Below are positions 1-64,000 of a DNA stretch of 64,000 bases, piece after piece. The notes beneath the pieces were generated by a model. That model was not told where the DNA came from. It was given only the letters and a program-made list of their open reading frames with translations, and made no database searches. The translations under genes were made by a program, and so were the position numbers. Positions within the stretch are counted from its first letter, which is position 1; every line of letters begins with the position of its first letter. The stretch is from Verrucomicrobiales bacterium. Its GTDB lineage: Bacteria > Verrucomicrobiota > Verrucomicrobiia > Verrucomicrobiales > SLCJ01. The stretch lies in NCBI GenBank assembly GCA_024636835.1, contig JAGXGH010000102.1, positions 1 through 64,000 on the forward strand, given 5' to 3'.

Positions 1-11
1 AAGATGCTCGA

Positions 12-584
12 TTAAGCTCTGTGGCTGGCTTGGCTGATGCGGTGTATCTTGCATCCTTCCCAACTATACAAAAAAATCGGTAGTACAACCGCAAAATGCG
101 TGAAAACATCTTTTATTGGATTTTTAGATGCGTCAGCCCTGTAACTTTTCGCTATCTTGGGTTGCTTCTCGTCAATGTCTTCGAACAGTGAAACCGTCTT
201 TTCAGATTCCCCGAGCGTTTCATTGATAGAGCTCACATCGTGAAAAAGCTCATGACTCTCCTTGCCATCCAAAAGAGTTTTCATTTTTCGGTCTCTTGTC
301 TCAACGAGCGCTTGCTTAGCTGGCGGATATTTGTCACCCAATTCTTTCCAGTTGCTTAACGCAAAGGAGAGCCTCACGCCATACATCGACGGCTGGTGCT
401 CAAGTGCATGATCGTGAAACCAAATATGTCGCTTGAGTGCCTCTTCATATTTTCCGGCCCTCGTGAGGTCCTTGGTGTCGCTCAAATATTTCTGCATGTC
501 TTCGGCTTGGGTAAGTGACGACATCAGAAGAGTGATCAACGGGAGTATGGTCTTAATTCTTAGCAATGTTAGAAGTGTAGGCAT
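12..584 (-). CDS. Secreted protein of unknown function (190 aa)
   Basis: I do not recognise this family. The frame is open up to 641, but the Met at 584 is the better start because it begins directly with a signal peptide: a hydrophobic stretch (LLTLLRIKTILPLITLLMSS) ending in a plausible signal-peptidase site, TQA-ED. The mature part is hydrophilic and helical, with a short TPR-like phrase (AGKYEEALKRHIWFHDHALE). A second hydrophobic patch near the C-terminus (FAVVLPIFLYSW) may be membrane-associated. The gene runs convergent with nothing visible; its 3' end lies at the window edge. An envelope or periplasmic location is inferred from the signal peptide only. Confidence 0.55.
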   Translation of the reverse strand: MPTLLTLLRIKTILPLITLLMSSLTQAEDMQKYLSDTKDLTRAGKYEEALKRHIWFHDHALEHQPSMYGVRLSFALSNWKELGDKYPPAKQALVETRDRKMKTLLDGKESHELFHDVSSINETLGESEKTVSLFEDIDEKQPKIAKSYRADASKNPIKDVFTHFAVVLPIFLYSWEGCKIHRISQASHRA

Positions 585-664
585 AGGCGAGATGGACTGT
601 CCAGAGCGTAGTGAATCACGTGGTGCGTTCGCCTTTGTCATGGTTGTTAATTGAGCTTGTTGAT

Positions 665-1090
665 TCAGTTGTCTCGATGCCTCACAAACACAGTCATATA
701 CTTGTCAGCTCTGATTCCCATCTCAATCAATCGTTCGATATGCTCTTGTTGGGTTAAATCATCAGGGATCTCTCCTAAGGCGGACTGTATAAATTTGTAA
801 TACTCTGGGGAGCAAGACATGCACATCCAACGATTCTTAGGCCCCTCACCGCGGATATGCGAGAGAGGATCCGGCGCACCTCCGCAAGGAGAACCTCCAC
901 AATAGCGGCAATTTGCGCTCTTGGACTCATTAACAAGCGACGCGACCAACTTCGCTACAAAAGAGTGATCAACTTGAAGGCACTCGTCGCACAAATCGAC
1001 AGTCTCCCCAGTTCCTCCATAGCATATATGGTTCGTAGTTACGCGTGCACCGCATTTACTGCAAAGCGGCCTTTCTTCGCTAGATCTCAT
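665..1090 (-). CDS. Small zinc-ribbon protein, McsA-like N-terminus
   Basis: This is a 141-aa soluble protein with four Cys pairs: C10/C13, C34/C37, C61/C64 (plus C69) and C90/C93. The first two pairs have the layout of the treble-clef fold in the N-terminus of McsA-type proteins (CxxC, about 20 residues, then LCDEC). Two zinc sites are therefore likely. The C-terminal third is helical without a recognisable catalytic motif. No McsB kinase or Clp gene is next to it, so a role in arginine-phosphate quality control is not supported. It could be an adaptor or regulatory zinc protein. The start Met at 1090 is the only reasonable one. Confidence 0.55.
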   Translation of the reverse strand: MRSSEERPLCSKCGARVTTNHICYGGTGETVDLCDECLQVDHSFVAKLVASLVNESKSANCRYCGGSPCGGAPDPLSHIRGEGPKNRWMCMSCSPEYYKFIQSALGEIPDDLTQQEHIERLIEMGIRADKYMTVFVRHRDN

Positions 1091-1295
1091 CTGGTTTTTC
1101 TATTTCTGGCACAACCTAATTGATCACTAATCCCTGACCGGGAGACGCACGTCAATAACATCTTAAGTATTGAAATCATTGAAAGCGATCCAAAAACACA
1201 GCGCGGTCTGAGATTCGCTGCCGCGTTTTTCATCCGCTCTTTTTTCTATTGTGTCGAGCCACGATGTGTCCCCATCAGGCAGTCCAATAATCTTC

Positions 1296-1631
1296 TTATG
1301 TCGATGATACCAGCGGATCACGTCTTATTTCTGGGGATAAGGTATAGCGCATGCACCTCTTCGCAAGCAGTATCCGGCCGCCTCGCTCAATCCCGTATGA
1401 TCTGTAGACTGGAAACAAAGGCGGAATCTCAATCAGCCGACTGTATGCGATCGCCAGTTCGGCGCGCTCTTGCGGTAAAATCCTCTGCAAACGTGTGCCA
1501 AATTGTAGCGAGACTTCATGTAACGCAATTGCCTGCGACGTTCGGTTTTCCACAGTCAGATACTGGCTCGTTGTGCAGCTACACAGCAATACGGCTAAAA
1601 CTGAAAGGAAGGAAATGTGCACTTTGTTCAT
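1296..1631 (-). CDS. Small lipoprotein of unknown function (111 aa)
   Basis: The N-terminus is a type II signal peptide: hydrophobic SFLSVLAVLL followed by a lipobox with the acylated Cys at residue 19 (LCSC). The mature domain of about 90 residues has alternating beta-type segments (LTVENRTSQAIALHEVSLQF) that resemble small immunoglobulin-like or carrier-type lipoprotein domains. No family is recognised. It stands alone between the zinc-ribbon gene and tRNA-Arg. The outer or inner membrane is the likely location. Confidence 0.5.
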   Translation of the reverse strand: MNKVHISFLSVLAVLLCSCTTSQYLTVENRTSQAIALHEVSLQFGTRLQRILPQERAELAIAYSRLIEIPPLFPVYRSYGIERGGRILLAKRCMRYTLSPEIRRDPLVSST

Positions 1632-1711
1632 GGCTACGGGAGGAGCAGAACTTATGACATATGGCTGATTGTAGCCACTTCAGCACTAGATAGAGCCAGC
1701 TACTAAGAATA

Positions 1712-1783
1712 TGCACCCGACAGGAATCGAACCTGTATCTACGGCTTCGGAAACCGCTATTCTATCCGTTGAACTACGGGTGC
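1712..1783 (-). tRNA. tRNA-Arg (anticodon CCG)
   Basis: On the minus strand the acceptor stem GCACCCG pairs with CGGGTGC at the 3' end. The T arm is ACAGG-TTCGATT-CCTGT, and the anticodon stem-loop is GCGGT-TTCCGAA-GCCGT with CCG at the anticodon position. It therefore reads CGG arginine codons. The discriminator base is A and CCA is not encoded in the DNA, so it must be added after transcription; this differs from the tRNA-Ser in the same window, which carries CCA. No D-arm irregularity was seen. Confidence 0.93.
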
Positions 1784-1864
1784 TTCTGTAGGCCTCTAAT
1801 CGAGCATAGACGAATGCCCTGCGCAATGGTTAAAAGAATACACCCCCATCTTCTCCGCTGACAA

Positions 1865-1909
1865 ATTTCTGACAATAATTTGACGGCATTCTGACCACTG
1901 GTCGTCAAA
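1865..1909 (+). promoter_or_regulatory. Possible operator upstream of VWA/two-component operon
   Basis: Two direct copies of TTCTGAC lie exactly 22 bp apart (1867-1873 and 1889-1895), the kind of two-turn spacing used by OmpR-type regulators. The same stretch holds an inverted repeat, TTTGACG (1879-1885) with CGTCAAA (1903-1909), and the 11-bp palindrome GACCACTGGTC (1893-1903). It sits 20-65 bp before the VWA gene. Autoregulation by the response regulator encoded two genes downstream is inferred, not shown. Confidence 0.3.
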
Positions 1910-1929
1910 GATGGGTTTCTATGACGGGT

Positions 1930-3354
1930 ATGAAACAAAAACTACTACCACTACTTCGGATTCCTTTTGTTCGTCATTCACTTACCACGATGACGGCATT
2001 AGCTGCTGTATTCTCAGCCCAAGCGAAATCCGCTCCACCTCTCCGGCTGGAAATCACCAACTCCCACCCGATTCTTGTCACCAACGAGAAAGGGCGAGCG
2101 TTCGTGAAGTTCACCATCACCGGACAAGCGGTGCAACACGACCAAGACCGACGCTCGGTGAACCTTGCACTCGTCCTCGACCGTTCTGGATCGATGGCCG
2201 GAGATAAAATGGTCCACGCAAAGAGCGCCGCCAAGCACGTGATCGACCGTCTTCAGGACGGCGACATTGTTTCGATCTGCGCTTATGACGACGTGGTCAG
2301 CGTCATCGCCTCGGCGACCGAGGTGAACGACTCGACTCGCACCCAGCTCCGCAATATGATCGATGGGATTTCCACCGATGGCAGCACGGCACTATTCGCC
2401 GGAGTGAGCAAAGGTGCGGCTGAGGTGAGAAAGTTCCTCAGTCCCACACGGGTCAACCGCATCATCCTTCTTTCCGATGGGATCGCGAATGTCGGACCAT
2501 CTAGTCCACGCGAACTTGGACAACTTGGCATGTCGCTCGGTGCCGAAGGCATCAGTGTGACGACGATCGGATTGGGTGAAGGCTACAACGAAGACCTGAT
2601 GACCCAGCTCGCCTACAACAGTGATGGCGCGCATTCGGCGATTTTGAATTCGAAGGGGCTCGCAACGGCTTTCGACAGCGAACTCAACTCGATGTTTGCC
2701 GTAGTGGCTCAGAAGATCAACGTGGATATCCAATTGACCGATGGAGTAAAATTCATCCGCGCCTTGGGACGCGATGTGGAAGTGAGTGGCAACGATGTCC
2801 GTGCGCAACTCAACCAAGTCGGTGAGAACCAAGAGAAGTATATCCTTCTTGAAGTGGAAGTGCCTGAGCAATTGGCTGGCCAGGTGGCATCCTGCAACTT
2901 GAACTATGACAGTGTGATCGACGGCGAGAACCGGATGATTTCTGCTGTAGTCGACGTTCAGCGCAGCGCAGATAAGAAGATCGCTAAAGATGCCATCGAA
3001 CAAGACGTCTATAGCGAAGCGGTGACTCAAACCGTCGTCGCAGCCAGTGAGCGTGCTGTCGCTCTTCGCGACAAGGGACAGGTGAAAGAAGCTCAGCAAG
3101 AACTCCTGAAATCAGCTGATGATGCTGCTAGCTACTTGCAAGTGAACGAAAGCTCGCTCAATGAAGGACAAAAGGCGAAGCTCAATGATGTAATTGGTAA
3201 CAACCGCATGAATGCTCCAGCTGTTGCCGATCCTGACGCTTACAAAAACACCCGCAAAGTCATGCGCGCCCAACAATCAGAATGGGTAACCGGCAACTCG
3301 AACGTAATCGAAGAAAAACAGCCAACACCGCCCCAAACCAAGGGCCGCAGATAA
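1930..3354 (+). CDS. Secreted VWA-domain protein
   Basis: The frame opens at 1921, but Met at 1930 directly precedes a basic-hydrophobic signal peptide (to about residue 36) and is preferred. The von Willebrand A domain spans about residues 76-260 and has a full metal-ion-dependent adhesion site: D84-x-S86-x-S88 (LVLDRSGSM), T153 (DGSTALF) and D183 (LLSDG). Metal-dependent protein binding on the outside of the cell is therefore likely. The C-terminal 150 residues are helical with a TPR-like stretch (DKGQVKEAQQELLKSADD). It is the first gene of an operon with a histidine kinase (15-bp gap) and a response regulator, so it may act as the sensory input; that is inference. Confidence 0.85.
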   Translation: MKQKLLPLLRIPFVRHSLTTMTALAAVFSAQAKSAPPLRLEITNSHPILVTNEKGRAFVKFTITGQAVQHDQDRRSVNLALVLDRSGSMAGDKMVHAKSAAKHVIDRLQDGDIVSICAYDDVVSVIASATEVNDSTRTQLRNMIDGISTDGSTALFAGVSKGAAEVRKFLSPTRVNRIILLSDGIANVGPSSPRELGQLGMSLGAEGISVTTIGLGEGYNEDLMTQLAYNSDGAHSAILNSKGLATAFDSELNSMFAVVAQKINVDIQLTDGVKFIRALGRDVEVSGNDVRAQLNQVGENQEKYILLEVEVPEQLAGQVASCNLNYDSVIDGENRMISAVVDVQRSADKKIAKDAIEQDVYSEAVTQTVVAASERAVALRDKGQVKEAQQELLKSADDAASYLQVNESSLNEGQKAKLNDVIGNNRMNAPAVADPDAYKNTRKVMRAQQSEWVTGNSNVIEEKQPTPPQTKGRR

Positions 3355-3369
3355 TTCACCCATCATCTA

Positions 3370-4986
3370 TTGAATCGAAAGTTCACCATACTCTTCACCG
3401 CCATGGTGGTGCTCCCATTGCTCGCAAGCTTCTGGTTTGCGAGCAATGCTGTGCGCACTGCCCGCACAGATTCCTTATCCGCTGCCAGTGTGTTGAGAGA
3501 ACAGCGAACGCGTGATTTCTCGGCTAAAATCAGCACCCGAATGAGAGAACTCGAGCGGGCGCTTTCCGCCGATCTCGACAGGGAATCCGAGAATTCGAAA
3601 CCGTCCGTAAAATCGAAGGAAGCGATCAATCCATGGGCACCGTCATCCTTGAATCCTGAGCGGTTCATCCTCCAGCGTTTTCAGTTTGGAGTGGATGGCG
3701 AGCTTGTAAGCCCGGATATCGATAGCGATGCAGGCCCGCGTATCAATGCATTCATACTCGCCACAGATTCCCTGCGGCGCGATGGACTGGTGCTGGGGCA
3801 AGCACAAAACGAAAACGGCTCAAAAACAGCCGCCGGATGGCACGGGTGGTATCATGATGAGGGATGGCAATTAATCTACTGGAAACGTCGTAGCAGTGGC
3901 GTGATCGACGGCGTGTGGATCAATCGATCGGTATTGATTAGCGATATCATTGGCCAACTTCCAGACACCTCTGCTGCAAGCGATCAAAAGTCGCGTCAGG
4001 CAAGTTTCGATCTGGCCATCAATCAGAGCTACGATGAAGGGGATGTCTATCAACTTGTAGGAGCGTCGGAAACGGCACTTTACCAATGGGGGGACCATTC
4101 CGATGGCTCACCAAGTGCAGAGGTGCATATCGCCTTAGCCGATCCATTGAGCGCTTGGACTTTGCATTGTCTCTATTCCCCACCAACCAACCCATCACTG
4201 TGGGCGCAACGGGGTGCACTGATGATCATTTTGGGCACCGCCTTGTTCTTGGCACTCAGCTATTTCTTCCTCCAGGAACATCGGCAAAAACTCCGCGAGG
4301 CGCAGGACCGCGTCAGTTTCGTCAATCAAGTTTCACACGAACTCAAAACTCCGCTGACGAACATCCAACTCTATTCCGAACTGGCGGCAAACAAGCTCGA
4401 GGGCATCGAAGGCGGAGAACCGGCACAAGGCAATCTTGCCGTGATCAAACACGAAGCGGCGCGGCTTGGACGATTGATCCACAACGTCCTCACCTTCGCC
4501 AGAGATGAAAAAGGCACGCTTACGGTAAACCCAAAGGTCATCGACATCGATCCCCTCGTCGATGAAGTCATCGAATCCTGGCGGCCATCGCTTGAGAACG
4601 CCGGAATCACTATCGAACGCACAGGCAGCGCATCCCAGTGCCGTGCTGATAGCGATGCCATCGAGCAGGTCATCGGCAACCTCATTTCCAACGTGGAAAA
4701 GTATGCCGTTGATGGACAGTGGATCAGCATTGAAACGAGCGAAACCGCAAAGCATGTGGCTATCCGTGTTGCCGATCACGGCCCTGGAATTCCGACCAAC
4801 CAATGCCACGCCATTTTCGACGCCTTCGTACGGCTCGACGACAGAGTGAATGCGAAAGCGGCCGGATCCGGTCTTGGACTGAGCATCGCTCGCCGTCTGA
4901 TCGAACGCCAGAGCGGCGAGATTACCTGTCGTCCTGGAAATCCAGGTTGTGTCTTTGAATTCACCCTACCAAAAGCCCTATCATGA
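3370..4986 (+). CDS. Membrane sensor histidine kinase
   Basis: This 538-aa two-component kinase starts at a TTG codon; no ATG fits before the first membrane segment. Membrane helices lie near residues 6-26 and 280-297 and enclose a periplasmic sensor region of about 250 residues without a named domain. The cytoplasmic part has the H box (SHELKTPLTN, phosphorylated His323), N box (VIGNLISNVEKYA), G1 (VADHGPGIP) and G2 (GSGLGLSIARRL), so all ATP-binding motifs are intact. It lies 15 bp after the VWA gene and overlaps the regulator gene by 4 bp (ATGA), which suggests translational coupling. The sensed signal is unknown. Confidence 0.93.
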   Translation: MNRKFTILFTAMVVLPLLASFWFASNAVRTARTDSLSAASVLREQRTRDFSAKISTRMRELERALSADLDRESENSKPSVKSKEAINPWAPSSLNPERFILQRFQFGVDGELVSPDIDSDAGPRINAFILATDSLRRDGLVLGQAQNENGSKTAAGWHGWYHDEGWQLIYWKRRSSGVIDGVWINRSVLISDIIGQLPDTSAASDQKSRQASFDLAINQSYDEGDVYQLVGASETALYQWGDHSDGSPSAEVHIALADPLSAWTLHCLYSPPTNPSLWAQRGALMIILGTALFLALSYFFLQEHRQKLREAQDRVSFVNQVSHELKTPLTNIQLYSELAANKLEGIEGGEPAQGNLAVIKHEAARLGRLIHNVLTFARDEKGTLTVNPKVIDIDPLVDEVIESWRPSLENAGITIERTGSASQCRADSDAIEQVIGNLISNVEKYAVDGQWISIETSETAKHVAIRVADHGPGIPTNQCHAIFDAFVRLDDRVNAKAAGSGLGLSIARRLIERQSGEITCRPGNPGCVFEFTLPKALS

Positions 4987-5663
4987 AAGTTTTAATCGCA
5001 GAAGACGACCCAAATACCCGCGCTGCCTTGAAGGAAATCCTCTCGCTGGAAGGCTTCGACGCGACAGCTGTGGAGAACGGTGGTGAGGCGATTCAGTGCG
5101 CGGCGCAATCCCGTTTCGATCTTATTTGTTTGGATATCATGATGCCCGACGTCGACGGATTCAGCGCGTGCCGAACGATCCGTAAGTCCGGCGATCAAAC
5201 ACCCATCTTATTCATTTCCGCCAAGAGCGAGGATAACGACCAAGCAGCAGGGCTCGACCTCGGTGCTGATGACTTCATCGTCAAGCCCTTCTCCGTGACC
5301 ACCCTTCTTGCCAGAATCCGTGCGGTGCTGCGACGTGCTCGGATTTCCAATGATTCGACGGCGGAGGATTTCGAACTTGGCGACCTACGCATCATTCCGG
5401 GTGAGCTACGCGCCCTACGTGGTGACACAAGTATCGACCTCAGTCCGCGCGACATTGCCATCCTTTCGATTTTCTCACACCGGCCAGGCAAAGTCATCGA
5501 TCGCGACACCCTGCTCAATGAAGCTTGGGGGCTGAATTATTATCCCAATTCACGCTGCGTCGACCAACACGTCTCGCAACTTCGCAAGCGTATCGAGCAG
5601 GATCCAAAATCCCCACACATCATCAAAACCGTGCACGGTGCCGGATATCGATATGATGTTTAG
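4983..5663 (+). CDS. OmpR/PhoB-family response regulator
   Basis: A receiver domain (residues 1-115) carries the acidic pair EDD near residue 7, phospho-acceptor Asp51 (ICLDIMMPD), the switch Ser/Thr (FISAKS) and Lys in VKPF. It is followed by a winged-helix DNA-binding domain (about residues 125-226; PRDIAILSIF, CVDQHVSQLRKRIE, VHGAGYRYDV). At 226 aa it has the normal length for the family. It is the partner of the kinase just upstream, with overlapping start and stop codons. The targets are unknown; repeats in front of the operon are candidates. Confidence 0.95.
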   Translation: MKVLIAEDDPNTRAALKEILSLEGFDATAVENGGEAIQCAAQSRFDLICLDIMMPDVDGFSACRTIRKSGDQTPILFISAKSEDNDQAAGLDLGADDFIVKPFSVTTLLARIRAVLRRARISNDSTAEDFELGDLRIIPGELRALRGDTSIDLSPRDIAILSIFSHRPGKVIDRDTLLNEAWGLNYYPNSRCVDQHVSQLRKRIEQDPKSPHIIKTVHGAGYRYDV

Positions 5664-5761
5664 GCAATAGGCAGCGGTCCAGGTTCAGAACATAGGTAAC
5701 ACATTAGGTTCAATACATGGGTAACGCCTTGCAGATCGAGAATCGATGATGGTTCTCGATC

Positions 5762-7015
5762 ATGCCTTGGAAAAATACCCACAAAATGAACGAGAAAATT
5801 GAATTCGCAATGAAGTGCCTGACTACCACAAACTTTCGGCAGCTATGCCAAGAGCACGGAATCAGCGCAAAAACCGGTTACAAATGGAAAGAACGATTCA
5901 TCAACAACGGGCTTGAAGGTCTCGAGGATGAAAGCCGACGTCCACAAAGCCACTCGGAGCAACTCTCCGAATCGGTCGTGTGCGAGATGGTCATGCTCAA
6001 GCAGGCTCATCCGCACTGGGGGCCGCGCAAGATTCGCAACCTCTACGAACGGCGGCATCCGGGTGCCACCCCGAGTGAGAGCAGTTTCAAGCGGATCCTG
6101 GAGCGAGCGGGCTTGACCACACCGAGAAGAATTCGCAAGTCAGCCGAAACGGGCAGGCTCACGAGCGGCAAGAAAGCCGAACAATCCAATGACGTTTGGA
6201 CGGTGGATTTCAAAGGCTGGTGGATCGGAACGTGTGGCGCGCGCGTCGAGCCACTCACGGTGCGCGACGAATTCAGCCGTATGTTGCTGGAAATGCGAGC
6301 AGTAAGCAGCAGCAAAACCGAAGTGATCCGCTCGTGCTTCGAGCGACTTTTCGAGATGCACGGCCTGCCTGCGAGCATTCGCAGTGACAATGGGCCGCCG
6401 TTTGCCAGCAGCAACGCGATTCTCGGCTTGAGCCGTCTTTCGGTGTGGTGGCTAGCACTTGGAATCAATCTGGAAAGAGGCCGCCCAGGCTGCCCGCAGG
6501 ACAACGGAGCGCATGAGCGAATGCATCTGGATATCAGCAGGGAATTGCAGGGAGGCAGAATCGGTCGTGATCAAAACGCCTTCGACATCTGGCGGCACGA
6601 ATACAACACCGAACGGCCACACGAAGCGCTGCAAATGAAACGGCCTGCCGAGGTTTATCAACCATCATGCAGGACTTACGAAGGAACCCCAGACCAACTG
6701 GACTACGGCAGTATGGAAACCCGCAAAGTTCATCCGAAAAATGGAACCATTACATTTCGTTCGGAACAAATTAGCCTGAGCGCCGCATTGGCGGGATGGA
6801 ATGTAGGAATCGCGGAACAAGCCGACGGCCAGGTTGAAGTTTGGTTTGCCAGTCTATTATTGGGATGGTTCGACCCTGAAACCAGCTCGTTTCAGCCCTC
6901 TATCCCGGGCCGGAAGGGGGCGGCGGCCGCGGATGCGGTTGATTCCGCTACGCTCCATCAACCGCATCCGCGGGGCCCTCTCTCTAAAGCTGTCCACCCC
7001 ACCCTAAATGTGTAA
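5762..7015 (+). CDS. IS481-family DDE transposase
   Basis: The protein has 417 aa. Residues 10-60 form a helix-turn-helix (FRQLCQEHGISAKTGYKW), followed by a second HTH region and an rve/RNase H-like integrase core. The DDE triad is visible as D149 (WTVDFKG), D209 (IRSDNGPPF) and E252 (NGAHERMH), with the usual closing motif NTERPHEALQ. After the core comes a beta-rich tail ending LLGWFDPET. The last 35 or so residues are low complexity and are encoded over a strong DNA hairpin, so the original protein probably ended a little earlier. The gene looks active. Confidence 0.93.
   Translation: MPWKNTHKMNEKIEFAMKCLTTTNFRQLCQEHGISAKTGYKWKERFINNGLEGLEDESRRPQSHSEQLSESVVCEMVMLKQAHPHWGPRKIRNLYERRHPGATPSESSFKRILERAGLTTPRRIRKSAETGRLTSGKKAEQSNDVWTVDFKGWWIGTCGARVEPLTVRDEFSRMLLEMRAVSSSKTEVIRSCFERLFEMHGLPASIRSDNGPPFASSNAILGLSRLSVWWLALGINLERGRPGCPQDNGAHERMHLDISRELQGGRIGRDQNAFDIWRHEYNTERPHEALQMKRPAEVYQPSCRTYEGTPDQLDYGSMETRKVHPKNGTITFRSEQISLSAALAGWNVGIAEQADGQVEVWFASLLLGWFDPETSSFQPSIPGRKGAAAADAVDSATLHQPHPRGPLSKAVHPTLNV
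6927..6973. repeat. 17-bp perfect hairpin inside the 3' end of the transposase gene
   Basis: The arms 6927-6943 (CCGCGGATGCGGTTGAT) and 6957-6973 are exact inverted copies separated by a 13-base loop (TCCGCTACGCTCC). It lies within the reading frame and encodes the alanine-rich C-terminal extension of the transposase. The loop motif TCCGCTACGCT recurs in the TGTAGCGGC repeats near 37.78 kb (CCGCTACGCT), which suggests that a REP-like element landed in the insertion sequence. It may also act as a 3' mRNA-stabilising structure. Confidence 0.8.
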
Positions 7016-7090
7016 CCCTAACCCGCAAGAGTGTTACCCATGTTCTGACCTATAAGTGTTACCTATGTTCTGACTGCACCCAGCAATTCA

Positions 7091-7195
<105 letters not shown>

Positions 7196-9232
7196 CTAGT
7201 CGTCATCCACGCCTTCAATCCCCTCAAGCATTGCAAGCATGTTGGCGAACTCATCTTCGCTGTCCGAATCTCCAAGCGGTACACCGTGCACCTGCTCGAG
7301 GGTCACTTCTTCGATGTATTTCTTGTCCGTCTCCGCAAGGAAAACACTCGGCTCGCAGGCGTGAAGTTCATTCCACTTTTTACGGGTGGAACAGAAACTC
7401 ATCGTCAGACGTTTCATCGCTCGCGTCACTCCGACGTAGAACAGTCGCCGCTCTTCATCCAGCGTTCCTTCGACCAAGGAGCGTTTGTGAGGGAGAATCC
7501 CCTGCTCCAGTCCGACTAGGTAAACGTCTGGAAATTCCAAGCCTTTGGCAGCGTGCAAGGTGATCAAACACACTCCCTTTTGTTTGGTGATGTCATCGTC
7601 GTCACGATCGCCATTGAGCGCCATGTCATCGAGGAATCCGCGCAGACCATGTTTGCGCTTCTTGGGTTCTTTTTGATGGCGTCGCAAGTCTTCAATCAAC
7701 GAGTGAATCCCCTCGCGTCTCTTGTCGAACTCTTCGGTGTTTTTGCACTGACGTTCGAGAAAATCTTCAAATCCAATCTCTTCCAGAAACCGCTCGGCAA
7801 CGTCCGCATACTTCACACCGACGGCCTGGAATTCCTCACTGTATTGCTTGACCAGCGCGATAAACGTTTCCACCGCATTGCGCGCACGAGATCCGAGCTG
7901 ATCGGTAAACATCGACTCCTGCATCATTTCCCAAACCGTGCATCGGGCCTCGCGACTGTCGCTGATCGCCAAATCGATGGTCGTCTTGCTGATCCCGCGA
8001 GCTGGTGAATTAATGATACGCAGCAGATTGATATCATCTTCCGCGTGAACCATTACCGAAAGATAAGCAAGCACGTCTTTCACCTCACGACGATCAAAGA
8101 AACTCTGTCCACCGATCACACGATAGGGAATTTTCCGCTCGCGCATCGATTGCTCGACAGAGCGCGACTGCGCGTTGGTGCGAAACAGCACGGCGAAATC
8201 TTCGTAAGGGCGTTTTTGAACGGCGGCAATTTCAAAGATCTCATCGGCAATGAATTCCGCTTCCTCGAAATCACCCGGCATTGCGATCAAACGGATCTTA
8301 TCGTCGCCTAACATGCGGCTCCATAGCTTCTTCTCGCGGCGGTTGGCATTGTGCTTAATCGAACTGTTCGCGGTGTGGAGAATCGGCGTCGTCGAGCGAT
8401 AGTTCTCCTCCAGTTTCACCACCTTCGGGTTCGGGAAGAAGCGCTCGAAGTTCAAGATGTTGGCAATTTCCGCGCCCCGCCAACCATAGATCGACTGATC
8501 ATCATCGCCCACCACGCAGATGTTATAAGGGTGCGCGACAATCTGCTGCAGCACATCCATCTGCAGCTTGTTGGTGTCTTGGAACTCATCGACAGTGACG
8601 TGACTAAACCGCTCGCTCCAATACTCACGGACGTCCTTGTGCTCGCGCAACACCTTCTCCGCAAGCACCAGCAAGTCATCGAAATCCACCGCATTGAGCA
8701 AGCGCTTCTCCTCCTCATAGGCGCGGTAAACCTCCGAAACCAAAGAATCCGCATCGTCCGACACGGGGATGCCTTTGTTCTTCGCCTGGCTGATCAATGA
8801 GATCGCCAAACCCGGCTCCAGATTCTCATCTTTCCCTGCGTATTTGTTGATCAATCTACGCACCAAGCCGGTCTGCTCTGATGCCGTGTAGATCGCAAAC
8901 TTCGGCTTGTAGCCCAGTCGATCAATCGATTGGCGAAGCACTCTCACGCACAGGGAGTGAAACGTGCAGACTGTCATATCAGCGCCCTTGCCACCGGCAA
9001 CCATCCCTTCGATACGCTCGCGCATTTCACTGGCCGCTTTGTTGGTGAAGGTCACGGCGAGCACTTTTTCAGGCGCAATCCCCTCTCTGACCATATTCGC
9101 GATCCGCGCGGTAACCGTCCGCGTTTTCCCCGTCCCTGCACCGGCGAGAATCAACAAGGGACCACCTAGAGTTTTCACCGCATCTCGCTGAGGGTCATTG
9201 AGTTGTGAGAACGAAAATCCGTGGTCAGCCAT
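7196..9232 (-). CDS. UvrD/Rep-family superfamily 1 DNA helicase
   Basis: This is a 678-aa ATP-dependent 3'-5' DNA helicase of the UvrD/PcrA/Rep group. The visible motifs are the Q motif (LNDPQRDAV), Walker A GAGTGKT (residues 31-37), motif Ia (FTNKAASEM), Walker B VDEFQDTN, motif III (VGDDDQSIYGWRGA), motif IV (LEENYRS), motif V (LHAAKGLEF) and motif VI (FYVGVTRA). The C-terminal tail is acidic and lacks the PcrA Tudor-like end, so its length sits closer to Rep. It acts in DNA repair or replication restart in the cytoplasm. It is a single gene; which of the three paralogues it equals cannot be settled by eye. Confidence 0.95.
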   Translation of the reverse strand: MADHGFSFSQLNDPQRDAVKTLGGPLLILAGAGTGKTRTVTARIANMVREGIAPEKVLAVTFTNKAASEMRERIEGMVAGGKGADMTVCTFHSLCVRVLRQSIDRLGYKPKFAIYTASEQTGLVRRLINKYAGKDENLEPGLAISLISQAKNKGIPVSDDADSLVSEVYRAYEEEKRLLNAVDFDDLLVLAEKVLREHKDVREYWSERFSHVTVDEFQDTNKLQMDVLQQIVAHPYNICVVGDDDQSIYGWRGAEIANILNFERFFPNPKVVKLEENYRSTTPILHTANSSIKHNANRREKKLWSRMLGDDKIRLIAMPGDFEEAEFIADEIFEIAAVQKRPYEDFAVLFRTNAQSRSVEQSMRERKIPYRVIGGQSFFDRREVKDVLAYLSVMVHAEDDINLLRIINSPARGISKTTIDLAISDSREARCTVWEMMQESMFTDQLGSRARNAVETFIALVKQYSEEFQAVGVKYADVAERFLEEIGFEDFLERQCKNTEEFDKRREGIHSLIEDLRRHQKEPKKRKHGLRGFLDDMALNGDRDDDDITKQKGVCLITLHAAKGLEFPDVYLVGLEQGILPHKRSLVEGTLDEERRLFYVGVTRAMKRLTMSFCSTRKKWNELHACEPSVFLAETDKKYIEEVTLEQVHGVPLGDSDSEDEFANMLAMLEGIEGVDDD

Positions 9233-9407
9233 GATGCAGAAACAGTGGTGGGCAATTCGCCCGTCGCGACAACTCCTATAACCTCAACTGCCCACGCGGC
9301 AACATCCATCTGAAAAAATCGCAGATTGATTGAACGTTTTCGACAATTGGAATGTCCACAATAATCGCAGAACCAGTTACATACATCACCTCATACCAAC
9401 TGCAGCG

Positions 9408-9977
9408 ATGACGAAAATCCTAACCCTATTAGTTGCATGTTTCAGCACACTAACCATCAATGCTGAAGTCGCTAAGATTCAAGCCGGTGATACTATTCAG
9501 ATCGACCTGAGCGGAATACCTAATTCAGATGCCCAGAAGATTAACGGGGTATATTCTGTAGATGATGAAGGTCGCATCATAGGTCTTCCCTATCTCGACA
9601 ACCTGAACATTGAAGCTTCTGGCTTAACACAGGTTGAGTTAGCTGAAAAAATCTCCAGCGACTACAAGAAAAAGGAAATTTACAAGAATCCGATCGTCAC
9701 AGCACGACTAATCAATGAGAATCAAAGAGAAAAAATCGTCACTGTAGGTGGAAGAGTCAACCGACCAGGGCAAATTCCCTACCGCGAGGGAATGACTATT
9801 TTGGATGCCGTCAGGGCAGCAGGTGGCAATGATAGATTTGGCGACCTGAAACGAGTCTCCATTATTCGCAGAGGAAAAACTGCCACTTACAACCTCGGTA
9901 ATGGCGAAGCAAAACGCATCACTCTTTTGCCTTTTGACACCCTTAGCGTGGAAGAAAAAATGCCTGTAGGTCGGTAA
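9408..9977 (+). CDS. Secreted polysaccharide-export/SLBB protein, copy 1
   Basis: The frame is open from 9330, but Met at 9408 (MTKILTLLVACFS) gives a clean signal peptide. The mature protein of about 170 aa starts with a Poly_export-type domain (IQAGDTIQIDLSGIP ... VDDEGRIIGLPYL) and continues into an SLBB domain (VTVGGRVNRPGQIPYREGMT, AVRAAGGNDRFGDLKRVSII). This is the core of Wza-type outer-membrane export proteins, but without the C-terminal membrane helix, and no Wzc, Wzx or glycosyltransferase gene is adjacent. The next gene is a diverged duplicate. A periplasmic scaffold or sugar-binding role is inferred. Confidence 0.8.
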   Translation: MTKILTLLVACFSTLTINAEVAKIQAGDTIQIDLSGIPNSDAQKINGVYSVDDEGRIIGLPYLDNLNIEASGLTQVELAEKISSDYKKKEIYKNPIVTARLINENQREKIVTVGGRVNRPGQIPYREGMTILDAVRAAGGNDRFGDLKRVSIIRRGKTATYNLGNGEAKRITLLPFDTLSVEEKMPVGR

Positions 9978-10040
9978 CCAAAAATATTGGACACTCCCAT
10001 ATTATCATTTGCTCACACCACTCAATCTCACCTTCATCAA

Positions 10041-10613
10041 ATGACTAAACTAATTCTTCTGATTGCTGCTCTCTTGGCAACTGTATCTCTTCACGCTCAA
10101 GTCGCCACCATCCAGCCCGGCGACTCGGTAGAACTCATTTTACGAGGCGTCCCTGCGAACGAAGCACAACTGATTAACGGCATCTATGTAGTCGATCGAA
10201 GCGGGCGAATCATTGGCCTGCCCTTTCTCAACAACCAAAAGGTCAACGCCGTCGGGCTGTCTGAGGGCGAGCTGGCTGAGAAATTGTCCGCGATTTACCA
10301 AGATGCACAGATTTATACCAGCGCGACCTTTAGCGCGAGACTGGACGGTAATGGCAAAGTGGGGCGAACCGTCACATTGGGAAGCAAGGTTAAGCAACCA
10401 GGACCTATTGCCTACCGCCAAGGGATGACTATTTTCGAGGCAGTGATGGCTGCCGGAGGAAACGACAAATTCGGATCACTGAAACGCGTCAGCATTATCC
10501 GCGATGGCGAAACCATCGGCACCTACGACTTGAGATCGGACGAGGGAAAAAAGGTTAAACTTCTCCCCTACGACACCGTGCTCGTTGATGAAAAAAATAT
10601 CCTGGAGCCGTAA
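10041..10613 (+). CDS. Secreted polysaccharide-export/SLBB protein, copy 2
   Basis: This is a tandem duplicate of the gene 64 bp upstream, with the same order of domains and closely similar motifs (IQPGDSVELILRGVP, GRIIGLPFL, AVMAAGGNDKFGSLKRVSII). The TTG-initiated longer frame (9987) is rejected because Met at 10041 starts a standard signal peptide ending LHA-Q. There is no lipobox Cys. The two proteins differ mostly in the middle segment that would face a ligand (KKKEIYKNPIV versus QDAQIYTSATF), as expected after duplication and divergence. The function is unproven. Confidence 0.8.
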   Translation: MTKLILLIAALLATVSLHAQVATIQPGDSVELILRGVPANEAQLINGIYVVDRSGRIIGLPFLNNQKVNAVGLSEGELAEKLSAIYQDAQIYTSATFSARLDGNGKVGRTVTLGSKVKQPGPIAYRQGMTIFEAVMAAGGNDKFGSLKRVSIIRDGETIGTYDLRSDEGKKVKLLPYDTVLVDEKNILEP

Positions 10614-11242
10614 AAATCACACCTCCGTCAGTATCCATGCAGCTAAGGAAAGAATCGAATTCACCGTTGTTGCTCATTAATGGCAAATGACAATATGATA
10701 CTACTGAACCTTTGACTGAAACCCTTTGACTGGGCGGCGTATGCTACGAAAAGTGCTCGTTTTGATTTTTCATCGCCTAAGGGCAATCCAGGAGGGATCA
10801 TAAAAACATGGAAAATTGGACTGACCCCTTTGGGCACTGTTTAAATGTTTGACCTGACGTCTTTTTTTGCGCGCCCCCGTGCAGTCGGCTTCCAGCCGAC
10901 TTGTCTTAGCTCAAGGTGTAAAAATAAGGTGCAGGGTCCGGAGCCGAGCGTTGTGTGACACCGAAAATTGCAAATGTTTAAATGTTTGACCTGACGTCTT
11001 TTTGCGCGTCTTTTTTTGCGTGACGTCTTTTTTTGCGCGCCGGAATGACTGAGTTTACGAAGGCATGAGGGTGCTGCGGTGCTGCGGTGCTGCGGTGCTG
11101 CGGTGCTGCGGTGCTGCGGTGCTGCGGTGGGGCGGTGGGGCGGTTGGCGGGGTGCGGAGCAGAGCAGTGTTTGCTAAGGCAATTGCAACAATATTTTCCT
11201 AACCCCTATTTCTTGACGCCTGACATCAATGTCCCTTTGCTT
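10614..11242. other. Gene-free spacer holding three kinds of repeats
   Basis: No credible gene is present. The spacer contains a duplicated segment (10839-10876 and 10976-11042) beginning TTTAAATGTTTGACCTGACG and ending in T-runs and GCGCGC, with the CTTTTTTTGCG part itself iterated in the second copy. It also holds a small hairpin AGTCGGCT-tcc-AGCCGACT (10883-10901) and an octamer array (11070-11141). The phrase CTGACCCCTTT just before the first copy resembles debris of degraded mobile DNA. It reads as an accumulation site for short repeats. Confidence 0.6.
11070..11141. repeat. Tandem octamer array GGTGCTGC x7 plus GGTGGGGC x2
   Basis: Nine perfectly phased eight-base units: seven identical GGTGCTGC and two GGTGGGGC. 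A degenerate GGTTGGCGG follows. Because the unit is eight bases it is not a codon repeat, and the open frame across it has no protein-like features. Replication slippage is the likely origin. Confidence 0.93.
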
Positions 11243-11632
11243 TCACTTTTTGAGAATTCGTTGAAGTTCTTCATCAGGATTAGAATCAGAAGTAGAATCA
11301 CTATATAAGACACCTCCAAGACGCTTCCAATTGTTTCGATCGAACTTGAAATCAAGAACTACCAAAAAGTAGTAAACAGAAGCATTTGCATGCCATTCAA
11401 TCGAGCTGACCTTCACTGTAGTCCCGCGAGGTATGAGCCCTCTACCTGCGGCAGCGCCAGAAGGATATAAGGAAAAACTCTTCGTTCCCGATATGTATAC
11501 AGGAGCATTGGTAAGATACGCACCATTCCCCCAATCTTCTAGCGGAACATCCCGTGACATCGCGCAGGAAGAAAGAAGAAGCGTACAGACAATCAACGAA
11601 GTCAGGCTTATACGGGTGACTAGCATCTTCAT
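11243..11632 (-). CDS. Lipoprotein of unknown function (129 aa)
   Basis: A type II signal peptide (MKMLVTRISLTSLIVCTLLL) is followed by lipobox LSSC with Cys23 as the acylation site. The mature domain of about 105 residues has beta-type character with a hydrophobic core segment (WHANASVYYFLVVLDFKF) and an acidic, low-complexity tail. This suggests an SH3-like or small beta-barrel lipoprotein, but no family is recognised. It lies alone in a repeat-rich region. Codon use resembles the neighbours. Confidence 0.6.
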   Translation of the reverse strand: MKMLVTRISLTSLIVCTLLLSSCAMSRDVPLEDWGNGAYLTNAPVYISGTKSFSLYPSGAAAGRGLIPRGTTVKVSSIEWHANASVYYFLVVLDFKFDRNNWKRLGGVLYSDSTSDSNPDEELQRILKK

Positions 11633-11866
11633 TTTTTACTATAAATATCAAGAAATATCAGGACACCCATTATTCACTCTTAGATCCTCAAGGTTTACGC
11701 TTATCTCTGCAAGCCAATTTCCCTCTTGATTCGCCTTCCCTACCCAAGGAATCACCCAACACTCGCTGCGAATTCCGGGACTGAGCTTAGGACAGTCATG
11801 ATTCCACAGGACGGTGAATGTTATGGGTGTTCTATATCGCAGTGAAAGATGGAATCTGATTCCCAC

Positions 11867-11950
11867 TGTAGCGGACGCTTTGTAAGCGCCGAACGAAGGT
11901 CTCTCAGCTTCCCTCACCACCCTCTCCGACGTTTGCAAAACGCCGCTACA
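11867..11950. repeat. TGTAGCGGC...GCCGCTACA element, copy 1 (84 bp)
   Basis: It starts TGTAGCGGACGCTTTGTAAG and ends AACGCCGCTACA, so the ends are inverted copies of each other (TGTAGCG/CGCTACA). The same left arm occurs at 36460, 37720, 46142 and 46380; complete copies also exist at 36460-36564 and 37720-37823. It is non-coding and REP/MITE-like. It lies in a 425-bp stretch (11633-12057) in which I see no other feature; the open frame across it is not a credible gene. Confidence 0.75.
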
Positions 11951-12057
11951 GAAACCAGCCTCCCACTCTCTCCCTTCTTGTCCTTTCAGCCCTTTTGGTA
12001 AAAGAATCATTATCCTCCGCGGAAAAAACGTCAGTTCATACATTTTGATTATGTTGG

Positions 12058-12252
12058 CTACGTGGCTGGAAGCCACGGCCACTTTGTTTTGCAGAGATGG
12101 AGAGGACTCTGCGACGTGAATCTCGGATGGTCGCCTATAAAAGGCTGCGCCCCACGCGATCTGGTGCCGGTCTGAAAAGCACTCGCCGCTTCAGAACCAT
12201 CGAGGCGATACCACTCGATCCCATCCGGGAGTTCATTGAGAAGTTGGCTCAT
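12058..12252 (-). CDS. Possible small protein coupled to the kinase-like gene (64 aa)
   Basis: The ATG lies 7 bp after the stop of the upstream kinase-like gene, and a good ribosome site (GGTGAG) overlaps that stop codon, so translation could be coupled. The first 26 residues (MSQLLNELPDGIEWYRLDGS) look protein-like. The remainder (PFIGDHPRFTSQSPLHLCKT) is less convincing and may be the out-of-frame tail of a once longer gene. I know no family. It is either a real small protein or a decaying one. Confidence 0.35.
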   Translation of the reverse strand: MSQLLNELPDGIEWYRLDGSEAASAFQTGTRSRGAQPFIGDHPRFTSQSPLHLCKTKWPWLPAT

Positions 12253-12259
12253 GCGAATC

Positions 12260-12967
12260 TCACCGGAATTTCTCCTCCAATGAGCAGCGAATCATTCTCG
12301 CAGCAGCCGCATTGCTGAAGCGGTCGGTATTGATGATAAGATCGTACATGTAGGGATCTTCGATATCGCGTCTGAAATTCGCCTTGATATAGCGCTTACG
12401 GGCACGGTCGCGCTTTGCGATCTCATCGGCAGCTTCTTGAATCGTGAGATTGCGCAACTCTGCAAAATAGCGGACACGGGATTTCTCATCGCCGACAAGG
12501 CGGACGTGTAGAGCGTGTTTTACATTTGCGGTCACTAAGTTGGCACCACGACCGACGATGATCGCGTTGCCCGCTTCGGCGAGTCGGCGAAGCGACTCTG
12601 AGACCTTATGCACGTTGGTATAGACTCCGGCGTGCATGCCGAGTATTTCACCGATCAAGTTACGAATTTCCTCGGGTTTGTCTTCGGGAAAATACTCTGC
12701 GGTGCGCTCAGGCAGGTTGTGCTCGCGGATGCAGTAGTCGAGAAGATCTTGGTTGAAGACCGTCCACGGACGATACTTCGGGATCACTTCGCTAGTTTCG
12801 ATTTCTGGAACCAGCGCCTTGGCGATGGAATTGCCACGGGCACCGGCTTCACGGGAAATCGTCACAACCGGACCGCGATGTCGCTCGCTTCGCTTGCGAC
12901 GTGATGCATCGGGGGAGGATGCGTAGAGAAAAGCACGGCAGAGCTTGGCTTGAGCATTGGCATTCAT
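12260..12967 (-). CDS. Cytidylate kinase-like protein
   Basis: This 235-aa protein belongs to the cytidylate-kinase-like family (Pfam Cytidylate_kin2 type). A variant P-loop, ISREAGARGNSIAKAL, sits at about residues 37-52, and the sensor region (AGNAIIVGRGANLV) and LID-type Arg-rich segment (IAKRDRARKRYIKANF) follow. The C-terminal YDLIINTDRFS is typical. The physiological substrate of the group is not established; it is not the housekeeping Cmk. The N-terminal 33 residues are basic and Ser-rich, probably an extension. It is followed closely by a small frame on the same strand. Confidence 0.85.
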   Translation of the reverse strand: MNANAQAKLCRAFLYASSPDASRRKRSERHRGPVVTISREAGARGNSIAKALVPEIETSEVIPKYRPWTVFNQDLLDYCIREHNLPERTAEYFPEDKPEEIRNLIGEILGMHAGVYTNVHKVSESLRRLAEAGNAIIVGRGANLVTANVKHALHVRLVGDEKSRVRYFAELRNLTIQEAADEIAKRDRARKRYIKANFRRDIEDPYMYDLIINTDRFSNAAAARMIRCSLEEKFR

Positions 12968-13316
12968 CGGTATGATGCTGAGTTAACTTATTGATAGCCA
13001 ATGGCGGACCACTTGGTCAAGCAAACACGAGCACTCCAAGCGTTTCATACCGAATATTTAGGCCTAGCGATATTTCTCGACCATGCTTTCAGCATGTCCA
13101 TACGCAAGATGAACAAAGAAAACTTGAGTTCGGCATATGATCATGGTTATGCGGCGTCAACTTGTGTAGCTCTTGAGAAGTCCTCGCCGCTAATGACGAC
13201 CGCTTCGAATCCGATTTTTCTGATTACTACGACAATTCCAGCGGATATTCGCTTCCCTTCATTGAACTTTACCTTTAAGAAGGCTGGGCAATCATTGCTT
13301 TCAAACAGCCATTCCC
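12968..13316. other. Divergent spacer, no gene seen
   Basis: This is 349 bp between the minus-strand kinase-like gene and the plus-strand envelope operon. An open frame (13001-13390) crosses it but has no protein-like pattern and overlaps the next gene. Promoters for both directions must lie here; I see no convincing sigma-70 pair. Confidence 0.5.
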
Positions 13317-14138
13317 ATGCTGAAACTTTCACCAGACCAAGAACGCCGCGTCTCTACACCCGGAAGCCCGGTGCAACGGAACCTTCGTAAGACCTCGCTT
13401 CTGCAGCAGACTTACTTTCCGCTTCTCATCGCCACCACGATGACTTCAGCACTGTTCTGCTATCTTTATCTCACCTCGACTGCGATTCCATCGGCATCCA
13501 TCGAGGAGCTTCGCGCATCCATCGTACAGGCGGAGACGCCGAGTGAGGTTGATAATACAGAAACAAAAGAACCACCCGCTGTCGAAGATTCGTGGCTGCC
13601 TGTTGGCAACACCCTTCCAAGCAAAGCACCAAATGCAGGCAATACACCTGTTAAAGCAAAGGGCACGAACAACCTCGTCGATGCGAGTGCACCCGTAATT
13701 GCCCAGAAAGGACTCTACGAACCCACTAATCAGGAAGTGGAATACGCCATGGTCGCGGAGCTTAAGGATGGGCGATTACAAAAGATCAACGCCACATTAC
13801 CTGCCGCCTACAAGTCTCGCCATCTTGCAGTGAATCCAGAAGACCGCCGACGAGCCGAATTCATTTTTTCACGCCTCACTCAGCTCCACAAAAACATGGG
13901 TACACTGCAACGTGAATCCGAGCTTCTTCTTCGCGAATGGAACGGTCTGGTTGTCCGATCCACCCCCTATGAGGTGCTTCGGGCCGACAGTCCGTCTCTC
14001 TACGGAACCAATCAAGAACTCCCAGCGTCGAGGATTGATGTGGCTGAGCCTGAACCAACACCAGAAGCGAAGGAAAAGCCGGAAGTGAAACTTCCACCTG
14101 CTGATGCCAAGTCGTCTACAACCGTCGACTTTCGCTAA
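13317..14138 (+). CDS. Membrane-anchored protein of unknown function (273 aa)
   Basis: A cytoplasmic N-terminus of about 33 residues is followed by one membrane helix (YFPLLIATTMTSALFCYLYL), then a Pro/Glu-rich linker and a helical periplasmic segment (RRAEFIFSRLTQLHKNMG), ending in another charged, proline-rich tail. It is the first of four closely spaced genes (13317-16197). All three non-ATPase members are single-pass or secreted and rich in acidic low-complexity linkers, suggesting parts of one envelope assembly. No family is recognised. Confidence 0.6.
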   Translation: MLKLSPDQERRVSTPGSPVQRNLRKTSLLQQTYFPLLIATTMTSALFCYLYLTSTAIPSASIEELRASIVQAETPSEVDNTETKEPPAVEDSWLPVGNTLPSKAPNAGNTPVKAKGTNNLVDASAPVIAQKGLYEPTNQEVEYAMVAELKDGRLQKINATLPAAYKSRHLAVNPEDRRRAEFIFSRLTQLHKNMGTLQRESELLLREWNGLVVRSTPYEVLRADSPSLYGTNQELPASRIDVAEPEPTPEAKEKPEVKLPPADAKSSTTVDFR

Positions 14139-14157
14139 CTTTTACCACTCTCATTTC

Positions 14158-14964
14158 ATGAAAATTACCACCTACTGGCTGACGGTCGTTCTCGGGCTCT
14201 CGCTCGCCAAGATGCCGATCCATGCACAAGAGCCAACTGATAAACCAAGCGACGACGCGGTTGAAGAATCGTCTGAAAAAGCAGACACGGAAGACGACTC
14301 GAAGAAGGAGGGCGAAGCAACGGAAAGCTCTGCTGATGACTCTGCTGATGACTCTGCAGAAGGGCCTGCGGACGGCACAGAGAAAGCAGCCGTAGAAGCT
14401 GATGCAGAAACAAATGAAGAAGCAGAAGTTGTTGAGAAAACCTGGCAAGACAGACTCGTCCCTTCGGTCGCGGTTTCCGGTTTAGAGCCAGCTCCCGAAG
14501 TTGTCGTCGGCGAGCCTAGTGCTTCATCTGGCGAGAACACCGGAGATAAAGTATATCTCCCCTACCCGCCACGCGCTCGCTCGCCTCTCCCTCCTGGCTG
14601 GGTCTTGCGCCCGAGTGAAGACCTGCCCCCCATCACGAGAAACGTGGTGCTCGCTGACGGACGGCGCGTCATTCTTGAATTCCCATCCATGGAGCTTCAA
14701 CCCGCACCCGCAAAAGATGGTTCTTTATCAATGCAAGAGCCTGGCTTCGACCCTCGGAAATCCTCTCAAGAGAACACCATTTCAACGGCGCTGAATCAGT
14801 TCATTGATGACACGACAAAACATCGCGACGTGCTCGGTGAAGCGCTCCGCGAGATGGAGCAAGTTCTCCTTTCGGTACCGGCGGCCCCTCGACGCGCTGC
14901 ACCAGTCCCAGATAAAGGAGAACCATCCTCGCTGCTTCTGCCGCCCTCACCTCCAACCCAATAA
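14158..14964 (+). CDS. Secreted acidic-linker protein of unknown function (268 aa)
   Basis: The frame opens at 14104, inside the previous gene, but Met at 14158 starts a signal peptide ending in IHA-Q and leaves a 19-bp gap. Residues 22-95 are an extremely acidic Ser/Glu/Asp/Ala tract (SADDSADDSAEGPADG). After this comes a short folded part (PPGWVLRPSEDLPPITRNVV) and a helical segment (HRDVLGEALREMEQVLLSV). It is the second gene of the envelope operon. The acidic tract suggests an extended spacer in the periplasm. Confidence 0.6.
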   Translation: MKITTYWLTVVLGLSLAKMPIHAQEPTDKPSDDAVEESSEKADTEDDSKKEGEATESSADDSADDSAEGPADGTEKAAVEADAETNEEAEVVEKTWQDRLVPSVAVSGLEPAPEVVVGEPSASSGENTGDKVYLPYPPRARSPLPPGWVLRPSEDLPPITRNVVLADGRRVILEFPSMELQPAPAKDGSLSMQEPGFDPRKSSQENTISTALNQFIDDTTKHRDVLGEALREMEQVLLSVPAAPRRAAPVPDKGEPSSLLLPPSPPTQ

Positions 14965-14977
14965 TCCATACCGACCG

Positions 14978-15403
14978 ATGTTTTCCTTTCGCGCATTCAC
15001 TGTCATCTTCCTTGCTTTGCTAACCGGTGTCACACTGGGGGCTGGCGTTACTGTGTGGATGTTGCGCGAATCCTCACTGGGTGAGCGGCTCGGTTTTGTA
15101 TCAACAGAAACCACGGCCACCCTGCTTGCTGCTCAAAAGAGTGAACTAGAAAACGCACCAAGCATAGACTCGGAGTCACGAATCACCCAGCTTCTCGCCG
15201 ATCAGGATGCCAGTTCAGACGTCGATTCCGAAACCATGAAAGCGATGGCACAGCGGATAGAAGATCTCACCGCACAGCATGCCGCTCTCTCTCGCGATCT
15301 TGAATCACTGCGCTTCCGCGTCGATACTCACAGTAAATCATTCCGCCCGCTACAGAGCGACGAATTAGAAGAGGAGGGCCGCCTACGCCCCTTGGGTGAT
15401 TAA
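14978..15403 (+). CDS. Single-pass coiled-coil membrane protein (141 aa)
   Basis: Met at 14978 begins an N-terminal membrane helix (FTVIFLALLTGVTLGAGVTV). The earlier in-frame Met at 14804 lies within the previous gene and is rejected. The rest is a short linker and a predicted coiled coil (MKAMAQRIEDLTAQHAALSR, residues 85-115) with an acidic end. The stop codon TAA shares a base with the ATG of the ABC ATPase gene (TAATG), so the two are translationally coupled. Function unknown; a membrane tether for the ATPase is a possibility. Confidence 0.65.
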   Translation: MFSFRAFTVIFLALLTGVTLGAGVTVWMLRESSLGERLGFVSTETTATLLAAQKSELENAPSIDSESRITQLLADQDASSDVDSETMKAMAQRIEDLTAQHAALSRDLESLRFRVDTHSKSFRPLQSDELEEEGRLRPLGD

Positions 15404-16197
15404 TGAGTGAGAAACCACACGCCATCCTTGAAGTCACGAATCTCTTTGCGCGGCGCGGGAGCACCGTCATTCTTGATCACCTGAACTGGCGAGTCAACCA
15501 CGGTGAGCACTGGGTGATTCTCGGTGCCAACGGCGCGGGAAAAACCTCTCTTTTAAATGCCATCACCGGTTATCTTGCTCCATTTCAAGGCAAGGTGGAA
15601 TTGCTCGGCCATACCTACGGGAAAGCCGATTGGCGCGAGGTGCGGCGGAAGATCGGCATCGTCACTTCACGGATGCGCGAGCACATCCCAGCTGGCGAAA
15701 CCGGGCTCGAGGTGGTGCTCAGCGGATTGCACGCCATGCTCGGATACTGGGGAGACTTACCGCCTCAAGAAATTGAGCAATCCACCGCACTACTTGATCT
15801 ACTCGAACTCAATCATCTCACCTACCGCCACTGGGAGTCTCTCTCTCAAGGTGAGCGACAAAAACTGCTCATCGCACGAGCACTGATCAACGACCCTAGC
15901 CTCCTCATTCTTGACGAATCCTGTGCCGGCCTGGACCCTATAGCTCGTGCGGAATTTCTCCGCTTTATCGACGAACTCGCCACGAGAAGTTCCGCGCCTA
16001 CCATCATCACGGTCACCCACCACGTCGAAGAAATCACCGCCACGACGACCCACGCACTCCTTCTGAAATCCGCACGGTCGCATGCTGCGGGGCCTATTCA
16101 TCAGGTGCTCAACGCGCAAAACCTCAGCAGCATTTACGACCATCCCGTAAGCATTGAATCATCCTCGAACGGAACATGGTCGGCACAGGTTCTATAG
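15403..16197 (+). CDS. ABC transporter ATP-binding protein without adjacent permease
   Basis: This 264-aa ATPase carries Walker A (GANGAGKTS), Q-loop (VTSRMREHIP), signature LSQGERQKL, Walker B (LLILDESCAGLD) and the H-loop (ITVTHHVEEI). The motif order and the TSRMREHI segment resemble the ModF/YlmA-type ATPases, which often lack a dedicated permease. It is the last gene of the envelope operon and overlaps its upstream neighbour by one base. Which membrane protein it energises is not visible; the three preceding proteins are not classical permeases. Confidence 0.85.
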   Translation: MSEKPHAILEVTNLFARRGSTVILDHLNWRVNHGEHWVILGANGAGKTSLLNAITGYLAPFQGKVELLGHTYGKADWREVRRKIGIVTSRMREHIPAGETGLEVVLSGLHAMLGYWGDLPPQEIEQSTALLDLLELNHLTYRHWESLSQGERQKLLIARALINDPSLLILDESCAGLDPIARAEFLRFIDELATRSSAPTIITVTHHVEEITATTTHALLLKSARSHAAGPIHQVLNAQNLSSIYDHPVSIESSSNGTWSAQVL

Positions 16198-16215
16198 TCG
16201 GTACAAACGCATCTC

Positions 16216-18117
16216 TTAGCGTAAAATCTCAGGGATAAGCCCACGCCCGCGCGGTTCCGGTTCGGCATCATCTTTCTCTGGCTTGTCTTCATCATCGGCC
16301 GGCTCATCTTGTTCGACTTTTGGAACATCCTCCTCATTCTTATCGCCTCCATTGAGGAAGTTGAAAAGCGTCGACCCTCCCTCCTCAATAATTCCCGCGC
16401 CACCTCGAAGCGCTGAATCTGCGGTGTCCCTAAGCATCGGCACACCGCCCTCAATCACACGTTGGGTGCCTTTGATGACTGCCTTTCCTGTGTCGGGAAC
16501 GATTTCCAAAATCCGCTCACCAGCAGCCCTCACCAAGCGAGCGCTCAAATCCTCTTGTGGATCATCCAAGGTGCCGGAAATCTTCACAGGCGTCCAACGC
16601 ATTCCTGCGCGAGATTCGGTAAAAACCACACTCTCGGCCCCGGGAACTCCAGCAAGCACGGACGGCGCAACACCAACCTGCAACAAGCCATTCAACTGAC
16701 CTTCGCTAATGTTCATGTCACCTTCTATTGCCATCAACCCACTGCTGTAAAAATAGATTTCACGGAGCTCAATCCGATCAGCCCGTTGAGCAAACCTCAA
16801 GCGCGCCTCATCGAATAAAATGGAGCGGAAGCGTTCTTTGCTCTCGGTATAAGCACCCAGCATAGGCATCATCCCCCCGAACATATCGGTGAACCCTGAG
16901 TCTGTTGCCAGGCGCGAAACGCCATCGATGATACCCACCGGTGTATCGTCCTCGACCGTCGGCGTGTCGAGCCTTGCCTTGTTCAGCCACACTTTGCCGG
17001 TGGTCGTCACCTCAGATTGAGTGGCACCGCGCTCGGTCAGGATTTCACCGTTGAATGAACCCACCAAACGGTTCGCCCACTTTGCACCAAGCAACTCCGC
17101 AATCGGCAATTGCTCGATCTTGGTCTCAAACCGCATCTCCCGCGCTCCCTCGATTACTGTGGACTTCACCAAGTAACCCTCGACCCGCACACGGGCATTG
17201 TTGCCAACGCCTCTTAACTCGGCCTCATTGACGAACAGATTTCCGTCGCGCAGTTCGATCACCGCACGATCAATCGCCAGCGCGCCCTCATCTTCACCGG
17301 CACCAAAAAACGGCAATATCGAAATCTGTCCACTGCTCAGATTGAAGCGATAGCCGCTCTCATCCGGTAACCGCTCGCCCTGCATGCCCATCCCGAGCGC
17401 ACGTGCTTCGCGGTTCTCTCCCAAGGGAAAGCGCAAATTTGCACTGCGGATATCCATCGTTTCCAACTCCGCTTTATCGGGCAGCAAAGTCATTGGCCAG
17501 CGCACTTTGTTATTAGACTCAGCCTCGACTGACATTCCCTCGTTAATTCCAGCAGTGGTGTCGGAGGCGTGCTCGGCGGCCGTTTCAGGATTATGGATAA
17601 AGTCGATCTTCATCCAATCCGCGCGCACCGATGGGATCAACCACACGCCACGTCTGACGCCATCCATAGAGATTTCAGTGCTTACCGTTCGCAGTTCGAT
17701 TTCTTCGAAAAACGCATCGCTCCCGCCCTCTGCCTTATAATTGTCCGTCTTCATCGTGAGGTTTTCCCACTCGAATGGCGCAAATACCGAAGTCTCAGCT
17801 CGTAGCGCCGCCCCCGTCTGCTCAGAAACTTGTGCGTGAAATTTATCACTCAGCAAATATCGGCGAACAAAAATGTATCCGGCAATCCCTCCCCCCACGA
17901 TGAGGAAGATCAAGCCAACACCGATCAATGTGAGCCAGGAACGAAATGTCCAACGGCGACGGCGGCGGCGAGAGCGCGATGGAGCCTTCGCTCCTTCGGT
18001 CATATTCACCGTATCCACGCCACTGCGTTTCACACTGCGCTTCTTCGCCACACCACGGCGGCGCTTGGGCGAAGGTTTTTTTTCTTCGGAAACTGGGCGG
18101 CGAATTGGTTCAGACAT
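16216..18117 (-). CDS. AsmA-like membrane protein
   Basis: The 633-aa protein begins with about 52 strongly basic residues (KRRRGVAKKRSVKRSG, SRSRRRRRRW), then one membrane helix (WLTLIGVGLIFLIVGGGIAG), then a long beta-rich periplasmic region typical of AsmA/DUF748-type proteins (RVEGYLVKSTVIEGAREM, GDMNISEGQLNGLLQVGV, VKISGTLDDPQEDLSARL). The tail is acidic (DEPADDEDKPEKDDAEPE). Proteins of this type form bridge-like or scaffold structures affecting lipid transport between membranes; that role is a family inference. It is transcribed toward the ABC ATPase gene with an 18-bp convergent gap. Confidence 0.75.
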   Translation of the reverse strand: MSEPIRRPVSEEKKPSPKRRRGVAKKRSVKRSGVDTVNMTEGAKAPSRSRRRRRRWTFRSWLTLIGVGLIFLIVGGGIAGYIFVRRYLLSDKFHAQVSEQTGAALRAETSVFAPFEWENLTMKTDNYKAEGGSDAFFEEIELRTVSTEISMDGVRRGVWLIPSVRADWMKIDFIHNPETAAEHASDTTAGINEGMSVEAESNNKVRWPMTLLPDKAELETMDIRSANLRFPLGENREARALGMGMQGERLPDESGYRFNLSSGQISILPFFGAGEDEGALAIDRAVIELRDGNLFVNEAELRGVGNNARVRVEGYLVKSTVIEGAREMRFETKIEQLPIAELLGAKWANRLVGSFNGEILTERGATQSEVTTTGKVWLNKARLDTPTVEDDTPVGIIDGVSRLATDSGFTDMFGGMMPMLGAYTESKERFRSILFDEARLRFAQRADRIELREIYFYSSGLMAIEGDMNISEGQLNGLLQVGVAPSVLAGVPGAESVVFTESRAGMRWTPVKISGTLDDPQEDLSARLVRAAGERILEIVPDTGKAVIKGTQRVIEGGVPMLRDTADSALRGGAGIIEEGGSTLFNFLNGGDKNEEDVPKVEQDEPADDEDKPEKDDAEPEPRGRGLIPEILR

Positions 18118-18281
18118 GGAATCGTATCAAAAGAGGAGAATAGGCGGACAAGCCACACGCTTGAATGAATCATAACGCTTCAGGCACTGGCAAGCTTTGA
18201 CCGAATATGAACATTTCTTCGCAACCAATGTCTCGCAATCATCTTGATCTACTAAAGATCTATTAATTTCCATCAAAATCC

Positions 18282-18358
18282 CTAAGAATTCTGCTTTCCT
18301 TCCCTCTATCGGTTTGATTGCTTCAAGACAGTCGTTTTATCCAAACTAAGAATTCTTA
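18282..18358 (+). promoter_or_regulatory. Paired CTAAGAATTCT motifs upstream of ABC transporter gene
   Basis: CTAAGAATTCT occurs at 18282-18292 and again at 18346-18356, 64 bp apart; the second lies within the palindrome TAAGAATTCTTA (18347-18358), about 50 bp before the ABC transporter start. This is the only repeated motif I see in the 288-bp divergent spacer. An operator is possible. Confidence 0.25.
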
Positions 18359-18405
18359 AGTTCTGATCGTTTTGTGACTAACCAGGCAACGTCCACCTAA
18401 TCATC

Positions 18406-20349
18406 ATGCTCGAACTTCGTAATATTTACTTTTCCATCACCAAAGATGGTGAAGAGCTCGATCTCCTCCACGACATCGCGCTCAACCTCCCGCGTGGACA
18501 CTTCACCGCCATCGTCGGCCCTTCAGGTTGCGGTAAGTCCACGTTGCTGAAAACCATTGCAGGGCTGAATATCGAGTCCGCTGGCGAAATCCACTGGATG
18601 AAGCGTAACCTGCTTGAAGACGGTGACCTTCTTCCCAACGAGTTCGGCTATGTCCCGCAATTTTCCATCGCCTACGAACAACTCACCGTTGACGAAAGCG
18701 TCGACAGCGCAAGCCGCCTCCGCGTGCGCGCATGGGGACGTGAGGCCCGCGACGCAATCGTCGACCGCGCGCTCGATCAAGCCGGGCTCACCGACATCGC
18801 AGACCGTCGTGTGAGCGTGCTTTCCGGTGGCCAGAAGCGCCGCCTCGGCTTGGCCATGGAACTCGTAGCAAACCCACCACTGCTGCTCTGCGACGAAGTC
18901 ACCTCCGGACTCGACCCGAAATCCGAGGATGAGATCGTCCACCTACTCGCCGACCTCGCGCACAATCAAAACCGCACCGTCGTCAACGTCACACACAGCT
19001 TGGCGAACCTACAGCTCTACGATTCCATTATCGTTCTCTACGCAGGATGTCTCGCCTATCACGGGCCACCATCCGCCATGCCTCACTACTTTAGCGTTGA
19101 ACACGCTGAAGACGTCTATCCAGCACTGGGCAAACGCTCGCCCGAGCAGTGGCACTCCTCATGGAGCAAACACCGCAGGTTTTACTACGACAAACTCGGA
19201 CTCGAGCTTCCCAAAAAACCGTCCGAAGCGCACGACCACGACGCCCTGCCAGAGGAAGACAAGATTGAAGAGGAAGGTGGCGAACTACAGGAAGACGACA
19301 CCACAACATTGATCGCCAAACCGGTAGCCATCGAGGAACTCGAGACCGAAAACGTTGAAGAAAAGAGCGAGGACGTTGACATTACATCCACCGAAGAACT
19401 TTCTACCGACGCAGCGCAGGAGGTTGATGATGAAGCCGATCTCGAAGACGACGATGAAAGCGAAGACTCTGGACAGACCATCCAAGAGGTAGCACGCCGG
19501 CCTGGAGTCCTCGCCCAGTTCATTCTTCTACTCAGCCGACGCTATAAAATCTTTTTCCGCGATCGAACCCAGCTCATTCTCCACCTCGCGATTCTCATTG
19601 GATTTCCGGCACTGGTGGCGATCTTCACCATCGACGGAATTGATCCACTTCTGAGGCCGAGCCAACTCACCGGATCAGCATACCAGCAGATTCAAGAGAA
19701 CATTGATGTTCGCGAGAGCCGCATGATTTCCGGCAGCTTCGTCTCCGGTCTTATTATGTTCCAGATCGTTCTTCTCACCCTGATGGGAGCGAACAATTCG
19801 GCACGTGAAGTGGCGGGTGAACGCAATATCCCGGAAAAGGAAAAACTCGGAGGCCTCCGTCCCAGTGCCTATCTCGCTAGCAAAATCGTCTTCCTTTCGA
19901 TGATGGTCATTGTCCAATCCCTTTGGATGGCTGCCTTCGTCGAGTTTTTCTGGAATCTCCCTGGAAGCATTGAATCCCATGCGATTCTGCTACTCCTCGT
20001 CAATGGTGCCATGACCGGCATCTGCCTTGGCATCTCCGCAATGATGCGCTCTGCGGATCAAGCGAACCTACTCAGTATTTATCTGGTCGGCTTCCAACTC
20101 CCACTCTCAGGAGCCATTCTCGCCCTACCCAAGCTGTTCGAGCCCATCATCCGTCCGTTTATCTCCGCGTATTGGAGTTGGTCCGGGTCTGTCTCAGCAC
20201 TCGATTCCGACTACGGCCAAGCGGTGCGAACCGTTTCTGAAACTGGAATCTCGCCAAATCAGCTTTGCGTGATCATGTTAAGTATTCATATTGCCGCAGG
20301 CCTCGTCATAGCTATGTTCGGTCTGCGCAAAACCATGTGGCAAGCGTAA
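18406..20349 (+). CDS. ABCG-type ABC transporter (ATPase fused to ABC2 permease)
   Basis: This 647-aa protein has an N-terminal ATPase: Walker A GPSGCGKST (near residue 40), signature LSGGQKRRLG, Walker B LLLCDEVTSGLD, H-loop VNVTHS. Then comes an exceptionally acidic linker of about 90 residues (to about residue 360, e.g. DDEADLEDDDESEDSGQT) and an ABC2-type permease with about six membrane helices (LILHLAILIGFPALVAIFTI to IHIAAGLVIAMFGL). This is the half-transporter order of the eukaryotic White/ABCG group, also found in bacteria. It probably exports a lipid or similar compound as a dimer. The substrate is unknown. Two envelope proteins follow on the same strand. Confidence 0.9.
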   Translation: MLELRNIYFSITKDGEELDLLHDIALNLPRGHFTAIVGPSGCGKSTLLKTIAGLNIESAGEIHWMKRNLLEDGDLLPNEFGYVPQFSIAYEQLTVDESVDSASRLRVRAWGREARDAIVDRALDQAGLTDIADRRVSVLSGGQKRRLGLAMELVANPPLLLCDEVTSGLDPKSEDEIVHLLADLAHNQNRTVVNVTHSLANLQLYDSIIVLYAGCLAYHGPPSAMPHYFSVEHAEDVYPALGKRSPEQWHSSWSKHRRFYYDKLGLELPKKPSEAHDHDALPEEDKIEEEGGELQEDDTTTLIAKPVAIEELETENVEEKSEDVDITSTEELSTDAAQEVDDEADLEDDDESEDSGQTIQEVARRPGVLAQFILLLSRRYKIFFRDRTQLILHLAILIGFPALVAIFTIDGIDPLLRPSQLTGSAYQQIQENIDVRESRMISGSFVSGLIMFQIVLLTLMGANNSAREVAGERNIPEKEKLGGLRPSAYLASKIVFLSMMVIVQSLWMAAFVEFFWNLPGSIESHAILLLLVNGAMTGICLGISAMMRSADQANLLSIYLVGFQLPLSGAILALPKLFEPIIRPFISAYWSWSGSVSALDSDYGQAVRTVSETGISPNQLCVIMLSIHIAAGLVIAMFGLRKTMWQA

Positions 20350-20396
20350 ATCCATCATCCTTTACCTCCCAATCTCATTTCCCCACTAATTACTTC

Positions 20397-20804
20397 ATGT
20401 CACGTCGTCGCAGAAAACAACAAAGTTCACCAAAAGGCCTCATCATCGCCGGCATTGTCGCCGTTGCTCTTATTGCCGCCTTTTTCTTTCTTAGATCCTT
20501 CGGCGAGGAGACGACCACAGGGTCATACTCTGAATTCCCACTCGACACCTACTACGCCAATTCAGAAAATCTGATCGGTAATAACTACAGTGTCGAAGGC
20601 GTGGTGAACCGGCGCGACCGCATCACCACGGAGGGACAACTCATCACGCTCAATGTGGAATCCGCCACCGGGCCAACACCCATCCCCGTGCTCATCCCGT
20701 CAAACATCGGCGATATGAATATTGAGCCTGGGTTCCGCATCCGTTTAGACGTTCGCGTGAACGCTGATGGAATACCCGAGGCCACCGCCGTCTCCGATTT
20801 CTAA
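20397..20804 (+). CDS. Membrane-anchored OB-fold-like protein (135 aa)
   Basis: Met at 20397 follows the transporter stop by 47 bp; longer frames run into the transporter gene. A basic N-terminus (MSRRRRKQQS) leads into one membrane helix (GLIIAGIVAVALIAAFFFL), and the remaining 95 residues have an OB-fold-like beta pattern (NNYSVEGVVNRRDRITTE, LITLNVESATGPTPIPVLIP). Such small anchored OB domains occur in the Verrucomicrobiota as proteins of unknown role. The position between the transporter and a secreted TPR-like protein suggests one operon. Confidence 0.65.
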   Translation: MSRRRRKQQSSPKGLIIAGIVAVALIAAFFFLRSFGEETTTGSYSEFPLDTYYANSENLIGNNYSVEGVVNRRDRITTEGQLITLNVESATGPTPIPVLIPSNIGDMNIEPGFRIRLDVRVNADGIPEATAVSDF

Positions 20805-20867
20805 ACCAAACCCCACCTTCTAAACCGCTTCTCTTATAGTCGCACCCCCTTCTAACTCCCCAAACTC

Positions 20868-22916
20868 ATGAAAAGAAGATTCCCCATCCTCGCCCTAGCA
20901 GGAATGACTGCTCTCGGCACTTTGCCCGTCGCACTCGGCCAAGGTGGATTCGTCAATCCACCACAACAACCCGCACAGCCTCAAGGCGGCGGCGGCAATA
21001 CGACGATCGTCAATAAACAACAACCGAAAAACGACACGGCATCGCCTTTCGGCAACGAGATCCCCGTTTTTGACGCATCCACCGAGAATGTCGCATTCAA
21101 CGGCAATGCATGGAACGTCAATGACCAGCGAATCTTTGCGATGCGCTTCGAAAGCTATCTAAACACTCCGCCGCTCGACGATGAAGTAGCGCGCGAGTAT
21201 TACGAGACTCTCGGCGAAATTGCCAAGCTTTTGACGACCGGAGGGCTTACACAGCGTCGCGCCAACATGCCCAAGGCATTAGCCCTGCTCAGCAAAGCTT
21301 CCGAGTATCCTAGCGATAACCAAATCAGCGCCGCACTCTACAATCAGATTTTTCAAATCTGGCTCGTCAACCGCGACCGCAATCAAATGAAGGCCGAGAT
21401 TGATGCGATCAAAAAAGAACAGGATCGCCTCACGTGGCGCGGTGACTTGAAAGCCACTGAAGCACCACTCACTAATCCGACGGCATCCACAGGCGGTAAC
21501 AACCAACGCGGCGGCGGAAGAAACCAGCGCGGCGGCGGCGGTGGTGGTGGTTCCGGCGGTGGTGCACCAGCAGGCGTAGGCACCAATTCGATCGAATACC
21601 TTCGCATCATCAAGGACATGGGTGAAAACGATATTACTGAAAAAGCGCTCGCCGCCGCGATGAAAGTCAGCGAAGTCAGGGCGAAGACAGAATACCATCT
21701 TTTCATGGGCCAGCTCTTTTTGCAGCGCCGATTCCAGCACTGTATTCTTGCAGGTCGATTCTATAACCACATCTTCGACGATGGCGAAGCGACTCTGAAG
21801 ATCAAAAAAGACTCAGACGTCGGCAAGCTCTTCAATGAGTCCCTCGGCGGTAGTCCGACGGTTTCCACTCTCGACGGAATGGCCAACGAGTCGATCGGTG
21901 AAGTATCTACAAAGATTCGTGCGGTGAAGTATTTGATCGAAAAGAATGAACTGTGGAGCGCCTACCAGCGTCTCCAAGAAGCATTCATCATCGGAGAATA
22001 CTTGGAGCCGGTGCGCTTCCTTCCATTGGAAAGTAAGCGTCGCCTCCACAAATTTGCGCAGAAGCGTTATCGTCTTCTCAATGCAATGGCAGCGAAGGAT
22101 TTCACCCGCGCTACAGAATACCTCGATGCCATGTATGCCGAGGCACCTGACTTTGATGGCGCCAAAGAGGAAGCTTGGGTGAACTCACAAAAGCTGGCGT
22201 CCAACATGGCATTGAAGAAAGCCGAACAGCTCTACTTCGAAAATAAGGGCGATGAGGCAGACCAGCAAATCAAGACCGCCATCGAAATTTGGCCGAGCAA
22301 TCCAAACCTCGAAGAGTTCATGGACAAAAGCAACGACCTCACCGGCGTGCTGAAAATCCGCAACGACTTCGAACGCTTCAAAGCCGAAGGCAATTACGAA
22401 CTCATCGTTCGCGATATCGGACAATACCTCGCCGCCTTCAAGGACGACGAAGCCAAACTCGACGAGATCAATCAGATCGCCCGAGACTTCAACGAAGTCG
22501 AACAAGCCATCGAGCTTTCGAAGCGTGCCGAATCGAGTTCCACCCCATACGCGGTCATTGCAGCCTGGGAGGAAGTTCAGATCCTTAAGGACAAATTCCC
22601 CACCAACATGAAGCTCGCTCTGCGCTCAGACGCACTGACGAAACAGGTCGCGGGATTCGCCGACACGGTGCAGCAAGCGATTCGTCACGAACGCGCCAGC
22701 CGCACAGGCTCCGCTCTAGCTCACTACATGAAGGCACGGATGGAATACCCGGACAGTAAATATGCGCGCGAGGGAATCGACCGCTTGCTCGATGATGCGA
22801 TGGATGAGGGTTCAAGTTCTCCAGTGTTCGACTCAGGTAGCGACACCACGATAAGCACATCCGGATTTGAAACACAGGCACCAGCGAAGCCAGACGCGCC
22901 AGTAGATCCATTCTAA
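20868..22916 (+). CDS. Large secreted helical-repeat protein of unknown function
   Basis: This 682-aa protein has a signal peptide (MKRRFPILALAGMTALGTLP, cleavage near LG-Q), a Pro/Gly/Gln-rich start, and a Gly-rich tract in the middle (about residues 205-240, including GGGGGGGSGGG). The rest is helical with TPR-like periodicity (FTRATEYLDAMYAEAPDFDG, QLYFENKGDEADQQIKTAIE, HERASRTGSALAHYMKARME). It ends in PDAPVDPF. No catalytic motif is visible. It closes the ABC transporter operon and is followed by a strong terminator. A periplasmic scaffold is likely. Confidence 0.65.
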   Translation: MKRRFPILALAGMTALGTLPVALGQGGFVNPPQQPAQPQGGGGNTTIVNKQQPKNDTASPFGNEIPVFDASTENVAFNGNAWNVNDQRIFAMRFESYLNTPPLDDEVAREYYETLGEIAKLLTTGGLTQRRANMPKALALLSKASEYPSDNQISAALYNQIFQIWLVNRDRNQMKAEIDAIKKEQDRLTWRGDLKATEAPLTNPTASTGGNNQRGGGRNQRGGGGGGGSGGGAPAGVGTNSIEYLRIIKDMGENDITEKALAAAMKVSEVRAKTEYHLFMGQLFLQRRFQHCILAGRFYNHIFDDGEATLKIKKDSDVGKLFNESLGGSPTVSTLDGMANESIGEVSTKIRAVKYLIEKNELWSAYQRLQEAFIIGEYLEPVRFLPLESKRRLHKFAQKRYRLLNAMAAKDFTRATEYLDAMYAEAPDFDGAKEEAWVNSQKLASNMALKKAEQLYFENKGDEADQQIKTAIEIWPSNPNLEEFMDKSNDLTGVLKIRNDFERFKAEGNYELIVRDIGQYLAAFKDDEAKLDEINQIARDFNEVEQAIELSKRAESSSTPYAVIAAWEEVQILKDKFPTNMKLALRSDALTKQVAGFADTVQQAIRHERASRTGSALAHYMKARMEYPDSKYAREGIDRLLDDAMDEGSSSPVFDSGSDTTISTSGFETQAPAKPDAPVDPF

Positions 22917-22964
22917 GCCAGATTGCAGCTGATCACTTTTAAGGTTGTTCCCTTGCTGGACATC

Positions 22965-22999
22965 AAGCGTAACGGACAATAATTCCGTTACGCTTTTTT
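22965..22999 (+). terminator. Rho-independent terminator
   Basis: Perfect 12-bp stem AAGCGTAACGGA (22965-22976) and TCCGTTACGCTT (22984-22995) with a 7-base loop, followed by a run of six T (22994-22999). It closes the operon ending at 22916. Oddly, the T-run directly touches the ATG of the next gene at 23000. Confidence 0.93.
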
Positions 23000-23647
23000 A
23001 TGCTTTCCACACGTCTTCTTCGCTGGGGTTTCACCCGATCCGTCAAACGGATGGTCCGCAAGGAATTCGAAAGCGTGCAAGTAGAACTTCCCGATGATTG
23101 GTCGCCACCCAGCGGACCGCTGTTGGTCGCTGCGAACCATCCCAGCTGGTGGGATCCAATGATCGCCACCTTGATTGCCGATCGGTGGTTCCGTGATCGC
23201 GAGCATATCTCGGCGATGGATGCCGACATGCTCGAGCGCTACTCCGTCCTCAAAAAACTCGGATTCCTTCCGGTGGATCACAGCTCGATCTCCTCAGTGC
23301 GGACATTTCTTCAGCAGGCAACGACTCGCCTAAGAGACAACAACGCCGTGCTATGGATCACCCCTCAAGGGCATTTCGCAGATCCCAGACTGCGTCCTCT
23401 AAAGTTCGCACCAGGGATAAGCCACCTCGCAAAACACGTCCTGGACCTCACCATCCAACCCGTAGCTTTGGAATATACCTTCTGGGACACCAAAAAGCCA
23501 CAAGTGCTCGTTTCCTTTTGCAAACCAATCTCCACCACAGAGCCCGATGCCGCCAAGCGTGCTGAGCGAGCACTTGAAAACCAACTCGACCATCTCGCAT
23601 CACTCGCTATCGACCGTGACCCCGAACGATTCACCACTCAACTATGA
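23000..23647 (+). CDS. 1-acyl-glycerol-3-phosphate acyltransferase-like (PlsC family) protein
   Basis: This 215-aa acyltransferase shows the catalytic HX4D motif as NHPSWWDP (H47, D52), the glycerol-phosphate-site region (LGFLPVDHSS), and motif III-like PQGHFADPR. It lacks the extra membrane helix of full PlsC. Its stop overlaps the glycosyltransferase start (ATGA), so the two are coupled. This pairing resembles the acyltransferase and glycosyltransferase that decorate C30 carotenoids or glycolipids; the substrate is open. The start at 23000 sits on a terminator T-run, so Met18 (23051) may be the true start. Confidence 0.85.
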   Translation: MLSTRLLRWGFTRSVKRMVRKEFESVQVELPDDWSPPSGPLLVAANHPSWWDPMIATLIADRWFRDREHISAMDADMLERYSVLKKLGFLPVDHSSISSVRTFLQQATTRLRDNNAVLWITPQGHFADPRLRPLKFAPGISHLAKHVLDLTIQPVALEYTFWDTKKPQVLVSFCKPISTTEPDAAKRAERALENQLDHLASLAIDRDPERFTTQL

Positions 23648-24756
23648 CCGCTGAAATCATCGCGTGGATATGTATCGGAGTGGCAGCGATAGCCTTCATT
23701 TCCGCCCTGTTCAACACCATCGCATTCCGTCCGCCTTCTGAGTGCCCCGACCTTCGCGCGCTACCACCACTGTCGGTGCTCATCCCTGCACGCAATGAAG
23801 CCGGAAGTATCGAACACTGCCTGGCAGCACTTCTGAAGTCCGACCACCCTGATTTCGAAATCCTCGTTTTGGATGATAATTCAGAGGACGCTACTCCGCA
23901 AATCATCGATGAGGTTTCCACTACGCATCCTCAAGTCAGACGACTCACGGGATCTTCATTAGAGCCGGGTTGGAACGGCAAACAGTTCGCCTGCTGGCAA
24001 CTGGCACGGGCGGCAAAACACGAGCACTTCGTCTTTATCGATGCCGATGTTCGCCTCAAACCTGATGCCCTCTCCACGGCACATCACCTCTTCCTCACAC
24101 AAGACATCGGACTGCTTTCAGGCTTCCCTCGCCAAATCACCGGCACTTGGATGGAGAAAGCACTCATCCCCATGATCAACTTCGTTCTGCTCGGCTTCCT
24201 TCCCTTCATCATGATGAGGAAAACGCGTATCCCTGGGTTCTCGGCAGGTTGTGGCCAATTCTTTTTGACCTCAAGATCGGCCTACAGCGATACCAGAGGG
24301 CATCAAGCCATCCAATCTTCCGCCCACGATGGCGTAAAACTTCCCCGTGCCTACCGTGCCGCCGGATTTCGCACCGACGTTTGTGATTTTTCGAAGCATG
24401 CCAGCGTCAGAATGTATCACTCAGTAGCCGAAGTCTGGCGAGGATTGATGAAGAACGCTACTGAAGGAATCGGCGCAAAACCGAGCATCCTCCCAATGAC
24501 ATTCCTGCTCATCGTCGGTCACGTTCTACCATGGGCACTACTCTGGACTGACGATCCAGTCGTCACAACGCTGGCTGCCCTTGGGATCGTCATATCCTAC
24601 GCCACGAGACTAATCACCACATTACCGTATGGCTTATCGCTTACCGGCGCTCTTTTTCACCCCATCGGTGTTGTGCTCCTCATCGCGATTCAATGGTGGG
24701 CATGGGTAGAAAAACTCACCGGCAGAAACACCACTTGGAAAGGCCGGCCCGTTTAA
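23644..24756 (+). CDS. Membrane glycosyltransferase family 2 (CrtQ-like)
   Basis: This 370-aa GT-A glycosyltransferase has an N-terminal membrane helix (IIAWICIGVAAIAFISALF), the nucleotide-sugar domain with VLIPARNEAGSIEHCL, DDNSEDATP and the metal-binding DADVR, and three or four C-terminal membrane helices (FVLLGFLPFIMM, MTFLLIVGHVLPWALLW, PIGVVLLIAIQWWAWV). The arrangement matches the membrane GT2 enzymes that include staphyloxanthin CrtQ. It overlaps the acyltransferase gene by 4 bp. No carotene synthase or desaturase lies in the window, so a carotenoid role is only a hypothesis. Confidence 0.85.
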   Translation: MTAEIIAWICIGVAAIAFISALFNTIAFRPPSECPDLRALPPLSVLIPARNEAGSIEHCLAALLKSDHPDFEILVLDDNSEDATPQIIDEVSTTHPQVRRLTGSSLEPGWNGKQFACWQLARAAKHEHFVFIDADVRLKPDALSTAHHLFLTQDIGLLSGFPRQITGTWMEKALIPMINFVLLGFLPFIMMRKTRIPGFSAGCGQFFLTSRSAYSDTRGHQAIQSSAHDGVKLPRAYRAAGFRTDVCDFSKHASVRMYHSVAEVWRGLMKNATEGIGAKPSILPMTFLLIVGHVLPWALLWTDDPVVTTLAALGIVISYATRLITTLPYGLSLTGALFHPIGVVLLIAIQWWAWVEKLTGRNTTWKGRPV

Positions 24757-24768
24757 GTTTTTCACATA

Positions 24769-25788
24769 TCAGCGATCGTCAAACTCCGGCTCACCTGTCG
24801 CGCCGGGCACCTCGACTGACGAGCGCTCACCAGCCGCTGCCCGCGCCTTGCATTCATCCGAGCAGAAGCGCCCGAATTGCGCCTCACCCTCTTCCGAGAG
24901 GATCATCCTGCCATTACATGAAAACAGCGCGCAGTTCACATAACGAACAGACGGCTCACCAGTAACCGCACAGCGTGACACCACACGCTTATCATCGGTG
25001 CGATTGATTTCCACGCTGATGCGCTTGTCGAACACATAGCAAAGTCCGTCGAAAAGCTCGCCCTTGGTCTCATCGTCTTTACCGTAGTTGATGATGCCGC
25101 CATGAAGCTGGGAAACATCTTCAAACCCCTCTTGGCGGAGAAACCCTGAAAATTTCTCGCAGCGAATCCCACCGGTGCAGTAAGTCAGGATCTTCTTGTC
25201 TTTTTTATCTGCCAAGGTCTCGCGCACCCATTCAGGGAAATCGCGAAAATTGTTAAGAGGTGGCTTTAATGCACCTCGGAAATGCCCCAGATCCGACTCG
25301 TAATCGTTTCGGACGTCAATCAATACGTAATCCTCACCCGGCGATCCCGCTTTGAGCGCCTCGCGCCATTCAAGCGGACTCAAATGACGACCGGTAAGAT
25401 CTCGCGGATGCAGGTCATCTTCGCCCAAATGTAACGCGACAATCTCCTCACGGTACTTCACGGAAAGTTTGGGAAACAAGTGCTCGTCAGTTGGATCAAT
25501 TTTGAACTCTGTGTCCATGAATCGAGAATCGCTCGCAAACCAATCCATGTATGCCTGACACGCGCTTTCGGTGCCGGAAACCGTACCGTTAATCCCTTCG
25601 TCCCCTATCAAGATTCTTCCACGCAAACCGAGCGAATCACAAAACTCCTTGTGCTCTACCGTGAATGTCTCTGCATCGGTAATTGGCGTGTAGTTGTAAT
25701 ACAGTAAAACCTGTAGCGGCTCAACCGTCTCAAATTCTCCTGAACTCGGGGATTCAATAGGCATCATTGGATCATTCATGCAAATCAC
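24769..25788 (-). CDS. trhO: tRNA uridine(34) hydroxylase (TrhO/YceA family)
   Basis: TrhO hydroxylates U34 in a set of tRNAs, an O2-dependent step toward 5-methoxy/carboxymethoxyuridine. The N-terminal domain has the family marker GDEGINGTVSG; the rhodanese domain follows (LIDVRNDYESDLGHFRGA) with the active Cys in YCTGGIRCEK. The C-terminal extension carries Cys residues (VNCALFSCNGRM, GRFCSDECKAR) that may bind zinc. Length (339 aa) is normal. Several Met codons cluster at the start (residues 1, 4, 8, 9), so the exact N-terminus is uncertain. It is convergent with the glycosyltransferase (12 bp). Confidence 0.92.
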   Translation of the reverse strand: MICMNDPMMPIESPSSGEFETVEPLQVLLYYNYTPITDAETFTVEHKEFCDSLGLRGRILIGDEGINGTVSGTESACQAYMDWFASDSRFMDTEFKIDPTDEHLFPKLSVKYREEIVALHLGEDDLHPRDLTGRHLSPLEWREALKAGSPGEDYVLIDVRNDYESDLGHFRGALKPPLNNFRDFPEWVRETLADKKDKKILTYCTGGIRCEKFSGFLRQEGFEDVSQLHGGIINYGKDDETKGELFDGLCYVFDKRISVEINRTDDKRVVSRCAVTGEPSVRYVNCALFSCNGRMILSEEGEAQFGRFCSDECKARAAAGERSSVEVPGATGEPEFDDR

Positions 25789-26577
25789 AAGATATGCCTG
25801 CTCGCCGTGGGTGCAAGCGTGAGGAAAGGCTACACGTCAAGAATTTCCCGTTTCTAAAGATCATTCTCCATAACTCCATGATCAGCGGGAACTCAGAGAG
25901 CTGTGAAAGGCCATAATCACTCACTTCCTCACAGTTATTCTCAAGTTATTCACAATTTGATCGACTTTGTTGTGACTGTTCACTGATTCACTTAGCCTCA
26001 CTTAATAGACAAGAAATCCAGTCCTTCAAACTACCCAATAACTCACAATTCTTAAACAAAAGCAGCTGAATCAGATTCACAAAATAAATGTAAGCCCCTA
26101 ACAGTCAGTTAATTAACCTAAATTCAAGATGTTTTATCGATGATAAATGTGCTGATTTTCAAGGATTTACACGGCTTACAGGCAAATGAATTTGAAAGGA
26201 TGAATTTTAAACTAGGTGAATCACTGATTTTCAACAACATCCCCTGAAATCGCCTGTATGACAATTACGACACGACTTATTCACAATCACTCGTGGAACA
26301 TTGAAAAACCAGTGGAACACCTGATTTTACTGGGCAAAAACGCTCAGCTTCCCATTAATAGATAGTAAACGAGACCATCGTAAGTTCAAAATCGCGACAA
26401 GTTATACCGGTTTCGAATAAAAACCTGACTATTCGCCGCGCACAAGTAGCTCACGATCAACCATCTATCCGCAGGATCGCGTCAGATCAATACCAAGATT
26501 TGGTATTACCCTTCCCTCATGCATCGAAAAAACCTATGATCCCAAGGTCTCTACGGCATCATTAACCCTCCAATTCC
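25789..26577. other. Long AT-rich divergent spacer with DnaA-box-like motifs
   Basis: No gene is seen in 789 bp between divergent genes, the longest such stretch outside repeat regions. It is clearly more AT-rich than the neighbours. TTATTCACA, which fits the relaxed DnaA-box pattern TTWTNCACA, occurs at 25946-25954 and 26277-26285, with the related TTATTCTCA at 25935-25943. TGATTTTCAA/C phrases recur at about 26150 and 26224. The right end holds copy 1 of the ATACC repeat. It may be an origin, a DnaA-titration site or simply a regulatory region. Confidence 0.4.
26404..26506 (-). repeat. ATACC dispersed repeat, copy 1 (103 bp)
   Basis: On the plus strand it starts ATACCGGTTTCGAATAAAAA and ends with the palindrome ATACCAAGATTTGGTAT (26490-26506). 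The core phrases CGCGCACAAGTAGCTCACGA and GCGTCAGATCAATACC recur in the copies at 30841 and 55687. The orientation given starts from the palindrome. The base pair next to the palindrome completes TAA on the minus strand, as at the other copies, but here no recognisable gene ends at it. Confidence 0.9.
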
Positions 26578-27060
26578 ATGTATTCGCAGCGTTATTGTAT
26601 ATCTATTGCCTTCGCAACCCTTCTACTTGTTTCTCCAGCTTTCGCCGGAGGCTCCCGCCGGCCTGCCTTGATGCGTGTTCAGCACGGATCCATCGTCTCT
26701 GGCGATCCAACTCCGTTAGCGAAGGCGAAAGGCAAGCCCGTTGTGCTCTATTATTGGGATATGACCTGCATCCCCTGCATTGTGCATTTGCAAGACACCA
26801 TCGACTTTGCTCGCGAGGTTCGTCGCGATGGCGGACGATTTTTCTCGATTCATCACGGCATGAAACAAACGGCAGCCACCTTGCAGGACTTCGCCAAGAA
26901 ACAAAAGGTTCCCTATACGATTGCTCGCGGAGGTAGCGGACCGAATACTATTCGCTCACTTCCGCGGATGTTTGTTTTCAATGCGAAGGGTGATCTCGTC
27001 TATCAGGGCGCCATTGGGAAACTCGCTGTAGAGGCATTTAAAGCTCAGATCAAGCCTTAG
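26578..27060 (+). CDS. Secreted thioredoxin-like protein
   Basis: A 160-aa protein with a signal peptide (CISIAFATLLLVSPAFA-GG) and a compact thioredoxin fold. The redox motif is CIPC in WDMTCIPCIVHL at about residues 62-68. The cis-Pro loop is SLPRMFVFNAKGD. It is shorter than TlpA/ResA proteins and has no membrane anchor after cleavage. A role as a periplasmic thiol oxidoreductase is likely. It is transcribed alone, 75 bp before the GT-C gene, with which it may share transcripts. Confidence 0.8.
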   Translation: MYSQRYCISIAFATLLLVSPAFAGGSRRPALMRVQHGSIVSGDPTPLAKAKGKPVVLYYWDMTCIPCIVHLQDTIDFAREVRRDGGRFFSIHHGMKQTAATLQDFAKKQKVPYTIARGGSGPNTIRSLPRMFVFNAKGDLVYQGAIGKLAVEAFKAQIKP

Positions 27061-27135
27061 CCGGTGTTGTAATTATCGAGATCCTAGAGGTCAGAGTTTT
27101 GACATTCGGCCAGACCCGAACCAAACTCTGTTCGG

Positions 27136-29139
27136 ATGATTATGGCTCGCGACCCAAAACCAACTAGCTCTGCCCGCGTCTACTCATCGCGCGATATCGG
27201 GAGCACTCTGCTCATCCTCTTATGTGCTGTCATCGGAGTCGGTGGATTGATCGCCCTTTTAAAACTCCGACTCCCCTGGGATCCTACCCTAGCCAGTGAG
27301 ATCGCTGACCGGCAACTACTCGGAAAACCTCCAACCGTCCAGCAGTATATCGACCTCTCAATGTGGTGGGCCGCACTATTCGCATGCCTTACTGGATTTG
27401 CCTTACTCGCGGCCTCACGGTTATGGACGACTCGGTCGCTCCCGCTCACCGCTTTAAATCTACCGGAACAAAAGCCCGCATATAGCCGGGCACTGGTATG
27501 GTGCCTACTCGCTGCCATCACCATAGGCTCGGGGTTCATCAGATCACAGCGCCTCGACCACAGCTTCTGGAATGATGAAGAGACGACCATCCAGGATTAC
27601 GCCTGGGGAGAATACGTCCGACCTGATTTGAATTCTCCTGTCGAGCCTTTGAAATTCAAGCCCGTAAAATGGTCTGACACGCTGTTTTACAACCGCGGAG
27701 GTTCCAATCATATCCTCAATAGCGCGGTCACAAAAATCACTCTCGATACGTGGAACGGAGTCACTGGCCACGATACGCCCTACTTCTCCGAAACCGTCGC
27801 CCGCATCATCCCATTTCTCGCATCGTTGGCGACTATTCTCTTGCTGGGCTGGGCGGCTTGGCGAGCGCATTCACCGATTACTGGGATTGTAGCCGCAGCA
27901 ACCCTTGGGCTTAATCCTTGGCACCTCCGCTACTCCACAGAAATCCGTGGATACTCCTTAATGTTATTGTTGATTGTGCTTTCAGTGGTATTTCTCTACC
28001 TCGCGCTTAACACAGGAAAGCGCCGCTACTGGCTTGGATTTGCACTCGCCGAGGCGGGCTTTATGCTGGCGTTCTTAGCATCAGTCTACGTAGCCGTCAC
28101 GATCAACCTTGCTGCTCTCGCAGCCATCATGATATGGTCCACGAGTGGCAAAGCCAGACTACACGGCCTTGCTCGGATTGCCGCTTTCAATCTACTTGCC
28201 GCCGTGGTTTTCGTAATGCTCGTCGCCCCATCAATACCCCAGTTTAGCGACTACCTTAAAAATCCATTATTCGAAGGCTTTGCCCCCAATTGGTTTGGAG
28301 ATTTCTACCATCATCTCACTTTGGGCATTCCGCCATGGAGTGTCAGCCCAGAGAGCAATCTCGGGCTAACGGCTCCACAGCTCTTTTCTGAATCACCTTG
28401 GATCAGGCCACTCGTTTTCTGGATCATCCCCATCGCCCTCTTCGTCGGCGGCGTCGCGTTCTTAAGACGACCACGCGCAGCTTTTCTATTCGTTACCGCC
28501 CTAGCTGCGGCGCCAGTGCTGAGCTACGTCCACAACCGAATATCCGACTCACCTGCACTCCCTTGGTATGTGCTCTACTCTGTGCTTCCGTTCGCCCTAC
28601 TCTGCGGTGCAATGTGCACCTCTCCAAACTGGCTTCCCGGTTTACTTCCACGGAAAAGACAAGCCCTATCGATCACATTAGCGATCGTTTGGCTCGGCGT
28701 TTATGGCCTAGCCACACAGCAGTCTCGCGTGCGTCTTTGCGAGGTCCCTCGCCAGCCTCTTCGTGGCGTTGCCGAGGCAATGCGTGGCAACTCTCCCACT
28801 TACGCGAACCCTGTCATTACCGACGAGATCACAGGATCAATCGGATTCAGCATCAAACGTCTACGCAGTTACGACCCACACGTTTTCCCTCTGAAAAATG
28901 CGGCACAACTCCGCAAACTCGTGCAAGCTGCAGACCATCAGAATCGTCCTTGTGTGATCGCTGCTTGCGGTGGCGAACTACTCCATGAGGATAAAGCCGA
29001 TGCCGCCTGTCTGGCTTTTCTGAAGGATCCAAAAAACGGATTCTCACCCACTGAACGAATCCTCGGGTTCGAAGAACAATTCTCTTATCAATTGTATCGT
29101 CGCCCGGCCTCCGGACTTCCTAAGGAGCGCGAAAACTAG
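27136..29139 (+). CDS. GT-C fold membrane glycosyltransferase (PMT/ArnT-like)
   Basis: The 667-aa protein has about 11-12 membrane helices. The first extracytoplasmic loop carries the acidic catalytic-type motif FWNDEETT (about residues 151-158), as in protein mannosyltransferases and related GT39/GT83 enzymes that use polyprenyl-phosphate sugars. Further helices include FLASLATILLLGWAAW and YSLMLLLIVLSVVFLYLAL. The C-terminal 110 residues form a soluble periplasmic domain (GSIGFSIKRLRSYDPHVFPL). The acceptor is unknown. Start could be Met1 or Met3. Confidence 0.8.
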   Translation: MIMARDPKPTSSARVYSSRDIGSTLLILLCAVIGVGGLIALLKLRLPWDPTLASEIADRQLLGKPPTVQQYIDLSMWWAALFACLTGFALLAASRLWTTRSLPLTALNLPEQKPAYSRALVWCLLAAITIGSGFIRSQRLDHSFWNDEETTIQDYAWGEYVRPDLNSPVEPLKFKPVKWSDTLFYNRGGSNHILNSAVTKITLDTWNGVTGHDTPYFSETVARIIPFLASLATILLLGWAAWRAHSPITGIVAAATLGLNPWHLRYSTEIRGYSLMLLLIVLSVVFLYLALNTGKRRYWLGFALAEAGFMLAFLASVYVAVTINLAALAAIMIWSTSGKARLHGLARIAAFNLLAAVVFVMLVAPSIPQFSDYLKNPLFEGFAPNWFGDFYHHLTLGIPPWSVSPESNLGLTAPQLFSESPWIRPLVFWIIPIALFVGGVAFLRRPRAAFLFVTALAAAPVLSYVHNRISDSPALPWYVLYSVLPFALLCGAMCTSPNWLPGLLPRKRQALSITLAIVWLGVYGLATQQSRVRLCEVPRQPLRGVAEAMRGNSPTYANPVITDEITGSIGFSIKRLRSYDPHVFPLKNAAQLRKLVQAADHQNRPCVIAACGGELLHEDKADAACLAFLKDPKNGFSPTERILGFEEQFSYQLYRRPASGLPKEREN

Positions 29140-29243
29140 CGATCAATCCATTATCCTTGTCGGTGTCGTCTGGCCGTAGATAATGATTCCCAGGCCGGAT
29201 GTTATCGGAAACACCCTGTCTCATCATTGCCCCCACTCAAATC

Positions 29244-30716
29244 ATGAGCCTACCCAAGCCCTTCAAGTTCATCTTTCTGTTCTCTACCATCGTTTCCAGT
29301 GCTTTTGCCGCAGAGAAGATGAACGTGCTGTTCATCGCTGTCGATGATCTCCGCCCCGAGTTGAATTGCTATGGAAACCAGATAATCCAGTCACCCAACA
29401 TCGACACACTGGCATCGCGTGGAACACTCTTCGAACGCGCCTATTGCCAGGTCGCCGTTTGCGGTGCCTCCCGTGCCAGTATCATGACTGGCCTCCGTCC
29501 GGAGACCACCGGTTGTTGGGATTACAAAACACCCATGCGAGTGAAGAATCCAGACGTCTTGTCGATGCCTCAGCATTTCAAAAATCAGGGCTACACGACT
29601 CTTTCAATCGGAAAGATCTATCACGCACATAGTGACGATTTTCCGCAAGGCTGGTCGGAAAAACCACTAAGAGGCCTCGGGCCCATGTATGCATCGCCCG
29701 AAGGAGTTGCCGCCAACAACAAGGCGCGCGGCATTCAAAAAGAAACCGGTGTCCGAACCGCCGGCCCCGCCAGTGAAAATGGTGGTGATGTCGATGACGA
29801 GGCCTATGACGATGGTATGATTGCTAAGACCGCCGTCGAGCGCATGAAGAAACTGGCTGCTGGGAACAAGCCGTTTTTTCTCGCCGTCGGTTTCGCTAAG
29901 CCCCATCTCCCCTTCAATGCGCCCGGAAAATACTGGGATCTCTACGATCGCTCGAAGATTCAAATCCCCTCCCGCGAAGATGTTATCAATGGCCTCTCCT
30001 ATGATGGTTCTAATTGGGGCGAACTGAAAAACTACTCCGATATTTCCAAGAATTCGAAAGTTTTGGACGACGCAAAAACACGAGAGCTCATTCACGGATA
30101 CCACGCCAGCGTCAGCTACATGGACGCTCAAGTCGGACGTCTTATGGCAGCCCTTGATGAAACTGGTCTCGCGAAAAACACCATCGTCGTCCTTTGGGGA
30201 GACCACGGATACTACCTTGGTGACTTCGGGGATTGGTGCAAGCATACCACCTATGAGGTAGCCGCAAAAGTTCCTCTCATCATTTCAGCTCCTTCGATGA
30301 AAGGTGGGCAAAGAACTTCTGCTCTCACCGAGTTGGTCGACGTCTTCCCCACCCTCTGCGAACTCAGTGGATTACCTCTTCCCGAGGGCCTTCACGGCAG
30401 TTCTCTAAAACCTGTACTGAAAGATCCTGCCACCTCATGGAAGGAAGGTGTCTTCAGCCAATATTTTAAAAACAAGCCCAATGTCGGCAAGGTCCTTGGC
30501 ACCAGTCTCCGCACCGATCGCTACCGCTACACCGAATGGCGGAAAAAGAATCAGGACGGGCCACTGGAAGACATTACCCTCATTGACTTCAAGACCGATC
30601 CCAAGGCAAAGAAGAACGTCGCAGATGACCCGAATTACAAAGAGCCGCTGAAAAAGCTCAAGGAACTGACTACGAGGTCGGGAACTGGTATCAAGCCAGA
30701 AGAGATCAAGCCGTAA
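29244..30716 (+). CDS. Secreted sulfatase, iduronate-2-sulfatase-like
   Basis: The frame opens at 29199, but Met at 29244 starts a signal peptide (FIFLFSTIVSSAFAA) and is preferred (490 aa). The alkaline-phosphatase-fold sulfatase core shows the metal-binding VDDLRPE (D34, D35), the sulfatase signature VCGASRASIMTG with Cys73 expected to become formylglycine, and the second metal site in WGDHGYYLGD. LNCYGN and PHLPFNAPGKYWDLY fit the iduronate-2-sulfatase branch common in Planctomycetes and Verrucomicrobiota, which degrade sulfated algal polysaccharides. The usual Pro of CxPxR is Ala here, as often in this branch. Confidence 0.92.
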   Translation: MSLPKPFKFIFLFSTIVSSAFAAEKMNVLFIAVDDLRPELNCYGNQIIQSPNIDTLASRGTLFERAYCQVAVCGASRASIMTGLRPETTGCWDYKTPMRVKNPDVLSMPQHFKNQGYTTLSIGKIYHAHSDDFPQGWSEKPLRGLGPMYASPEGVAANNKARGIQKETGVRTAGPASENGGDVDDEAYDDGMIAKTAVERMKKLAAGNKPFFLAVGFAKPHLPFNAPGKYWDLYDRSKIQIPSREDVINGLSYDGSNWGELKNYSDISKNSKVLDDAKTRELIHGYHASVSYMDAQVGRLMAALDETGLAKNTIVVLWGDHGYYLGDFGDWCKHTTYEVAAKVPLIISAPSMKGGQRTSALTELVDVFPTLCELSGLPLPEGLHGSSLKPVLKDPATSWKEGVFSQYFKNKPNVGKVLGTSLRTDRYRYTEWRKKNQDGPLEDITLIDFKTDPKAKKNVADDPNYKEPLKKLKELTTRSGTGIKPEEIKP

Positions 30717-30840
30717 TACCCAGCACTACCACGTCATCTTGAGAAGACCGGAAATTCCGGAGACGTCGCAAATCGATTTTTTGCCCCGTATCGATGAGAT
30801 TAGATAGAACCCAGAAGATGTTTGCTTCATTCCCTACCTG

Positions 30841-30941
30841 ATACCGGTTTCGAAAAAAAATGCCTTTTGCCCGCGCACATATAACTCACGATCAACCAAC
30901 TGCCCGCCCTGTCGCGTCAGATCAATACCAAGTTTTGGTAT
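30841..30941 (-). repeat. ATACC dispersed repeat, copy 2 (101 bp)
   Basis: It runs from ATACCGGTTTCGAAAAAAAA to the palindrome ATACCAAGTTTTGGTAT (30925-30941). The last base is also the first base of the TTA that forms the stop codon of the minus-strand VWA gene, so the repeat begins inside that stop. It fills the gap between two convergent genes. About 80% of the positions match copy 1 by eye. Confidence 0.9.
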
Positions 30942-32038
30942 TACTTGCCGAAATCCTCTTCCTTCGTCTCACCATTTTGTGAGACAATAGTGAATTTTCC
31001 TCCAGTAATCTCCGCCAACTCACGCATTGGTCCCGCGGTGCCAGGCTCCATCAACGAGATGGTATTGACCACAATCGACTTACGCTTCGCTCGACGCCCG
31101 AGTGTCTTGGCAATATCCATGGATTTGTTGCCTGATTGACCGTCCGTCATGAAAAACACAATCTGAGGCTGTGGATCCATATCCAATGCCATTTCCAACG
31201 GGTCTTCCCAATCGGTACCCCAAACCAATGGAGTGGATTGAATTTGCTCCAAACTCTTTTTGAGTTCGCTCGGAGATTTCGTCACCCATTCAGCCTTTCG
31301 ACGGGAACCCTTGGTCTCCCAGTCATGCGCACTACCAGTGCAGACCCAATCATAGTCGTGTCCACGATCACCCTCAACGACGGCTTTCTTGTTTCCTCCT
31401 GCCATTTTCACCTCGTCACCGGCCACCCACGCAGGCCCCGCAAAAAAGATCATCTGATACCTCACTCCGTCACCGAGTAATTTCATGGTCTGAGTGAGTT
31501 CCGACTTCAGCAGCTTGATCCGTGGTCCTCTTATCGACAACGAGTAGTCAATCACAAACACCACGCGCTCCGCAGAGGCGTTTTGATTGAAAAACACAGC
31601 TTCTGAACCACCGCCCCCGGTACCGAACCCACCCATACCCAAGCCAACGCCAAGGCCATCACCAATACCAACACCTTCAAATGCATCAGTATTGACCTCT
31701 GGGACGAAAATATCAGATGTCGTTGCCGAAGTGATCAATTTACTGCTCGAACTTGGTGGCGAGGGTTTGCGATTACTCACCTTTGTTTCCGTCTTGGTCA
31801 CCGGTTTAAACTCCGGCGTATTGCTAATCCGAGCATTGATCTGAGCGGGCTCCTCCTCCGGCCCAACAATAATCCATAAAGCTAAGCCTAAAAAAATGAC
31901 AGCGTGAATGAACACAGCAATCAACACGGACGAGAGCTTTTGCTGCTTAAGAGACTTCTCGTGCTGAGCTAGTGCGCGAGCGTGATCAGAGGCGCTGGGC
32001 GACTGTGCGTGATTTGAGGTCCGTAGCTGAAGTGACAT
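30941..32038 (-). CDS. Membrane-anchored VWA-domain protein
   Basis: The 365-aa protein has about 36 cytoplasmic residues, one membrane helix (SVLIAVFIHAVIFLGLALWI), a Pro/Ser/Lys-rich linker (residues 75-105), a Gly-rich stretch (GIGDGLGVGLGMGGFGTGGG) and a C-terminal VWA domain. The MIDAS is VFVIDYSLSI (DxSxS), TDWEDPL and FMTDGQSG. The N-terminal half resembles the TonB/ExbD-style anchored proteins. It is a single minus-strand gene ending at a repeat. Its partner is unknown; VWA domains usually bind proteins in a metal-dependent way. Confidence 0.75.
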   Translation of the reverse strand: MSLQLRTSNHAQSPSASDHARALAQHEKSLKQQKLSSVLIAVFIHAVIFLGLALWIIVGPEEEPAQINARISNTPEFKPVTKTETKVSNRKPSPPSSSSKLITSATTSDIFVPEVNTDAFEGVGIGDGLGVGLGMGGFGTGGGGSEAVFFNQNASAERVVFVIDYSLSIRGPRIKLLKSELTQTMKLLGDGVRYQMIFFAGPAWVAGDEVKMAGGNKKAVVEGDRGHDYDWVCTGSAHDWETKGSRRKAEWVTKSPSELKKSLEQIQSTPLVWGTDWEDPLEMALDMDPQPQIVFFMTDGQSGNKSMDIAKTLGRRAKRKSIVVNTISLMEPGTAGPMRELAEITGGKFTIVSQNGETKEEDFGK

Positions 32039-32245
32039 TCTGAAATAAAGGTTTCAATCTTGTTCTTTAACTGCATGCAGAGAAAGATTATTAGCATAAA
32101 AGTGGTTTAATTGTAGCTATTGAGCACCACCGCTACAGCTCCATATTCATGTTTCTTTGCTTGTTTTGACAATACGGTTCAAATCGCGACTTTTCCGTCA
32201 AGATCTCATAGTGAGACAATTAGCCTCGCAACTCGCCATACTAAA

Positions 32246-33928
32246 TCACCTGCCAACGTAACCCTGGGCAATTGGAATCCGACGCCCCACTCCGAATGCC
32301 TTCGACGTGACACGAAGACCGGGTGCAGCCTGCTGACGTTTCCACTCGTTGAGATCAACACGACGTGCCACCCAACGGACGAGTTCCTCGTCAAATCCTT
32401 CGGCAGCAATCTCGTCAACACTTGACCCCTGCTCAACGTAAGCTTCGAGTATCGCGTCGAGCACATCATACTCGGGTAGGCTGTCTTGATCCTTTTGATC
32501 AGGACGCAACTCAGCACTCGGTGGTTTCTTAATGGTATTCCAAGGTATCACTTCGCCCTCGCGGTTATACCAGGTCGCCAAATCGTAAACCGCCATTTTG
32601 GGCAGATCACTGATGACCGCGAGTCCGCCACACATGTCGCCATATATCGTGCAGTATCCCACTGCCAGTTCGCTCTTGTTGCCGGTAGTCAGGAGCAGGT
32701 GTCCAAACTTATTCGATAGAGCCATCAGCGTGACACCTCGCAATCGCGCTTGGATATTCTCTTCAGCAAGATCTGGCTCACGACCGGCAAACGCATCGGA
32801 TAAGGAAGACGTTACAGACGAGAACATCTCGTCAATTCTTACCGTCTCATGTCGGATTCCAAGCTTCTCAGCCAGAGCAACAGCATCAGACACACTGTGC
32901 TCGGATGAATACGGACTAGGCATTAAAACACCCAAAACATTCTTCGGGCCCAAGGCATCTGCAGCAATCGCAGCGACCAGTGCAGAATCAATTCCACCAC
33001 TTAATCCAAGAACCACTGACTTGAATCCGCATTTGGTGACGTAATCACGAAGTCCCAAAGTGAGAGCACCGCGAAGTTCGGCGGCATCAGTTGGCCATGT
33101 AACTAGTGGATCTGCATGCACCACATCGCCTTCTTCTTCTTGCCCTTCGTATCGAGTGAAATCAATGGTCACCGTCGCTGCACGAAACGCAGGCAGTGCG
33201 GCGATCACCTCACCGCTCGATGACACAGCGAATGAAGCACCATCGAAAACGAGTTGATCGTTACCACCGACGACGTTGCAATACGCGACTGGCACATTCA
33301 GCGACCGCGCCTTTGATTGGATCATTGCCACTCGAGAGCGTGGCTTGCCTAAATGATAGGGTGAAGCGCTCAGATTGACGATCATCTCCGCCCCCAACTC
33401 TACAAGCTCTGTGGCCGGGTCGCTGCGATAGAGGTTTCCCGGAAGATAGTCTTCGGTCCAAATATCCTCGCAAATCGTGATACCAATTTTCTTACCGAGA
33501 ATATCCACCACTCGCCTTTCCTCTGCGCGGGCAAAGTAGCGGGACTCATCAAACACATCGTAACTCGGCAGGCGAGTTTTGTGGATCACATCAACCAGCT
33601 CGCCCTTCTTCACAACCGCCGCGCTGTTGTAAAAGGGATTACCATGGTTCGACGTGTTTCGCGAAACATAGCCAACGATGAGCGGCACCTCGCCAACGGA
33701 CTGAGCGATCTCGCGCAGCGCCTTGATGTTATCGTTCACAAACTGACTCTTCCACAGCAAGTCGCGAGGTGGATAGCCGGTGATCGCCAACTCGGGTGTG
33801 AGCACCAACTCAGCGCCATCCTCGACAGCTGCCTGATACTCGCGCGCAATCATCTCGGCGTTGGCCTCGATGGCACCAATCGTCGGGTTCAGTTGAAGAA
33901 ATCCAATTCGCATATTTGCGTTTTCCAT
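32246..33928 (-). CDS. nadE: Glutamine-dependent NAD+ synthetase
   Basis: NadE converts nicotinic acid adenine dinucleotide to NAD+ with ATP and glutamine. The N-terminal nitrilase-type glutaminase domain has the triad E46 (LVLTPELAITGYPPRDLLW), K117 (IHKTRL) and C153 (ITICEDIW). The C-terminal synthetase domain has the PP-loop GLSGGIDSALVAA and the tail motif KPPSAELRPDQKDQDSLP. At 560 aa it has the expected two-domain length. Met6 (33913) could be the start. It is the last gene of a minus-strand group with a CPBP protease (6 bp), aminotransferase and Lrp regulator. Confidence 0.97.
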   Translation of the reverse strand: MENANMRIGFLQLNPTIGAIEANAEMIAREYQAAVEDGAELVLTPELAITGYPPRDLLWKSQFVNDNIKALREIAQSVGEVPLIVGYVSRNTSNHGNPFYNSAAVVKKGELVDVIHKTRLPSYDVFDESRYFARAEERRVVDILGKKIGITICEDIWTEDYLPGNLYRSDPATELVELGAEMIVNLSASPYHLGKPRSRVAMIQSKARSLNVPVAYCNVVGGNDQLVFDGASFAVSSSGEVIAALPAFRAATVTIDFTRYEGQEEEGDVVHADPLVTWPTDAAELRGALTLGLRDYVTKCGFKSVVLGLSGGIDSALVAAIAADALGPKNVLGVLMPSPYSSEHSVSDAVALAEKLGIRHETVRIDEMFSSVTSSLSDAFAGREPDLAEENIQARLRGVTLMALSNKFGHLLLTTGNKSELAVGYCTIYGDMCGGLAVISDLPKMAVYDLATWYNREGEVIPWNTIKKPPSAELRPDQKDQDSLPEYDVLDAILEAYVEQGSSVDEIAAEGFDEELVRWVARRVDLNEWKRQQAAPGLRVTSKAFGVGRRIPIAQGYVGR

Positions 33929-33934
33929 AGCGGA

Positions 33935-34678
33935 TCACCACAGCCCGTAGTGTCCGGTTTTCAGGATATATAATCCAAGGATAAGATTAGCGATTCCGTG
34001 CATCATTACGCACGCCGCAAGGCTTCGGGTCTTCACAGCCACCCAATAAACCAAAGTGCCCCAGATTACCGCTACGGCGTAATCCGCCGGTTGGTGAATG
34101 ACCACGACCAGTGCGGTGACGATTCCAAAAACTCGCCATCTATGCGTTCCAAATGGCGTCGCCGTGAAAGGTTTATCCATATCCACCAAATAACGCATCA
34201 AAAACCCACGCCACACCAGCTCTTCGACGAAAGCCACGACAATCGCCATTCGAATCACTCGCAGAATAATCGTCCATAAGGACCACGACACATCATTCGG
34301 ATCGAAGCCATGATCGCGCTCACGAACACCGATCCACGACATCCAATCAGCCACATCTCCGCCTAAACGGTAATACATCTCTGTCGGCAGAATCCAAATA
34401 GCGATCCCAATGATCCCGCAAACCGCACCGATCAATAAGTTCTTCGCATTGGTTCGGCTCCAGTCATAATGCTTCCACCAGAACGCAATCAAGCCACCAC
34501 ACACCAGGGTTTGTAGTGGATACACCCAATGCTCAGGTGCGGTGCGGTACCACGGCAAACCGGGCACCGTTTTCTTTACAAGCCACACTAACGAAATGAA
34601 CACCTGGAATGCGACCATTGGGCCGACGTAGGCATACACGGGATTGTCACGAAAGCGCTGAAGTTTGGAACCGGGCAT
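33935..34678 (-). CDS. CPBP-family intramembrane (CAAX-type) protease
   Basis: This 247-aa protein with about seven membrane helices has the Abi/CPBP motifs: EELVWRG (EExxxR, residues near 170), HQP in VVIHQPADYA and HGIANLI near the end. The N-terminal layout (HWVYPLQTLVCGGLIAFWW) looks like the exosortase-associated CAAX protease-like family found in PEP-CTERM organisms, which fits the PEP-CTERM protein later in the window; that assignment is by pattern only. It lies 18 bp from the aminotransferase gene and 6 bp from nadE. Confidence 0.85.
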   Translation of the reverse strand: MPGSKLQRFRDNPVYAYVGPMVAFQVFISLVWLVKKTVPGLPWYRTAPEHWVYPLQTLVCGGLIAFWWKHYDWSRTNAKNLLIGAVCGIIGIAIWILPTEMYYRLGGDVADWMSWIGVRERDHGFDPNDVSWSLWTIILRVIRMAIVVAFVEELVWRGFLMRYLVDMDKPFTATPFGTHRWRVFGIVTALVVVIHQPADYAVAVIWGTLVYWVAVKTRSLAACVMMHGIANLILGLYILKTGHYGLW

Positions 34679-34696
34679 AATCAGAATTCTTTTGAC

Positions 34697-35890
34697 CTAT
34701 CCCTTCCCAACACCCAGTGAATTCAAAAACCGCTCTATCCTCACAATTGCTTCGCGTAGTTCATCAAAACTCGTCGCGTAGCAGCACCGCAAAAACCCTT
34801 CACCAGCCAATCCGAATGCAGTGCCTGGCACCGCAGCCACATTCTCCGCTTCAAGCAACTGCGTGGCGAACTCTTTGCTCGTCAACCCCGTCGCACGAAT
34901 GTCCGGGAAAACGTAAAATCCACCACCAGGATCAGCTGTGGGCAATCCCATTCCATTGAGTGACTTCACCATGAATTTCCGACGTCGATCATAAGCTAGT
35001 CGCATCTCCTCAACGGCTGGCGCACCATTCTCCAGCGCCTCCACAGCCGCGGCCTGACTAGTGATTGGAGCACAAAGTGCGCCATACTGGTGAACTTTCA
35101 TCATCGCCTCGATAAGGAATGTCGGCGCACAGGCGTAGCCCAGACGAAAGCCCGTCATGGCAAAGGCTTTGGAGAACCCATGCAACAAGACCGTCCGCCC
35201 CTTCATTCCTGGCTCCGCTGCGATTGAGCGGTGTCGCACACCGTCGTAGCGAAGCTCGCTGTAAATCTCATCAGTAATGACCACCAAGTTTCGCTCGATA
35301 CAGAGCTTGGCGATCTTACGCATCTCTCCCTCATCCAGCACTGCGCCTGTTGGGTTGGTTGGGAAGTTTAACATCAGCACCTTGGTCTTAGGCGTGAGCG
35401 CTTTCTCGATCTCCTCAGCACGCAGCGAAAAACCATCCTCAAAATACGTTTTCACCGGGACCGGCACACCATGAACCATCGCGATGCTTGGGTGATAGGA
35501 CACGTAGCACGGCTCGTGATAGATCACCTCGTCACCAGGATTGATCAGCGCGCGCAAGGCAATATCGATGGCTTCAGAAACACCCACCGTCACGAGGATT
35601 TCGTTGGCGTCATTGTAGTCGACATCAAAAAAGCTCTTCACATACTTGCGGATGCTCTTCCGCAAACTCGGCATGCCTAGATTCGACGTGTAGCTGGTTT
35701 GACCTTTCTCCAGTGAGTAAATCGCCGCTTCCCGGATGTGCCAGGGTGTGCGGAAATCAGGCTCACCGACACCGAGGGAAATCACTCCCTCGCGCCCTTG
35801 GACGAGTTCGAAGAAATCACGAATCCCGGATCGTGGGATGTTTTGTATATGCTCGGCGACGACCGAGGGACTGAGTTCGTTTTGCGACAT
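34697..35890 (-). CDS. Class I/II PLP-dependent aminotransferase
   Basis: The 397-aa fold-type I aminotransferase has the PLP lysine at K241 in GFSKAFAMTGFRLG, with the phosphate-binding Arg after it, NFPTNPTG (cofactor Asn), ITDEIYSELRYDG (Asp and Tyr that contact PLP) and substrate Arg in FLRCCYATS. It resembles aspartate, alanine or aromatic aminotransferases of the Iγ group. It directly follows an Lrp/AsnC regulator gene (43 bp), so control by an amino acid is likely. The substrate cannot be read from sequence. Confidence 0.93.
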   Translation of the reverse strand: MSQNELSPSVVAEHIQNIPRSGIRDFFELVQGREGVISLGVGEPDFRTPWHIREAAIYSLEKGQTSYTSNLGMPSLRKSIRKYVKSFFDVDYNDANEILVTVGVSEAIDIALRALINPGDEVIYHEPCYVSYHPSIAMVHGVPVPVKTYFEDGFSLRAEEIEKALTPKTKVLMLNFPTNPTGAVLDEGEMRKIAKLCIERNLVVITDEIYSELRYDGVRHRSIAAEPGMKGRTVLLHGFSKAFAMTGFRLGYACAPTFLIEAMMKVHQYGALCAPITSQAAAVEALENGAPAVEEMRLAYDRRRKFMVKSLNGMGLPTADPGGGFYVFPDIRATGLTSKEFATQLLEAENVAAVPGTAFGLAGEGFLRCCYATSFDELREAIVRIERFLNSLGVGKG

Positions 35891-35933
35891 TCCGTAAACT
35901 TTCTCTTTGCGTGGAAATTCAGAGCTTCACTCA

Positions 35934-36419
35934 TTAAGGAGTCACAGGAAGACGTGTATCACCAGTCTCCTGATGTGCCTCGAATCCAGCCTCTTTATAA
36001 GACTTCAACTTGAAGTGTGTTGCTGTTGAAAGCACGCCATCGAGCGTGCTCAACTTCTGCGAAACGAACTGCGCGACCTGCCGCAGGTCCGCCCCTTGGA
36101 CAAGCACGGCAAGGTCATAACCGCCACTCATCAACCAACACGACACCACTTGGTCAAACTTCGCAATTCGGTGTGCCAAACGATCAAACCCACCACCACG
36201 TTCGGGCGTGAGTCGCACTTCGATCAGTGCCGAAACATCAACTGACCCTGCCTTCTCCTCGTCCACAACCGTTTGAAAACCCAAGATTGTGCCGTCTTTT
36301 TCATACCCCGCTATCTTCGCCGCGACTTCTTCAACAGAGAGCGACGTTTGATCGGCGAGCGATTCAAGCGAGACACGCGCGTTACGGGAGAGGATGGACA
36401 GTAGTGGATCAGAAACCAT
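35934..36419 (-). CDS. Lrp/AsnC-family transcriptional regulator
   Basis: This 161-aa regulator has an N-terminal winged helix (NARVSLESLADQTSLSVEEV) and a RAM/ACT-like ligand domain (VSALIEVRLTPERGGG, VSCWLMSGGYDLAVLVQG). It heads the minus-strand group with the aminotransferase, CPBP protease and nadE, and probably regulates the aminotransferase in response to an amino acid. Length and domain order are normal for the family. Confidence 0.93.
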   Translation of the reverse strand: MVSDPLLSILSRNARVSLESLADQTSLSVEEVAAKIAGYEKDGTILGFQTVVDEEKAGSVDVSALIEVRLTPERGGGFDRLAHRIAKFDQVVSCWLMSGGYDLAVLVQGADLRQVAQFVSQKLSTLDGVLSTATHFKLKSYKEAGFEAHQETGDTRLPVTP

Positions 36420-36459
36420 GCCGGACTTTCCATGGTCATTGACGATTAGTCAAACAGAC

Positions 36460-36564
36460 TGTAGCGGCTCTTTGCAAGCGCCGGAGAGCGGTTGACGTAA
36501 CACGGCCAACACCTCGCACCCAAGATCCGCTTCGCTTCACGGCGCTTAAAAAGCCGCCGCTACA
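36460..36564. repeat. TGTAGCGGC...GCCGCTACA element, copy 2 (105 bp)
   Basis: It starts TGTAGCGGCTCTTTGCAAGC and ends AAGCCGCCGCTACA; the arms are inverted copies. The interior (GCCGGAGAGCGGTT ... AAGATCCGCTTCGCTTCACG) matches the copy at 37720 over nearly the full length in the same orientation. Together the two copies bracket the small gene at 36695 and the VapBC module. Confidence 0.9.
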
Positions 36565-36694
36565 GAGAAAACCGCGGCTCATTTTGGTTTCTCCTACACT
36601 CGCCTAAGCAGCAGTCACCTCACATTGCATCCATATTGACTAATGAGCGAAAACCTCGCCACACTTATGACGGAATTTCAGATTCAGCAATGCA

Positions 36695-36946
36695 ATGTCA
36701 GACGAGCAAAACATCGACCAAAAACACAGTTTTAATCCATTCCCGCTTGCCGCGTGGTTCTCGGGTGCACTGGTATTGTATTTTCTTTCTATCGGACCAC
36801 TTGCCTATTTCAACGAAAAAGGAATCATCTCAGACTCGACTCTGGGTATCCTTGGCGAAACGTTCTACGCCCCCATCGTCTGGCTCACGGATGAGTCAGA
36901 AACAGTGAATCAGCTCGTTAACGATTATGTAAGTCTTTGGAAATAG
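36695..36946 (+). CDS. Small membrane protein of unknown function (83 aa)
   Basis: Met at 36695 opens an 83-aa frame with a hydrophilic start, one clear membrane helix (PLAAWFSGALVLYFLSIGPL) and a second amphipathic stretch (GETFYAPIVWLTDES), ending VNDYVSLWK. Composition and codon use are protein-like. It sits between two copies of the TGTAGCGGC element, convergent with the VapC gene (16 bp). No family is recognised. Confidence 0.5.
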   Translation: MSDEQNIDQKHSFNPFPLAAWFSGALVLYFLSIGPLAYFNEKGIISDSTLGILGETFYAPIVWLTDESETVNQLVNDYVSLWK

Positions 36947-36962
36947 TCCTGAAGGATGTTAG

Positions 36963-37328
36963 TTACGAAGAATAGGGAACTCGAACTCTCGGATCACTTT
37001 CATCGAAGTCTCTTACGTTTCTCGTCACAAGAATGCACCCCTCGTGATCCGCGCTCGCAAGAATGGTCGCATCGGGGAGCTTCAATTTATGTTCTCTCCT
37101 CTCAAAAACCGCGCGTTCTGCAACATTTTTACTGAGTTCGATACATTTCATGGATCGAAACAGTGCCTCAGCAGCTGCACTCTCTTCATCTGACTCAGCC
37201 CCACACATGACTTCAATCCATGAAATGATTGAATACAAGGGATCTGAATATCTCTCGATCTCCACTCGTGCTTTCTCGAACCCCTGAAGGTAGTCTATGA
37301 GCACATCGCTATCGATTACAGCCTTCAT
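36963..37328 (-). CDS. vapC: VapC-type PIN-domain toxin
   Basis: A 121-aa PIN-domain ribonuclease. The acidic residues that bind Mg2+ are visible: D6 in VIDSDVLIDYL, E in IEVMCGAESDEES, and the Asp pair region LPDATILASADHEG and RNVRDFDESDP. It would cleave RNA (in known VapCs tRNA or rRNA) when free of antitoxin. The start at 37328 (MKAVIDS) overlaps the antitoxin stop as ATGA; the frame opens three codons earlier, but the overlap start is preferred. Confidence 0.9.
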   Translation of the reverse strand: MKAVIDSDVLIDYLQGFEKARVEIERYSDPLYSIISWIEVMCGAESDEESAAAEALFRSMKCIELSKNVAERAVFERREHKLKLPDATILASADHEGCILVTRNVRDFDESDPRVRVPYSS

Positions 37329-37543
37329 CGATCCCACTCTCCTCGAAGCTTGTCCACAAAAGTCCGGCTATCGATTGGACGCTTCCACGCACCAAAAGCC
37401 TCACTCCGCTCTTTATTGGCATTCGCCGCAAGCATCTCTCTCAACGCTCGCCTGATAGCCTCCGCGCGCGAAATCTTCTGAATCCTACACACATCAGCTA
37501 GCGCTTTCACTTCATCGTCCGGAATTTCAATGATTGTTCGCAT
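37325..37543 (-). CDS. vapB: VapB-type ribbon-helix-helix antitoxin
   Basis: The 72-aa protein starts with the ribbon-helix-helix pattern MRTIIEIPDDEVKALADV and RAEAIRRALREML, a DNA-binding dimer motif. The C-terminal tail (KRPIDSRTFVDKLRGEWDR) would wrap around VapC. The frame is open to 37630, but Met at 37543 is preferred: it begins the beta strand and lies right after a TATAAT box and a 16-bp palindrome that would be the operator. It overlaps vapC by 4 bp. Confidence 0.88.
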   Translation of the reverse strand: MRTIIEIPDDEVKALADVCRIQKISRAEAIRRALREMLAANANKERSEAFGAWKRPIDSRTFVDKLRGEWDR

Positions 37544-37568
37544 GATGACGTCATCATTCATCATTATA
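37542..37568 (-). promoter_or_regulatory. vapBC promoter -10 box and palindromic operator
   Basis: On the minus strand TATAAT (37568-37563) is followed after 5 bases by the perfect 16-bp palindrome ATGATGACGTCATCAT (37557-37542), whose last bases include the vapB start codon. Transcription would begin within or next to the palindrome, which is a natural site for autorepression by the VapBC complex. No good -35 box is seen. Confidence 0.6.
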
Positions 37569-37719
37569 GGATTGAATGCAAGATCAAAGCGGCTGCAGGT
37601 CTCGCCATGCTGTCGAAAGGATGACTCCACAAATTACTAGATGCCTGTCATGACATGAATTTACTCTAGAGATGAGATGAATCTGACAACAAAGGCGCAC
37701 AAGCAGTCCATCTTGCCCT

Positions 37720-37823
37720 CTAGCGGCGCTTTGCAGGCGCCGGAGAGCGGTTCGCGCTGCACGGCTACCATCTCGCACCAAAGATCCGCTACGCTACACG
37801 GCGCTTGAAAAGACGCCGCTACA
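37720..37823. repeat. TGTAGCGGC...GCCGCTACA element, copy 3 (104 bp)
   Basis: The left arm reads CTAGCGGCGCTTTGCAGGCG (first bases changed) and the right arm AGACGCCGCTACA. The interior shares GCCGGAGAGCGGTT and AAGATCCGCTACGCTACACG with the copy at 36460. It is in the same orientation as copy 2, so the 1.15 kb between them is bounded by direct repeats. Confidence 0.9.
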
Positions 37824-37833
37824 GAAGAACAGC

Positions 37834-38334
37834 TCAATACCCCTTCTTCCGCATCATCTCGCTAAGTTGCTGCTGGAACGATTGCATGTCCGCCTCGTTC
37901 GGGCGGTAGCCGACTTCGTCGGGCTCGATTCCAAAGCGCCCCATGTTATCGATCATCCACATCGCGGTTTTTGCATCGCTAAATCTTACCTTGCCGCTGA
38001 CCACTGCACCGGGAATCACGATCTCATCAATGCTCACTGTGACATTCGTCGCACCCTGAGGCATTTCAGGCTCATCTGTTGAATCGCCTAAATCAGTTTC
38101 TGACTGAACTTCTTTGACCACCTCAGCCTCTTCAGGCTCATCTTCGTCGTCATCACCCGGCTCTTTCACCTCAAGTCCAAGGTCCAAAGCGAGAAAGCGC
38201 GTGTCCATGTAAGTCATGCGAAATCCAAACTCCTCTTCAACGCGTTTCTGGATGCCTGAGAGGCCAATCCCCTCGACTGCCCATTCCCCAAGCTTCGACT
38301 TTTGCTCATCCGTCAAATTACTGGCAATACTCAT
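37834..38334 (-). CDS. Conserved-looking cytoplasmic protein of unknown function (166 aa)
   Basis: The N-terminal 60 residues are helical (LTDEQKSKLGEWAVEGIGLS, IQKRVEEEFGFRMTYMDTRF) and could be a helix-turn-helix-like domain. A very acidic linker follows (residues 62-95), then a beta domain (TNVTVSIDEIVIPGAVVSG) and a C-terminal segment with YRPNEADMQSFQQQLSEMMR. I do not know a named family. It stands alone; the nearby repeat ends 10 bp after its stop. Confidence 0.6.
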   Translation of the reverse strand: MSIASNLTDEQKSKLGEWAVEGIGLSGIQKRVEEEFGFRMTYMDTRFLALDLGLEVKEPGDDDEDEPEEAEVVKEVQSETDLGDSTDEPEMPQGATNVTVSIDEIVIPGAVVSGKVRFSDAKTAMWMIDNMGRFGIEPDEVGYRPNEADMQSFQQQLSEMMRKKGY

Positions 38335-38419
38335 GACGCGACACTCATTGCACTCGACCGTTAGGTCAAGCCTTGTCTAAGCTCGCCGCGACTCTATCTC
38401 ATCCTATTTTTCCCTCTTT

Positions 38420-39766
38420 ATGCCCGACGCAGCCACCCGCAATCCCCGCTCGTTTCTCTGGTTTCGGGTATTCTTCAATTGTCGGTTCTACTACGCAATC
38501 TACGCCATCCTGTTCCTCGACTACGGACTGACGGCATCGCAGTTCGCCATCATGAATGCAGTCTGGGCGGCGGCGATCATTTTACTCGAAGTCCCGTCCG
38601 GCGCACTCGCTGATCAAGTGGGCCGCAAAAACCTCGTGGTATTTTCCGCCGTTTTGATGGTCGCTGAGATTGCCGTGATCTGTTTCACGCCCATCAACGC
38701 AGCATGGACATTCCCTCTTCTCGTCCTCAACCGCCTTCTCAGCGGCGCGGCCGAGGCTGCTGCCAGTGGAGCCGATGAAGCACTCGCCTATGAAGCCATG
38801 CCAGAGAACGATCGCGATGAAGCGTGGTCTGACCTGACTGGTAAAGTGATGAAAATCACCTCCTTCGGTATGATGTTCACCATGGCAACTGGTGCGTTTC
38901 TCTACGATGCGAGCGCAGTCACAAAGGCACTTTCGTGGATCGGTATGACCGTCGATCTTCAGACCGGCGACACCCTCAAATGGCCGCTCTACATCAACGG
39001 CATCACCGCCATCGGCGCGCTCATTGCCGCCCTTTCGTTTTCCGAACTCCGTGAAAGCCACGACACCTCAAATCTCTGGAAAAGCGTGCGAGAGAGCTTT
39101 GCCAGAACTCTCGAAACAGGAAAATGGATTCTTCACACGCCAGCTCCACTCGTGCTCATCATGGTGGGGATTCTCATCGACGGCGCGCTTCGCCTTCTCG
39201 TCACCAATGCGAGTCAATACTACCGCATGGTGGATATTCCCACCGCGTGGTTTGGTGTTCTCGGTGCAGTCGCTGCGGGGATCGGCATCTTCTCCGCCGC
39301 CTATGCCCGCCATCGACACAACAAATTCAAGGCATCAAGTAACTTCCGCCTGACGTGGATCCTCGCGATGCTCACACTGATCACCCTCGCCTACCCGATC
39401 AAATACTGGGGAGCGCTCGCGCTCTTTCCCTCGTTTATCGCCATGCAGATGCTCGGCTATTTTCTCTCGCAGCACATCAACGCGGTCACCCCATCGGATA
39501 AACGGGCGACCGTCCTCAGTTTCAAAGGACTCAGTATGAACCTGGCATTCGGCGGTGCCATGGTTATCTATTGGCTGCAATCATTCATCATCCAACAAAA
39601 CAACCGCGACTCTGAGCTCAAGCAATTCTCAGCAGCCATCGAGTGGTGGCCGGTTATTTTTCTCGTCGCCAGTATACTTGTTTGGATATGGATGCGCGCC
39701 AAATTCGGTAAATCCATGACCGATATGATTACCGCTGCCAAACATCGACTCTCCACAAAAGATTAA
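38420..39766 (+). CDS. Major facilitator superfamily transporter
   Basis: The 448-aa protein has about 12 membrane helices and the MFS motif A between helices 2 and 3 (GALADQVGRKNLVVF). Helices include WAAAIILLEVPSGAL, TFPLLVLNRLLSGAAEAAAS and GVLGAVAAGIGIFSAAY. The acidic motif SGADEALAYEAMPENDRDEA after helix 4 is typical of the MFS group often annotated as multidrug or permease proteins without known substrate. It overlaps the convergent anti-sigma gene by 4 bp at the stop codons. Confidence 0.88.
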   Translation: MPDAATRNPRSFLWFRVFFNCRFYYAIYAILFLDYGLTASQFAIMNAVWAAAIILLEVPSGALADQVGRKNLVVFSAVLMVAEIAVICFTPINAAWTFPLLVLNRLLSGAAEAAASGADEALAYEAMPENDRDEAWSDLTGKVMKITSFGMMFTMATGAFLYDASAVTKALSWIGMTVDLQTGDTLKWPLYINGITAIGALIAALSFSELRESHDTSNLWKSVRESFARTLETGKWILHTPAPLVLIMVGILIDGALRLLVTNASQYYRMVDIPTAWFGVLGAVAAGIGIFSAAYARHRHNKFKASSNFRLTWILAMLTLITLAYPIKYWGALALFPSFIAMQMLGYFLSQHINAVTPSDKRATVLSFKGLSMNLAFGGAMVIYWLQSFIIQQNNRDSELKQFSAAIEWWPVIFLVASILVWIWMRAKFGKSMTDMITAAKHRLSTKD

Positions 39767-41472
39767 CGTCGCGGACTGGCGAGCACCGGCATCTCAGACG
39801 CCATTTCCCGCGGCACCTCAGGGCATTCAGGAAGGCTCTTCACTTGCTTAACAAGAGCCAGGAACTCAGCACGCCGACCGTCGTGGTCACGCCCAAGCGC
39901 ACCCTTGGCGAGACGTTCGATCCGCTCGTAGTTCAAGGTATCCGATGGCAGGTCACCTTTGAGACGCAGGCCAAATCCTGCCACCGCTGCAGCAAATCGA
40001 AAATCATCGTCCAGCGAGCGCCAAAGCTTCATCACCGGCGGCACGGATACCACTTCTTTCTCATGCTGGAGTGTGCCTGGGACACGATAGATCAAGCGCA
40101 CGCTCAACAAGTCACTGCTCTCGTCATCGCGATCGAAAATCCCCGCATAAAGCCCGACAGGATGATGCACACCACGCTCTTTCATATCGCTACGGCGAGA
40201 CACCTCACGGTTTTTATCCACCTCATCCAGCTGGAGAGGAACCACTTCATAGAGTGCTGTCACAGTCTGGTTGCTATGCAAATCCGCTCCCGTCTCCGCA
40301 TCATGGATAACACCACCAATCGCGGCGTCCTGACTACAACGTGAGTAACCGATCAAACGATAGCTCTTCACCATTGCTGCATTAAAATCTGCCACCACTC
40401 CAAGATCACTCGCCACGACTTCATCCGATCCACCACCCGGAACATCGCGACCACGTATCCCCACACGAACCAAGGCGTGAGATGCATTCCAAGGACACTC
40501 TCCAGTTTCGACGGACACACTCAGACGCTCGCCGTAAGCAGGCTCGGGATAACTGTAGGGGAAGTAGTTCACCAACTGTTCGACGGCAACGATATCCCTT
40601 TCAGGCAAACGCGACTCGCGGCGAACATTTGTCCACAGTGTTTCGTAGAAATCCGAACCAGCGACCACAGGAACAGCAGAGACGCCGTGAACCTTCGCTA
40701 CACGGAATCCATCTGATTCCATGTTCGGAGCGAGTTCTTCGTTTTCAGCAAGCTCGACCGAACCCTCCGGGTCGGCAGCACTTTCCTCCACCGTGGCGGC
40801 TTCGGCAGAATGTGTCGCATGCGACATCACATCAGCTAACCAAGCTTCCCATGATGCGCGCTCACTCTTCTCCTTGTCATCGCGACTACCATCAACGGAC
40901 GCCAACAGCGATTCTGATGTTGTCACTTTATCAGGCAGGGACAAGCGCACCCTCATCTCGTAACCATTCTCCTCAGCCGAGGCGACCATCGGATTCGATT
41001 CCAATTCATCCAACAAAGAGCCGCCCTTGGCTGACGTCATCTTATCAGCCAACCCTGAGTTAAACACACCTAGGAAAAACGCACCACCGACCACAAAAAT
41101 CACCCCAGCCGCGATAGCCGCTGTGTTGAATGCCTTTCGAGGAGAAAAATACGCACTGCGTTTCGCCGCGTCAGTCACTTCTAAGCTGGCTACAGTAGGT
41201 TCGGTCTCGTCAACAGAAGGTGAAGTGGATTCACCGGATAAAACCGTGTCCAAATGATCGAACACCGCATTCCGCTGGCTCTCACTGAGCCCGCCGGGGC
41301 CGATTCGCAAGCCACTAGCAAGCGCGTCGACTACTTCGATGGTGTCTTCGGCTTTTCCTCGCAGATCCGCATCACCGCGCAGCACTGCCTCAAAGTTGGC
41401 AAACTCATCAGGCGGTAATTCGCCCAACACGTAGCTCGTCAGCTCTTGAGGGTCTGGATCAATAGGAACCAT
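39763..41472 (-). CDS. Anti-sigma/YfbK-like protein lacking the VWA domain
   Basis: This 569-aa protein has a cytoplasmic anti-sigma-like start (PQELTSYVLGELPPDEFANF), a membrane helix at residues 113-136 (AAIAAGVIFVVGGAFFLGVF), and an acidic linker. Residues about 268-342 match the N-terminal YfbK domain (VEQLVNYFPYSYPEP, GECPWNASHALVRVGIRG). Residues from 352 match the C-terminal YfbK domain (DFNAAMVKSYRLIGY, TVTALYEVVPL). In ordinary YfbK proteins a VWA domain with a DxSxS metal site lies between these; here they join through VPGGGSDE, so the VWA part is absent. The adjacent ECF sigma gene (73 bp upstream) is the probable partner. Function: likely envelope-signal anti-sigma factor. Confidence 0.8.
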   Translation of the reverse strand: MVPIDPDPQELTSYVLGELPPDEFANFEAVLRGDADLRGKAEDTIEVVDALASGLRIGPGGLSESQRNAVFDHLDTVLSGESTSPSVDETEPTVASLEVTDAAKRSAYFSPRKAFNTAAIAAGVIFVVGGAFFLGVFNSGLADKMTSAKGGSLLDELESNPMVASAEENGYEMRVRLSLPDKVTTSESLLASVDGSRDDKEKSERASWEAWLADVMSHATHSAEAATVEESAADPEGSVELAENEELAPNMESDGFRVAKVHGVSAVPVVAGSDFYETLWTNVRRESRLPERDIVAVEQLVNYFPYSYPEPAYGERLSVSVETGECPWNASHALVRVGIRGRDVPGGGSDEVVASDLGVVADFNAAMVKSYRLIGYSRCSQDAAIGGVIHDAETGADLHSNQTVTALYEVVPLQLDEVDKNREVSRRSDMKERGVHHPVGLYAGIFDRDDESSDLLSVRLIYRVPGTLQHEKEVVSVPPVMKLWRSLDDDFRFAAAVAGFGLRLKGDLPSDTLNYERIERLAKGALGRDHDGRRAEFLALVKQVKSLPECPEVPREMASEMPVLASPRR

Positions 41473-41545
41473 GAAATTCGAAAGGGTGTAAATTGTTAGC
41501 TAGCTAGTGTTCGATACGTCAAACTCTTCGCCATACTGTCAGCTT

Positions 41546-42109
41546 TTATCCGCGCACGCCTTCTCCGCTCTTGAGAAAATCCTCGGCGCGACGTTGCTCA
41601 AGTTTCTCACGCAAGTTCTTCAATCCAGTGTGAAGGAGGAAACCAACATTGCCCGATTTCAACCCGGTCACTTCAGCAATTTCCTTGTAGCTCATGTTCT
41701 GCTGAAAACGCAGTAAGATGACCTCTTTCTGGTTGTGTGGAAGCTCTTCCACCCACTCCAAAACCTCCCGAGTCTGATCACGCTGCGAGGACAGGGACGC
41801 AGGATCGAGGTGGCTCACATCTTCGGCGTCCGGCACTAGATCTGACACCACCATCCTGCTTTCCTTGCGGATCACATCAAAGGCGCGGTTTCTCGCCACG
41901 GTGTAAAGCCACGCCTTCACATTCTCCTCAATCTGCTCGGGATCTTGATTGCACAAGCGCATGAACGCATCCTGCACCACGTCCCTCGCCCGCTCGTGAT
42001 CACCCTTGAGAAGCCCCGCCACATAGTAAACCAAGGCTGATTCGTGATCGCGCAATGATCGTTCGACGATTTCACGGATTCGTTGGATGGGGTCGTCTTG
42101 TGTGGTCAT
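41546..42109 (-). CDS. ECF-type RNA polymerase sigma factor
   Basis: This 187-aa sigma factor has region 2 (KGDHERARDVVQDAFMRLCN, VKAWLYTVARNRAFDVIRKE) and region 4 (LPHNQKEVILLRFQQNMSYK, EIAEVTGLKSGNVGFLLHTG). It is co-directional with and 73 bp before the membrane anti-sigma/YfbK-like gene, the usual sigma/anti-sigma order. It would bind core polymerase and turn on an envelope or stress regulon once released. Its own promoter lies in the divergent spacer up to 42322. Confidence 0.94.
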   Translation of the reverse strand: MTTQDDPIQRIREIVERSLRDHESALVYYVAGLLKGDHERARDVVQDAFMRLCNQDPEQIEENVKAWLYTVARNRAFDVIRKESRMVVSDLVPDAEDVSHLDPASLSSQRDQTREVLEWVEELPHNQKEVILLRFQQNMSYKEIAEVTGLKSGNVGFLLHTGLKNLREKLEQRRAEDFLKSGEGVRG

Positions 42110-42322
42110 AAACCTGAATAGTGAAAGGTGAAAACGCGTGCTCTAAAGGTATAACACCCATCGAGTCTCCTTTATTAGAGTAAATGATAACAATTTTTGC
42201 CTTTCCTGACTATCCCTAAAATAAAGTCTCACCAAGGATTCCATATCGACAGATTTTACTCGCGTTTCATTCGTCCGTCCGTTGACATTCGCCGAGGCTA
42301 CGACAAACTAGAACCCGCAACC

Positions 42323-42787
42323 ATGACCGAGCGCGTTTTCCTGTTTGTATGCACTGGCAATACCTGCCGTAGCCCTCTAGCCGAAGGCTTGCTGAGGCAT
42401 GCTCTCAGCGATAGACCGGACATCATCGTGAAATCCGCAGGAGTCGCCGCCGGAAATGGCCAGGGTGCCAACCCACAAACCCTCTCCGTGCTCGAAGAAG
42501 TCGGCATTGACCTTTCCTCCCACCGCTCGCAAAGCGCCAACAACAGCCTTCTCAACGACGCGGAATGGATCGTCGCCATGACCAACGACCATCGCGATAT
42601 TATGATCAGCATGTTCCCGGAAGCTGCCGATCGCGCCAAACTCCTCTGCGACTTCATCCCCGGACAAGAAGGACAAGACGTTCCCGACCCCATCGGCATG
42701 GGACGCCAAGCTTACTTAAACACCCGCGACGTCATCGTCGAAGCCATTCCTGGAATTCTCGCTCACATTGGGAAACCCAAGGACTAG
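42323..42787 (+). CDS. Low-molecular-weight protein phosphatase (YwlE-like)
   Basis: The frame is open from 42197, but Met at 42323 starts the conserved core directly (154 aa). The P-loop CTGNTCRSP (C(X)5R-S, with T in the position that favours arginine-phosphate in YwlE-type enzymes) lies at residues 9-17 after VFLFVC. The catalytic Asp is in DFIPGQEGQDVPDP. These enzymes remove phosphate from tyrosine or arginine. It is directly upstream of the RpiB-GlyA gene, repeating the Bacillus order ywlE-ywlF(rpiB)-glyA. Arginine-phosphatase activity is an inference from the motif. Confidence 0.85.
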   Translation: MTERVFLFVCTGNTCRSPLAEGLLRHALSDRPDIIVKSAGVAAGNGQGANPQTLSVLEEVGIDLSSHRSQSANNSLLNDAEWIVAMTNDHRDIMISMFPEAADRAKLLCDFIPGQEGQDVPDPIGMGRQAYLNTRDVIVEAIPGILAHIGKPKD

Positions 42788-42842
42788 CCTTCTCCATTTC
42801 CAGCCCAGACCAATCAACACTCACTTCTAACCTAAGAAAACC

Positions 42843-44498
42843 ATGAACATCTCCATCGGAGCAGACCACGGCGGCGTCGAATTGAAGGACGCCATTATCG
42901 CCCACCTCACCTCAGCGGGTCACGCCGTCACCGACCACGGCACCGATTCAAGCGACTCGGTCGATTACTCGGATTATGCCCCAGCCGTTTGCCAGGACGT
43001 GCGCCTTCAGAAAGCAGACCTCGGTGTGTTGGTCTGTAAAACCGGTATCGGCATGAGCATTTCCGCCAACCGCATCGACGGCATCCGCGCAGCACTCGTC
43101 CGCTCAGCGGAAACTGCCGACCTCACCCGTGATCACAACAACGCCAACGTCATCTGCCTCGCATCGAACGACGTCTCACCCGAAGAAGCTCCGGCAATCG
43201 TCGATGCCTTCCTCTCCGGTGAATTCAGTGGTGGCCGCCACAGCCAGCGACTCACCAAAGCAGATGGAGCCGTGCTTAATTGGCAGGATCCGGAAATTGG
43301 TGCCGCCATCGCCGCAGAAGCAGAGCGCCAGCAGACGCACATCGAACTGATCGCATCCGAGAACTTCGCATCGCTAGCCGTTCGCGAAGCCCAAGGCAGC
43401 GTGCTCACCAACAAATACGCCGAGGGCTACCCGGGTCGTCGTTGGTATGGTGGATGCGAACACGTCGATAAAGTCGAGCAACTTGCCATCGACCGCGCGA
43501 AGCAAATCTTCGGAGCCGACCACGCCAACGTCCAGCCACACTCCGGATCACAAGCGAACACTGCGGTGTATTTCTCAGTGCTCAAGCCGGGCGATAAAAT
43601 CCTCACCATGGACCTCGCCCACGGTGGTCACTTGACCCACGGTCACAAAGCCAACTTCTCCGGACAGCTCTACGAAGTCACTCACTACGGTGTGTCCAAA
43701 ACCGATGGCCGTATCGACTACGACGCGCTCGAAACACTCGCCGTCGAGACTCAGCCGCAAATGATCACCGCAGGAGCATCCGCCTACCCGCGCATCATCG
43801 ACTGGGAACGCATGGCAGCCATCGCCAAAAAGGTCGGCGCTTATCTCTTCGTCGACATGGCACACATCGCCGGACTCGTCGCCGCAGGTGTTCACCCGAG
43901 CCCTGTGCCGCACGCTGACTTCGTCACATCGACCACCCATAAATCCCTTCGAGGACCACGTGGCGGCATCATTTTGTGCAAAGAGCAATACGCCAAGAAG
44001 ATCGACGGCAAAGTATTCCCCGGCATCCAAGGCGGACCACTCATGCACGTCATCGCTGCCAAAGCAGTGTGCTTCGGCGAAGCCCTCAAGCCCGAGTTCA
44101 AAGACTACCAGGCGCAAGTCGTTGCAAACGCCAAAGCTCTCGCCGCAGCGCTCACTGCCAAAGGGTTTGAAATCACCTCAGGCGGCACCGACAACCATCT
44201 CATGCTCGTCGACCTCCGGCCAAAAGGTGTCGATGGTTCTGAAGTCCAGGTTCTCCTCGATGCCGCAGGCATCACCACCAACAAGAACGCCATTCCCTTC
44301 GACACCGGATCACCGATGAAGCCATCCGGTATCCGCGTCGGCACACCGGCCGTCACCACCCGCGGCATGAAAGAAGCCGAGATGGAAAAAATCGCCAACT
44401 GGATCAACGACGCCATCGAAAAGCGCGACGACGAATCCGCACTAAAAGCCATTAAAGCCGAAGTCGCCGAATTCAACAAGCACTACCCAATTCCGTAA
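42843..44498 (+). CDS. rpiB-glyA: Fused ribose-5-phosphate isomerase B - serine hydroxymethyltransferase
   Basis: Residues 1-140 are a full Rpi[12 protein letters not shown], catalytic Cys65 in [14 protein letters not shown] (the usual CGTGIG has Lys here), His98 in [12 protein letters not shown], and GGRHSQR. Residues from about 147 are a full Gly[27 protein letters not shown]-ring Asp338 ([10 protein letters not shown]) and PLP Lys367 ([12 protein letters not shown]), ending FNKHYPIP. The junction ([17 protein letters not shown]) has no linker and no stop. RpiB interconverts ribose-5- and ribulose-5-phosphate; GlyA makes glycine and methylene-tetrahydrofolate from serine. It follows the phosphatase by 55 bp and precedes zwf by 46 bp, so pentose-phosphate genes flank it. 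Confidence 0.95.
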
Positions 44499-44544
44499 GG
44501 CCAATCCCCTCGCTACTTCCTACCCGCTACTAGCTACTCCAATA

Positions 44545-46077
44545 ATGATTACCAATCCCTTCCGCGAGGAAACCATCTCCAAGCAATTGGCCGAGCCATG
44601 CACCATTGTCATCTTTGGTGCCACCGGTGACCTCACACACCGCAAACTCGTCCCCGCGCTTTACAACATCGCGCAGGATGGTGATCTGCCGCACGGCACA
44701 CGCATCGTCGGCTTTGCCCGTCGCGACAAATCAGACGAGCAGTTCCGCGATGAACTCGCTGAAATGAACGCCAAGGTCTCACGACAGGGGCACGACGAGA
44801 AGGTGTGGGAAAAGTTCGCCAGCAATATCTTCTATCACCAAAGCACCTTCGACGATGCCGATGGCTACGCGAGTCTCGCCTCCAAGCTCACCGAACTCGA
44901 AGACGAAAACGGCGGCGCGGGCAACCGATTGTTCTATCTATCCAGTGCCCCTGAGTTCTTCGACGACATCCTCGTGCATCTAAAAGGCGCAGGACTTAAC
45001 GAAAACCGCGACGACAAATGGGCGCGCGTTATTGTTGAAAAACCCTTCGGCAAAGACCTCGCCACCGCGCAGCATCTCAACGAAGTCCTCAGCACAACCT
45101 TCCACGAAGCCGACACCTACCGCATCGATCACTACCTCGGCAAAGAAACCGCGCAAAACATCATGGTGCTGCGTTTTGCCAATGCGATTTTTGAACCACT
45201 CTGGAACAACCGCTTCATTGATCACGTCCAAGTCACCTGCTCGGAAGACCTCGGCATGGAAGGCGGACGCGGTGGATATTACGACACCGCAGGAGCTCTT
45301 CGCGACATGGTGCAAAACCACCTCCTCCAACTCATCAGCTTGATGGCGATGGAGCCACCAGTCGACCTATCCGCCGACGGCGTGCGCGATGCCAAAGTCA
45401 ACGTCCTGCGCGCGCTTCGTCCGATGGCGAGCCCGGAAGATGTCGGCAAAAACGTCGTGCGTGCGCAATACACCGAAGGCTCGGTGAACGGCGAAAAAGT
45501 CCCTGGCTACCGCGAAGAAGATCGGGTCAATCCGGAGTCACTCACCGAAGCCTACGTCGCACTTCGTTTGCACATCGACAACTGGCGTTGGGAGGGTGTG
45601 CCTTTCTACCTTCGCATGGGCAAACGCCTGCCGAAAAAGTCCACCGAGATTTCCATCCACTTCAAAAAGGCACCCAACGTGCTGTTTAACAAACTGCACG
45701 TCGACAGCCGCGAGAATGTGCTCGTCATCCGTATTCAGCCCGACGAAGGAAACTCACTCCGCATGGTCTCGAAAATCCCCGGCGCAAACATGCGCATGGA
45801 GAGCGTGAAGATGGACTTCCGCTACTCGACCAGTTTCGGTAAAGCCTCTCCGGAAGCCTACGAACGCCTTCTCCTCGACGCCATGTCCGGCGACGCCACA
45901 CTCTTCGCCCGCCGCGACGAAGTCGAAACCGCATGGAAGTTCATCGACGAGATCGAGCACGCCTGGCACCAATCCGTCACCCCGCCACCGATGGCAGAAT
46001 ACGAAGCCGGATCCTGGGGCCCAACCGAAGCCGACGCCCTACTAGCCCAAGACGGCCACCTCTGGCGCAGACTGTAG
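44545..46077 (+). CDS. zwf: Glucose-6-phosphate 1-dehydrogenase
   Basis: Zwf oxidises glucose-6-phosphate with NAD(P)+ to 6-phosphogluconolactone, the first oxidative pentose phosphate step. The nucleotide site is FGATGDLTHRKL near residue 25, and the signature RIDHYLGKE (residues about 192-200) holds the catalytic His and Lys. PFYLRMGKRLPKK is the substrate region. At 510 aa it has standard length. It is the last gene of the phosphatase, RpiB-GlyA, Zwf group, and a repeat cluster follows at once. Confidence 0.97.
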   Translation: MITNPFREETISKQLAEPCTIVIFGATGDLTHRKLVPALYNIAQDGDLPHGTRIVGFARRDKSDEQFRDELAEMNAKVSRQGHDEKVWEKFASNIFYHQSTFDDADGYASLASKLTELEDENGGAGNRLFYLSSAPEFFDDILVHLKGAGLNENRDDKWARVIVEKPFGKDLATAQHLNEVLSTTFHEADTYRIDHYLGKETAQNIMVLRFANAIFEPLWNNRFIDHVQVTCSEDLGMEGGRGGYYDTAGALRDMVQNHLLQLISLMAMEPPVDLSADGVRDAKVNVLRALRPMASPEDVGKNVVRAQYTEGSVNGEKVPGYREEDRVNPESLTEAYVALRLHIDNWRWEGVPFYLRMGKRLPKKSTEISIHFKKAPNVLFNKLHVDSRENVLVIRIQPDEGNSLRMVSKIPGANMRMESVKMDFRYSTSFGKASPEAYERLLLDAMSGDATLFARRDEVETAWKFIDEIEHAWHQSVTPPPMAEYEAGSWGPTEADALLAQDGHLWRRL

Positions 46078-46141
46078 AGAAAACGCGGAACGACAAAAGC
46101 GGAGCGCGGAATTTGAAATACAGCACGGCTGACCGCCCTGC

Positions 46142-46249
46142 TGTAGCGGACGCATTGCAATCGCCGAACGAACGCCCCACACCCCGGCGAAGCCGCATAA
46201 AATGTAGGTTAGACGTGTCGGCTAACACCATACCCCCGGCGCAGCCGCA
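46142..46249. repeat. Composite repeat, copy A (108 bp)
   Basis: It begins with the left arm of the TGTAGCGGC family (TGTAGCGGACGCATTGCAA), then CGCCGAACGAACG, then a second module (AAATGTAGGTTAGACGTGTC), and ends GGCGCAGCCGCA. Copy B 238 bp downstream matches it almost base for base. It is non-coding. Confidence 0.9.
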
Positions 46250-46254
46250 GATGC

Positions 46255-46362
46255 TGTAGGTCGGACGTGTCGGCCGACATCACCTCCCCGGCAAAGCCGC
46301 AAATCTACATACCATCAAGCTCCCACCTGTCTTAAAATGCCGGCCGACACGTCCAGCCTACA
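46255..46362. repeat. Inverted repeat of TGTAGG...GTCGGCCGACA module
   Basis: The left arm 46255-46279 starts TGTAGGTCGGACGTGTCGG; the right arm 46338-46362 is its inverted copy with three changes (ends ACACGTCCAGCCTACA). The 58-bp interior holds GGCAAAGCCGCA and no other structure. An RNA made here would fold into a 25-bp hairpin. A single arm recurs at 50832-50856. Confidence 0.88.
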
Positions 46363-46379
46363 AGCCAGATCAGCAACAC

Positions 46380-46486
46380 TGTAGCGGACGCTTTGCAAGC
46401 GCCGAACGAACGTCCCACACCCGTCGCAGCCGCATAAAATGTAGGTTAGACGTGTCGACTAACACCATACCCTCGGCGCAGCCGCA
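46380..46486. repeat. Composite repeat, copy B (107 bp)
   Basis: It is a direct copy of 46142-46249 with a few substitutions and one indel (TGTAGCGGACGCTTTGCAAG ... ATGTAGGTTAGACGTGTCGA ... GGCGCAGCCGCA). The region 46078-46560 is thus 483 bp of nested REP-like repeats without a gene. Confidence 0.9.
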
Positions 46487-46560
46487 CTTCCTAACCCATC
46501 GACGATTAAAAAAAGACGCCGGCACAGTGCCTTTCATTTCTAATGTCTTTCCACGCAAAA

Positions 46561-47133
46561 TTATCGACGACTCTTCACCCCCACCACAAGAGCAACCAGC
46601 ACCAACGCCACAAAAACGACCAGCCACCACGGCAAGGTCTGTTGAACGGTTTTCTCCTTCGTAACCTCACCGGGATCTGGTTCATCTACTGAACCAGACA
46701 ATACCTTCCCCTCCGTTCCGCTCTCAAGCTCCACAACACTTCCGGGATCAGGAGTGTTCACCTTTGGATCCAGTGAATACCATTCGTAGCCTTCAGGTGG
46801 TGGAATCGGTTCTTTGTAGATTCCAGGCCTTTGACGATCAATAAAAAGTCTGGAGATCGTTATTTTCTCCATGAGTGGCCTATCGATATTAAAGCTGGAA
46901 TTGAAACTATATCCAATTCGAATATCACCAACGCGCGCGGCGGCAAAAAAATCATCGCCTCCAACTTCGGCTGTGTTATTCACTTTTTCCGGCAATTTCG
47001 GGCTGACGATCAAATATCCGTCAAATACAGCCTCCCAATCAAGCGACTCATCAACGACCAAATGGCGATCACCCGCGAACGCCATACATGGCAAGATCGC
47101 CACCAACAGCGAAATTTTGAGGGAGCGTCTCAT
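46561..47133 (-). CDS. Secreted C-terminally anchored protein of unknown function (190 aa)
   Basis: The frame is open to 47214, but Met at 47133 starts a signal peptide (MRRSLKISLLVAILPCMAFA-G). The mature part has a beta-type domain (FDGYLIVSPKLPEKVNNTAE, DIRIGYSFNSSFNIDRPLME), a Pro-rich and acidic stretch, and a C-terminal membrane helix (LPWWLVVFVALVLVALVVGV) followed by KSRR. This signal-plus-tail-anchor layout resembles sortase/exosortase-type tails but lacks a PEP or LPXTG motif. No family recognised. It lies next to the repeat cluster. Confidence 0.6.
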   Translation of the reverse strand: MRRSLKISLLVAILPCMAFAGDRHLVVDESLDWEAVFDGYLIVSPKLPEKVNNTAEVGGDDFFAAARVGDIRIGYSFNSSFNIDRPLMEKITISRLFIDRQRPGIYKEPIPPPEGYEWYSLDPKVNTPDPGSVVELESGTEGKVLSGSVDEPDPGEVTKEKTVQQTLPWWLVVFVALVLVALVVGVKSRR

Positions 47134-47425
47134 TGATACCCTCCCACCGATTGGTCTTCGTAAAAATGATTCGGGACACCGATAACTCATGCTCAACTGG
47201 TAGATCTTCACCATCTTTTCTCCAAGTCAATTTGCTCTCAACGCCCTTCCGCCCATGACCTACGGCACTGCACTGTCACAATCTACTGACTGAATTTTTC
47301 CCTGAGATGCGCGAAGGGACGGCATACCCTGTGCAAGCTCGGCAATCTAAGAATTTTGTGAAATCTTTTCGATGAAGAAAAGTTAGCTCTAGAAACTGAC
47401 TGTTCACAACGTATTGCATCCCATT

Positions 47426-48763
47426 ATGAAATATCTCCTACTTTTTTCCCTAATGCTGACACCCATGGCATATGGCCTCGGATTTGCCGATGGCGTGAAA
47501 ATCGGTGAAGTGACGGATTCTTCGGCGGTGCTTTGGGCCCGTCTAACTGAGCGCGACGAGGCCGATAACCGGGTTCCCAAGTGGGATGAAAACAACCCGC
47601 AGTGGACAGCTCCTGGCACCAAAGGAGAGATTCATTTCAGCTATTGGACCAGCGAGGGTGATGAGCCTACTTCGACTCAAACTATTCCCGCCATCGCTGA
47701 CAATGATTACTGCGCACAATTCACGTTAAGTGACCTCAAGCCGGAAACGGAATACCAATTCAAAGCACATGGAAAGTCCGGTGAAGAAACCGCGACCTTC
47801 TCGGGCAGCTTCACCACAGCGCCGACAAAAAAATCAGCGGAGCCTGTTTTTTTTACGGTGTCGACCTGTCAGGATTTTCCACGACGAGATGATTTGGAGA
47901 ACGGTCATAAGATTTACCGTTCGATGCTTAAACTGGATCCCGCCTTTTTTGTTCAAACAGGTGACACGCTTTACTACGATAAGCCCAACCCATTGGCGCA
48001 AGATATTGCGACCGCCCGCTACAAATGGAATCGACTTTATGCTCTCCCCTTTCTTCGCGATTTTCACAGCAAGATACCGAGTTACTGGATGCACGATGAC
48101 CATGACGTGTTGAAAAATGATTGCTGGCCGGGGCAGACTTACGGTGCTTTGACATTTGATCAGGGACTCAAGGTTTGGAAAGAGCAAATCCCACAGTCAA
48201 AACTCCCTTACCGCAATTTCCGGTGGGGCAAGTATTTGGAAATCTGGCTGCCCGAGGGCCGCGAATTTCGCTCACCGAACAACATGAAAGACGGACCTGA
48301 AAAGAGCATCTTTGGCGAGGCTCAATGGAAGTGGTTGGAGGATTCCATGAAGTCTTCAGATGCCACCTTCAAACTTTTCGTCTCGGCGACTCCAGTGGTT
48401 GGCCCGGACCGCAAAAACAAGAATGACAACCATGCCAACGAAGGCTTTGCTAAGGAAGGGCTGCGTCTTAGAAAATTCCTCAACGGCATTCCCGGATGTT
48501 TTGTCATCAATGGAGATCGTCACTGGCAATACCACTCCATCGATGCGGAGACCGGGCTGAATGAATTTTCCTGCGGCCCGGCTTCAGACAAGCACGCAGG
48601 TGGGTGGAATCAGAAAAACAAATTACCCGAACACCAGTTTCTTCGTGTGAAGGGCGGCTTCATTTCGATTTCCGTTGATGCCAAGCAAGCGCGAGTTCGC
48701 CATCATGATGTGGATGGCAACGTGGTTTATGAGTCAATCATGCTAGCACCAGTGAAGAAATAA
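47426..48763 (+). CDS. PhoD-like alkaline phosphatase/phosphodiesterase
   Basis: Met at 47426 starts a signal peptide (MKYLLLFSLMLTPMAYG-LG), giving 445 aa. An N-terminal fibronectin-like domain (GVKIGEVTDSSAVLWARL ... LKPETEYQFKAHGKSGEE) precedes the metallophosphatase domain with FFTVSTCQDFPRRDD, VQTGDTLYYDKPN, YWMHDDHDVLKND and INGDRHWQYHSID, the metal ligands of PhoD enzymes. It is secreted and probably releases phosphate from phosphoesters. An inverted partial copy of the ATACC repeat begins at the last base of its stop codon. Confidence 0.9.
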   Translation: MKYLLLFSLMLTPMAYGLGFADGVKIGEVTDSSAVLWARLTERDEADNRVPKWDENNPQWTAPGTKGEIHFSYWTSEGDEPTSTQTIPAIADNDYCAQFTLSDLKPETEYQFKAHGKSGEETATFSGSFTTAPTKKSAEPVFFTVSTCQDFPRRDDLENGHKIYRSMLKLDPAFFVQTGDTLYYDKPNPLAQDIATARYKWNRLYALPFLRDFHSKIPSYWMHDDHDVLKNDCWPGQTYGALTFDQGLKVWKEQIPQSKLPYRNFRWGKYLEIWLPEGREFRSPNNMKDGPEKSIFGEAQWKWLEDSMKSSDATFKLFVSATPVVGPDRKNKNDNHANEGFAKEGLRLRKFLNGIPGCFVINGDRHWQYHSIDAETGLNEFSCGPASDKHAGGWNQKNKLPEHQFLRVKGGFISISVDAKQARVRHHDVDGNVVYESIMLAPVKK

Positions 48764-48786
48764 TACCAAATCCTGGTATTGATCTG
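48763..48786 (+). repeat. ATACC dispersed repeat, partial copy 4
   Basis: ATACCAAATCCTGGTAT (48763-48779) plus TGATCTG equals the palindromic end of the 26404, 30841 and 55687 repeats in the opposite orientation. Its first base is the last A of the PhoD gene's TAA stop, the same junction as at copies 2 and 3. The rest of the repeat is missing. Confidence 0.8.
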
Positions 48787-48854
48787 TAGCCACCTGATAG
48801 ACCTGCGAACCAATGACCGTAGCGTATGTGGGGATTCACATCCCTCGTCGCCTG

Positions 48855-50786
48855 ATGATCTCCAAGTCCCCCACTCGCTACATCACGCTAACTGGACATT
48901 TGATGACAATGCTCACAGCGATCGTTGTCACTCTCTCGTTTTCAATCTCTTCGATCGCCAGCGAGGCTCGTGCTTCAGAGCCGGACATACCCCGTTTGGA
49001 AAATCCTTTTGATGTCGCCTATCTCCAAAATCAGCTCAAGAGCACCAAGCCGAGACTGATTTATAACGACGAGATTCTCAACAACCTGAAGTCCAGACTT
49101 CAAACGGATGCGATCATTAAGAATGTTTACAAAGCGATCCGCAATGAAGCAGGCGAGATCTTGTCAAAGCCGTTGATCGAGCGCCAGCAGACCTCCTTTG
49201 ACATGCTGGATGTTTCCAGAGGCTTCCTACGCCGAATGAACGTGCTGGGACTCGTCTATCTGGTCGAGAAGGACCGCACCATGCTCGACCGGATCAACAG
49301 CGAACTTCTGGCCATTTCGGCATTCGAAGATTGGAACGCCGCAGTTTTTCTCGATACCGGGGAAATTTGCATGGGAGTCGCCATCGCTCTGGATTGGACC
49401 GTGGATGATCTACCGCAGGAAACTATCGAGATAGCGAAAGAAGCGCTGATCGAAAAAGGGCTTAAACCAAGCTGGAAGAATCACGGAGGCAATCCAAAGC
49501 ACATTTGGTGGATCGGCCATTACAACAATTGGAATCAAGTCTGCAATGGCGGCTTGATCGCCGCAGCGATCAGCGTCGCCGATTTGGAACCAGAGCTAGC
49601 GGCCATGACCATCCACCGTGCCATGGACAGCATTCCCCATGTTCTCAATGAAAATTACAATCCCGATGGAGCATGTCCGGAAGGAGTTATGTATTGGCAC
49701 TATACCACCAGCTATGCCGTACTGACGATTTCGATGCTCGAAACCAGCTTTGGTGCTGATTTTGGATATCGCGATTACCCGGGATTCATGGAAAGCGCAT
49801 TGTTCAAAGTAATGACCAGTAATCTGCCATGCGGTGGATATTACAACTACGGCGACTGTGTCGACGGGCCGCATTACGATGGAGACATGATTCTCGCTTG
49901 GTTTGCCAAGGAAACAGGCAAGAGCATGTTCTTCGAAAAGGATAAATTTTTGATTCCTGCGAAGAGTCTTCGTCTGAGCTACCTTGCAGGTGCCTCATTG
50001 GCTTGGATAAGCCGCTATCGCGAAACCGACGCAAGCAAACCTCCAAGCAGTTTCGTCGCCGAAGGCAACAGTCCGGTTGCCGTATTCCGTGACCACGGCG
50101 ATCCAAACGGGTTCTATCTGGGGTCCAAGGGGGGCTGTGGAGCTGTGAGCCACGGCAACATGGATGCCGGCTCCTTCCTCTTCGAACTCGACGGCGTGCG
50201 TTGGAGCCTCGATCCCGGCACGCAAAGCTACCATATTGGAGAGCAAGGGTTTGATCTTTGGAAACAGCACCAAGAGTCGCAGCGCTGGGAACTACTGACT
50301 AAAAACAACATGGGGCACAGCACCCTGACCATCGACGGAAAACGACACGTTGTCGACGGCTATGCTCTTGTCAGCTGTAGTCAGACCGGAAAGAATCCGA
50401 GCGTCACTTACGACCTCAGCCCCAGCCTTGAAGGCCAACTCCAGTCGGCTCTAAGAACGTTCACACGTCAGGGAGAACGCACCCTCCGCATTGTGGATCA
50501 TTTGGTGCCTTTGCCCTCTACGCAGCAAATCACCTGGCAATTGATTACTCAAGCCGAAGTCACATTGGATCTGGATGGTGCCGTTCTTCGTCAGGACGGA
50601 AAAACCCTCCTCATCCGCAAGCATTCACCGTCGCAAGTCGCCTTCGAAATCGTTCCGCTCGATCCTCCGCCCCATCGCTACGATAAACACATCAAAGGAC
50701 TCAAGCGGATTGAACTCCGCGTGCCTGTGACCGGTAAAGAACCCAAGATCACTCTAGATATCGAACTTCGCGGTCAGCCAGAATAA
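48855..50786 (+). CDS. Secreted heparinase II/III-type polysaccharide lyase
   Basis: An N-terminal signal sequence (MTMLTAIVVTLSFSISSIAS) supports a start at Met 48855 or 48903; the longest frame begins at 48813. The alpha/alpha-toroid domain has WWIGHYNNWNQVCNGG and CPEGVMYWHYTTSYAVLT, and the C-terminal heparinase II/III beta domain has GGCGAVSHGNMDAGSFLFEL, RWSLDPGTQ and NNMGHSTLTIDGK. These carry the Tyr/His/Asn-type residues of lyases that split uronic-acid polysaccharides by beta-elimination. The substrate may be an alginate- or heparin-like polymer. It follows PhoD on the same strand. Confidence 0.85.
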   Translation: MISKSPTRYITLTGHLMTMLTAIVVTLSFSISSIASEARASEPDIPRLENPFDVAYLQNQLKSTKPRLIYNDEILNNLKSRLQTDAIIKNVYKAIRNEAGEILSKPLIERQQTSFDMLDVSRGFLRRMNVLGLVYLVEKDRTMLDRINSELLAISAFEDWNAAVFLDTGEICMGVAIALDWTVDDLPQETIEIAKEALIEKGLKPSWKNHGGNPKHIWWIGHYNNWNQVCNGGLIAAAISVADLEPELAAMTIHRAMDSIPHVLNENYNPDGACPEGVMYWHYTTSYAVLTISMLETSFGADFGYRDYPGFMESALFKVMTSNLPCGGYYNYGDCVDGPHYDGDMILAWFAKETGKSMFFEKDKFLIPAKSLRLSYLAGASLAWISRYRETDASKPPSSFVAEGNSPVAVFRDHGDPNGFYLGSKGGCGAVSHGNMDAGSFLFELDGVRWSLDPGTQSYHIGEQGFDLWKQHQESQRWELLTKNNMGHSTLTIDGKRHVVDGYALVSCSQTGKNPSVTYDLSPSLEGQLQSALRTFTRQGERTLRIVDHLVPLPSTQQITWQLITQAEVTLDLDGAVLRQDGKTLLIRKHSPSQVAFEIVPLDPPPHRYDKHIKGLKRIELRVPVTGKEPKITLDIELRGQPE

Positions 50787-50831
50787 CAGGACGCCAATCA
50801 AGACACCAGCAAGCTACCACTTGTCCAAAAA

Positions 50832-50856
50832 TGCCGGCCGTCACATCCGGCCTACA
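50832..50856. repeat. Single arm of the GTCGGCCGACA module
   Basis: TGCCGGCCGTCACATCCGGC followed by CTACA matches the right arm of the inverted repeat at 46338-46362 with a few changes. It lies in the 224-bp spacer between the lyase and mpl genes, which holds nothing else I can identify. Confidence 0.7.
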
Positions 50857-51010
50857 AGACAGGGCAGTCTTACTTCCTCGCCCCCCCTTGGCGCTCAAAC
50901 AACGCAGCTGCAGAATCGCAGCTCCCATTTTTTGCACCTCTTTGCGCATTTTTGTGGCAAAAAATCAAGTTCACCACTCAAACGCGCGCATCCCGCGACC
51001 GCATGACTGC

Positions 51011-52414
51011 TCACTTTTTCAACCCATCGAGTAGTTGTTGGTGGATTCCACCGAAGCCACCGTTGCTAAGCACGAGGATCACATCGCCTTCTTTTGAAGT
51101 GCAGACGAGGTTCTCGACGATGGCGTCAACACTCGGGCCAAGTAGCGCAGGGGTGCCCGCCCCGTTGATTTGACTGACCAACATCTCCACGTTGAGTTGT
51201 TCGCTTTCGGGGATTTTCGAGTTGTCTTCGATCGCGGAAATGATCACATCGTCAGCACTTTCGAGCGCGTCCTTGAGTGCCCCTTGGAATACGCTTCGTC
51301 GCGTGCTGTTGGATCGCGGCTCGAATACAGCGCGGATCCTGCGGTTCGGATAACGCTGGCGCATGCTCGCGATGGCCAGTTGAATCGCCGTCGGATGGTG
51401 TGCGAAATCGTCGATAACCGTCACCCCACCAACCTCACCGCGCACTTCCTGACGTCTGGCGATACCGGAAAATTTCTTCAGCCCTGTGGCGATCACTTGA
51501 TCGTCAAGCCCGGCGAAGCGAGCGAGAAGCACGGCGGCGGCGGCATTGCGCACGTTGAACTCACCATCCATCGGCAATTCGAAGCGAAAACCATCGAGAT
51601 CAAAAAAGCTACTACCAGACTGGTAATCAACATTGCAGATGCGGTGGTCACAGTCCTCACCAAACCCAAGTGTCGCCACAGGAGCGGGCGCGCCATCTGC
51701 GACATCGAGGCAGTTTTCGTCATCACCATTGATGATTGCAACGCCACATCTTGGCACGATGTTAAGCAGTCGCTTGAAGGTCAATTTAATCTCATCGAGT
51801 GACGCGTAGATGTCCGCGTGATCAAACTCGATATTGTTGATCACCACAGCCTCGGGAAGGTAGTGGAGAAACTTTGAGCGCTTGTCGAAGAACGCAGTGT
51901 CGTATTCGTCGCCTTCCAAGACCACAAAATCACTATCCGTGAACTTTGCGCCTGTATTGAGGTTTCTAGGCAGCCCGCCGATCATATAAGACGGATCCAG
52001 TTTTCCGTAAGTGAGCAACCATGCGACGATCGATGTGGTTGTCGTCTTTCCATGAGTGCCGGTCACCACGAGGTTACGCTTCCGACAAAGGAAGAACTCT
52101 TTCAGAGTCTCGGGAAGCGATAGGTAGCGTAATTTCTGATCGAGCACCGACTCCACCTCAGTGTTGCCACGGCTGATCGCATTGCCGACAACGATGTAAT
52201 CCGCGTCCTCTGGTACGTTCTCAGCAGAGAATCCGGAGAGAATCTTCACCCCTTCGCTCTCGAGAAATGTCGACATCGGTGGATACACCTTCTCATCCGA
52301 CCCAGTAACATCGTATCCGCGCCGCTTCATCGCCGCAGCTACGGCCCCCATCGCGGTGCCGCAAATACCAAGAAAATGAACCTTTGTAGGCTCGCCTGAG
52401 AGATCACTTTGCAT
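51011..52414 (-). CDS. mpl: UDP-N-acetylmuramate:tripeptide ligase (Mpl)
   Basis: Mpl attaches recycled L-Ala-D-Glu-meso-DAP tripeptide to UDP-MurNAc in peptidoglycan recycling. It is distinguished from MurC by VHFLGICGTAMGAVAAAMK and EGDEYDTAFFDKRSKF with INNIEFDHADIY. The ATP P-loop is TGTHGKTTTTS, and IDDFAHHPTA is the conserved C-terminal motif. At 467 aa it is standard length. It is 38 bp after the lipoate ligase-like gene on the same strand. Confidence 0.95.
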   Translation of the reverse strand: MQSDLSGEPTKVHFLGICGTAMGAVAAAMKRRGYDVTGSDEKVYPPMSTFLESEGVKILSGFSAENVPEDADYIVVGNAISRGNTEVESVLDQKLRYLSLPETLKEFFLCRKRNLVVTGTHGKTTTTSIVAWLLTYGKLDPSYMIGGLPRNLNTGAKFTDSDFVVLEGDEYDTAFFDKRSKFLHYLPEAVVINNIEFDHADIYASLDEIKLTFKRLLNIVPRCGVAIINGDDENCLDVADGAPAPVATLGFGEDCDHRICNVDYQSGSSFFDLDGFRFELPMDGEFNVRNAAAAVLLARFAGLDDQVIATGLKKFSGIARRQEVRGEVGGVTVIDDFAHHPTAIQLAIASMRQRYPNRRIRAVFEPRSNSTRRSVFQGALKDALESADDVIISAIEDNSKIPESEQLNVEMLVSQINGAGTPALLGPSVDAIVENLVCTSKEGDVILVLSNGGFGGIHQQLLDGLKK

Positions 52415-52452
52415 CCGACCTTTCTACGCTTCCACAGCGTAAGCGCAAGCGA

Positions 52453-53217
52453 TTAGCCAATATCCGACCAATTTCTCAAAGGATCACCAATGCTAAGATC
52501 GCGGTTCCATGCAGAAGTGGCGTAGCGTCCAGCTCTCAGCGCTTGCCATTGGTCGTCGAAATCACTCGGAAATTCAACATCTGTCAGCTTTAGAGCGTCA
52601 CTGGCAAGGTTGGCGGCAAACTGTTGTCCGAAGAGTTCTCTGTCGATTTCATGCCCCTGCAAATCAATGCTGCCTTGGTGGATGACCCCTTCCCTCGTCC
52701 TACGCTGACCGGCACCCGCGATCTTTTTTTCTGATTTTGTGTGGATCAAATCTTCACGAACCGGCGACACGAAGCAGGGAGCACCTACTCGTTGATCCCC
52801 CTGTGTAGCCAATGCCACATCGGGTATTCCTAGTCCTTGTAAAGTCTTCGCCAAAGCCTGATGAATTGCTCGGTATGATGCCACGCGATCGTTTCCAAAC
52901 ACATCATCGCAGACTACCTTGGGGATGATGATGGTATACGGAAGGTCGGCACCATGGAAAACGGTCCCACCTCCGGTGAAACGCCGGACCAGCGGCACGG
53001 ATTTCTCATCCAGCTGAATGCGTGCTTGCGCAGCATCCTCAAAGTATCCTGTGGTTACCGCTGGCTCAGACCAACGATATACACGAAGAATCGGATCACT
53101 TGCCCCTGATCGCAAGAGCACCTCGTCCACAGCCATTTGTCCGGCTGTGTCACGTGCCGCGTTATCGATCCAATAGAGGAATCGTGCAAAGGGCTTTAAA
53201 GCCATAGAATCACTCAC
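52453..53217 (-). CDS. Lipoate-protein ligase/transferase family (BPL/LplA/LipB)
   Basis: This 254-aa protein has the LplA/BPL fold: RRFTGGGTVFHGADLPYTI (the conserved Gly-rich substrate loop RRxxGGG) and the catalytic-type Lys in KIAGAGQRR, followed by the GVIHQGSI strand. It lacks the small C-terminal LplA accessory domain, as do the LipM/LplA-like transferases. It would transfer lipoate or octanoate to E2/GcvH proteins. Overlaps the upstream secreted-protein gene by 8 bp. Whether it is ligase or amidotransferase cannot be told. Confidence 0.85.
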   Translation of the reverse strand: MSDSMALKPFARFLYWIDNAARDTAGQMAVDEVLLRSGASDPILRVYRWSEPAVTTGYFEDAAQARIQLDEKSVPLVRRFTGGGTVFHGADLPYTIIIPKVVCDDVFGNDRVASYRAIHQALAKTLQGLGIPDVALATQGDQRVGAPCFVSPVREDLIHTKSEKKIAGAGQRRTREGVIHQGSIDLQGHEIDRELFGQQFAANLASDALKLTDVEFPSDFDDQWQALRAGRYATSAWNRDLSIGDPLRNWSDIG

Positions 53218-53950
53218 CGTTAAATGCTCGCTTCACACCTTGGCCAAACTTCTTAAAGCCGTCGCCAATGTCACGCCCGACGTCTTTTGAGGTGTTTTTG
53301 ATGCGCTGCCAATCAATGCGGTTTAATGGGTTGGTGTAAGCGGTTGCTGTCGGTTGCGCTTCCCAGTTGGCTGCAATCATTTGCCCACTAGTGCCGTCAA
53401 TAACCAACTCAGCGACGACGCGCTCCTGGAAGTCGCGCAGCTCAAGGTTGTAAATCGGCGTCTGTCCCGGCCCACGTCCGACAATCTCATAACTCAAGGT
53501 GTGAAAACCCACTTTAGCAGCCGTCGCCGCCGCGTTGGCAATAGCGAAAGCATCGGTAGAGTTCTTCCTCAAATCATTCATTTTAAAGGCGGGCCCCAGT
53601 CGATTTTTGCTTTGCTCTGCGCTCAATAAAGTAGCTTGAACAATCTTGCCATTAGCGACTTGAAAATAGGAAAGGCGACCCGCCACTTTCAAGTCGTAGG
53701 CCATAATGTGCCACACTATTGGCTGGTGCGCTCCCTTTTGCCCAACCACTGCCACCAAACGATCACGGTATGCCTGACCGTAAGAGTTCAATACAGCAGA
53801 GATCGCTTGTTTACCAGGCACCGGGCCTTGTGCTCTGGCGTCGCCAAAAGCCAGCGACATTACAGTAACAAGGCCTAGAGCAAAAAGAACGAGAAACCGA
53901 GATAGGCAGGATCTTGATTTGTTCACAGAGAATCGATTTTCAGAGGACAT
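53210..53950 (-). CDS. Secreted protein of unknown function, PepSY-like (246 aa)
   Basis: Met at 53950 leads into a signal peptide (RFLVLFALGLVTVMSLAFG, cleavage near ARA-Q); the frame is also open to 53962. The mature protein has helical and beta segments, with an ending (GRDIGDGFKKFGQGVKRAFN) that is amphipathic. The segment NLELRDFQERVVAELVIDGT resembles PepSY-type beta strands. No family is certain. It is divergent to the CbiX-type gene and its start overlaps the lipoate-family gene's strand group. Confidence 0.55.
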   Translation of the reverse strand: MSSENRFSVNKSRSCLSRFLVLFALGLVTVMSLAFGDARAQGPVPGKQAISAVLNSYGQAYRDRLVAVVGQKGAHQPIVWHIMAYDLKVAGRLSYFQVANGKIVQATLLSAEQSKNRLGPAFKMNDLRKNSTDAFAIANAAATAAKVGFHTLSYEIVGRGPGQTPIYNLELRDFQERVVAELVIDGTSGQMIAANWEAQPTATAYTNPLNRIDWQRIKNTSKDVGRDIGDGFKKFGQGVKRAFNGE

Positions 53951-54092
53951 AAGATTGATCATTCAGACTTTCCGAGGCAAGTTTCGTCTCCAGTCATCAA
54001 GTATGCAAGCGCCAAGCGCAACGCATCTCGTTTCAGCAAACCGCGCCAAAATCACATTTTCACCCGTATCAGCTCGCAAATACCACACTCAG

Positions 54093-55568
54093 ATGCCTAT
54101 CACCACATCATCCTTTACGCCTCCCGACTGGAAAAACTGCGCGCTACTCATCGTCGGCCACGGGTCTACAGAAAACCCTGACTCATCGGCACCGACTCAT
54201 CTCATCGTTGATTCACTCCGTAAGCGAGAGGTCTTTGCCGAAGTCCACGCGGCGTTCTGGAAGGAAGACTCGAGCATGCGCGAAGCCTTGGCGATGATCG
54301 ATGCCACCACGGTGTTTGTCGTTCCTATGTTTATCAGCGAGGGATACTTCACCACTGAGGTGATCCCTCGCGAGCTGGGTTTCCCTGCCGATAAAAAAGT
54401 CAGCACCGTCGACGGAAAGACCATCATTTACACCCGCCCAGCAGGCGTGCATCCCGCAATGAGCCAGCTCTTGCTGAAGCGCGCCTACGAAGTTGCCGGC
54501 GATACGCCACCCGAGCAAAGTAGCCTGCTAGTGGTTGGCCACGGCACGGCTTTGAACAAGCAATCGCGCGCCGCTGTAGCCGATAGGGTAAAGGAGATCA
54601 AACAGAGTGACAGCCGTTTCGCCGAAGTCATTGACACCTATATGGAAGAAGCTCCGCTGATTAGCGAGTGGGAGTCTGTTGCCAGCCAGGACAATGTGGT
54701 TGTCGTGCCTTTTTTCATCTCAGACGGGCTTCACAGCTATCAGGACATCCCCGTGCTTCTCGGAATGGAATCCGAACCTACAGCTGCCGCGTCCCAGCGC
54801 GATATATTCCGCCACAACCCGCATCACCTACGTGGCAAAACGCTCTTCTACAGTTCGGCCATCGGCACAGATCCATCGATGCTTGATGTGGTTCTCGATT
54901 TGGTCGCCGAAGCTGGCGCTGGTGAAATCCTGCCAACAACATCCGCGGAACCAGAGAACGCCTTATACCTCAGCACAGCGATCGAGAACGGCACCGCGAC
55001 GATCGGCCAGATCAGCATTAAAACGGTCGGCAAGAGATTTGAGCTCCGCCATATTGATGACGAGGAAAAGTCCGTCGACCAACTTACCACCTATAGCAAA
55101 GCCTCTGATGCCCGTGAAATTGCGTTCTACAACGACACAGGAGATTACCGACCACTACGGACTTCCCCAGACTTAAAAACATCTTGGCTGTTAGTCGTTA
55201 AAGACCAAGATGATCTGCTTCAGGCTCTCGATTACTTCTACCCTGCTACGGCAGGCCTCTCTCGACTTTACTTCACAGATTCTTTGGATGTTTGCCACTT
55301 CCGCGACAAACTCGGTAGGCAGACGGGGATGTATCGCTCCGCTCGCACCATCTCTGACTCCGCCGCCAACCAATTGATCAATCGATGCTGCGACCCTCGG
55401 AATTCCTGTCTAAAGAAACGACTATGGGGACTTACTGCAGAGAAACGCACTGATCTAAAATTGACCGCACCCGAAGGAGCCGTCGACCTTATTTGCCAGG
55501 AACCTTGTAACATCCTCGTAGCCGAAGCGCGTAAAGCCGCGAAGAGCGAGGTGATTAAGATTGTCTAG
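54093..55568 (+). CDS. CbiX/DR2241-type protein: two chelatase domains plus Fe-S region
   Basis: The frame is open from 53919, but Met at 54093 avoids the overlap with the divergent gene (491 aa). Two class II chelatase domains sit in tandem: VGHGST (H23) with FVVPMFISEGYFT, where His is replaced, and VVGHGT (H150) with VVVPFFISDGLH (H214), the second keeping both metal-binding His. The C-terminal part matches the DR2241 family, with a Cys cluster (CHFRDK, NRCCDPRNSCLKK, ICQEPCN) expected to bind a 4Fe-4S cluster. It may insert metal into a tetrapyrrole; no other cobalamin or heme genes are nearby. Confidence 0.85.
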   Translation: MPITTSSFTPPDWKNCALLIVGHGSTENPDSSAPTHLIVDSLRKREVFAEVHAAFWKEDSSMREALAMIDATTVFVVPMFISEGYFTTEVIPRELGFPADKKVSTVDGKTIIYTRPAGVHPAMSQLLLKRAYEVAGDTPPEQSSLLVVGHGTALNKQSRAAVADRVKEIKQSDSRFAEVIDTYMEEAPLISEWESVASQDNVVVVPFFISDGLHSYQDIPVLLGMESEPTAAASQRDIFRHNPHHLRGKTLFYSSAIGTDPSMLDVVLDLVAEAGAGEILPTTSAEPENALYLSTAIENGTATIGQISIKTVGKRFELRHIDDEEKSVDQLTTYSKASDAREIAFYNDTGDYRPLRTSPDLKTSWLLVVKDQDDLLQALDYFYPATAGLSRLYFTDSLDVCHFRDKLGRQTGMYRSARTISDSAANQLINRCCDPRNSCLKKRLWGLTAEKRTDLKLTAPEGAVDLICQEPCNILVAEARKAAKSEVIKIV

Positions 55569-55686
55569 TGAGACCACTGGTCATACCGCTTCCAAATCAC
55601 CCTTGGATCTATCCTCGCGGGCATTCCCTTACACAACAATCCTTCACAGTCTTTCTCACGTCTAGACCTTACCAGTTTCCGGTATC

Positions 55687-55825
55687 ATACCGGTTTCGAA
55701 TAAAAAAACCTGACTTTTCGCCGCGCACAAGTAGCTCACTATCAACCGATTCACCTCCCACTTGTCAATCGCGTGCCGCGCAGCGGTTCTACGCGACGTG
55801 TCAGATCAATACCAAGATTTGGTAT
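55687..55825 (-). repeat. ATACC dispersed repeat, copy 3 (139 bp)
   Basis: It runs from ATACCGGTTTCGAATAAAAA to the palindrome ATACCAAGATTTGGTAT (55809-55825), whose last base is part of the TCA forming the stop codon of the minus-strand YfiH gene. It is longer than the others owing to an insertion of about 35 bp (CTTGTCAATCGCGTGCCGCG region). The outer left side adds CCGGTATCATACCGG (55679-55693), a palindrome. Confidence 0.9.
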
Positions 55826-56472
55826 CAGTCAATCGCCAGATAGGCAAGCATTCTACCAGTGCGCCCCTTCTCTCTGCGATATGAGTAATAGCTCTCTTGG
55901 TCGCTTGCGGTACACGAACGCGACACATGAACCTCTCCCACGTCCGACTCAGTAAGTTGTTGCTGGATCTGATCTGCGATGTCCACTTCGTAGTGCGGAG
56001 GTCGAATACAAGGCGAGAGCTGGGCGATAATATCCCGCCGTTCGCAGCCCATTTCGGCGGCCATGATATTGATCGTTCTGGGCACGATCTCTAACTCGGT
56101 CCCCTTCTTCCCCGAATGACATAGGGCGATGACCTTGCGCTTAGGATCGACAAGATATACCGCACAACAATCGGCAACCACAATTCCGAGCACCGTGCGC
56201 GGGCAATCGGTCACCAGAGCATCCACACCTCGCACCTCTTGCCGTGTGGTCTCGTTATCCAACACTCGATGAATACCATGACTGTGAACCTGCTCCGCAG
56301 TCACAAGACGAAACCCTGGGAGTTCATCGGCAAGCACAGCATTCCACGCAGGCCACATTCGAGGCATTACCACTTCTTTGGGACCATCGACATCGACCAC
56401 TGCTTGGCGGCCAAGAAACCCGTGATAGATACCCGGGAGATCTTGAAATGACGGAAAACTTTCCCTTCGCAT
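55825..56472 (-). CDS. YfiH-type laccase-domain protein, diverged
   Basis: This 215-aa protein has the laccase-domain motifs of YfiH/PgeF: EQVHSHGIH, VVADCCAVYLVD and LSPCIRPPHYEV. In family members studied these residues bind zinc or copper and the proteins act as purine nucleosidases or peptidoglycan editing factors. The usual HxGWRG stretch reads HSGKKGTELEI here, a clear departure near the active site. It is a single gene; stop codon overlaps the repeat at 55687-55825. Function uncertain. Confidence 0.75.
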   Translation of the reverse strand: MRRESFPSFQDLPGIYHGFLGRQAVVDVDGPKEVVMPRMWPAWNAVLADELPGFRLVTAEQVHSHGIHRVLDNETTRQEVRGVDALVTDCPRTVLGIVVADCCAVYLVDPKRKVIALCHSGKKGTELEIVPRTINIMAAEMGCERRDIIAQLSPCIRPPHYEVDIADQIQQQLTESDVGEVHVSRSCTASDQESYYSYRREKGRTGRMLAYLAID

Positions 56473-56526
56473 AGATCAGCCATTCCTTCCTGACACCATT
56501 TGACCAGGATCACTGTAAAAATGACA

Positions 56527-56997
56527 TTAGCGACCGCCGTTCAAAACATTGACTGGAAGACTCTGACGGTCTGTCTCATCCATTTGACTCATCAGGTTCG
56601 CAACGCCCTGTGCAAGACTATCACGTAGACGGTTAACCAGAGCGCGTCCGTCATCGCTGATTCGCACCAAAATTTTACGGCGATCATCTTCAGCGTGGAC
56701 ACGACTGACGTAACCAAGTTTTTGCAAACGATCAACCAAACCTGTAGCTGCAGCCGTGGAGTGCCCCATTTTCTTCGCTATATCCGTCATGGTAAGGCTG
56801 TCCTGATCGTCAAGATAACCCAGCAGGAAAAATTGCGCATAAGAGACTTTGCCCTCATTCAAGTCATTGGATAGATCCAAAAGACATGAACGTTGAGCGA
56901 GCATCATGAAGTCAGCCAAGCGGTCAGCTTCAGTGTTGGAGCGATTAATCGTCGGGCTGATAGACTTTCGCACGGATTCAGAGATTGTCGGCTTCAT
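56527..56997 (-). CDS. MarR-family transcriptional regulator
   Basis: The frame is open to 57057, but Met at 56997 (MKPTISESVRKS) is preferred, giving 156 aa. The winged helix is clear: VSYAQFFLLGYLDDQDSLTM, the recognition helix STAAATGLVDRLQKLGYV, and the wing VHAEDDRRKILVRISDDGR. The ligand and targets are unknown. The upstream AT-rich spacer holds a GTGAAA-ATA-TTTCAC inverted repeat that could be its operator. Confidence 0.92.
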   Translation of the reverse strand: MKPTISESVRKSISPTINRSNTEADRLADFMMLAQRSCLLDLSNDLNEGKVSYAQFFLLGYLDDQDSLTMTDIAKKMGHSTAAATGLVDRLQKLGYVSRVHAEDDRRKILVRISDDGRALVNRLRDSLAQGVANLMSQMDETDRQSLPVNVLNGGR

Positions 56998-57429
56998 AGG
57001 ATAGAGAGAATTCGATGGGATAAACGGTTGAGAGAGTAGGTCGCTCGACACTCCCAAATCTTCGTTTGCTGAAAATCATGAGAACTAATCAAGATTCAGC
57101 TTTTTACCCATCGATAAAAGGTATGGCAAGCCGAAAGTTTTAAACTTCTATATTAATTCCCCCGATTTTGAACAAAGTTTTTAAAGTCGCGGAGGATTCT
57201 CTCAATTTCGTGAAAATATTTCACAAAATTTAGCACAAAATCAGCCACCATCAGGCCAAATTCAGCTAACTCGCGAATCTATCGCCATCATCATGCTATC
57301 GACAAGATTTACCCGTGCGTATTATCGCAGTGTGATCACTGGTTATTCAATCAATTGCACGAATGCTCATCTCGGCAAGCCACCGAGAATTGGCGAGCAA
57401 GGTGTCTGGTATTGCGCAGTACCAGAGGT
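56998..57429. other. AT-rich spacer upstream of marR
   Basis: These 432 bp contain no credible gene. The only structures seen are the inverted repeat GTGAAA-ATA-TTTCAC at 57210-57224 and, at the end, a small pair CTGGTATTGCGCAGTACCAG (57404-57423). The former is a candidate MarR operator about 213 bp upstream of the gene. Confidence 0.4.
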
Positions 57430-57831
57430 CTACTTAACCACTTCGTGATCCTTCGCAGGTGTACCAGCGACAACATCTGCCGTAACCAGATTTCCCTGAC
57501 GCTCAGGAGACACTTTTAATACCGCTGTTTGTGAACCTGCAAACCGAGCTTTCAAGGTATCGCCTGTCTCAACTGTGGCACCTTGATCGAGAGCAACGAC
57601 GACGAAACGTCCCGATTCACCCACGCCCATAATCCGTCCGACGCGAACTTCTTCGGGAACAACCTCAACAACTTCTGTCGTGGGTATATCATTCTGGTCG
57701 CCCGTGATATCCGCTGGGATAACTTCCTCATCTTTTTGTGTGCATGAGGCACCGAGCATAATTGATGCGACGAGCGCGACACAGGGAGACACCTTGCGAA
57801 AGGCAAACAATGGGCGGATGGAGATATTCAT
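57430..57831 (-). CDS. Small lipoprotein-like protein of unknown function (133 aa)
   Basis: A signal sequence of about 29 residues ends MLGASC, so Cys30 may be lipid-modified (the box is a slight variant). After an acidic linker, about 75 residues form a beta-rich domain (VGRIMGVGESGRFVVVALDQ, ARFAGSQTAVLKVSPERQGN), which resembles a small barrel. No family recognised. It is divergent from the tRNA-Ser gene. Confidence 0.6.
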   Translation of the reverse strand: MNISIRPLFAFRKVSPCVALVASIMLGASCTQKDEEVIPADITGDQNDIPTTEVVEVVPEEVRVGRIMGVGESGRFVVVALDQGATVETGDTLKARFAGSQTAVLKVSPERQGNLVTADVVAGTPAKDHEVVK

Positions 57832-57948
57832 GGAATCAAGGTATGCCTCACACTAATCGTTACGACAAGCCCCATGTGTAGAAAATTGCTCTCTGTGAAG
57901 CAATGAGAATTCACCCACAGAAAACGCAAAAAATTACACAAGATTGAA

Positions 57949-57976
57949 TTGACTGTTTGGACTCTCGGATTATAGC
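57949..57976 (+). promoter_or_regulatory. Likely promoter of tRNA-Ser
   Basis: TTGACT (57949-57954) and TATAGC (57971-57976) are separated by 16 bp, close to the sigma-70 consensus, and lie about 60 bp before the mature tRNA 5' end. Confidence 0.4.
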
Positions 57977-58036
57977 TACAATTCACGCAAGTGATGTGGC
58001 TTTGACGCAGATTATTCCGCACAGAGTTCACACCCA

Positions 58037-58126
58037 GGAGAGTTGGCTGAGTGGTCGAAAGCGCTTCTTTGCTAAAGAAGTGTAGGAGTGATCCTACCAA
58101 GGGTTCGAATCCCTTACTCTCCGCCA
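58037..58126 (+). tRNA. tRNA-Ser (anticodon GCT)
   Basis: The acceptor stem GGAGAGT pairs with ACTCTCC. The anticodon stem-loop CTTCT-TTGCTAA-AGAAG gives anticodon GCT, for AGC/AGT codons. A long variable arm (TGTAGGAGTGATCCTACCA) marks a class II serine tRNA. The T arm is AGGGTTCGAATCCCT. The discriminator is G and CCA is encoded (58124-58126). An integrase remnant lies 72 bp downstream, suggesting the 3' end once served as an attachment site. Confidence 0.96.
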
Positions 58127-58198
58127 CTTGTTGTGGTTGATCTTCAATGACTTAGGAGAATCACAATTTCTGGGAAATCCGGATTAAACAGATATTAA

Positions 58199-58381
58199 AC
58201 AATCTGGCCCTTTCACAGTCTTCGCCATACCTTCACTTCTTGGCTGGCGGAGGCCGATATTCACTCTGATGTGCGGCAAAAACTGACTGGGCATTCATCG
58301 GCGGGTATACACGCCAAATACACGCACCTCGATGAGGCACTACAACGAGCTGTGGATACGTTGCCCGACCTCGATGGTTGA
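58199..58381 (+). pseudogene. Tyrosine recombinase (integrase) C-terminal remnant
   Basis: Translation of 58199-58381 gives a 60-residue tail with PFHSLRHTFTSWLAEADI, LTGHSSAGIHAKYTHLDEA and a stop after DLDG. These are the H-x-x-R, H and catalytic-Tyr boxes of phage-type integrases. A stop codon at 58196-58198 precedes it in frame, and no N-terminal part exists upstream, where tRNA-Ser ends at 58126. It is a broken end of an integrative element that used the tRNA-Ser site. Confidence 0.88.
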
Positions 58382-58727
58382 TTGCCAGAAAATCAACAAT
58401 TTGGGATGATTTGCTGCCCCCCCCAGTCACACCGCCTTCCTGCTGGCTGGTGAGTAACTATGCGTTTTTTGGTGCTAAATGACTTAGCACGTACAAAAGC
58501 CCGGTCCACCCGGTCCACCCTAGGCAGCCATTAGGCATTTATTTTGTAACCACATGATAATAAGTGATATACAACTACCAAGAAAACATGGGACTTACAA
58601 AATAATGATGCCAGAGGTGGGCCGCATGGCTCGCATCTTCGAAGATCACAGGTGATTTCAGGTGATTTTTCTCTTCCACGGTCAACGCCAGCTGGGCGGA
58701 AGCGGCCAAACAGACTCACTAACAGCT

Positions 58728-58759
58728 AAAAAAAAGACCCCACCCCGGCGAATGCCGGG
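58728..58759 (-). terminator. Possible terminator for minus-strand transcription
   Basis: CCCGGC-GAAT-GCCGGG (58744-58759) forms a hairpin. Read on the minus strand it is followed, after a G-rich gap of eight bases, by eight Ts (58735-58728). The gap is longer than usual. It lies about 20 bp after the stop of a small minus-strand frame. Confidence 0.45.
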
Positions 58760-58779
58760 ACGAGCTTTTATGGCTGGCG

Positions 58780-58893
58780 TTAATCGTAATGGGCATACGG
58801 GCGTCGTTCCTGATGGAGGCGTTTAGCCCGGTGTCGCTGGACGAGCTTCACCAACATAAATCCAGTGGCGAATGCGAGAGCGATGGCGGGCAA
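58780..58893 (-). CDS. Possible short membrane peptide (about 37 aa)
   Basis: From a TTG at 58893 the frame reads LPAIALAFATGFMLVKLVQR as a membrane helix, then a basic tail (RHRAKRLHQERRPYAHYD) and a stop. The length and layout recall CcmD-like or tail-anchored small proteins, and a terminator follows. There is no ATG until residue 14, and the frame upstream is open without a start, so it may be the end of a broken gene. Evidence is weak. Confidence 0.25.
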   Translation of the reverse strand: MPAIALAFATGFMLVKLVQRHRAKRLHQERRPYAHYD

Positions 58894-59044
58894 TACGAAG
58901 ACTGCTGAGTTGACGCTGCACCGGTGACTGAGACAACACAGGGACTCAACGAGTCTTTTTGTCCATTTTCCCTTTAGTTGTCAGCCTCTATGGACTTATA
59001 TGATGTTGACATTAAACGTGTCGAACCATCGCAAGTGTATCGTT

Positions 59045-62000
59045 ATGAAATTCCACCGCCCTGTCTATATTCTTGCCGTCATCGTATCGTTGCTGGCCGT
59101 CACCACACCGCTCCAGGCGCAATTAACTAATGAGACAGGGGCAGACTCACCTGTGATCATTCTCCCCAACGATGAGCCGGGAGCAGACGCCGAAAAACCC
59201 AAACGAGTCATCTGGTCCACTGAGCCGGGTATTCGCTACGAACTTCAGGAATCGACTACTCTGGAGTCTGACTCCTGGACTACGGTTGATGGGTTCCCCT
59301 CTGAGGCTGAAGCGTTGGCTCAACAGCACGCATTTGAGACGTCGGGTGATCGCCGCTTCTTTCGAATCGTCGAACTGGACGAGCAACCACCGGAGTTGGT
59401 CGAACTCAGCCCCGGGAACGATGCCTTTGGTGTCGGGCGCTTCAATGCAGTAACCGCAGAACTCACCGACAAGACAGGCATCGACCCGGCTCTCGTTTCG
59501 TTGAGTATTAACAGCGGTCCTGCCATCACCCTCTCCGATCCGGCACTGAGCCTGACCGATGGCGTCTTGGTATACGACTTGGCGGGTGAGACGGCTCTTG
59601 GCGGCTATGGTGAGACGATCACGTTTTCTCTCGCCGTCGCCGATCTCCTCGGCAATGCCACAGCATACAACTGGACCTTCGCACTGGAGCGTGAAATCGA
59701 GGTGGTCCCGAATCTGTTCGTCTTTGGCTCTCCCACTGCAGTTCGGGCTGGCCAAAAACTGGCAGGCCCAGCCGCCACAGTAGCAGCCCGTTTTGGCGGC
59801 CCTGTGCGGATGAACGAACCTCCAACTGAGTGGACGATAGATACGGTGGATGCCCTATCGGTAGTTGTGGCTTACACATCCGTCGAAGCCCCAACCTTCT
59901 CGGTCGGCCAAAAGATCTCCAATCTCGCCCCGGCGCGATTGGAGGAAATCTTCTACCGTGAAATCACGGCAGTAACCGTCGATGAAACGGCTAAAACAGT
60001 GACCCTGCAGACAAGTGACCTCGAATTGCCGGACCTCATGCCGGAAGGGTCGTTCACATTCGGTGAGAATGCGGAGCTCTTGGAGTTCGACGAAGACGGA
60101 AACCTTGTGGCGATGCGCTCCCTCACTATCGAGCTACCAAGCATTGGTGAGGACTTTTCGGGATCCACGATTTATCCGGTCGATGAGGGTGATGACAGCA
60201 ACATCGAAGTCAAGCTGATCGAGGCTCGTGCTTTGTTCCACCCTTCGGTCACTCTGGCTCTCGAAACCCAGGCTGGCGAGATCGAGCGCTTTTCTGCTCG
60301 TGCCGAAGGTCGCTTCGACCTGTCGGTCGTGCCACAGCTCACCATCAGCAACAGCTCTTCCAAGGAGTTTTCCAAAGAGCTATGGAGACACGGATTCTGG
60401 GTATGGACAGCGGTCGGATACGTGCCAGTCGGGGTTGAGATTGCGGCTTCAATCACCGCCAATGCGTCCATCGAAGTGGGCGCGGAAGCAACCTTCACAA
60501 CCGGGTTTCGCCAGACCGCTTCGATGGGAACAGAAGGGGTCTACGTGAAAAATGCCAGCCCGAGTGTGACTTGGGACCGTTGGTTCCAGCTCGATCCACT
60601 TCAGCAGGTTCCCCTCACCTATTCAATCACTGGTAACGGGATGGTCAGCGTGGCACTGGTTCCGCAGATTGATGTTCGACTCTATGGTGCCGCTGGTCTT
60701 TACCTGAACGTCGACCCCAAACTAGAGCTGAGCGGTTCGGCAACCATGACCGATGGCGTGATTACCGAGGCGAATTGGCTTCTAGGAGCCTATGCTGACA
60801 TAAATGCGGGCCTGAGCTTGATTGGTTTCGATAACAGCGAACTCCCCGCACTACCACCTTTCCGCTTCTTCACCCGAGAGTGGGGTGAAAGCTACTCGGC
60901 GGCAGAAATGATCCCGTTGGCCATCACCCGCCAGCCGCTGTCACAGAGCGCGCGAGCTGGAGATACGGTTGTCTTTGCTGTTGAAGCAGTAGGCACAGGA
61001 GAGCTTGATTACCAATGGCATCACAACGGCCAGTTGCTACCAGCCCAGACCCACCGCGAACTTAGACTAACAGGAGTCACTAGCAACACAGGCGGACAAT
61101 ACAGGGTGTGTGTGACAGATGACCATGAAACTTTGAACTCAGCTGTTGCTATATTGAATTTGACAAATAGCCTTGCGACCGGAATCAACATGGTAGCCGT
61201 CTCCGGCGGAACGCTGGCGATGAGCATGGGGACAGTGGCGGTGGCTGATTTCCAGATAGGCCGATACGAAGTGACTTGGGGCGAGTGGAAGGCTGTGCGA
61301 AATGAGGCCGTCGCACGGGGGTATGACATTGGGACGGTGGGTGCCGGATGTGCCGATGATCACCCGGTGCATAGCGTAAACTGGTATGATGTCGTGAAGT
61401 GGTGCAATCTCAAAAGCGAAATTGAAGGGCTAACGCCGGTTTATACGGTATTGGGAGATGTCTATCGCACCGGCGCAAACAGTCCCTTGCAAAATCTCTC
61501 AGCAAACGGCTACCGCCTGCCGTTCGAAGCCGAATGGGAATTTGCTGCACGGGGGGGTAGTCAGACAAATGACTACTTCTTCAGCGGCAGCAATGTTTTG
61601 AACGAAGTGGGGTGGTATCGTGGTAATTCCATCGATGCCGAATGCGATCTTCTTGGTAGCGCGGGCACCTGGCCGGTGGGCGGTAAGAATGCTAACGAGC
61701 TGGGTTTGTACGACATGAGCGGCAATGTTTGGGAGTGGTGTTGGGATGCCGACAGCTCCAACCGGAGCTACCTCGGCGGCTCTTGGTCGAGCATACCAAT
61801 TACCAGCCACGTCGGGTTAAGCGGTAATGCACAACCAGGAACGCGGAATTTCGACTCCGGTTTCCGCCTCGCCCGCAGTTCAGTAAACCCTAATCCTAAT
61901 TTTCGGACGTGGCATATCGAAGAGGGAGGAAATGGTCATACCTACGGTCTCGTTACTGGTTCGTTACTATGGAATCAAGCGAATCAAGTGGCCTCTTCCA

Positions 62001-62296
62001 TGGGAGGTCATTTGGCAACAATCACGTCGGCTGCCGAGTGGAATTTTGTGCAATCAAGCTTTCCGGCAGGATCACTGAGCACCCTGCTTCTTGGTGGAAC
62101 AGACGATGGTTCGGAAGGCAACTGGCAATGGGTAACGGGGGAACCTTGGATTTACGAGAATTGGGGTTCGGGACGTCCAGATAACAGATCAGGGATCGAT
62201 GGGGGCAGTCAGAACTACATGTGGATTCAGACGGCCTTGACTTGGGATGACGTCGAAGATGGTAGAGCAGGTGGATTTCTAATCGAGCTGGAATAA
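59045..62296 (+). CDS. Large secreted protein with Ig-like, FGE-fold and C-type lectin domains
   Basis: The frame opens at 59000, but Met at 59045 starts a signal peptide (FHRPVYILAVIVSLLAVTTP); the protein has 1083 aa. The N-terminal 600 residues are beta-rich without a named domain. An Ig-like domain follows (60920-61165; PLSQSARAGDTVVFAVEAVG). Then comes an FGE/SUMF1-type domain (61180-61890; YEVTWGEWKAV, YRLPFEAEWEFAARGG, YDMSGNVWEWCWDAD, GFRLARSS) lacking the catalytic Cys, and a C-type lectin-like domain to the end (GHLATITSAAEW, NWQWVTGEPWIYENWGSGRP). Calcium-type sugar or protein binding on the outside of the cell is likely. The protease gene follows by 10 bp. Confidence 0.85.
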   Translation: MKFHRPVYILAVIVSLLAVTTPLQAQLTNETGADSPVIILPNDEPGADAEKPKRVIWSTEPGIRYELQESTTLESDSWTTVDGFPSEAEALAQQHAFETSGDRRFFRIVELDEQPPELVELSPGNDAFGVGRFNAVTAELTDKTGIDPALVSLSINSGPAITLSDPALSLTDGVLVYDLAGETALGGYGETITFSLAVADLLGNATAYNWTFALEREIEVVPNLFVFGSPTAVRAGQKLAGPAATVAARFGGPVRMNEPPTEWTIDTVDALSVVVAYTSVEAPTFSVGQKISNLAPARLEEIFYREITAVTVDETAKTVTLQTSDLELPDLMPEGSFTFGENAELLEFDEDGNLVAMRSLTIELPSIGEDFSGSTIYPVDEGDDSNIEVKLIEARALFHPSVTLALETQAGEIERFSARAEGRFDLSVVPQLTISNSSSKEFSKELWRHGFWVWTAVGYVPVGVEIAASITANASIEVGAEATFTTGFRQTASMGTEGVYVKNASPSVTWDRWFQLDPLQQVPLTYSITGNGMVSVALVPQIDVRLYGAAGLYLNVDPKLELSGSATMTDGVITEANWLLGAYADINAGLSLIGFDNSELPALPPFRFFTREWGESYSAAEMIPLAITRQPLSQSARAGDTVVFAVEAVGTGELDYQWHHNGQLLPAQTHRELRLTGVTSNTGGQYRVCVTDDHETLNSAVAILNLTNSLATGINMVAVSGGTLAMSMGTVAVADFQIGRYEVTWGEWKAVRNEAVARGYDIGTVGAGCADDHPVHSVNWYDVVKWCNLKSEIEGLTPVYTVLGDVYRTGANSPLQNLSANGYRLPFEAEWEFAARGGSQTNDYFFSGSNVLNEVGWYRGNSIDAECDLLGSAGTWPVGGKNANELGLYDMSGNVWEWCWDADSSNRSYLGGSWSSIPITSHVGLSGNAQPGTRNFDSGFRLARSSVNPNPNFRTWHIEEGGNGHTYGLVTGSLLWNQANQVASSMGGHLATITSAAEWNFVQSSFPAGSLSTLLLGGTDDGSEGNWQWVTGEPWIYENWGSGRPDNRSGIDGGSQNYMWIQTALTWDDVEDGRAGGFLIELE

Positions 62297-62306
62297 GTGC
62301 ATTATT

Positions 62307-63182
62307 ATGGCTACCCTAACCGCCACCATCCTCGCCGGCGGGGAATTTAGTTCTCCCACCGACACTCCCAGCGGACGTCTGGACACGACTGGTGCGTTCC
62401 CTTTCGTCGGTGCACTAGAGGTCTCCAATAGCGTCTCCACCTACAAAGGTTCAGCTGTAGCCATTTCGTCAAACTGGATCCTGACGGCGGGCCACAATGC
62501 TGACCTAAACGACGATGGCCTACCGGACACGGTGTGGAGCGGTGATTTTCATCTTCCCGGCTATGGAGTCTTCGGTATTGCCGAGACAATCACGCACCCA
62601 GATTTTTCCGGGTTTGCCAACCCCTTTATCAATGACGACATCGCTCTGATGCGTCTCGCCAGTCCACTTCCTACTTGGTCGATTTTCCCATCCCTTGGAT
62701 CTGCCATGACAGGCGATAATATCACCTTGGTCGGCTTTGGTAGATCCGGCTATGGCAGCTATGGCTACACCAGCAACGCCACCCTGACCGACCGCCGATT
62801 TGGCCAGAACGTGATCGATACACTCGATCTAGACGACGAGGGTTCGGGCTTGGCGGAAGTTTTTCGCTACGACTTCGACGACCCATCCACCACTGGGCTA
62901 CCCGGGGGGAGCCTCGGTAACGGGACCGAGACCATCATCGCCCCAGGGGATTCAGGTGGCGCGGCACTCATACAAACAGTCGGCGGCTGGAAATTAGTTG
63001 GCATCAACACCTTCACCGAGGGATACGGCGGACGCTTCGGCGACACCGGAGGCGGCGTGCTGATTGCTCCATATGAAGACTGGATTTTCACAGAGACTGG
63101 GATTCCCGAGCCAGGAGTAGGTTGCTTGCTGAGTGTAGCGTTCGTCTTGGCACTGTGGCAGAGGCGTCGTCATTGTGAATGA
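62307..63182 (+). CDS. Trypsin-like serine protease with PEP-CTERM tail
   Basis: This 291-aa protease has the catalytic triad of the trypsin family: His in LTAGHNAD, Asp in INDDIALMRL and Ser in PGDSGGAALI. The end is a PEP-CTERM sorting signal: IPEPGVGC, then a membrane helix (LLSVAFVLALW) and QRRRHCE. PEP-CTERM proteins are cut and re-anchored by exosortase. A normal Sec signal peptide is missing: the only start (ATG 62307) gives MATLTATILAGGEFSS, which lacks positive charge. In-frame upstream there is a stop at 62280. It lies 10 bp after the lectin protein gene, so coupling may compensate, or the start was lost. Confidence 0.85.
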   Translation: MATLTATILAGGEFSSPTDTPSGRLDTTGAFPFVGALEVSNSVSTYKGSAVAISSNWILTAGHNADLNDDGLPDTVWSGDFHLPGYGVFGIAETITHPDFSGFANPFINDDIALMRLASPLPTWSIFPSLGSAMTGDNITLVGFGRSGYGSYGYTSNATLTDRRFGQNVIDTLDLDDEGSGLAEVFRYDFDDPSTTGLPGGSLGNGTETIIAPGDSGGAALIQTVGGWKLVGINTFTEGYGGRFGDTGGGVLIAPYEDWIFTETGIPEPGVGCLLSVAFVLALWQRRRHCE

Positions 63183-63383
63183 TTCGCCCACTTGAGAAGC
63201 ACCACAAAGCGGCTCTGCATTAATCAGCTTTCATTTCTAGTGTGGCTCGCTCCGTCATGCCGTCTCCACACGCCGCGCTAGTTTGCCAGAAAATTCTTGG
63301 GAATAGTCAGTTCTGGCTATCTCCGCTTCGCTCCGGTTCTCACTTACCCGTGCCGTCTGCATACCTTCGTTCTCTGCTTGCTG

Positions 63384-64000
63384 TTATTGACCTAGGACAG
63401 GACGGAACCCGATGCCGCCGCTCGCGCTCGTCGGGTATAGCTTCCAGCGTCCCGAACAGCGCGAGCCTGAAGCGTAACTGGTCCAAGCGCCACCGCGGTT
63501 CACACGGAGCGAGCCCGTAGCAGGCCCTGTAGGATCGCTAGTCCCTAAATAGTCACCATACCAGTCATTGCACCATTCGTGCACATTGCCCACCATGTCA
63601 TACAAGCCATAGTCATTCTTGCCCGCCTCAAAACTCCCGACAGGACTTGTGTAGGGCAAACCGTCATCCCAGTCCGGATGAAACGTATAACTCGTGTAGC
63701 TGCTATCATCGTAAGAATGAGCACTCCCATTTGCTCTGTAATTCGCCCGACTATGGTTGATGAAATCTCCCCATGGAAAGAGCTTCCCTGTCAGCTCTCC
63801 CCGTGCTGCCTTTTCCCACTCCGCTTCCGTCGGTAAACGGAAGCCCTTCTTGCTGAAGTCACATTCCCACGTGCCGCCGATGTCATAACACTGTTGCTTG
63901 CCATCTTTCCGGCTGAGGTAGTTACAGTAAGCCACAGCCCCATACCAGCTAACATATACACAGGGGTAGTCCTCCTTACCCGGATCCACCACAATCTGGC
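63384..64000 (-). CDS. FGE-fold (SUMF1-type) domain protein, partial at window edge
   Basis: The frame continues beyond the window; the codon at 63990-63992 is GTG inside QIVVDPGKEDYP, not a real start. The visible 200 residues are an FGE/SUMF1-type domain: VYVSWYGAVAYCNYLS, FRLPTEAEWEKAARGELTG, YGLYDMVGNVHEWCNDWYGD, and the C-terminal RVNRGGAWTSYASGSRCSGR ... IGFRPVLGQ. Only one Cys remains near the catalytic position, so it may be a binding version. It ends 201 bp from the convergent protease gene; that gap holds nothing identified. The variable-looking end is of the kind targeted by diversity-generating retroelements, but no retroelement is in view. Confidence 0.85.
   Translation of the reverse strand, partial: QIVVDPGKEDYPCVYVSWYGAVAYCNYLSRKDGKQQCYDIGGTWECDFSKKGFRLPTEAEWEKAARGELTGKLFPWGDFINHSRANYRANGSAHSYDDSSYTSYTFHPDWDDGLPYTSPVGSFEAGKNDYGLYDMVGNVHEWCNDWYGDYLGTSDPTGPATGSLRVNRGGAWTSYASGSRCSGRWKLYPTSASGGIGFRPVLGQ

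Follow-up and report, generated by a model that had tools for sequence, protein, structure and literature searches.

Recurrent loss of the VWA domain from predicted YfbK-type anti-sigma proteins encoded beside ECF sigma factors

Proteins of the YfbK family, such as E. coli YfbK, combine the Pfam families PF12450 (YfbK N-terminal, named vWF_A) and PF12034 (YfbK_C) with a VWA domain between them. These proteins and their VWA domains are widespread, and we know of no established function for either. Class I anti-sigma factors such as RskA and RseA are built from a cytoplasmic region, a single membrane helix and a periplasmic control domain, and the sigma gene is adjacent. ArnB, the Sec23-Sec24 core and ITIH1 have a split sandwich with C-terminal helices and retain their VWA; to our knowledge, none of them acts on ECF sigma factors. 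In ArnB a vWA domain splits the sandwich and a helical bundle forms the C-terminal part, an architecture that E. coli YfbK is named as sharing (PMC12852372). In ITIH1 a loop of a hybrid domain holds the inserted vWFA domain (PMC7170535). Anti-sigma factors of one group usually conserve their additional domains, and similar input cues have been suggested for them (PMC7406223). In the literature searched we found no description of a class of ECF-linked, VWA-containing YfbK anti-sigma proteins.

The locus described here is part of a 64,000-nucleotide stretch from a Verrucomicrobiales bacterium (contig JAGXGH010000102.1), below called the window. It contains two ORFs on a common strand, the sigma gene first, separated by 73 nt (Table 1). 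In the sigma factor regions 2 and 4 are present and region 3 is absent, as in ECF sigma factors, which agrees with the pairing proposed in an earlier, sequence-only reading of this DNA. The partner protein, hereafter the window protein, resembles the YfbK family in that it matches the two flanking models in their usual order and has the same predicted sandwich and helical part, but it is without the VWA, hence without the metal site, and is fused to a cytoplasmic anti-sigma-like region and a membrane helix. The layout is also that of RskA and RseA; however, here the periplasmic domain is a YfbK core and the anti-sigma models match weakly. Closest are the ECF-linked, VWA-containing YfbK proteins L027, L074 and L135, which share the gene pair, the sigma type and the anti-sigma-like start, but retain the VWA. 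Many such proteins also have a promoter-like motif of the type seen in the window.

Table 1. Features of the gene pair in the window, listed from the upstream site to the end of the second gene's C-terminal part.
Feature	Position	Strand	Details
Promoter-like site CTAATAAA-N14-TGTT	42153..42178	-	44 bp upstream of the sigma start codon
ECF sigma factor, regions 2 and 4	41546..42109	-	187 aa; Pfam Sigma70_r2 E 5.3e-12, Sigma70_r4_2 E 1.3e-12
VWA-less YfbK-type membrane anti-sigma protein (predicted)	39763..41472	-	569-aa ORF
Cytoplasmic anti-sigma-like region (probable)	41248..41442	-	residues ~11-75; NF052375 weak match, residues 11-132
Single membrane helix (hydropathy)	41062..41118	-	residues 119-137; Kyte-Doolittle mean 2.44, next best segment 1.07
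N-terminal half of YfbK beta-sandwich (predicted)	40444..40677	-	residues 266-343; PF12450 280-336; model strands 317-326, 329-341
Excision junction VPGGGSDE, site of the missing VWA	40420..40443	-	residues 344-351
C-terminal half of beta-sandwich and helical part (predicted)	39832..40419	-	residues 352-547; PF12034; five strands, then three helices at 489-545

The N-terminal anti-sigma-like region with one membrane helix, as read earlier, was recovered. The window protein is probably an anti-sigma factor, judging from the weak match to the anti-sigma model NF052375 (30.3 bits against a cut-off of 100), the single helix and the position behind the ECF gene. The Hx3Cx2C zinc motif is absent from its anti-sigma-like region, and the only cysteines of the protein are residues 326, 379 and 550.

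The sequence-only reading had described an in-frame loss of the VWA and proposed a profile search as a check. This search found both YfbK domains, PF12450 with E 4.5e-13 and 49.4 bits and PF12034 with E 6.4e-28 and 98.6 bits (cut-off 25 for both), and no VWA family in Pfam even at E up to 10, in agreement with the loss. Between the YfbK halves, where a VWA with its DxSxS metal motif is expected, the window protein has the 8 residues VPGGGSDE, compared with 187-190 residues at the same site in relatives. Both the profile search and a reading of the locus led us to reject a hidden VWA or one in another frame. The flanks had been called well conserved; this stands as far as both models match, but the scores are well below those of VWA-containing relatives (121-127 bits for vWF_A and 214-236 for YfbK_C). 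The nucleotide coordinates given earlier were right and the residue numbers off by one.

Could the junction be an artefact of assembly or gene calling? We found nothing in favour of this, and its probability is practically nil. The junction is in frame, and the same form occurs in the single-contig genomes G001, G163 and G133 as well as in drafts from many genera; an assembly error, which would have undone the earlier reading, was rejected on this recurrence in single-contig genomes. G001 belongs to the same genus as the window; its corresponding locus also encodes a VWA-less protein, with 42.8% identity over the whole length. Synteny is kept, the two sharing the sigma gene and the neighbouring genes for a low-molecular-weight phosphatase and an RpiB-SHMT fusion. 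A second genus of the window's family (G002) has the VWA-less form too. In two genomes from the window's order, the gene after the sigma gene encodes a complete VWA-containing protein.

We built a structure model of residues 254-569 of the window protein from a seven-row alignment (mean pLDDT 67.6, pTM 0.71); a direct sequence match of the protein in the PDB was not found. According to the model, two strands come before the junction and five after it, the junction itself being a turn between neighbouring strands, and three helices follow. The model of the VWA-containing relative L013 (pTM 0.56) has the same order of elements, with the VWA located inside that turn. Among solved structures its top fold match is ArnB (8s05, E 2.5e-18); other split-sandwich VWA proteins, ITIH1 and Sec23/24 are also among the best matches. 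The VWA-less model matches generic Ig-like sandwiches (adaptin ear, E 5e-4) and, weakly, ArnB (E 0.02). The ArnB precedent, together with the order of the elements and the matching folds, makes it probable that the strands form one sandwich. Of the ArnB/Sec23-type architecture, i.e. a sandwich interrupted by a VWA plus helices, the window protein has the sandwich and the helices, both predicted, and lacks the VWA. The flanks had been taken for two separate domains; they are predicted instead to be the halves of one beta-sandwich normally split by the VWA, followed by a helical part, so that excision of the VWA would close a hairpin.

The deletion seen in the window protein is shared by relatives, as a survey confirmed. 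Junction-spanning matches (E 1e-30) were found in four genomes besides the window's in a phylum sample of 388 genomes, in nine of 200 genomes of family f9, and in one of seven in family f18. With strict thresholds, and thus as a weak negative in each case, samples of two other phyla, those of L019 (294 genomes) and L013 (297 genomes), gave zero such matches. In total there are 14 VWA-less genes, from 11 genera in families f1, f9 and f18 of one class; a first reading of the loci gave 13, and G367 contributed the fourteenth. A match to the YfbK core was obtained in 112 of 384 genomes sampled from the class, and since only seven of these are VWA-less, this form is a minority. All 14 genes adjoin an ECF sigma gene of the same type; VWA loss inside a single sigma type departs from the conservation of additional domains reported for anti-sigma groups (PMC7406223). 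Hydropathy gives a single membrane helix between the anti-sigma region and the periplasmic part in 12 of 13 VWA-less proteins, L064 being split over two frames.

Two of the loci have unusual gene arrangements. At L064 (G502, 2712-4251) the anti-sigma region and the VWA-less YfbK core are in different frames, either through a sequencing error or because the gene is frameshifted or split. At L140 (G367, 259-2955) one ORF of 898 aa joins sigma region 4, an anti-sigma-like region, the YfbK halves and a VWA; sigma region 2 was not detected in this ORF, and the gene immediately after it encodes another sigma factor, whose partner lacks the VWA.

The distribution of VWA-less forms requires six changes on a tree of the sigma partners, at least three of them forced by well-supported branches. 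A tree of the YfbK core with the VWA columns excluded needs five changes, again at least three forced; in it L022 and some others sit on long branches. A single ancestral VWA-less clade was rejected by the AU test (p 1.2e-6 overall), as was a single clade inside f9 (AU p 0.014). In the genus g40 two loci are syntenic on both sides, L052 (G163) with a protein of 514 aa without the VWA and L135 (G196) with one of 693 aa with it; the sigma factors are 89% identical, the neighbours 71-91%, and the proteins can be aligned apart from the VWA. In the genus g59 the VWA-less L063 is likewise syntenic with the VWA-containing L141 and L142. The junctions of L052, L063 and L054 retain remnants of the last VWA segment, which gives the direction of change as loss; the different end points of these remnants show that the deletions were separate. 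The L052 junction, GREAGGTLVTIAKDVK, matches the sequence that comes after the VWA in L135, and the L063 junction, GREAKNLFNAQGGGTLVTIAKNV, corresponds to AEAKKTLVEQAGGTLVTIAKDV in L142. Read from the sequences, the flanks of the lost stretch have 3-4 bases in common at L052 and L063 (AGG, GAGG), a faint hint that may fit deletion between short repeats. Since a single origin is rejected, the swaps are syntenic and the remnants differ, the VWA was lost recurrently and independently in several lineages of the class.

This is a clear case of an inserted domain lost repeatedly from a split beta-sandwich, the architecture of ArnB, Sec23/24 and integrin-like proteins. The natural deletion was made several times, including at syntenic loci within single genera and with closely similar sigma factors, and such matched pairs with and without the VWA make its role in signalling directly testable.

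Because related bacteria lost the VWA several separate times and kept the rest, the data suggest that it is an optional add-on and not the core of the switch. We propose that the ECF sigma factor is paired with its own membrane anti-sigma factor, which would have a cytoplasmic anti-sigma region, one helix through the membrane and a periplasmic part built as an ArnB/Sec23-type core. In most relatives a VWA with a metal site is inserted in what is predicted to be a hairpin of the sandwich; in the window and, separately, in several other lineages of the class it was excised in frame, which would have closed the hairpin. The sandwich and helices may then keep the sigma factor bound until another cue, possibly a partner protein, the state of the envelope or a protease, frees it. 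On balance we consider it probable that the VWA serves a membrane anti-sigma factor as a detachable sensor, with the sandwich and helices staying as the periplasmic control domain of that factor. More tentatively, and with slightly more doubt than confidence, the VWA could be a plug-in, repeatedly and cleanly excised, where the split sandwich and helices transduce the signal themselves and the VWA-less forms use the same sigma factor and promoter to answer another cue.

Codon rates between the window and G001 are saturated, and dN/dS (NG86) was therefore taken from the VWA-less pair L060/L062. It is ~0.08 for the sigma gene, ~0.15 for the anti-sigma region, ~0.19 for the core and ~0.52 for the linker. 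The retained core stays under purifying selection, in keeping with the earlier view that the flanks have a role of their own. Another reading is that sensing itself was lost: without the VWA the anti-sigma protein would be unreleasable or a fixed buffer, and the core would be kept for folding or stability only. We regard this as rather unlikely given the selection on the core, the persistence of the form in 11 genera and the better conservation of the core than of the remaining protein: between the window and G001 identity is 55% for the core against 38% for the anti-sigma region and 24% for the linker. For the sigma factor it is 66%. It would, however, account for the lack of a replacement domain at the recurrent losses and for low YfbK scores in f1. 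It would also fit the g40 core, which became somewhat faster after the loss (63% against 71% identity of the C-half to the same outgroup), so a partly relaxed function is possible.

That the VWA loss is a first step of pseudogenisation in an unused sigma/anti-sigma pair is very unlikely. L064 does appear to be frameshifted, and L022 has diverged strongly and has a shortened N-terminus, but the frames are open in 13 of the 14 VWA-less genes. The L060/L062 rates for core and sigma, and the close identity of the g40 sigma factors with and without a VWA partner, also speak against decay.

A VWA might instead be supplied in trans, from a different YfbK or VWA protein in the cell. The genome of the window (G000) does have further VWA-containing YfbK genes, all intact, on contigs 18, 95 and 109, and on contig 62 a gene for an ECF-linked, VWA-containing YfbK protein of 1408 aa; in G367 VWA-containing and VWA-less copies stand side by side. 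This explanation is nevertheless highly improbable: docking in trans would need a geometry other than that of relatives, where the VWA splits the sandwich, and beside the 13 VWA-less genes first read there is no VWA, except for an unrelated window gene 38 kb off.

The reading of the VWA as a plug-in includes a common promoter. The motif CTAAKAAR-N13/14-YGTH lies upstream of the sigma gene in 20 of 44 loci, compared with 0.02 in shuffled sequences and none on the opposite strand, and occurs at loci with and without the VWA. It was first noticed by eye among nine upstream regions and later held in others, including four of seven loci fetched afterwards. Upstream of the sigma genes of G001 and G002 it was not found. 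A genome-wide search in G000 gave 8 sites against 7 for a backwards control, i.e. no enrichment, and for this reason only the site at the sigma gene was taken as meaningful. These upstream sequences suggest that the sigma factors of the pairs regulate themselves through the same kind of promoter. The motif could serve as a reporter for comparing VWA-less and VWA-containing forms.

No conserved neighbouring cargo genes were seen across the loci. In G001 an L,D-transpeptidase (YkuD) gene follows directly downstream of the VWA-less gene (L021 5579-6235); it was found after the pair in this genome only, and not beside the window gene. A separate 477-aa protein that aligns with VWA domains is encoded at 1921-3354 (+) of the window, followed by a probable histidine kinase gene. 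At 36963-37630 (-) there is a PIN-domain gene with a ribbon-helix-helix gene upstream, likely a VapBC-type toxin-antitoxin pair. Finally, RpiB (ribose/galactose isomerase) and serine hydroxymethyltransferase are fused in one 551-aa ORF at 42843-44498 (+), and the copy in G001 (L021 601-2256) is 82% identical.
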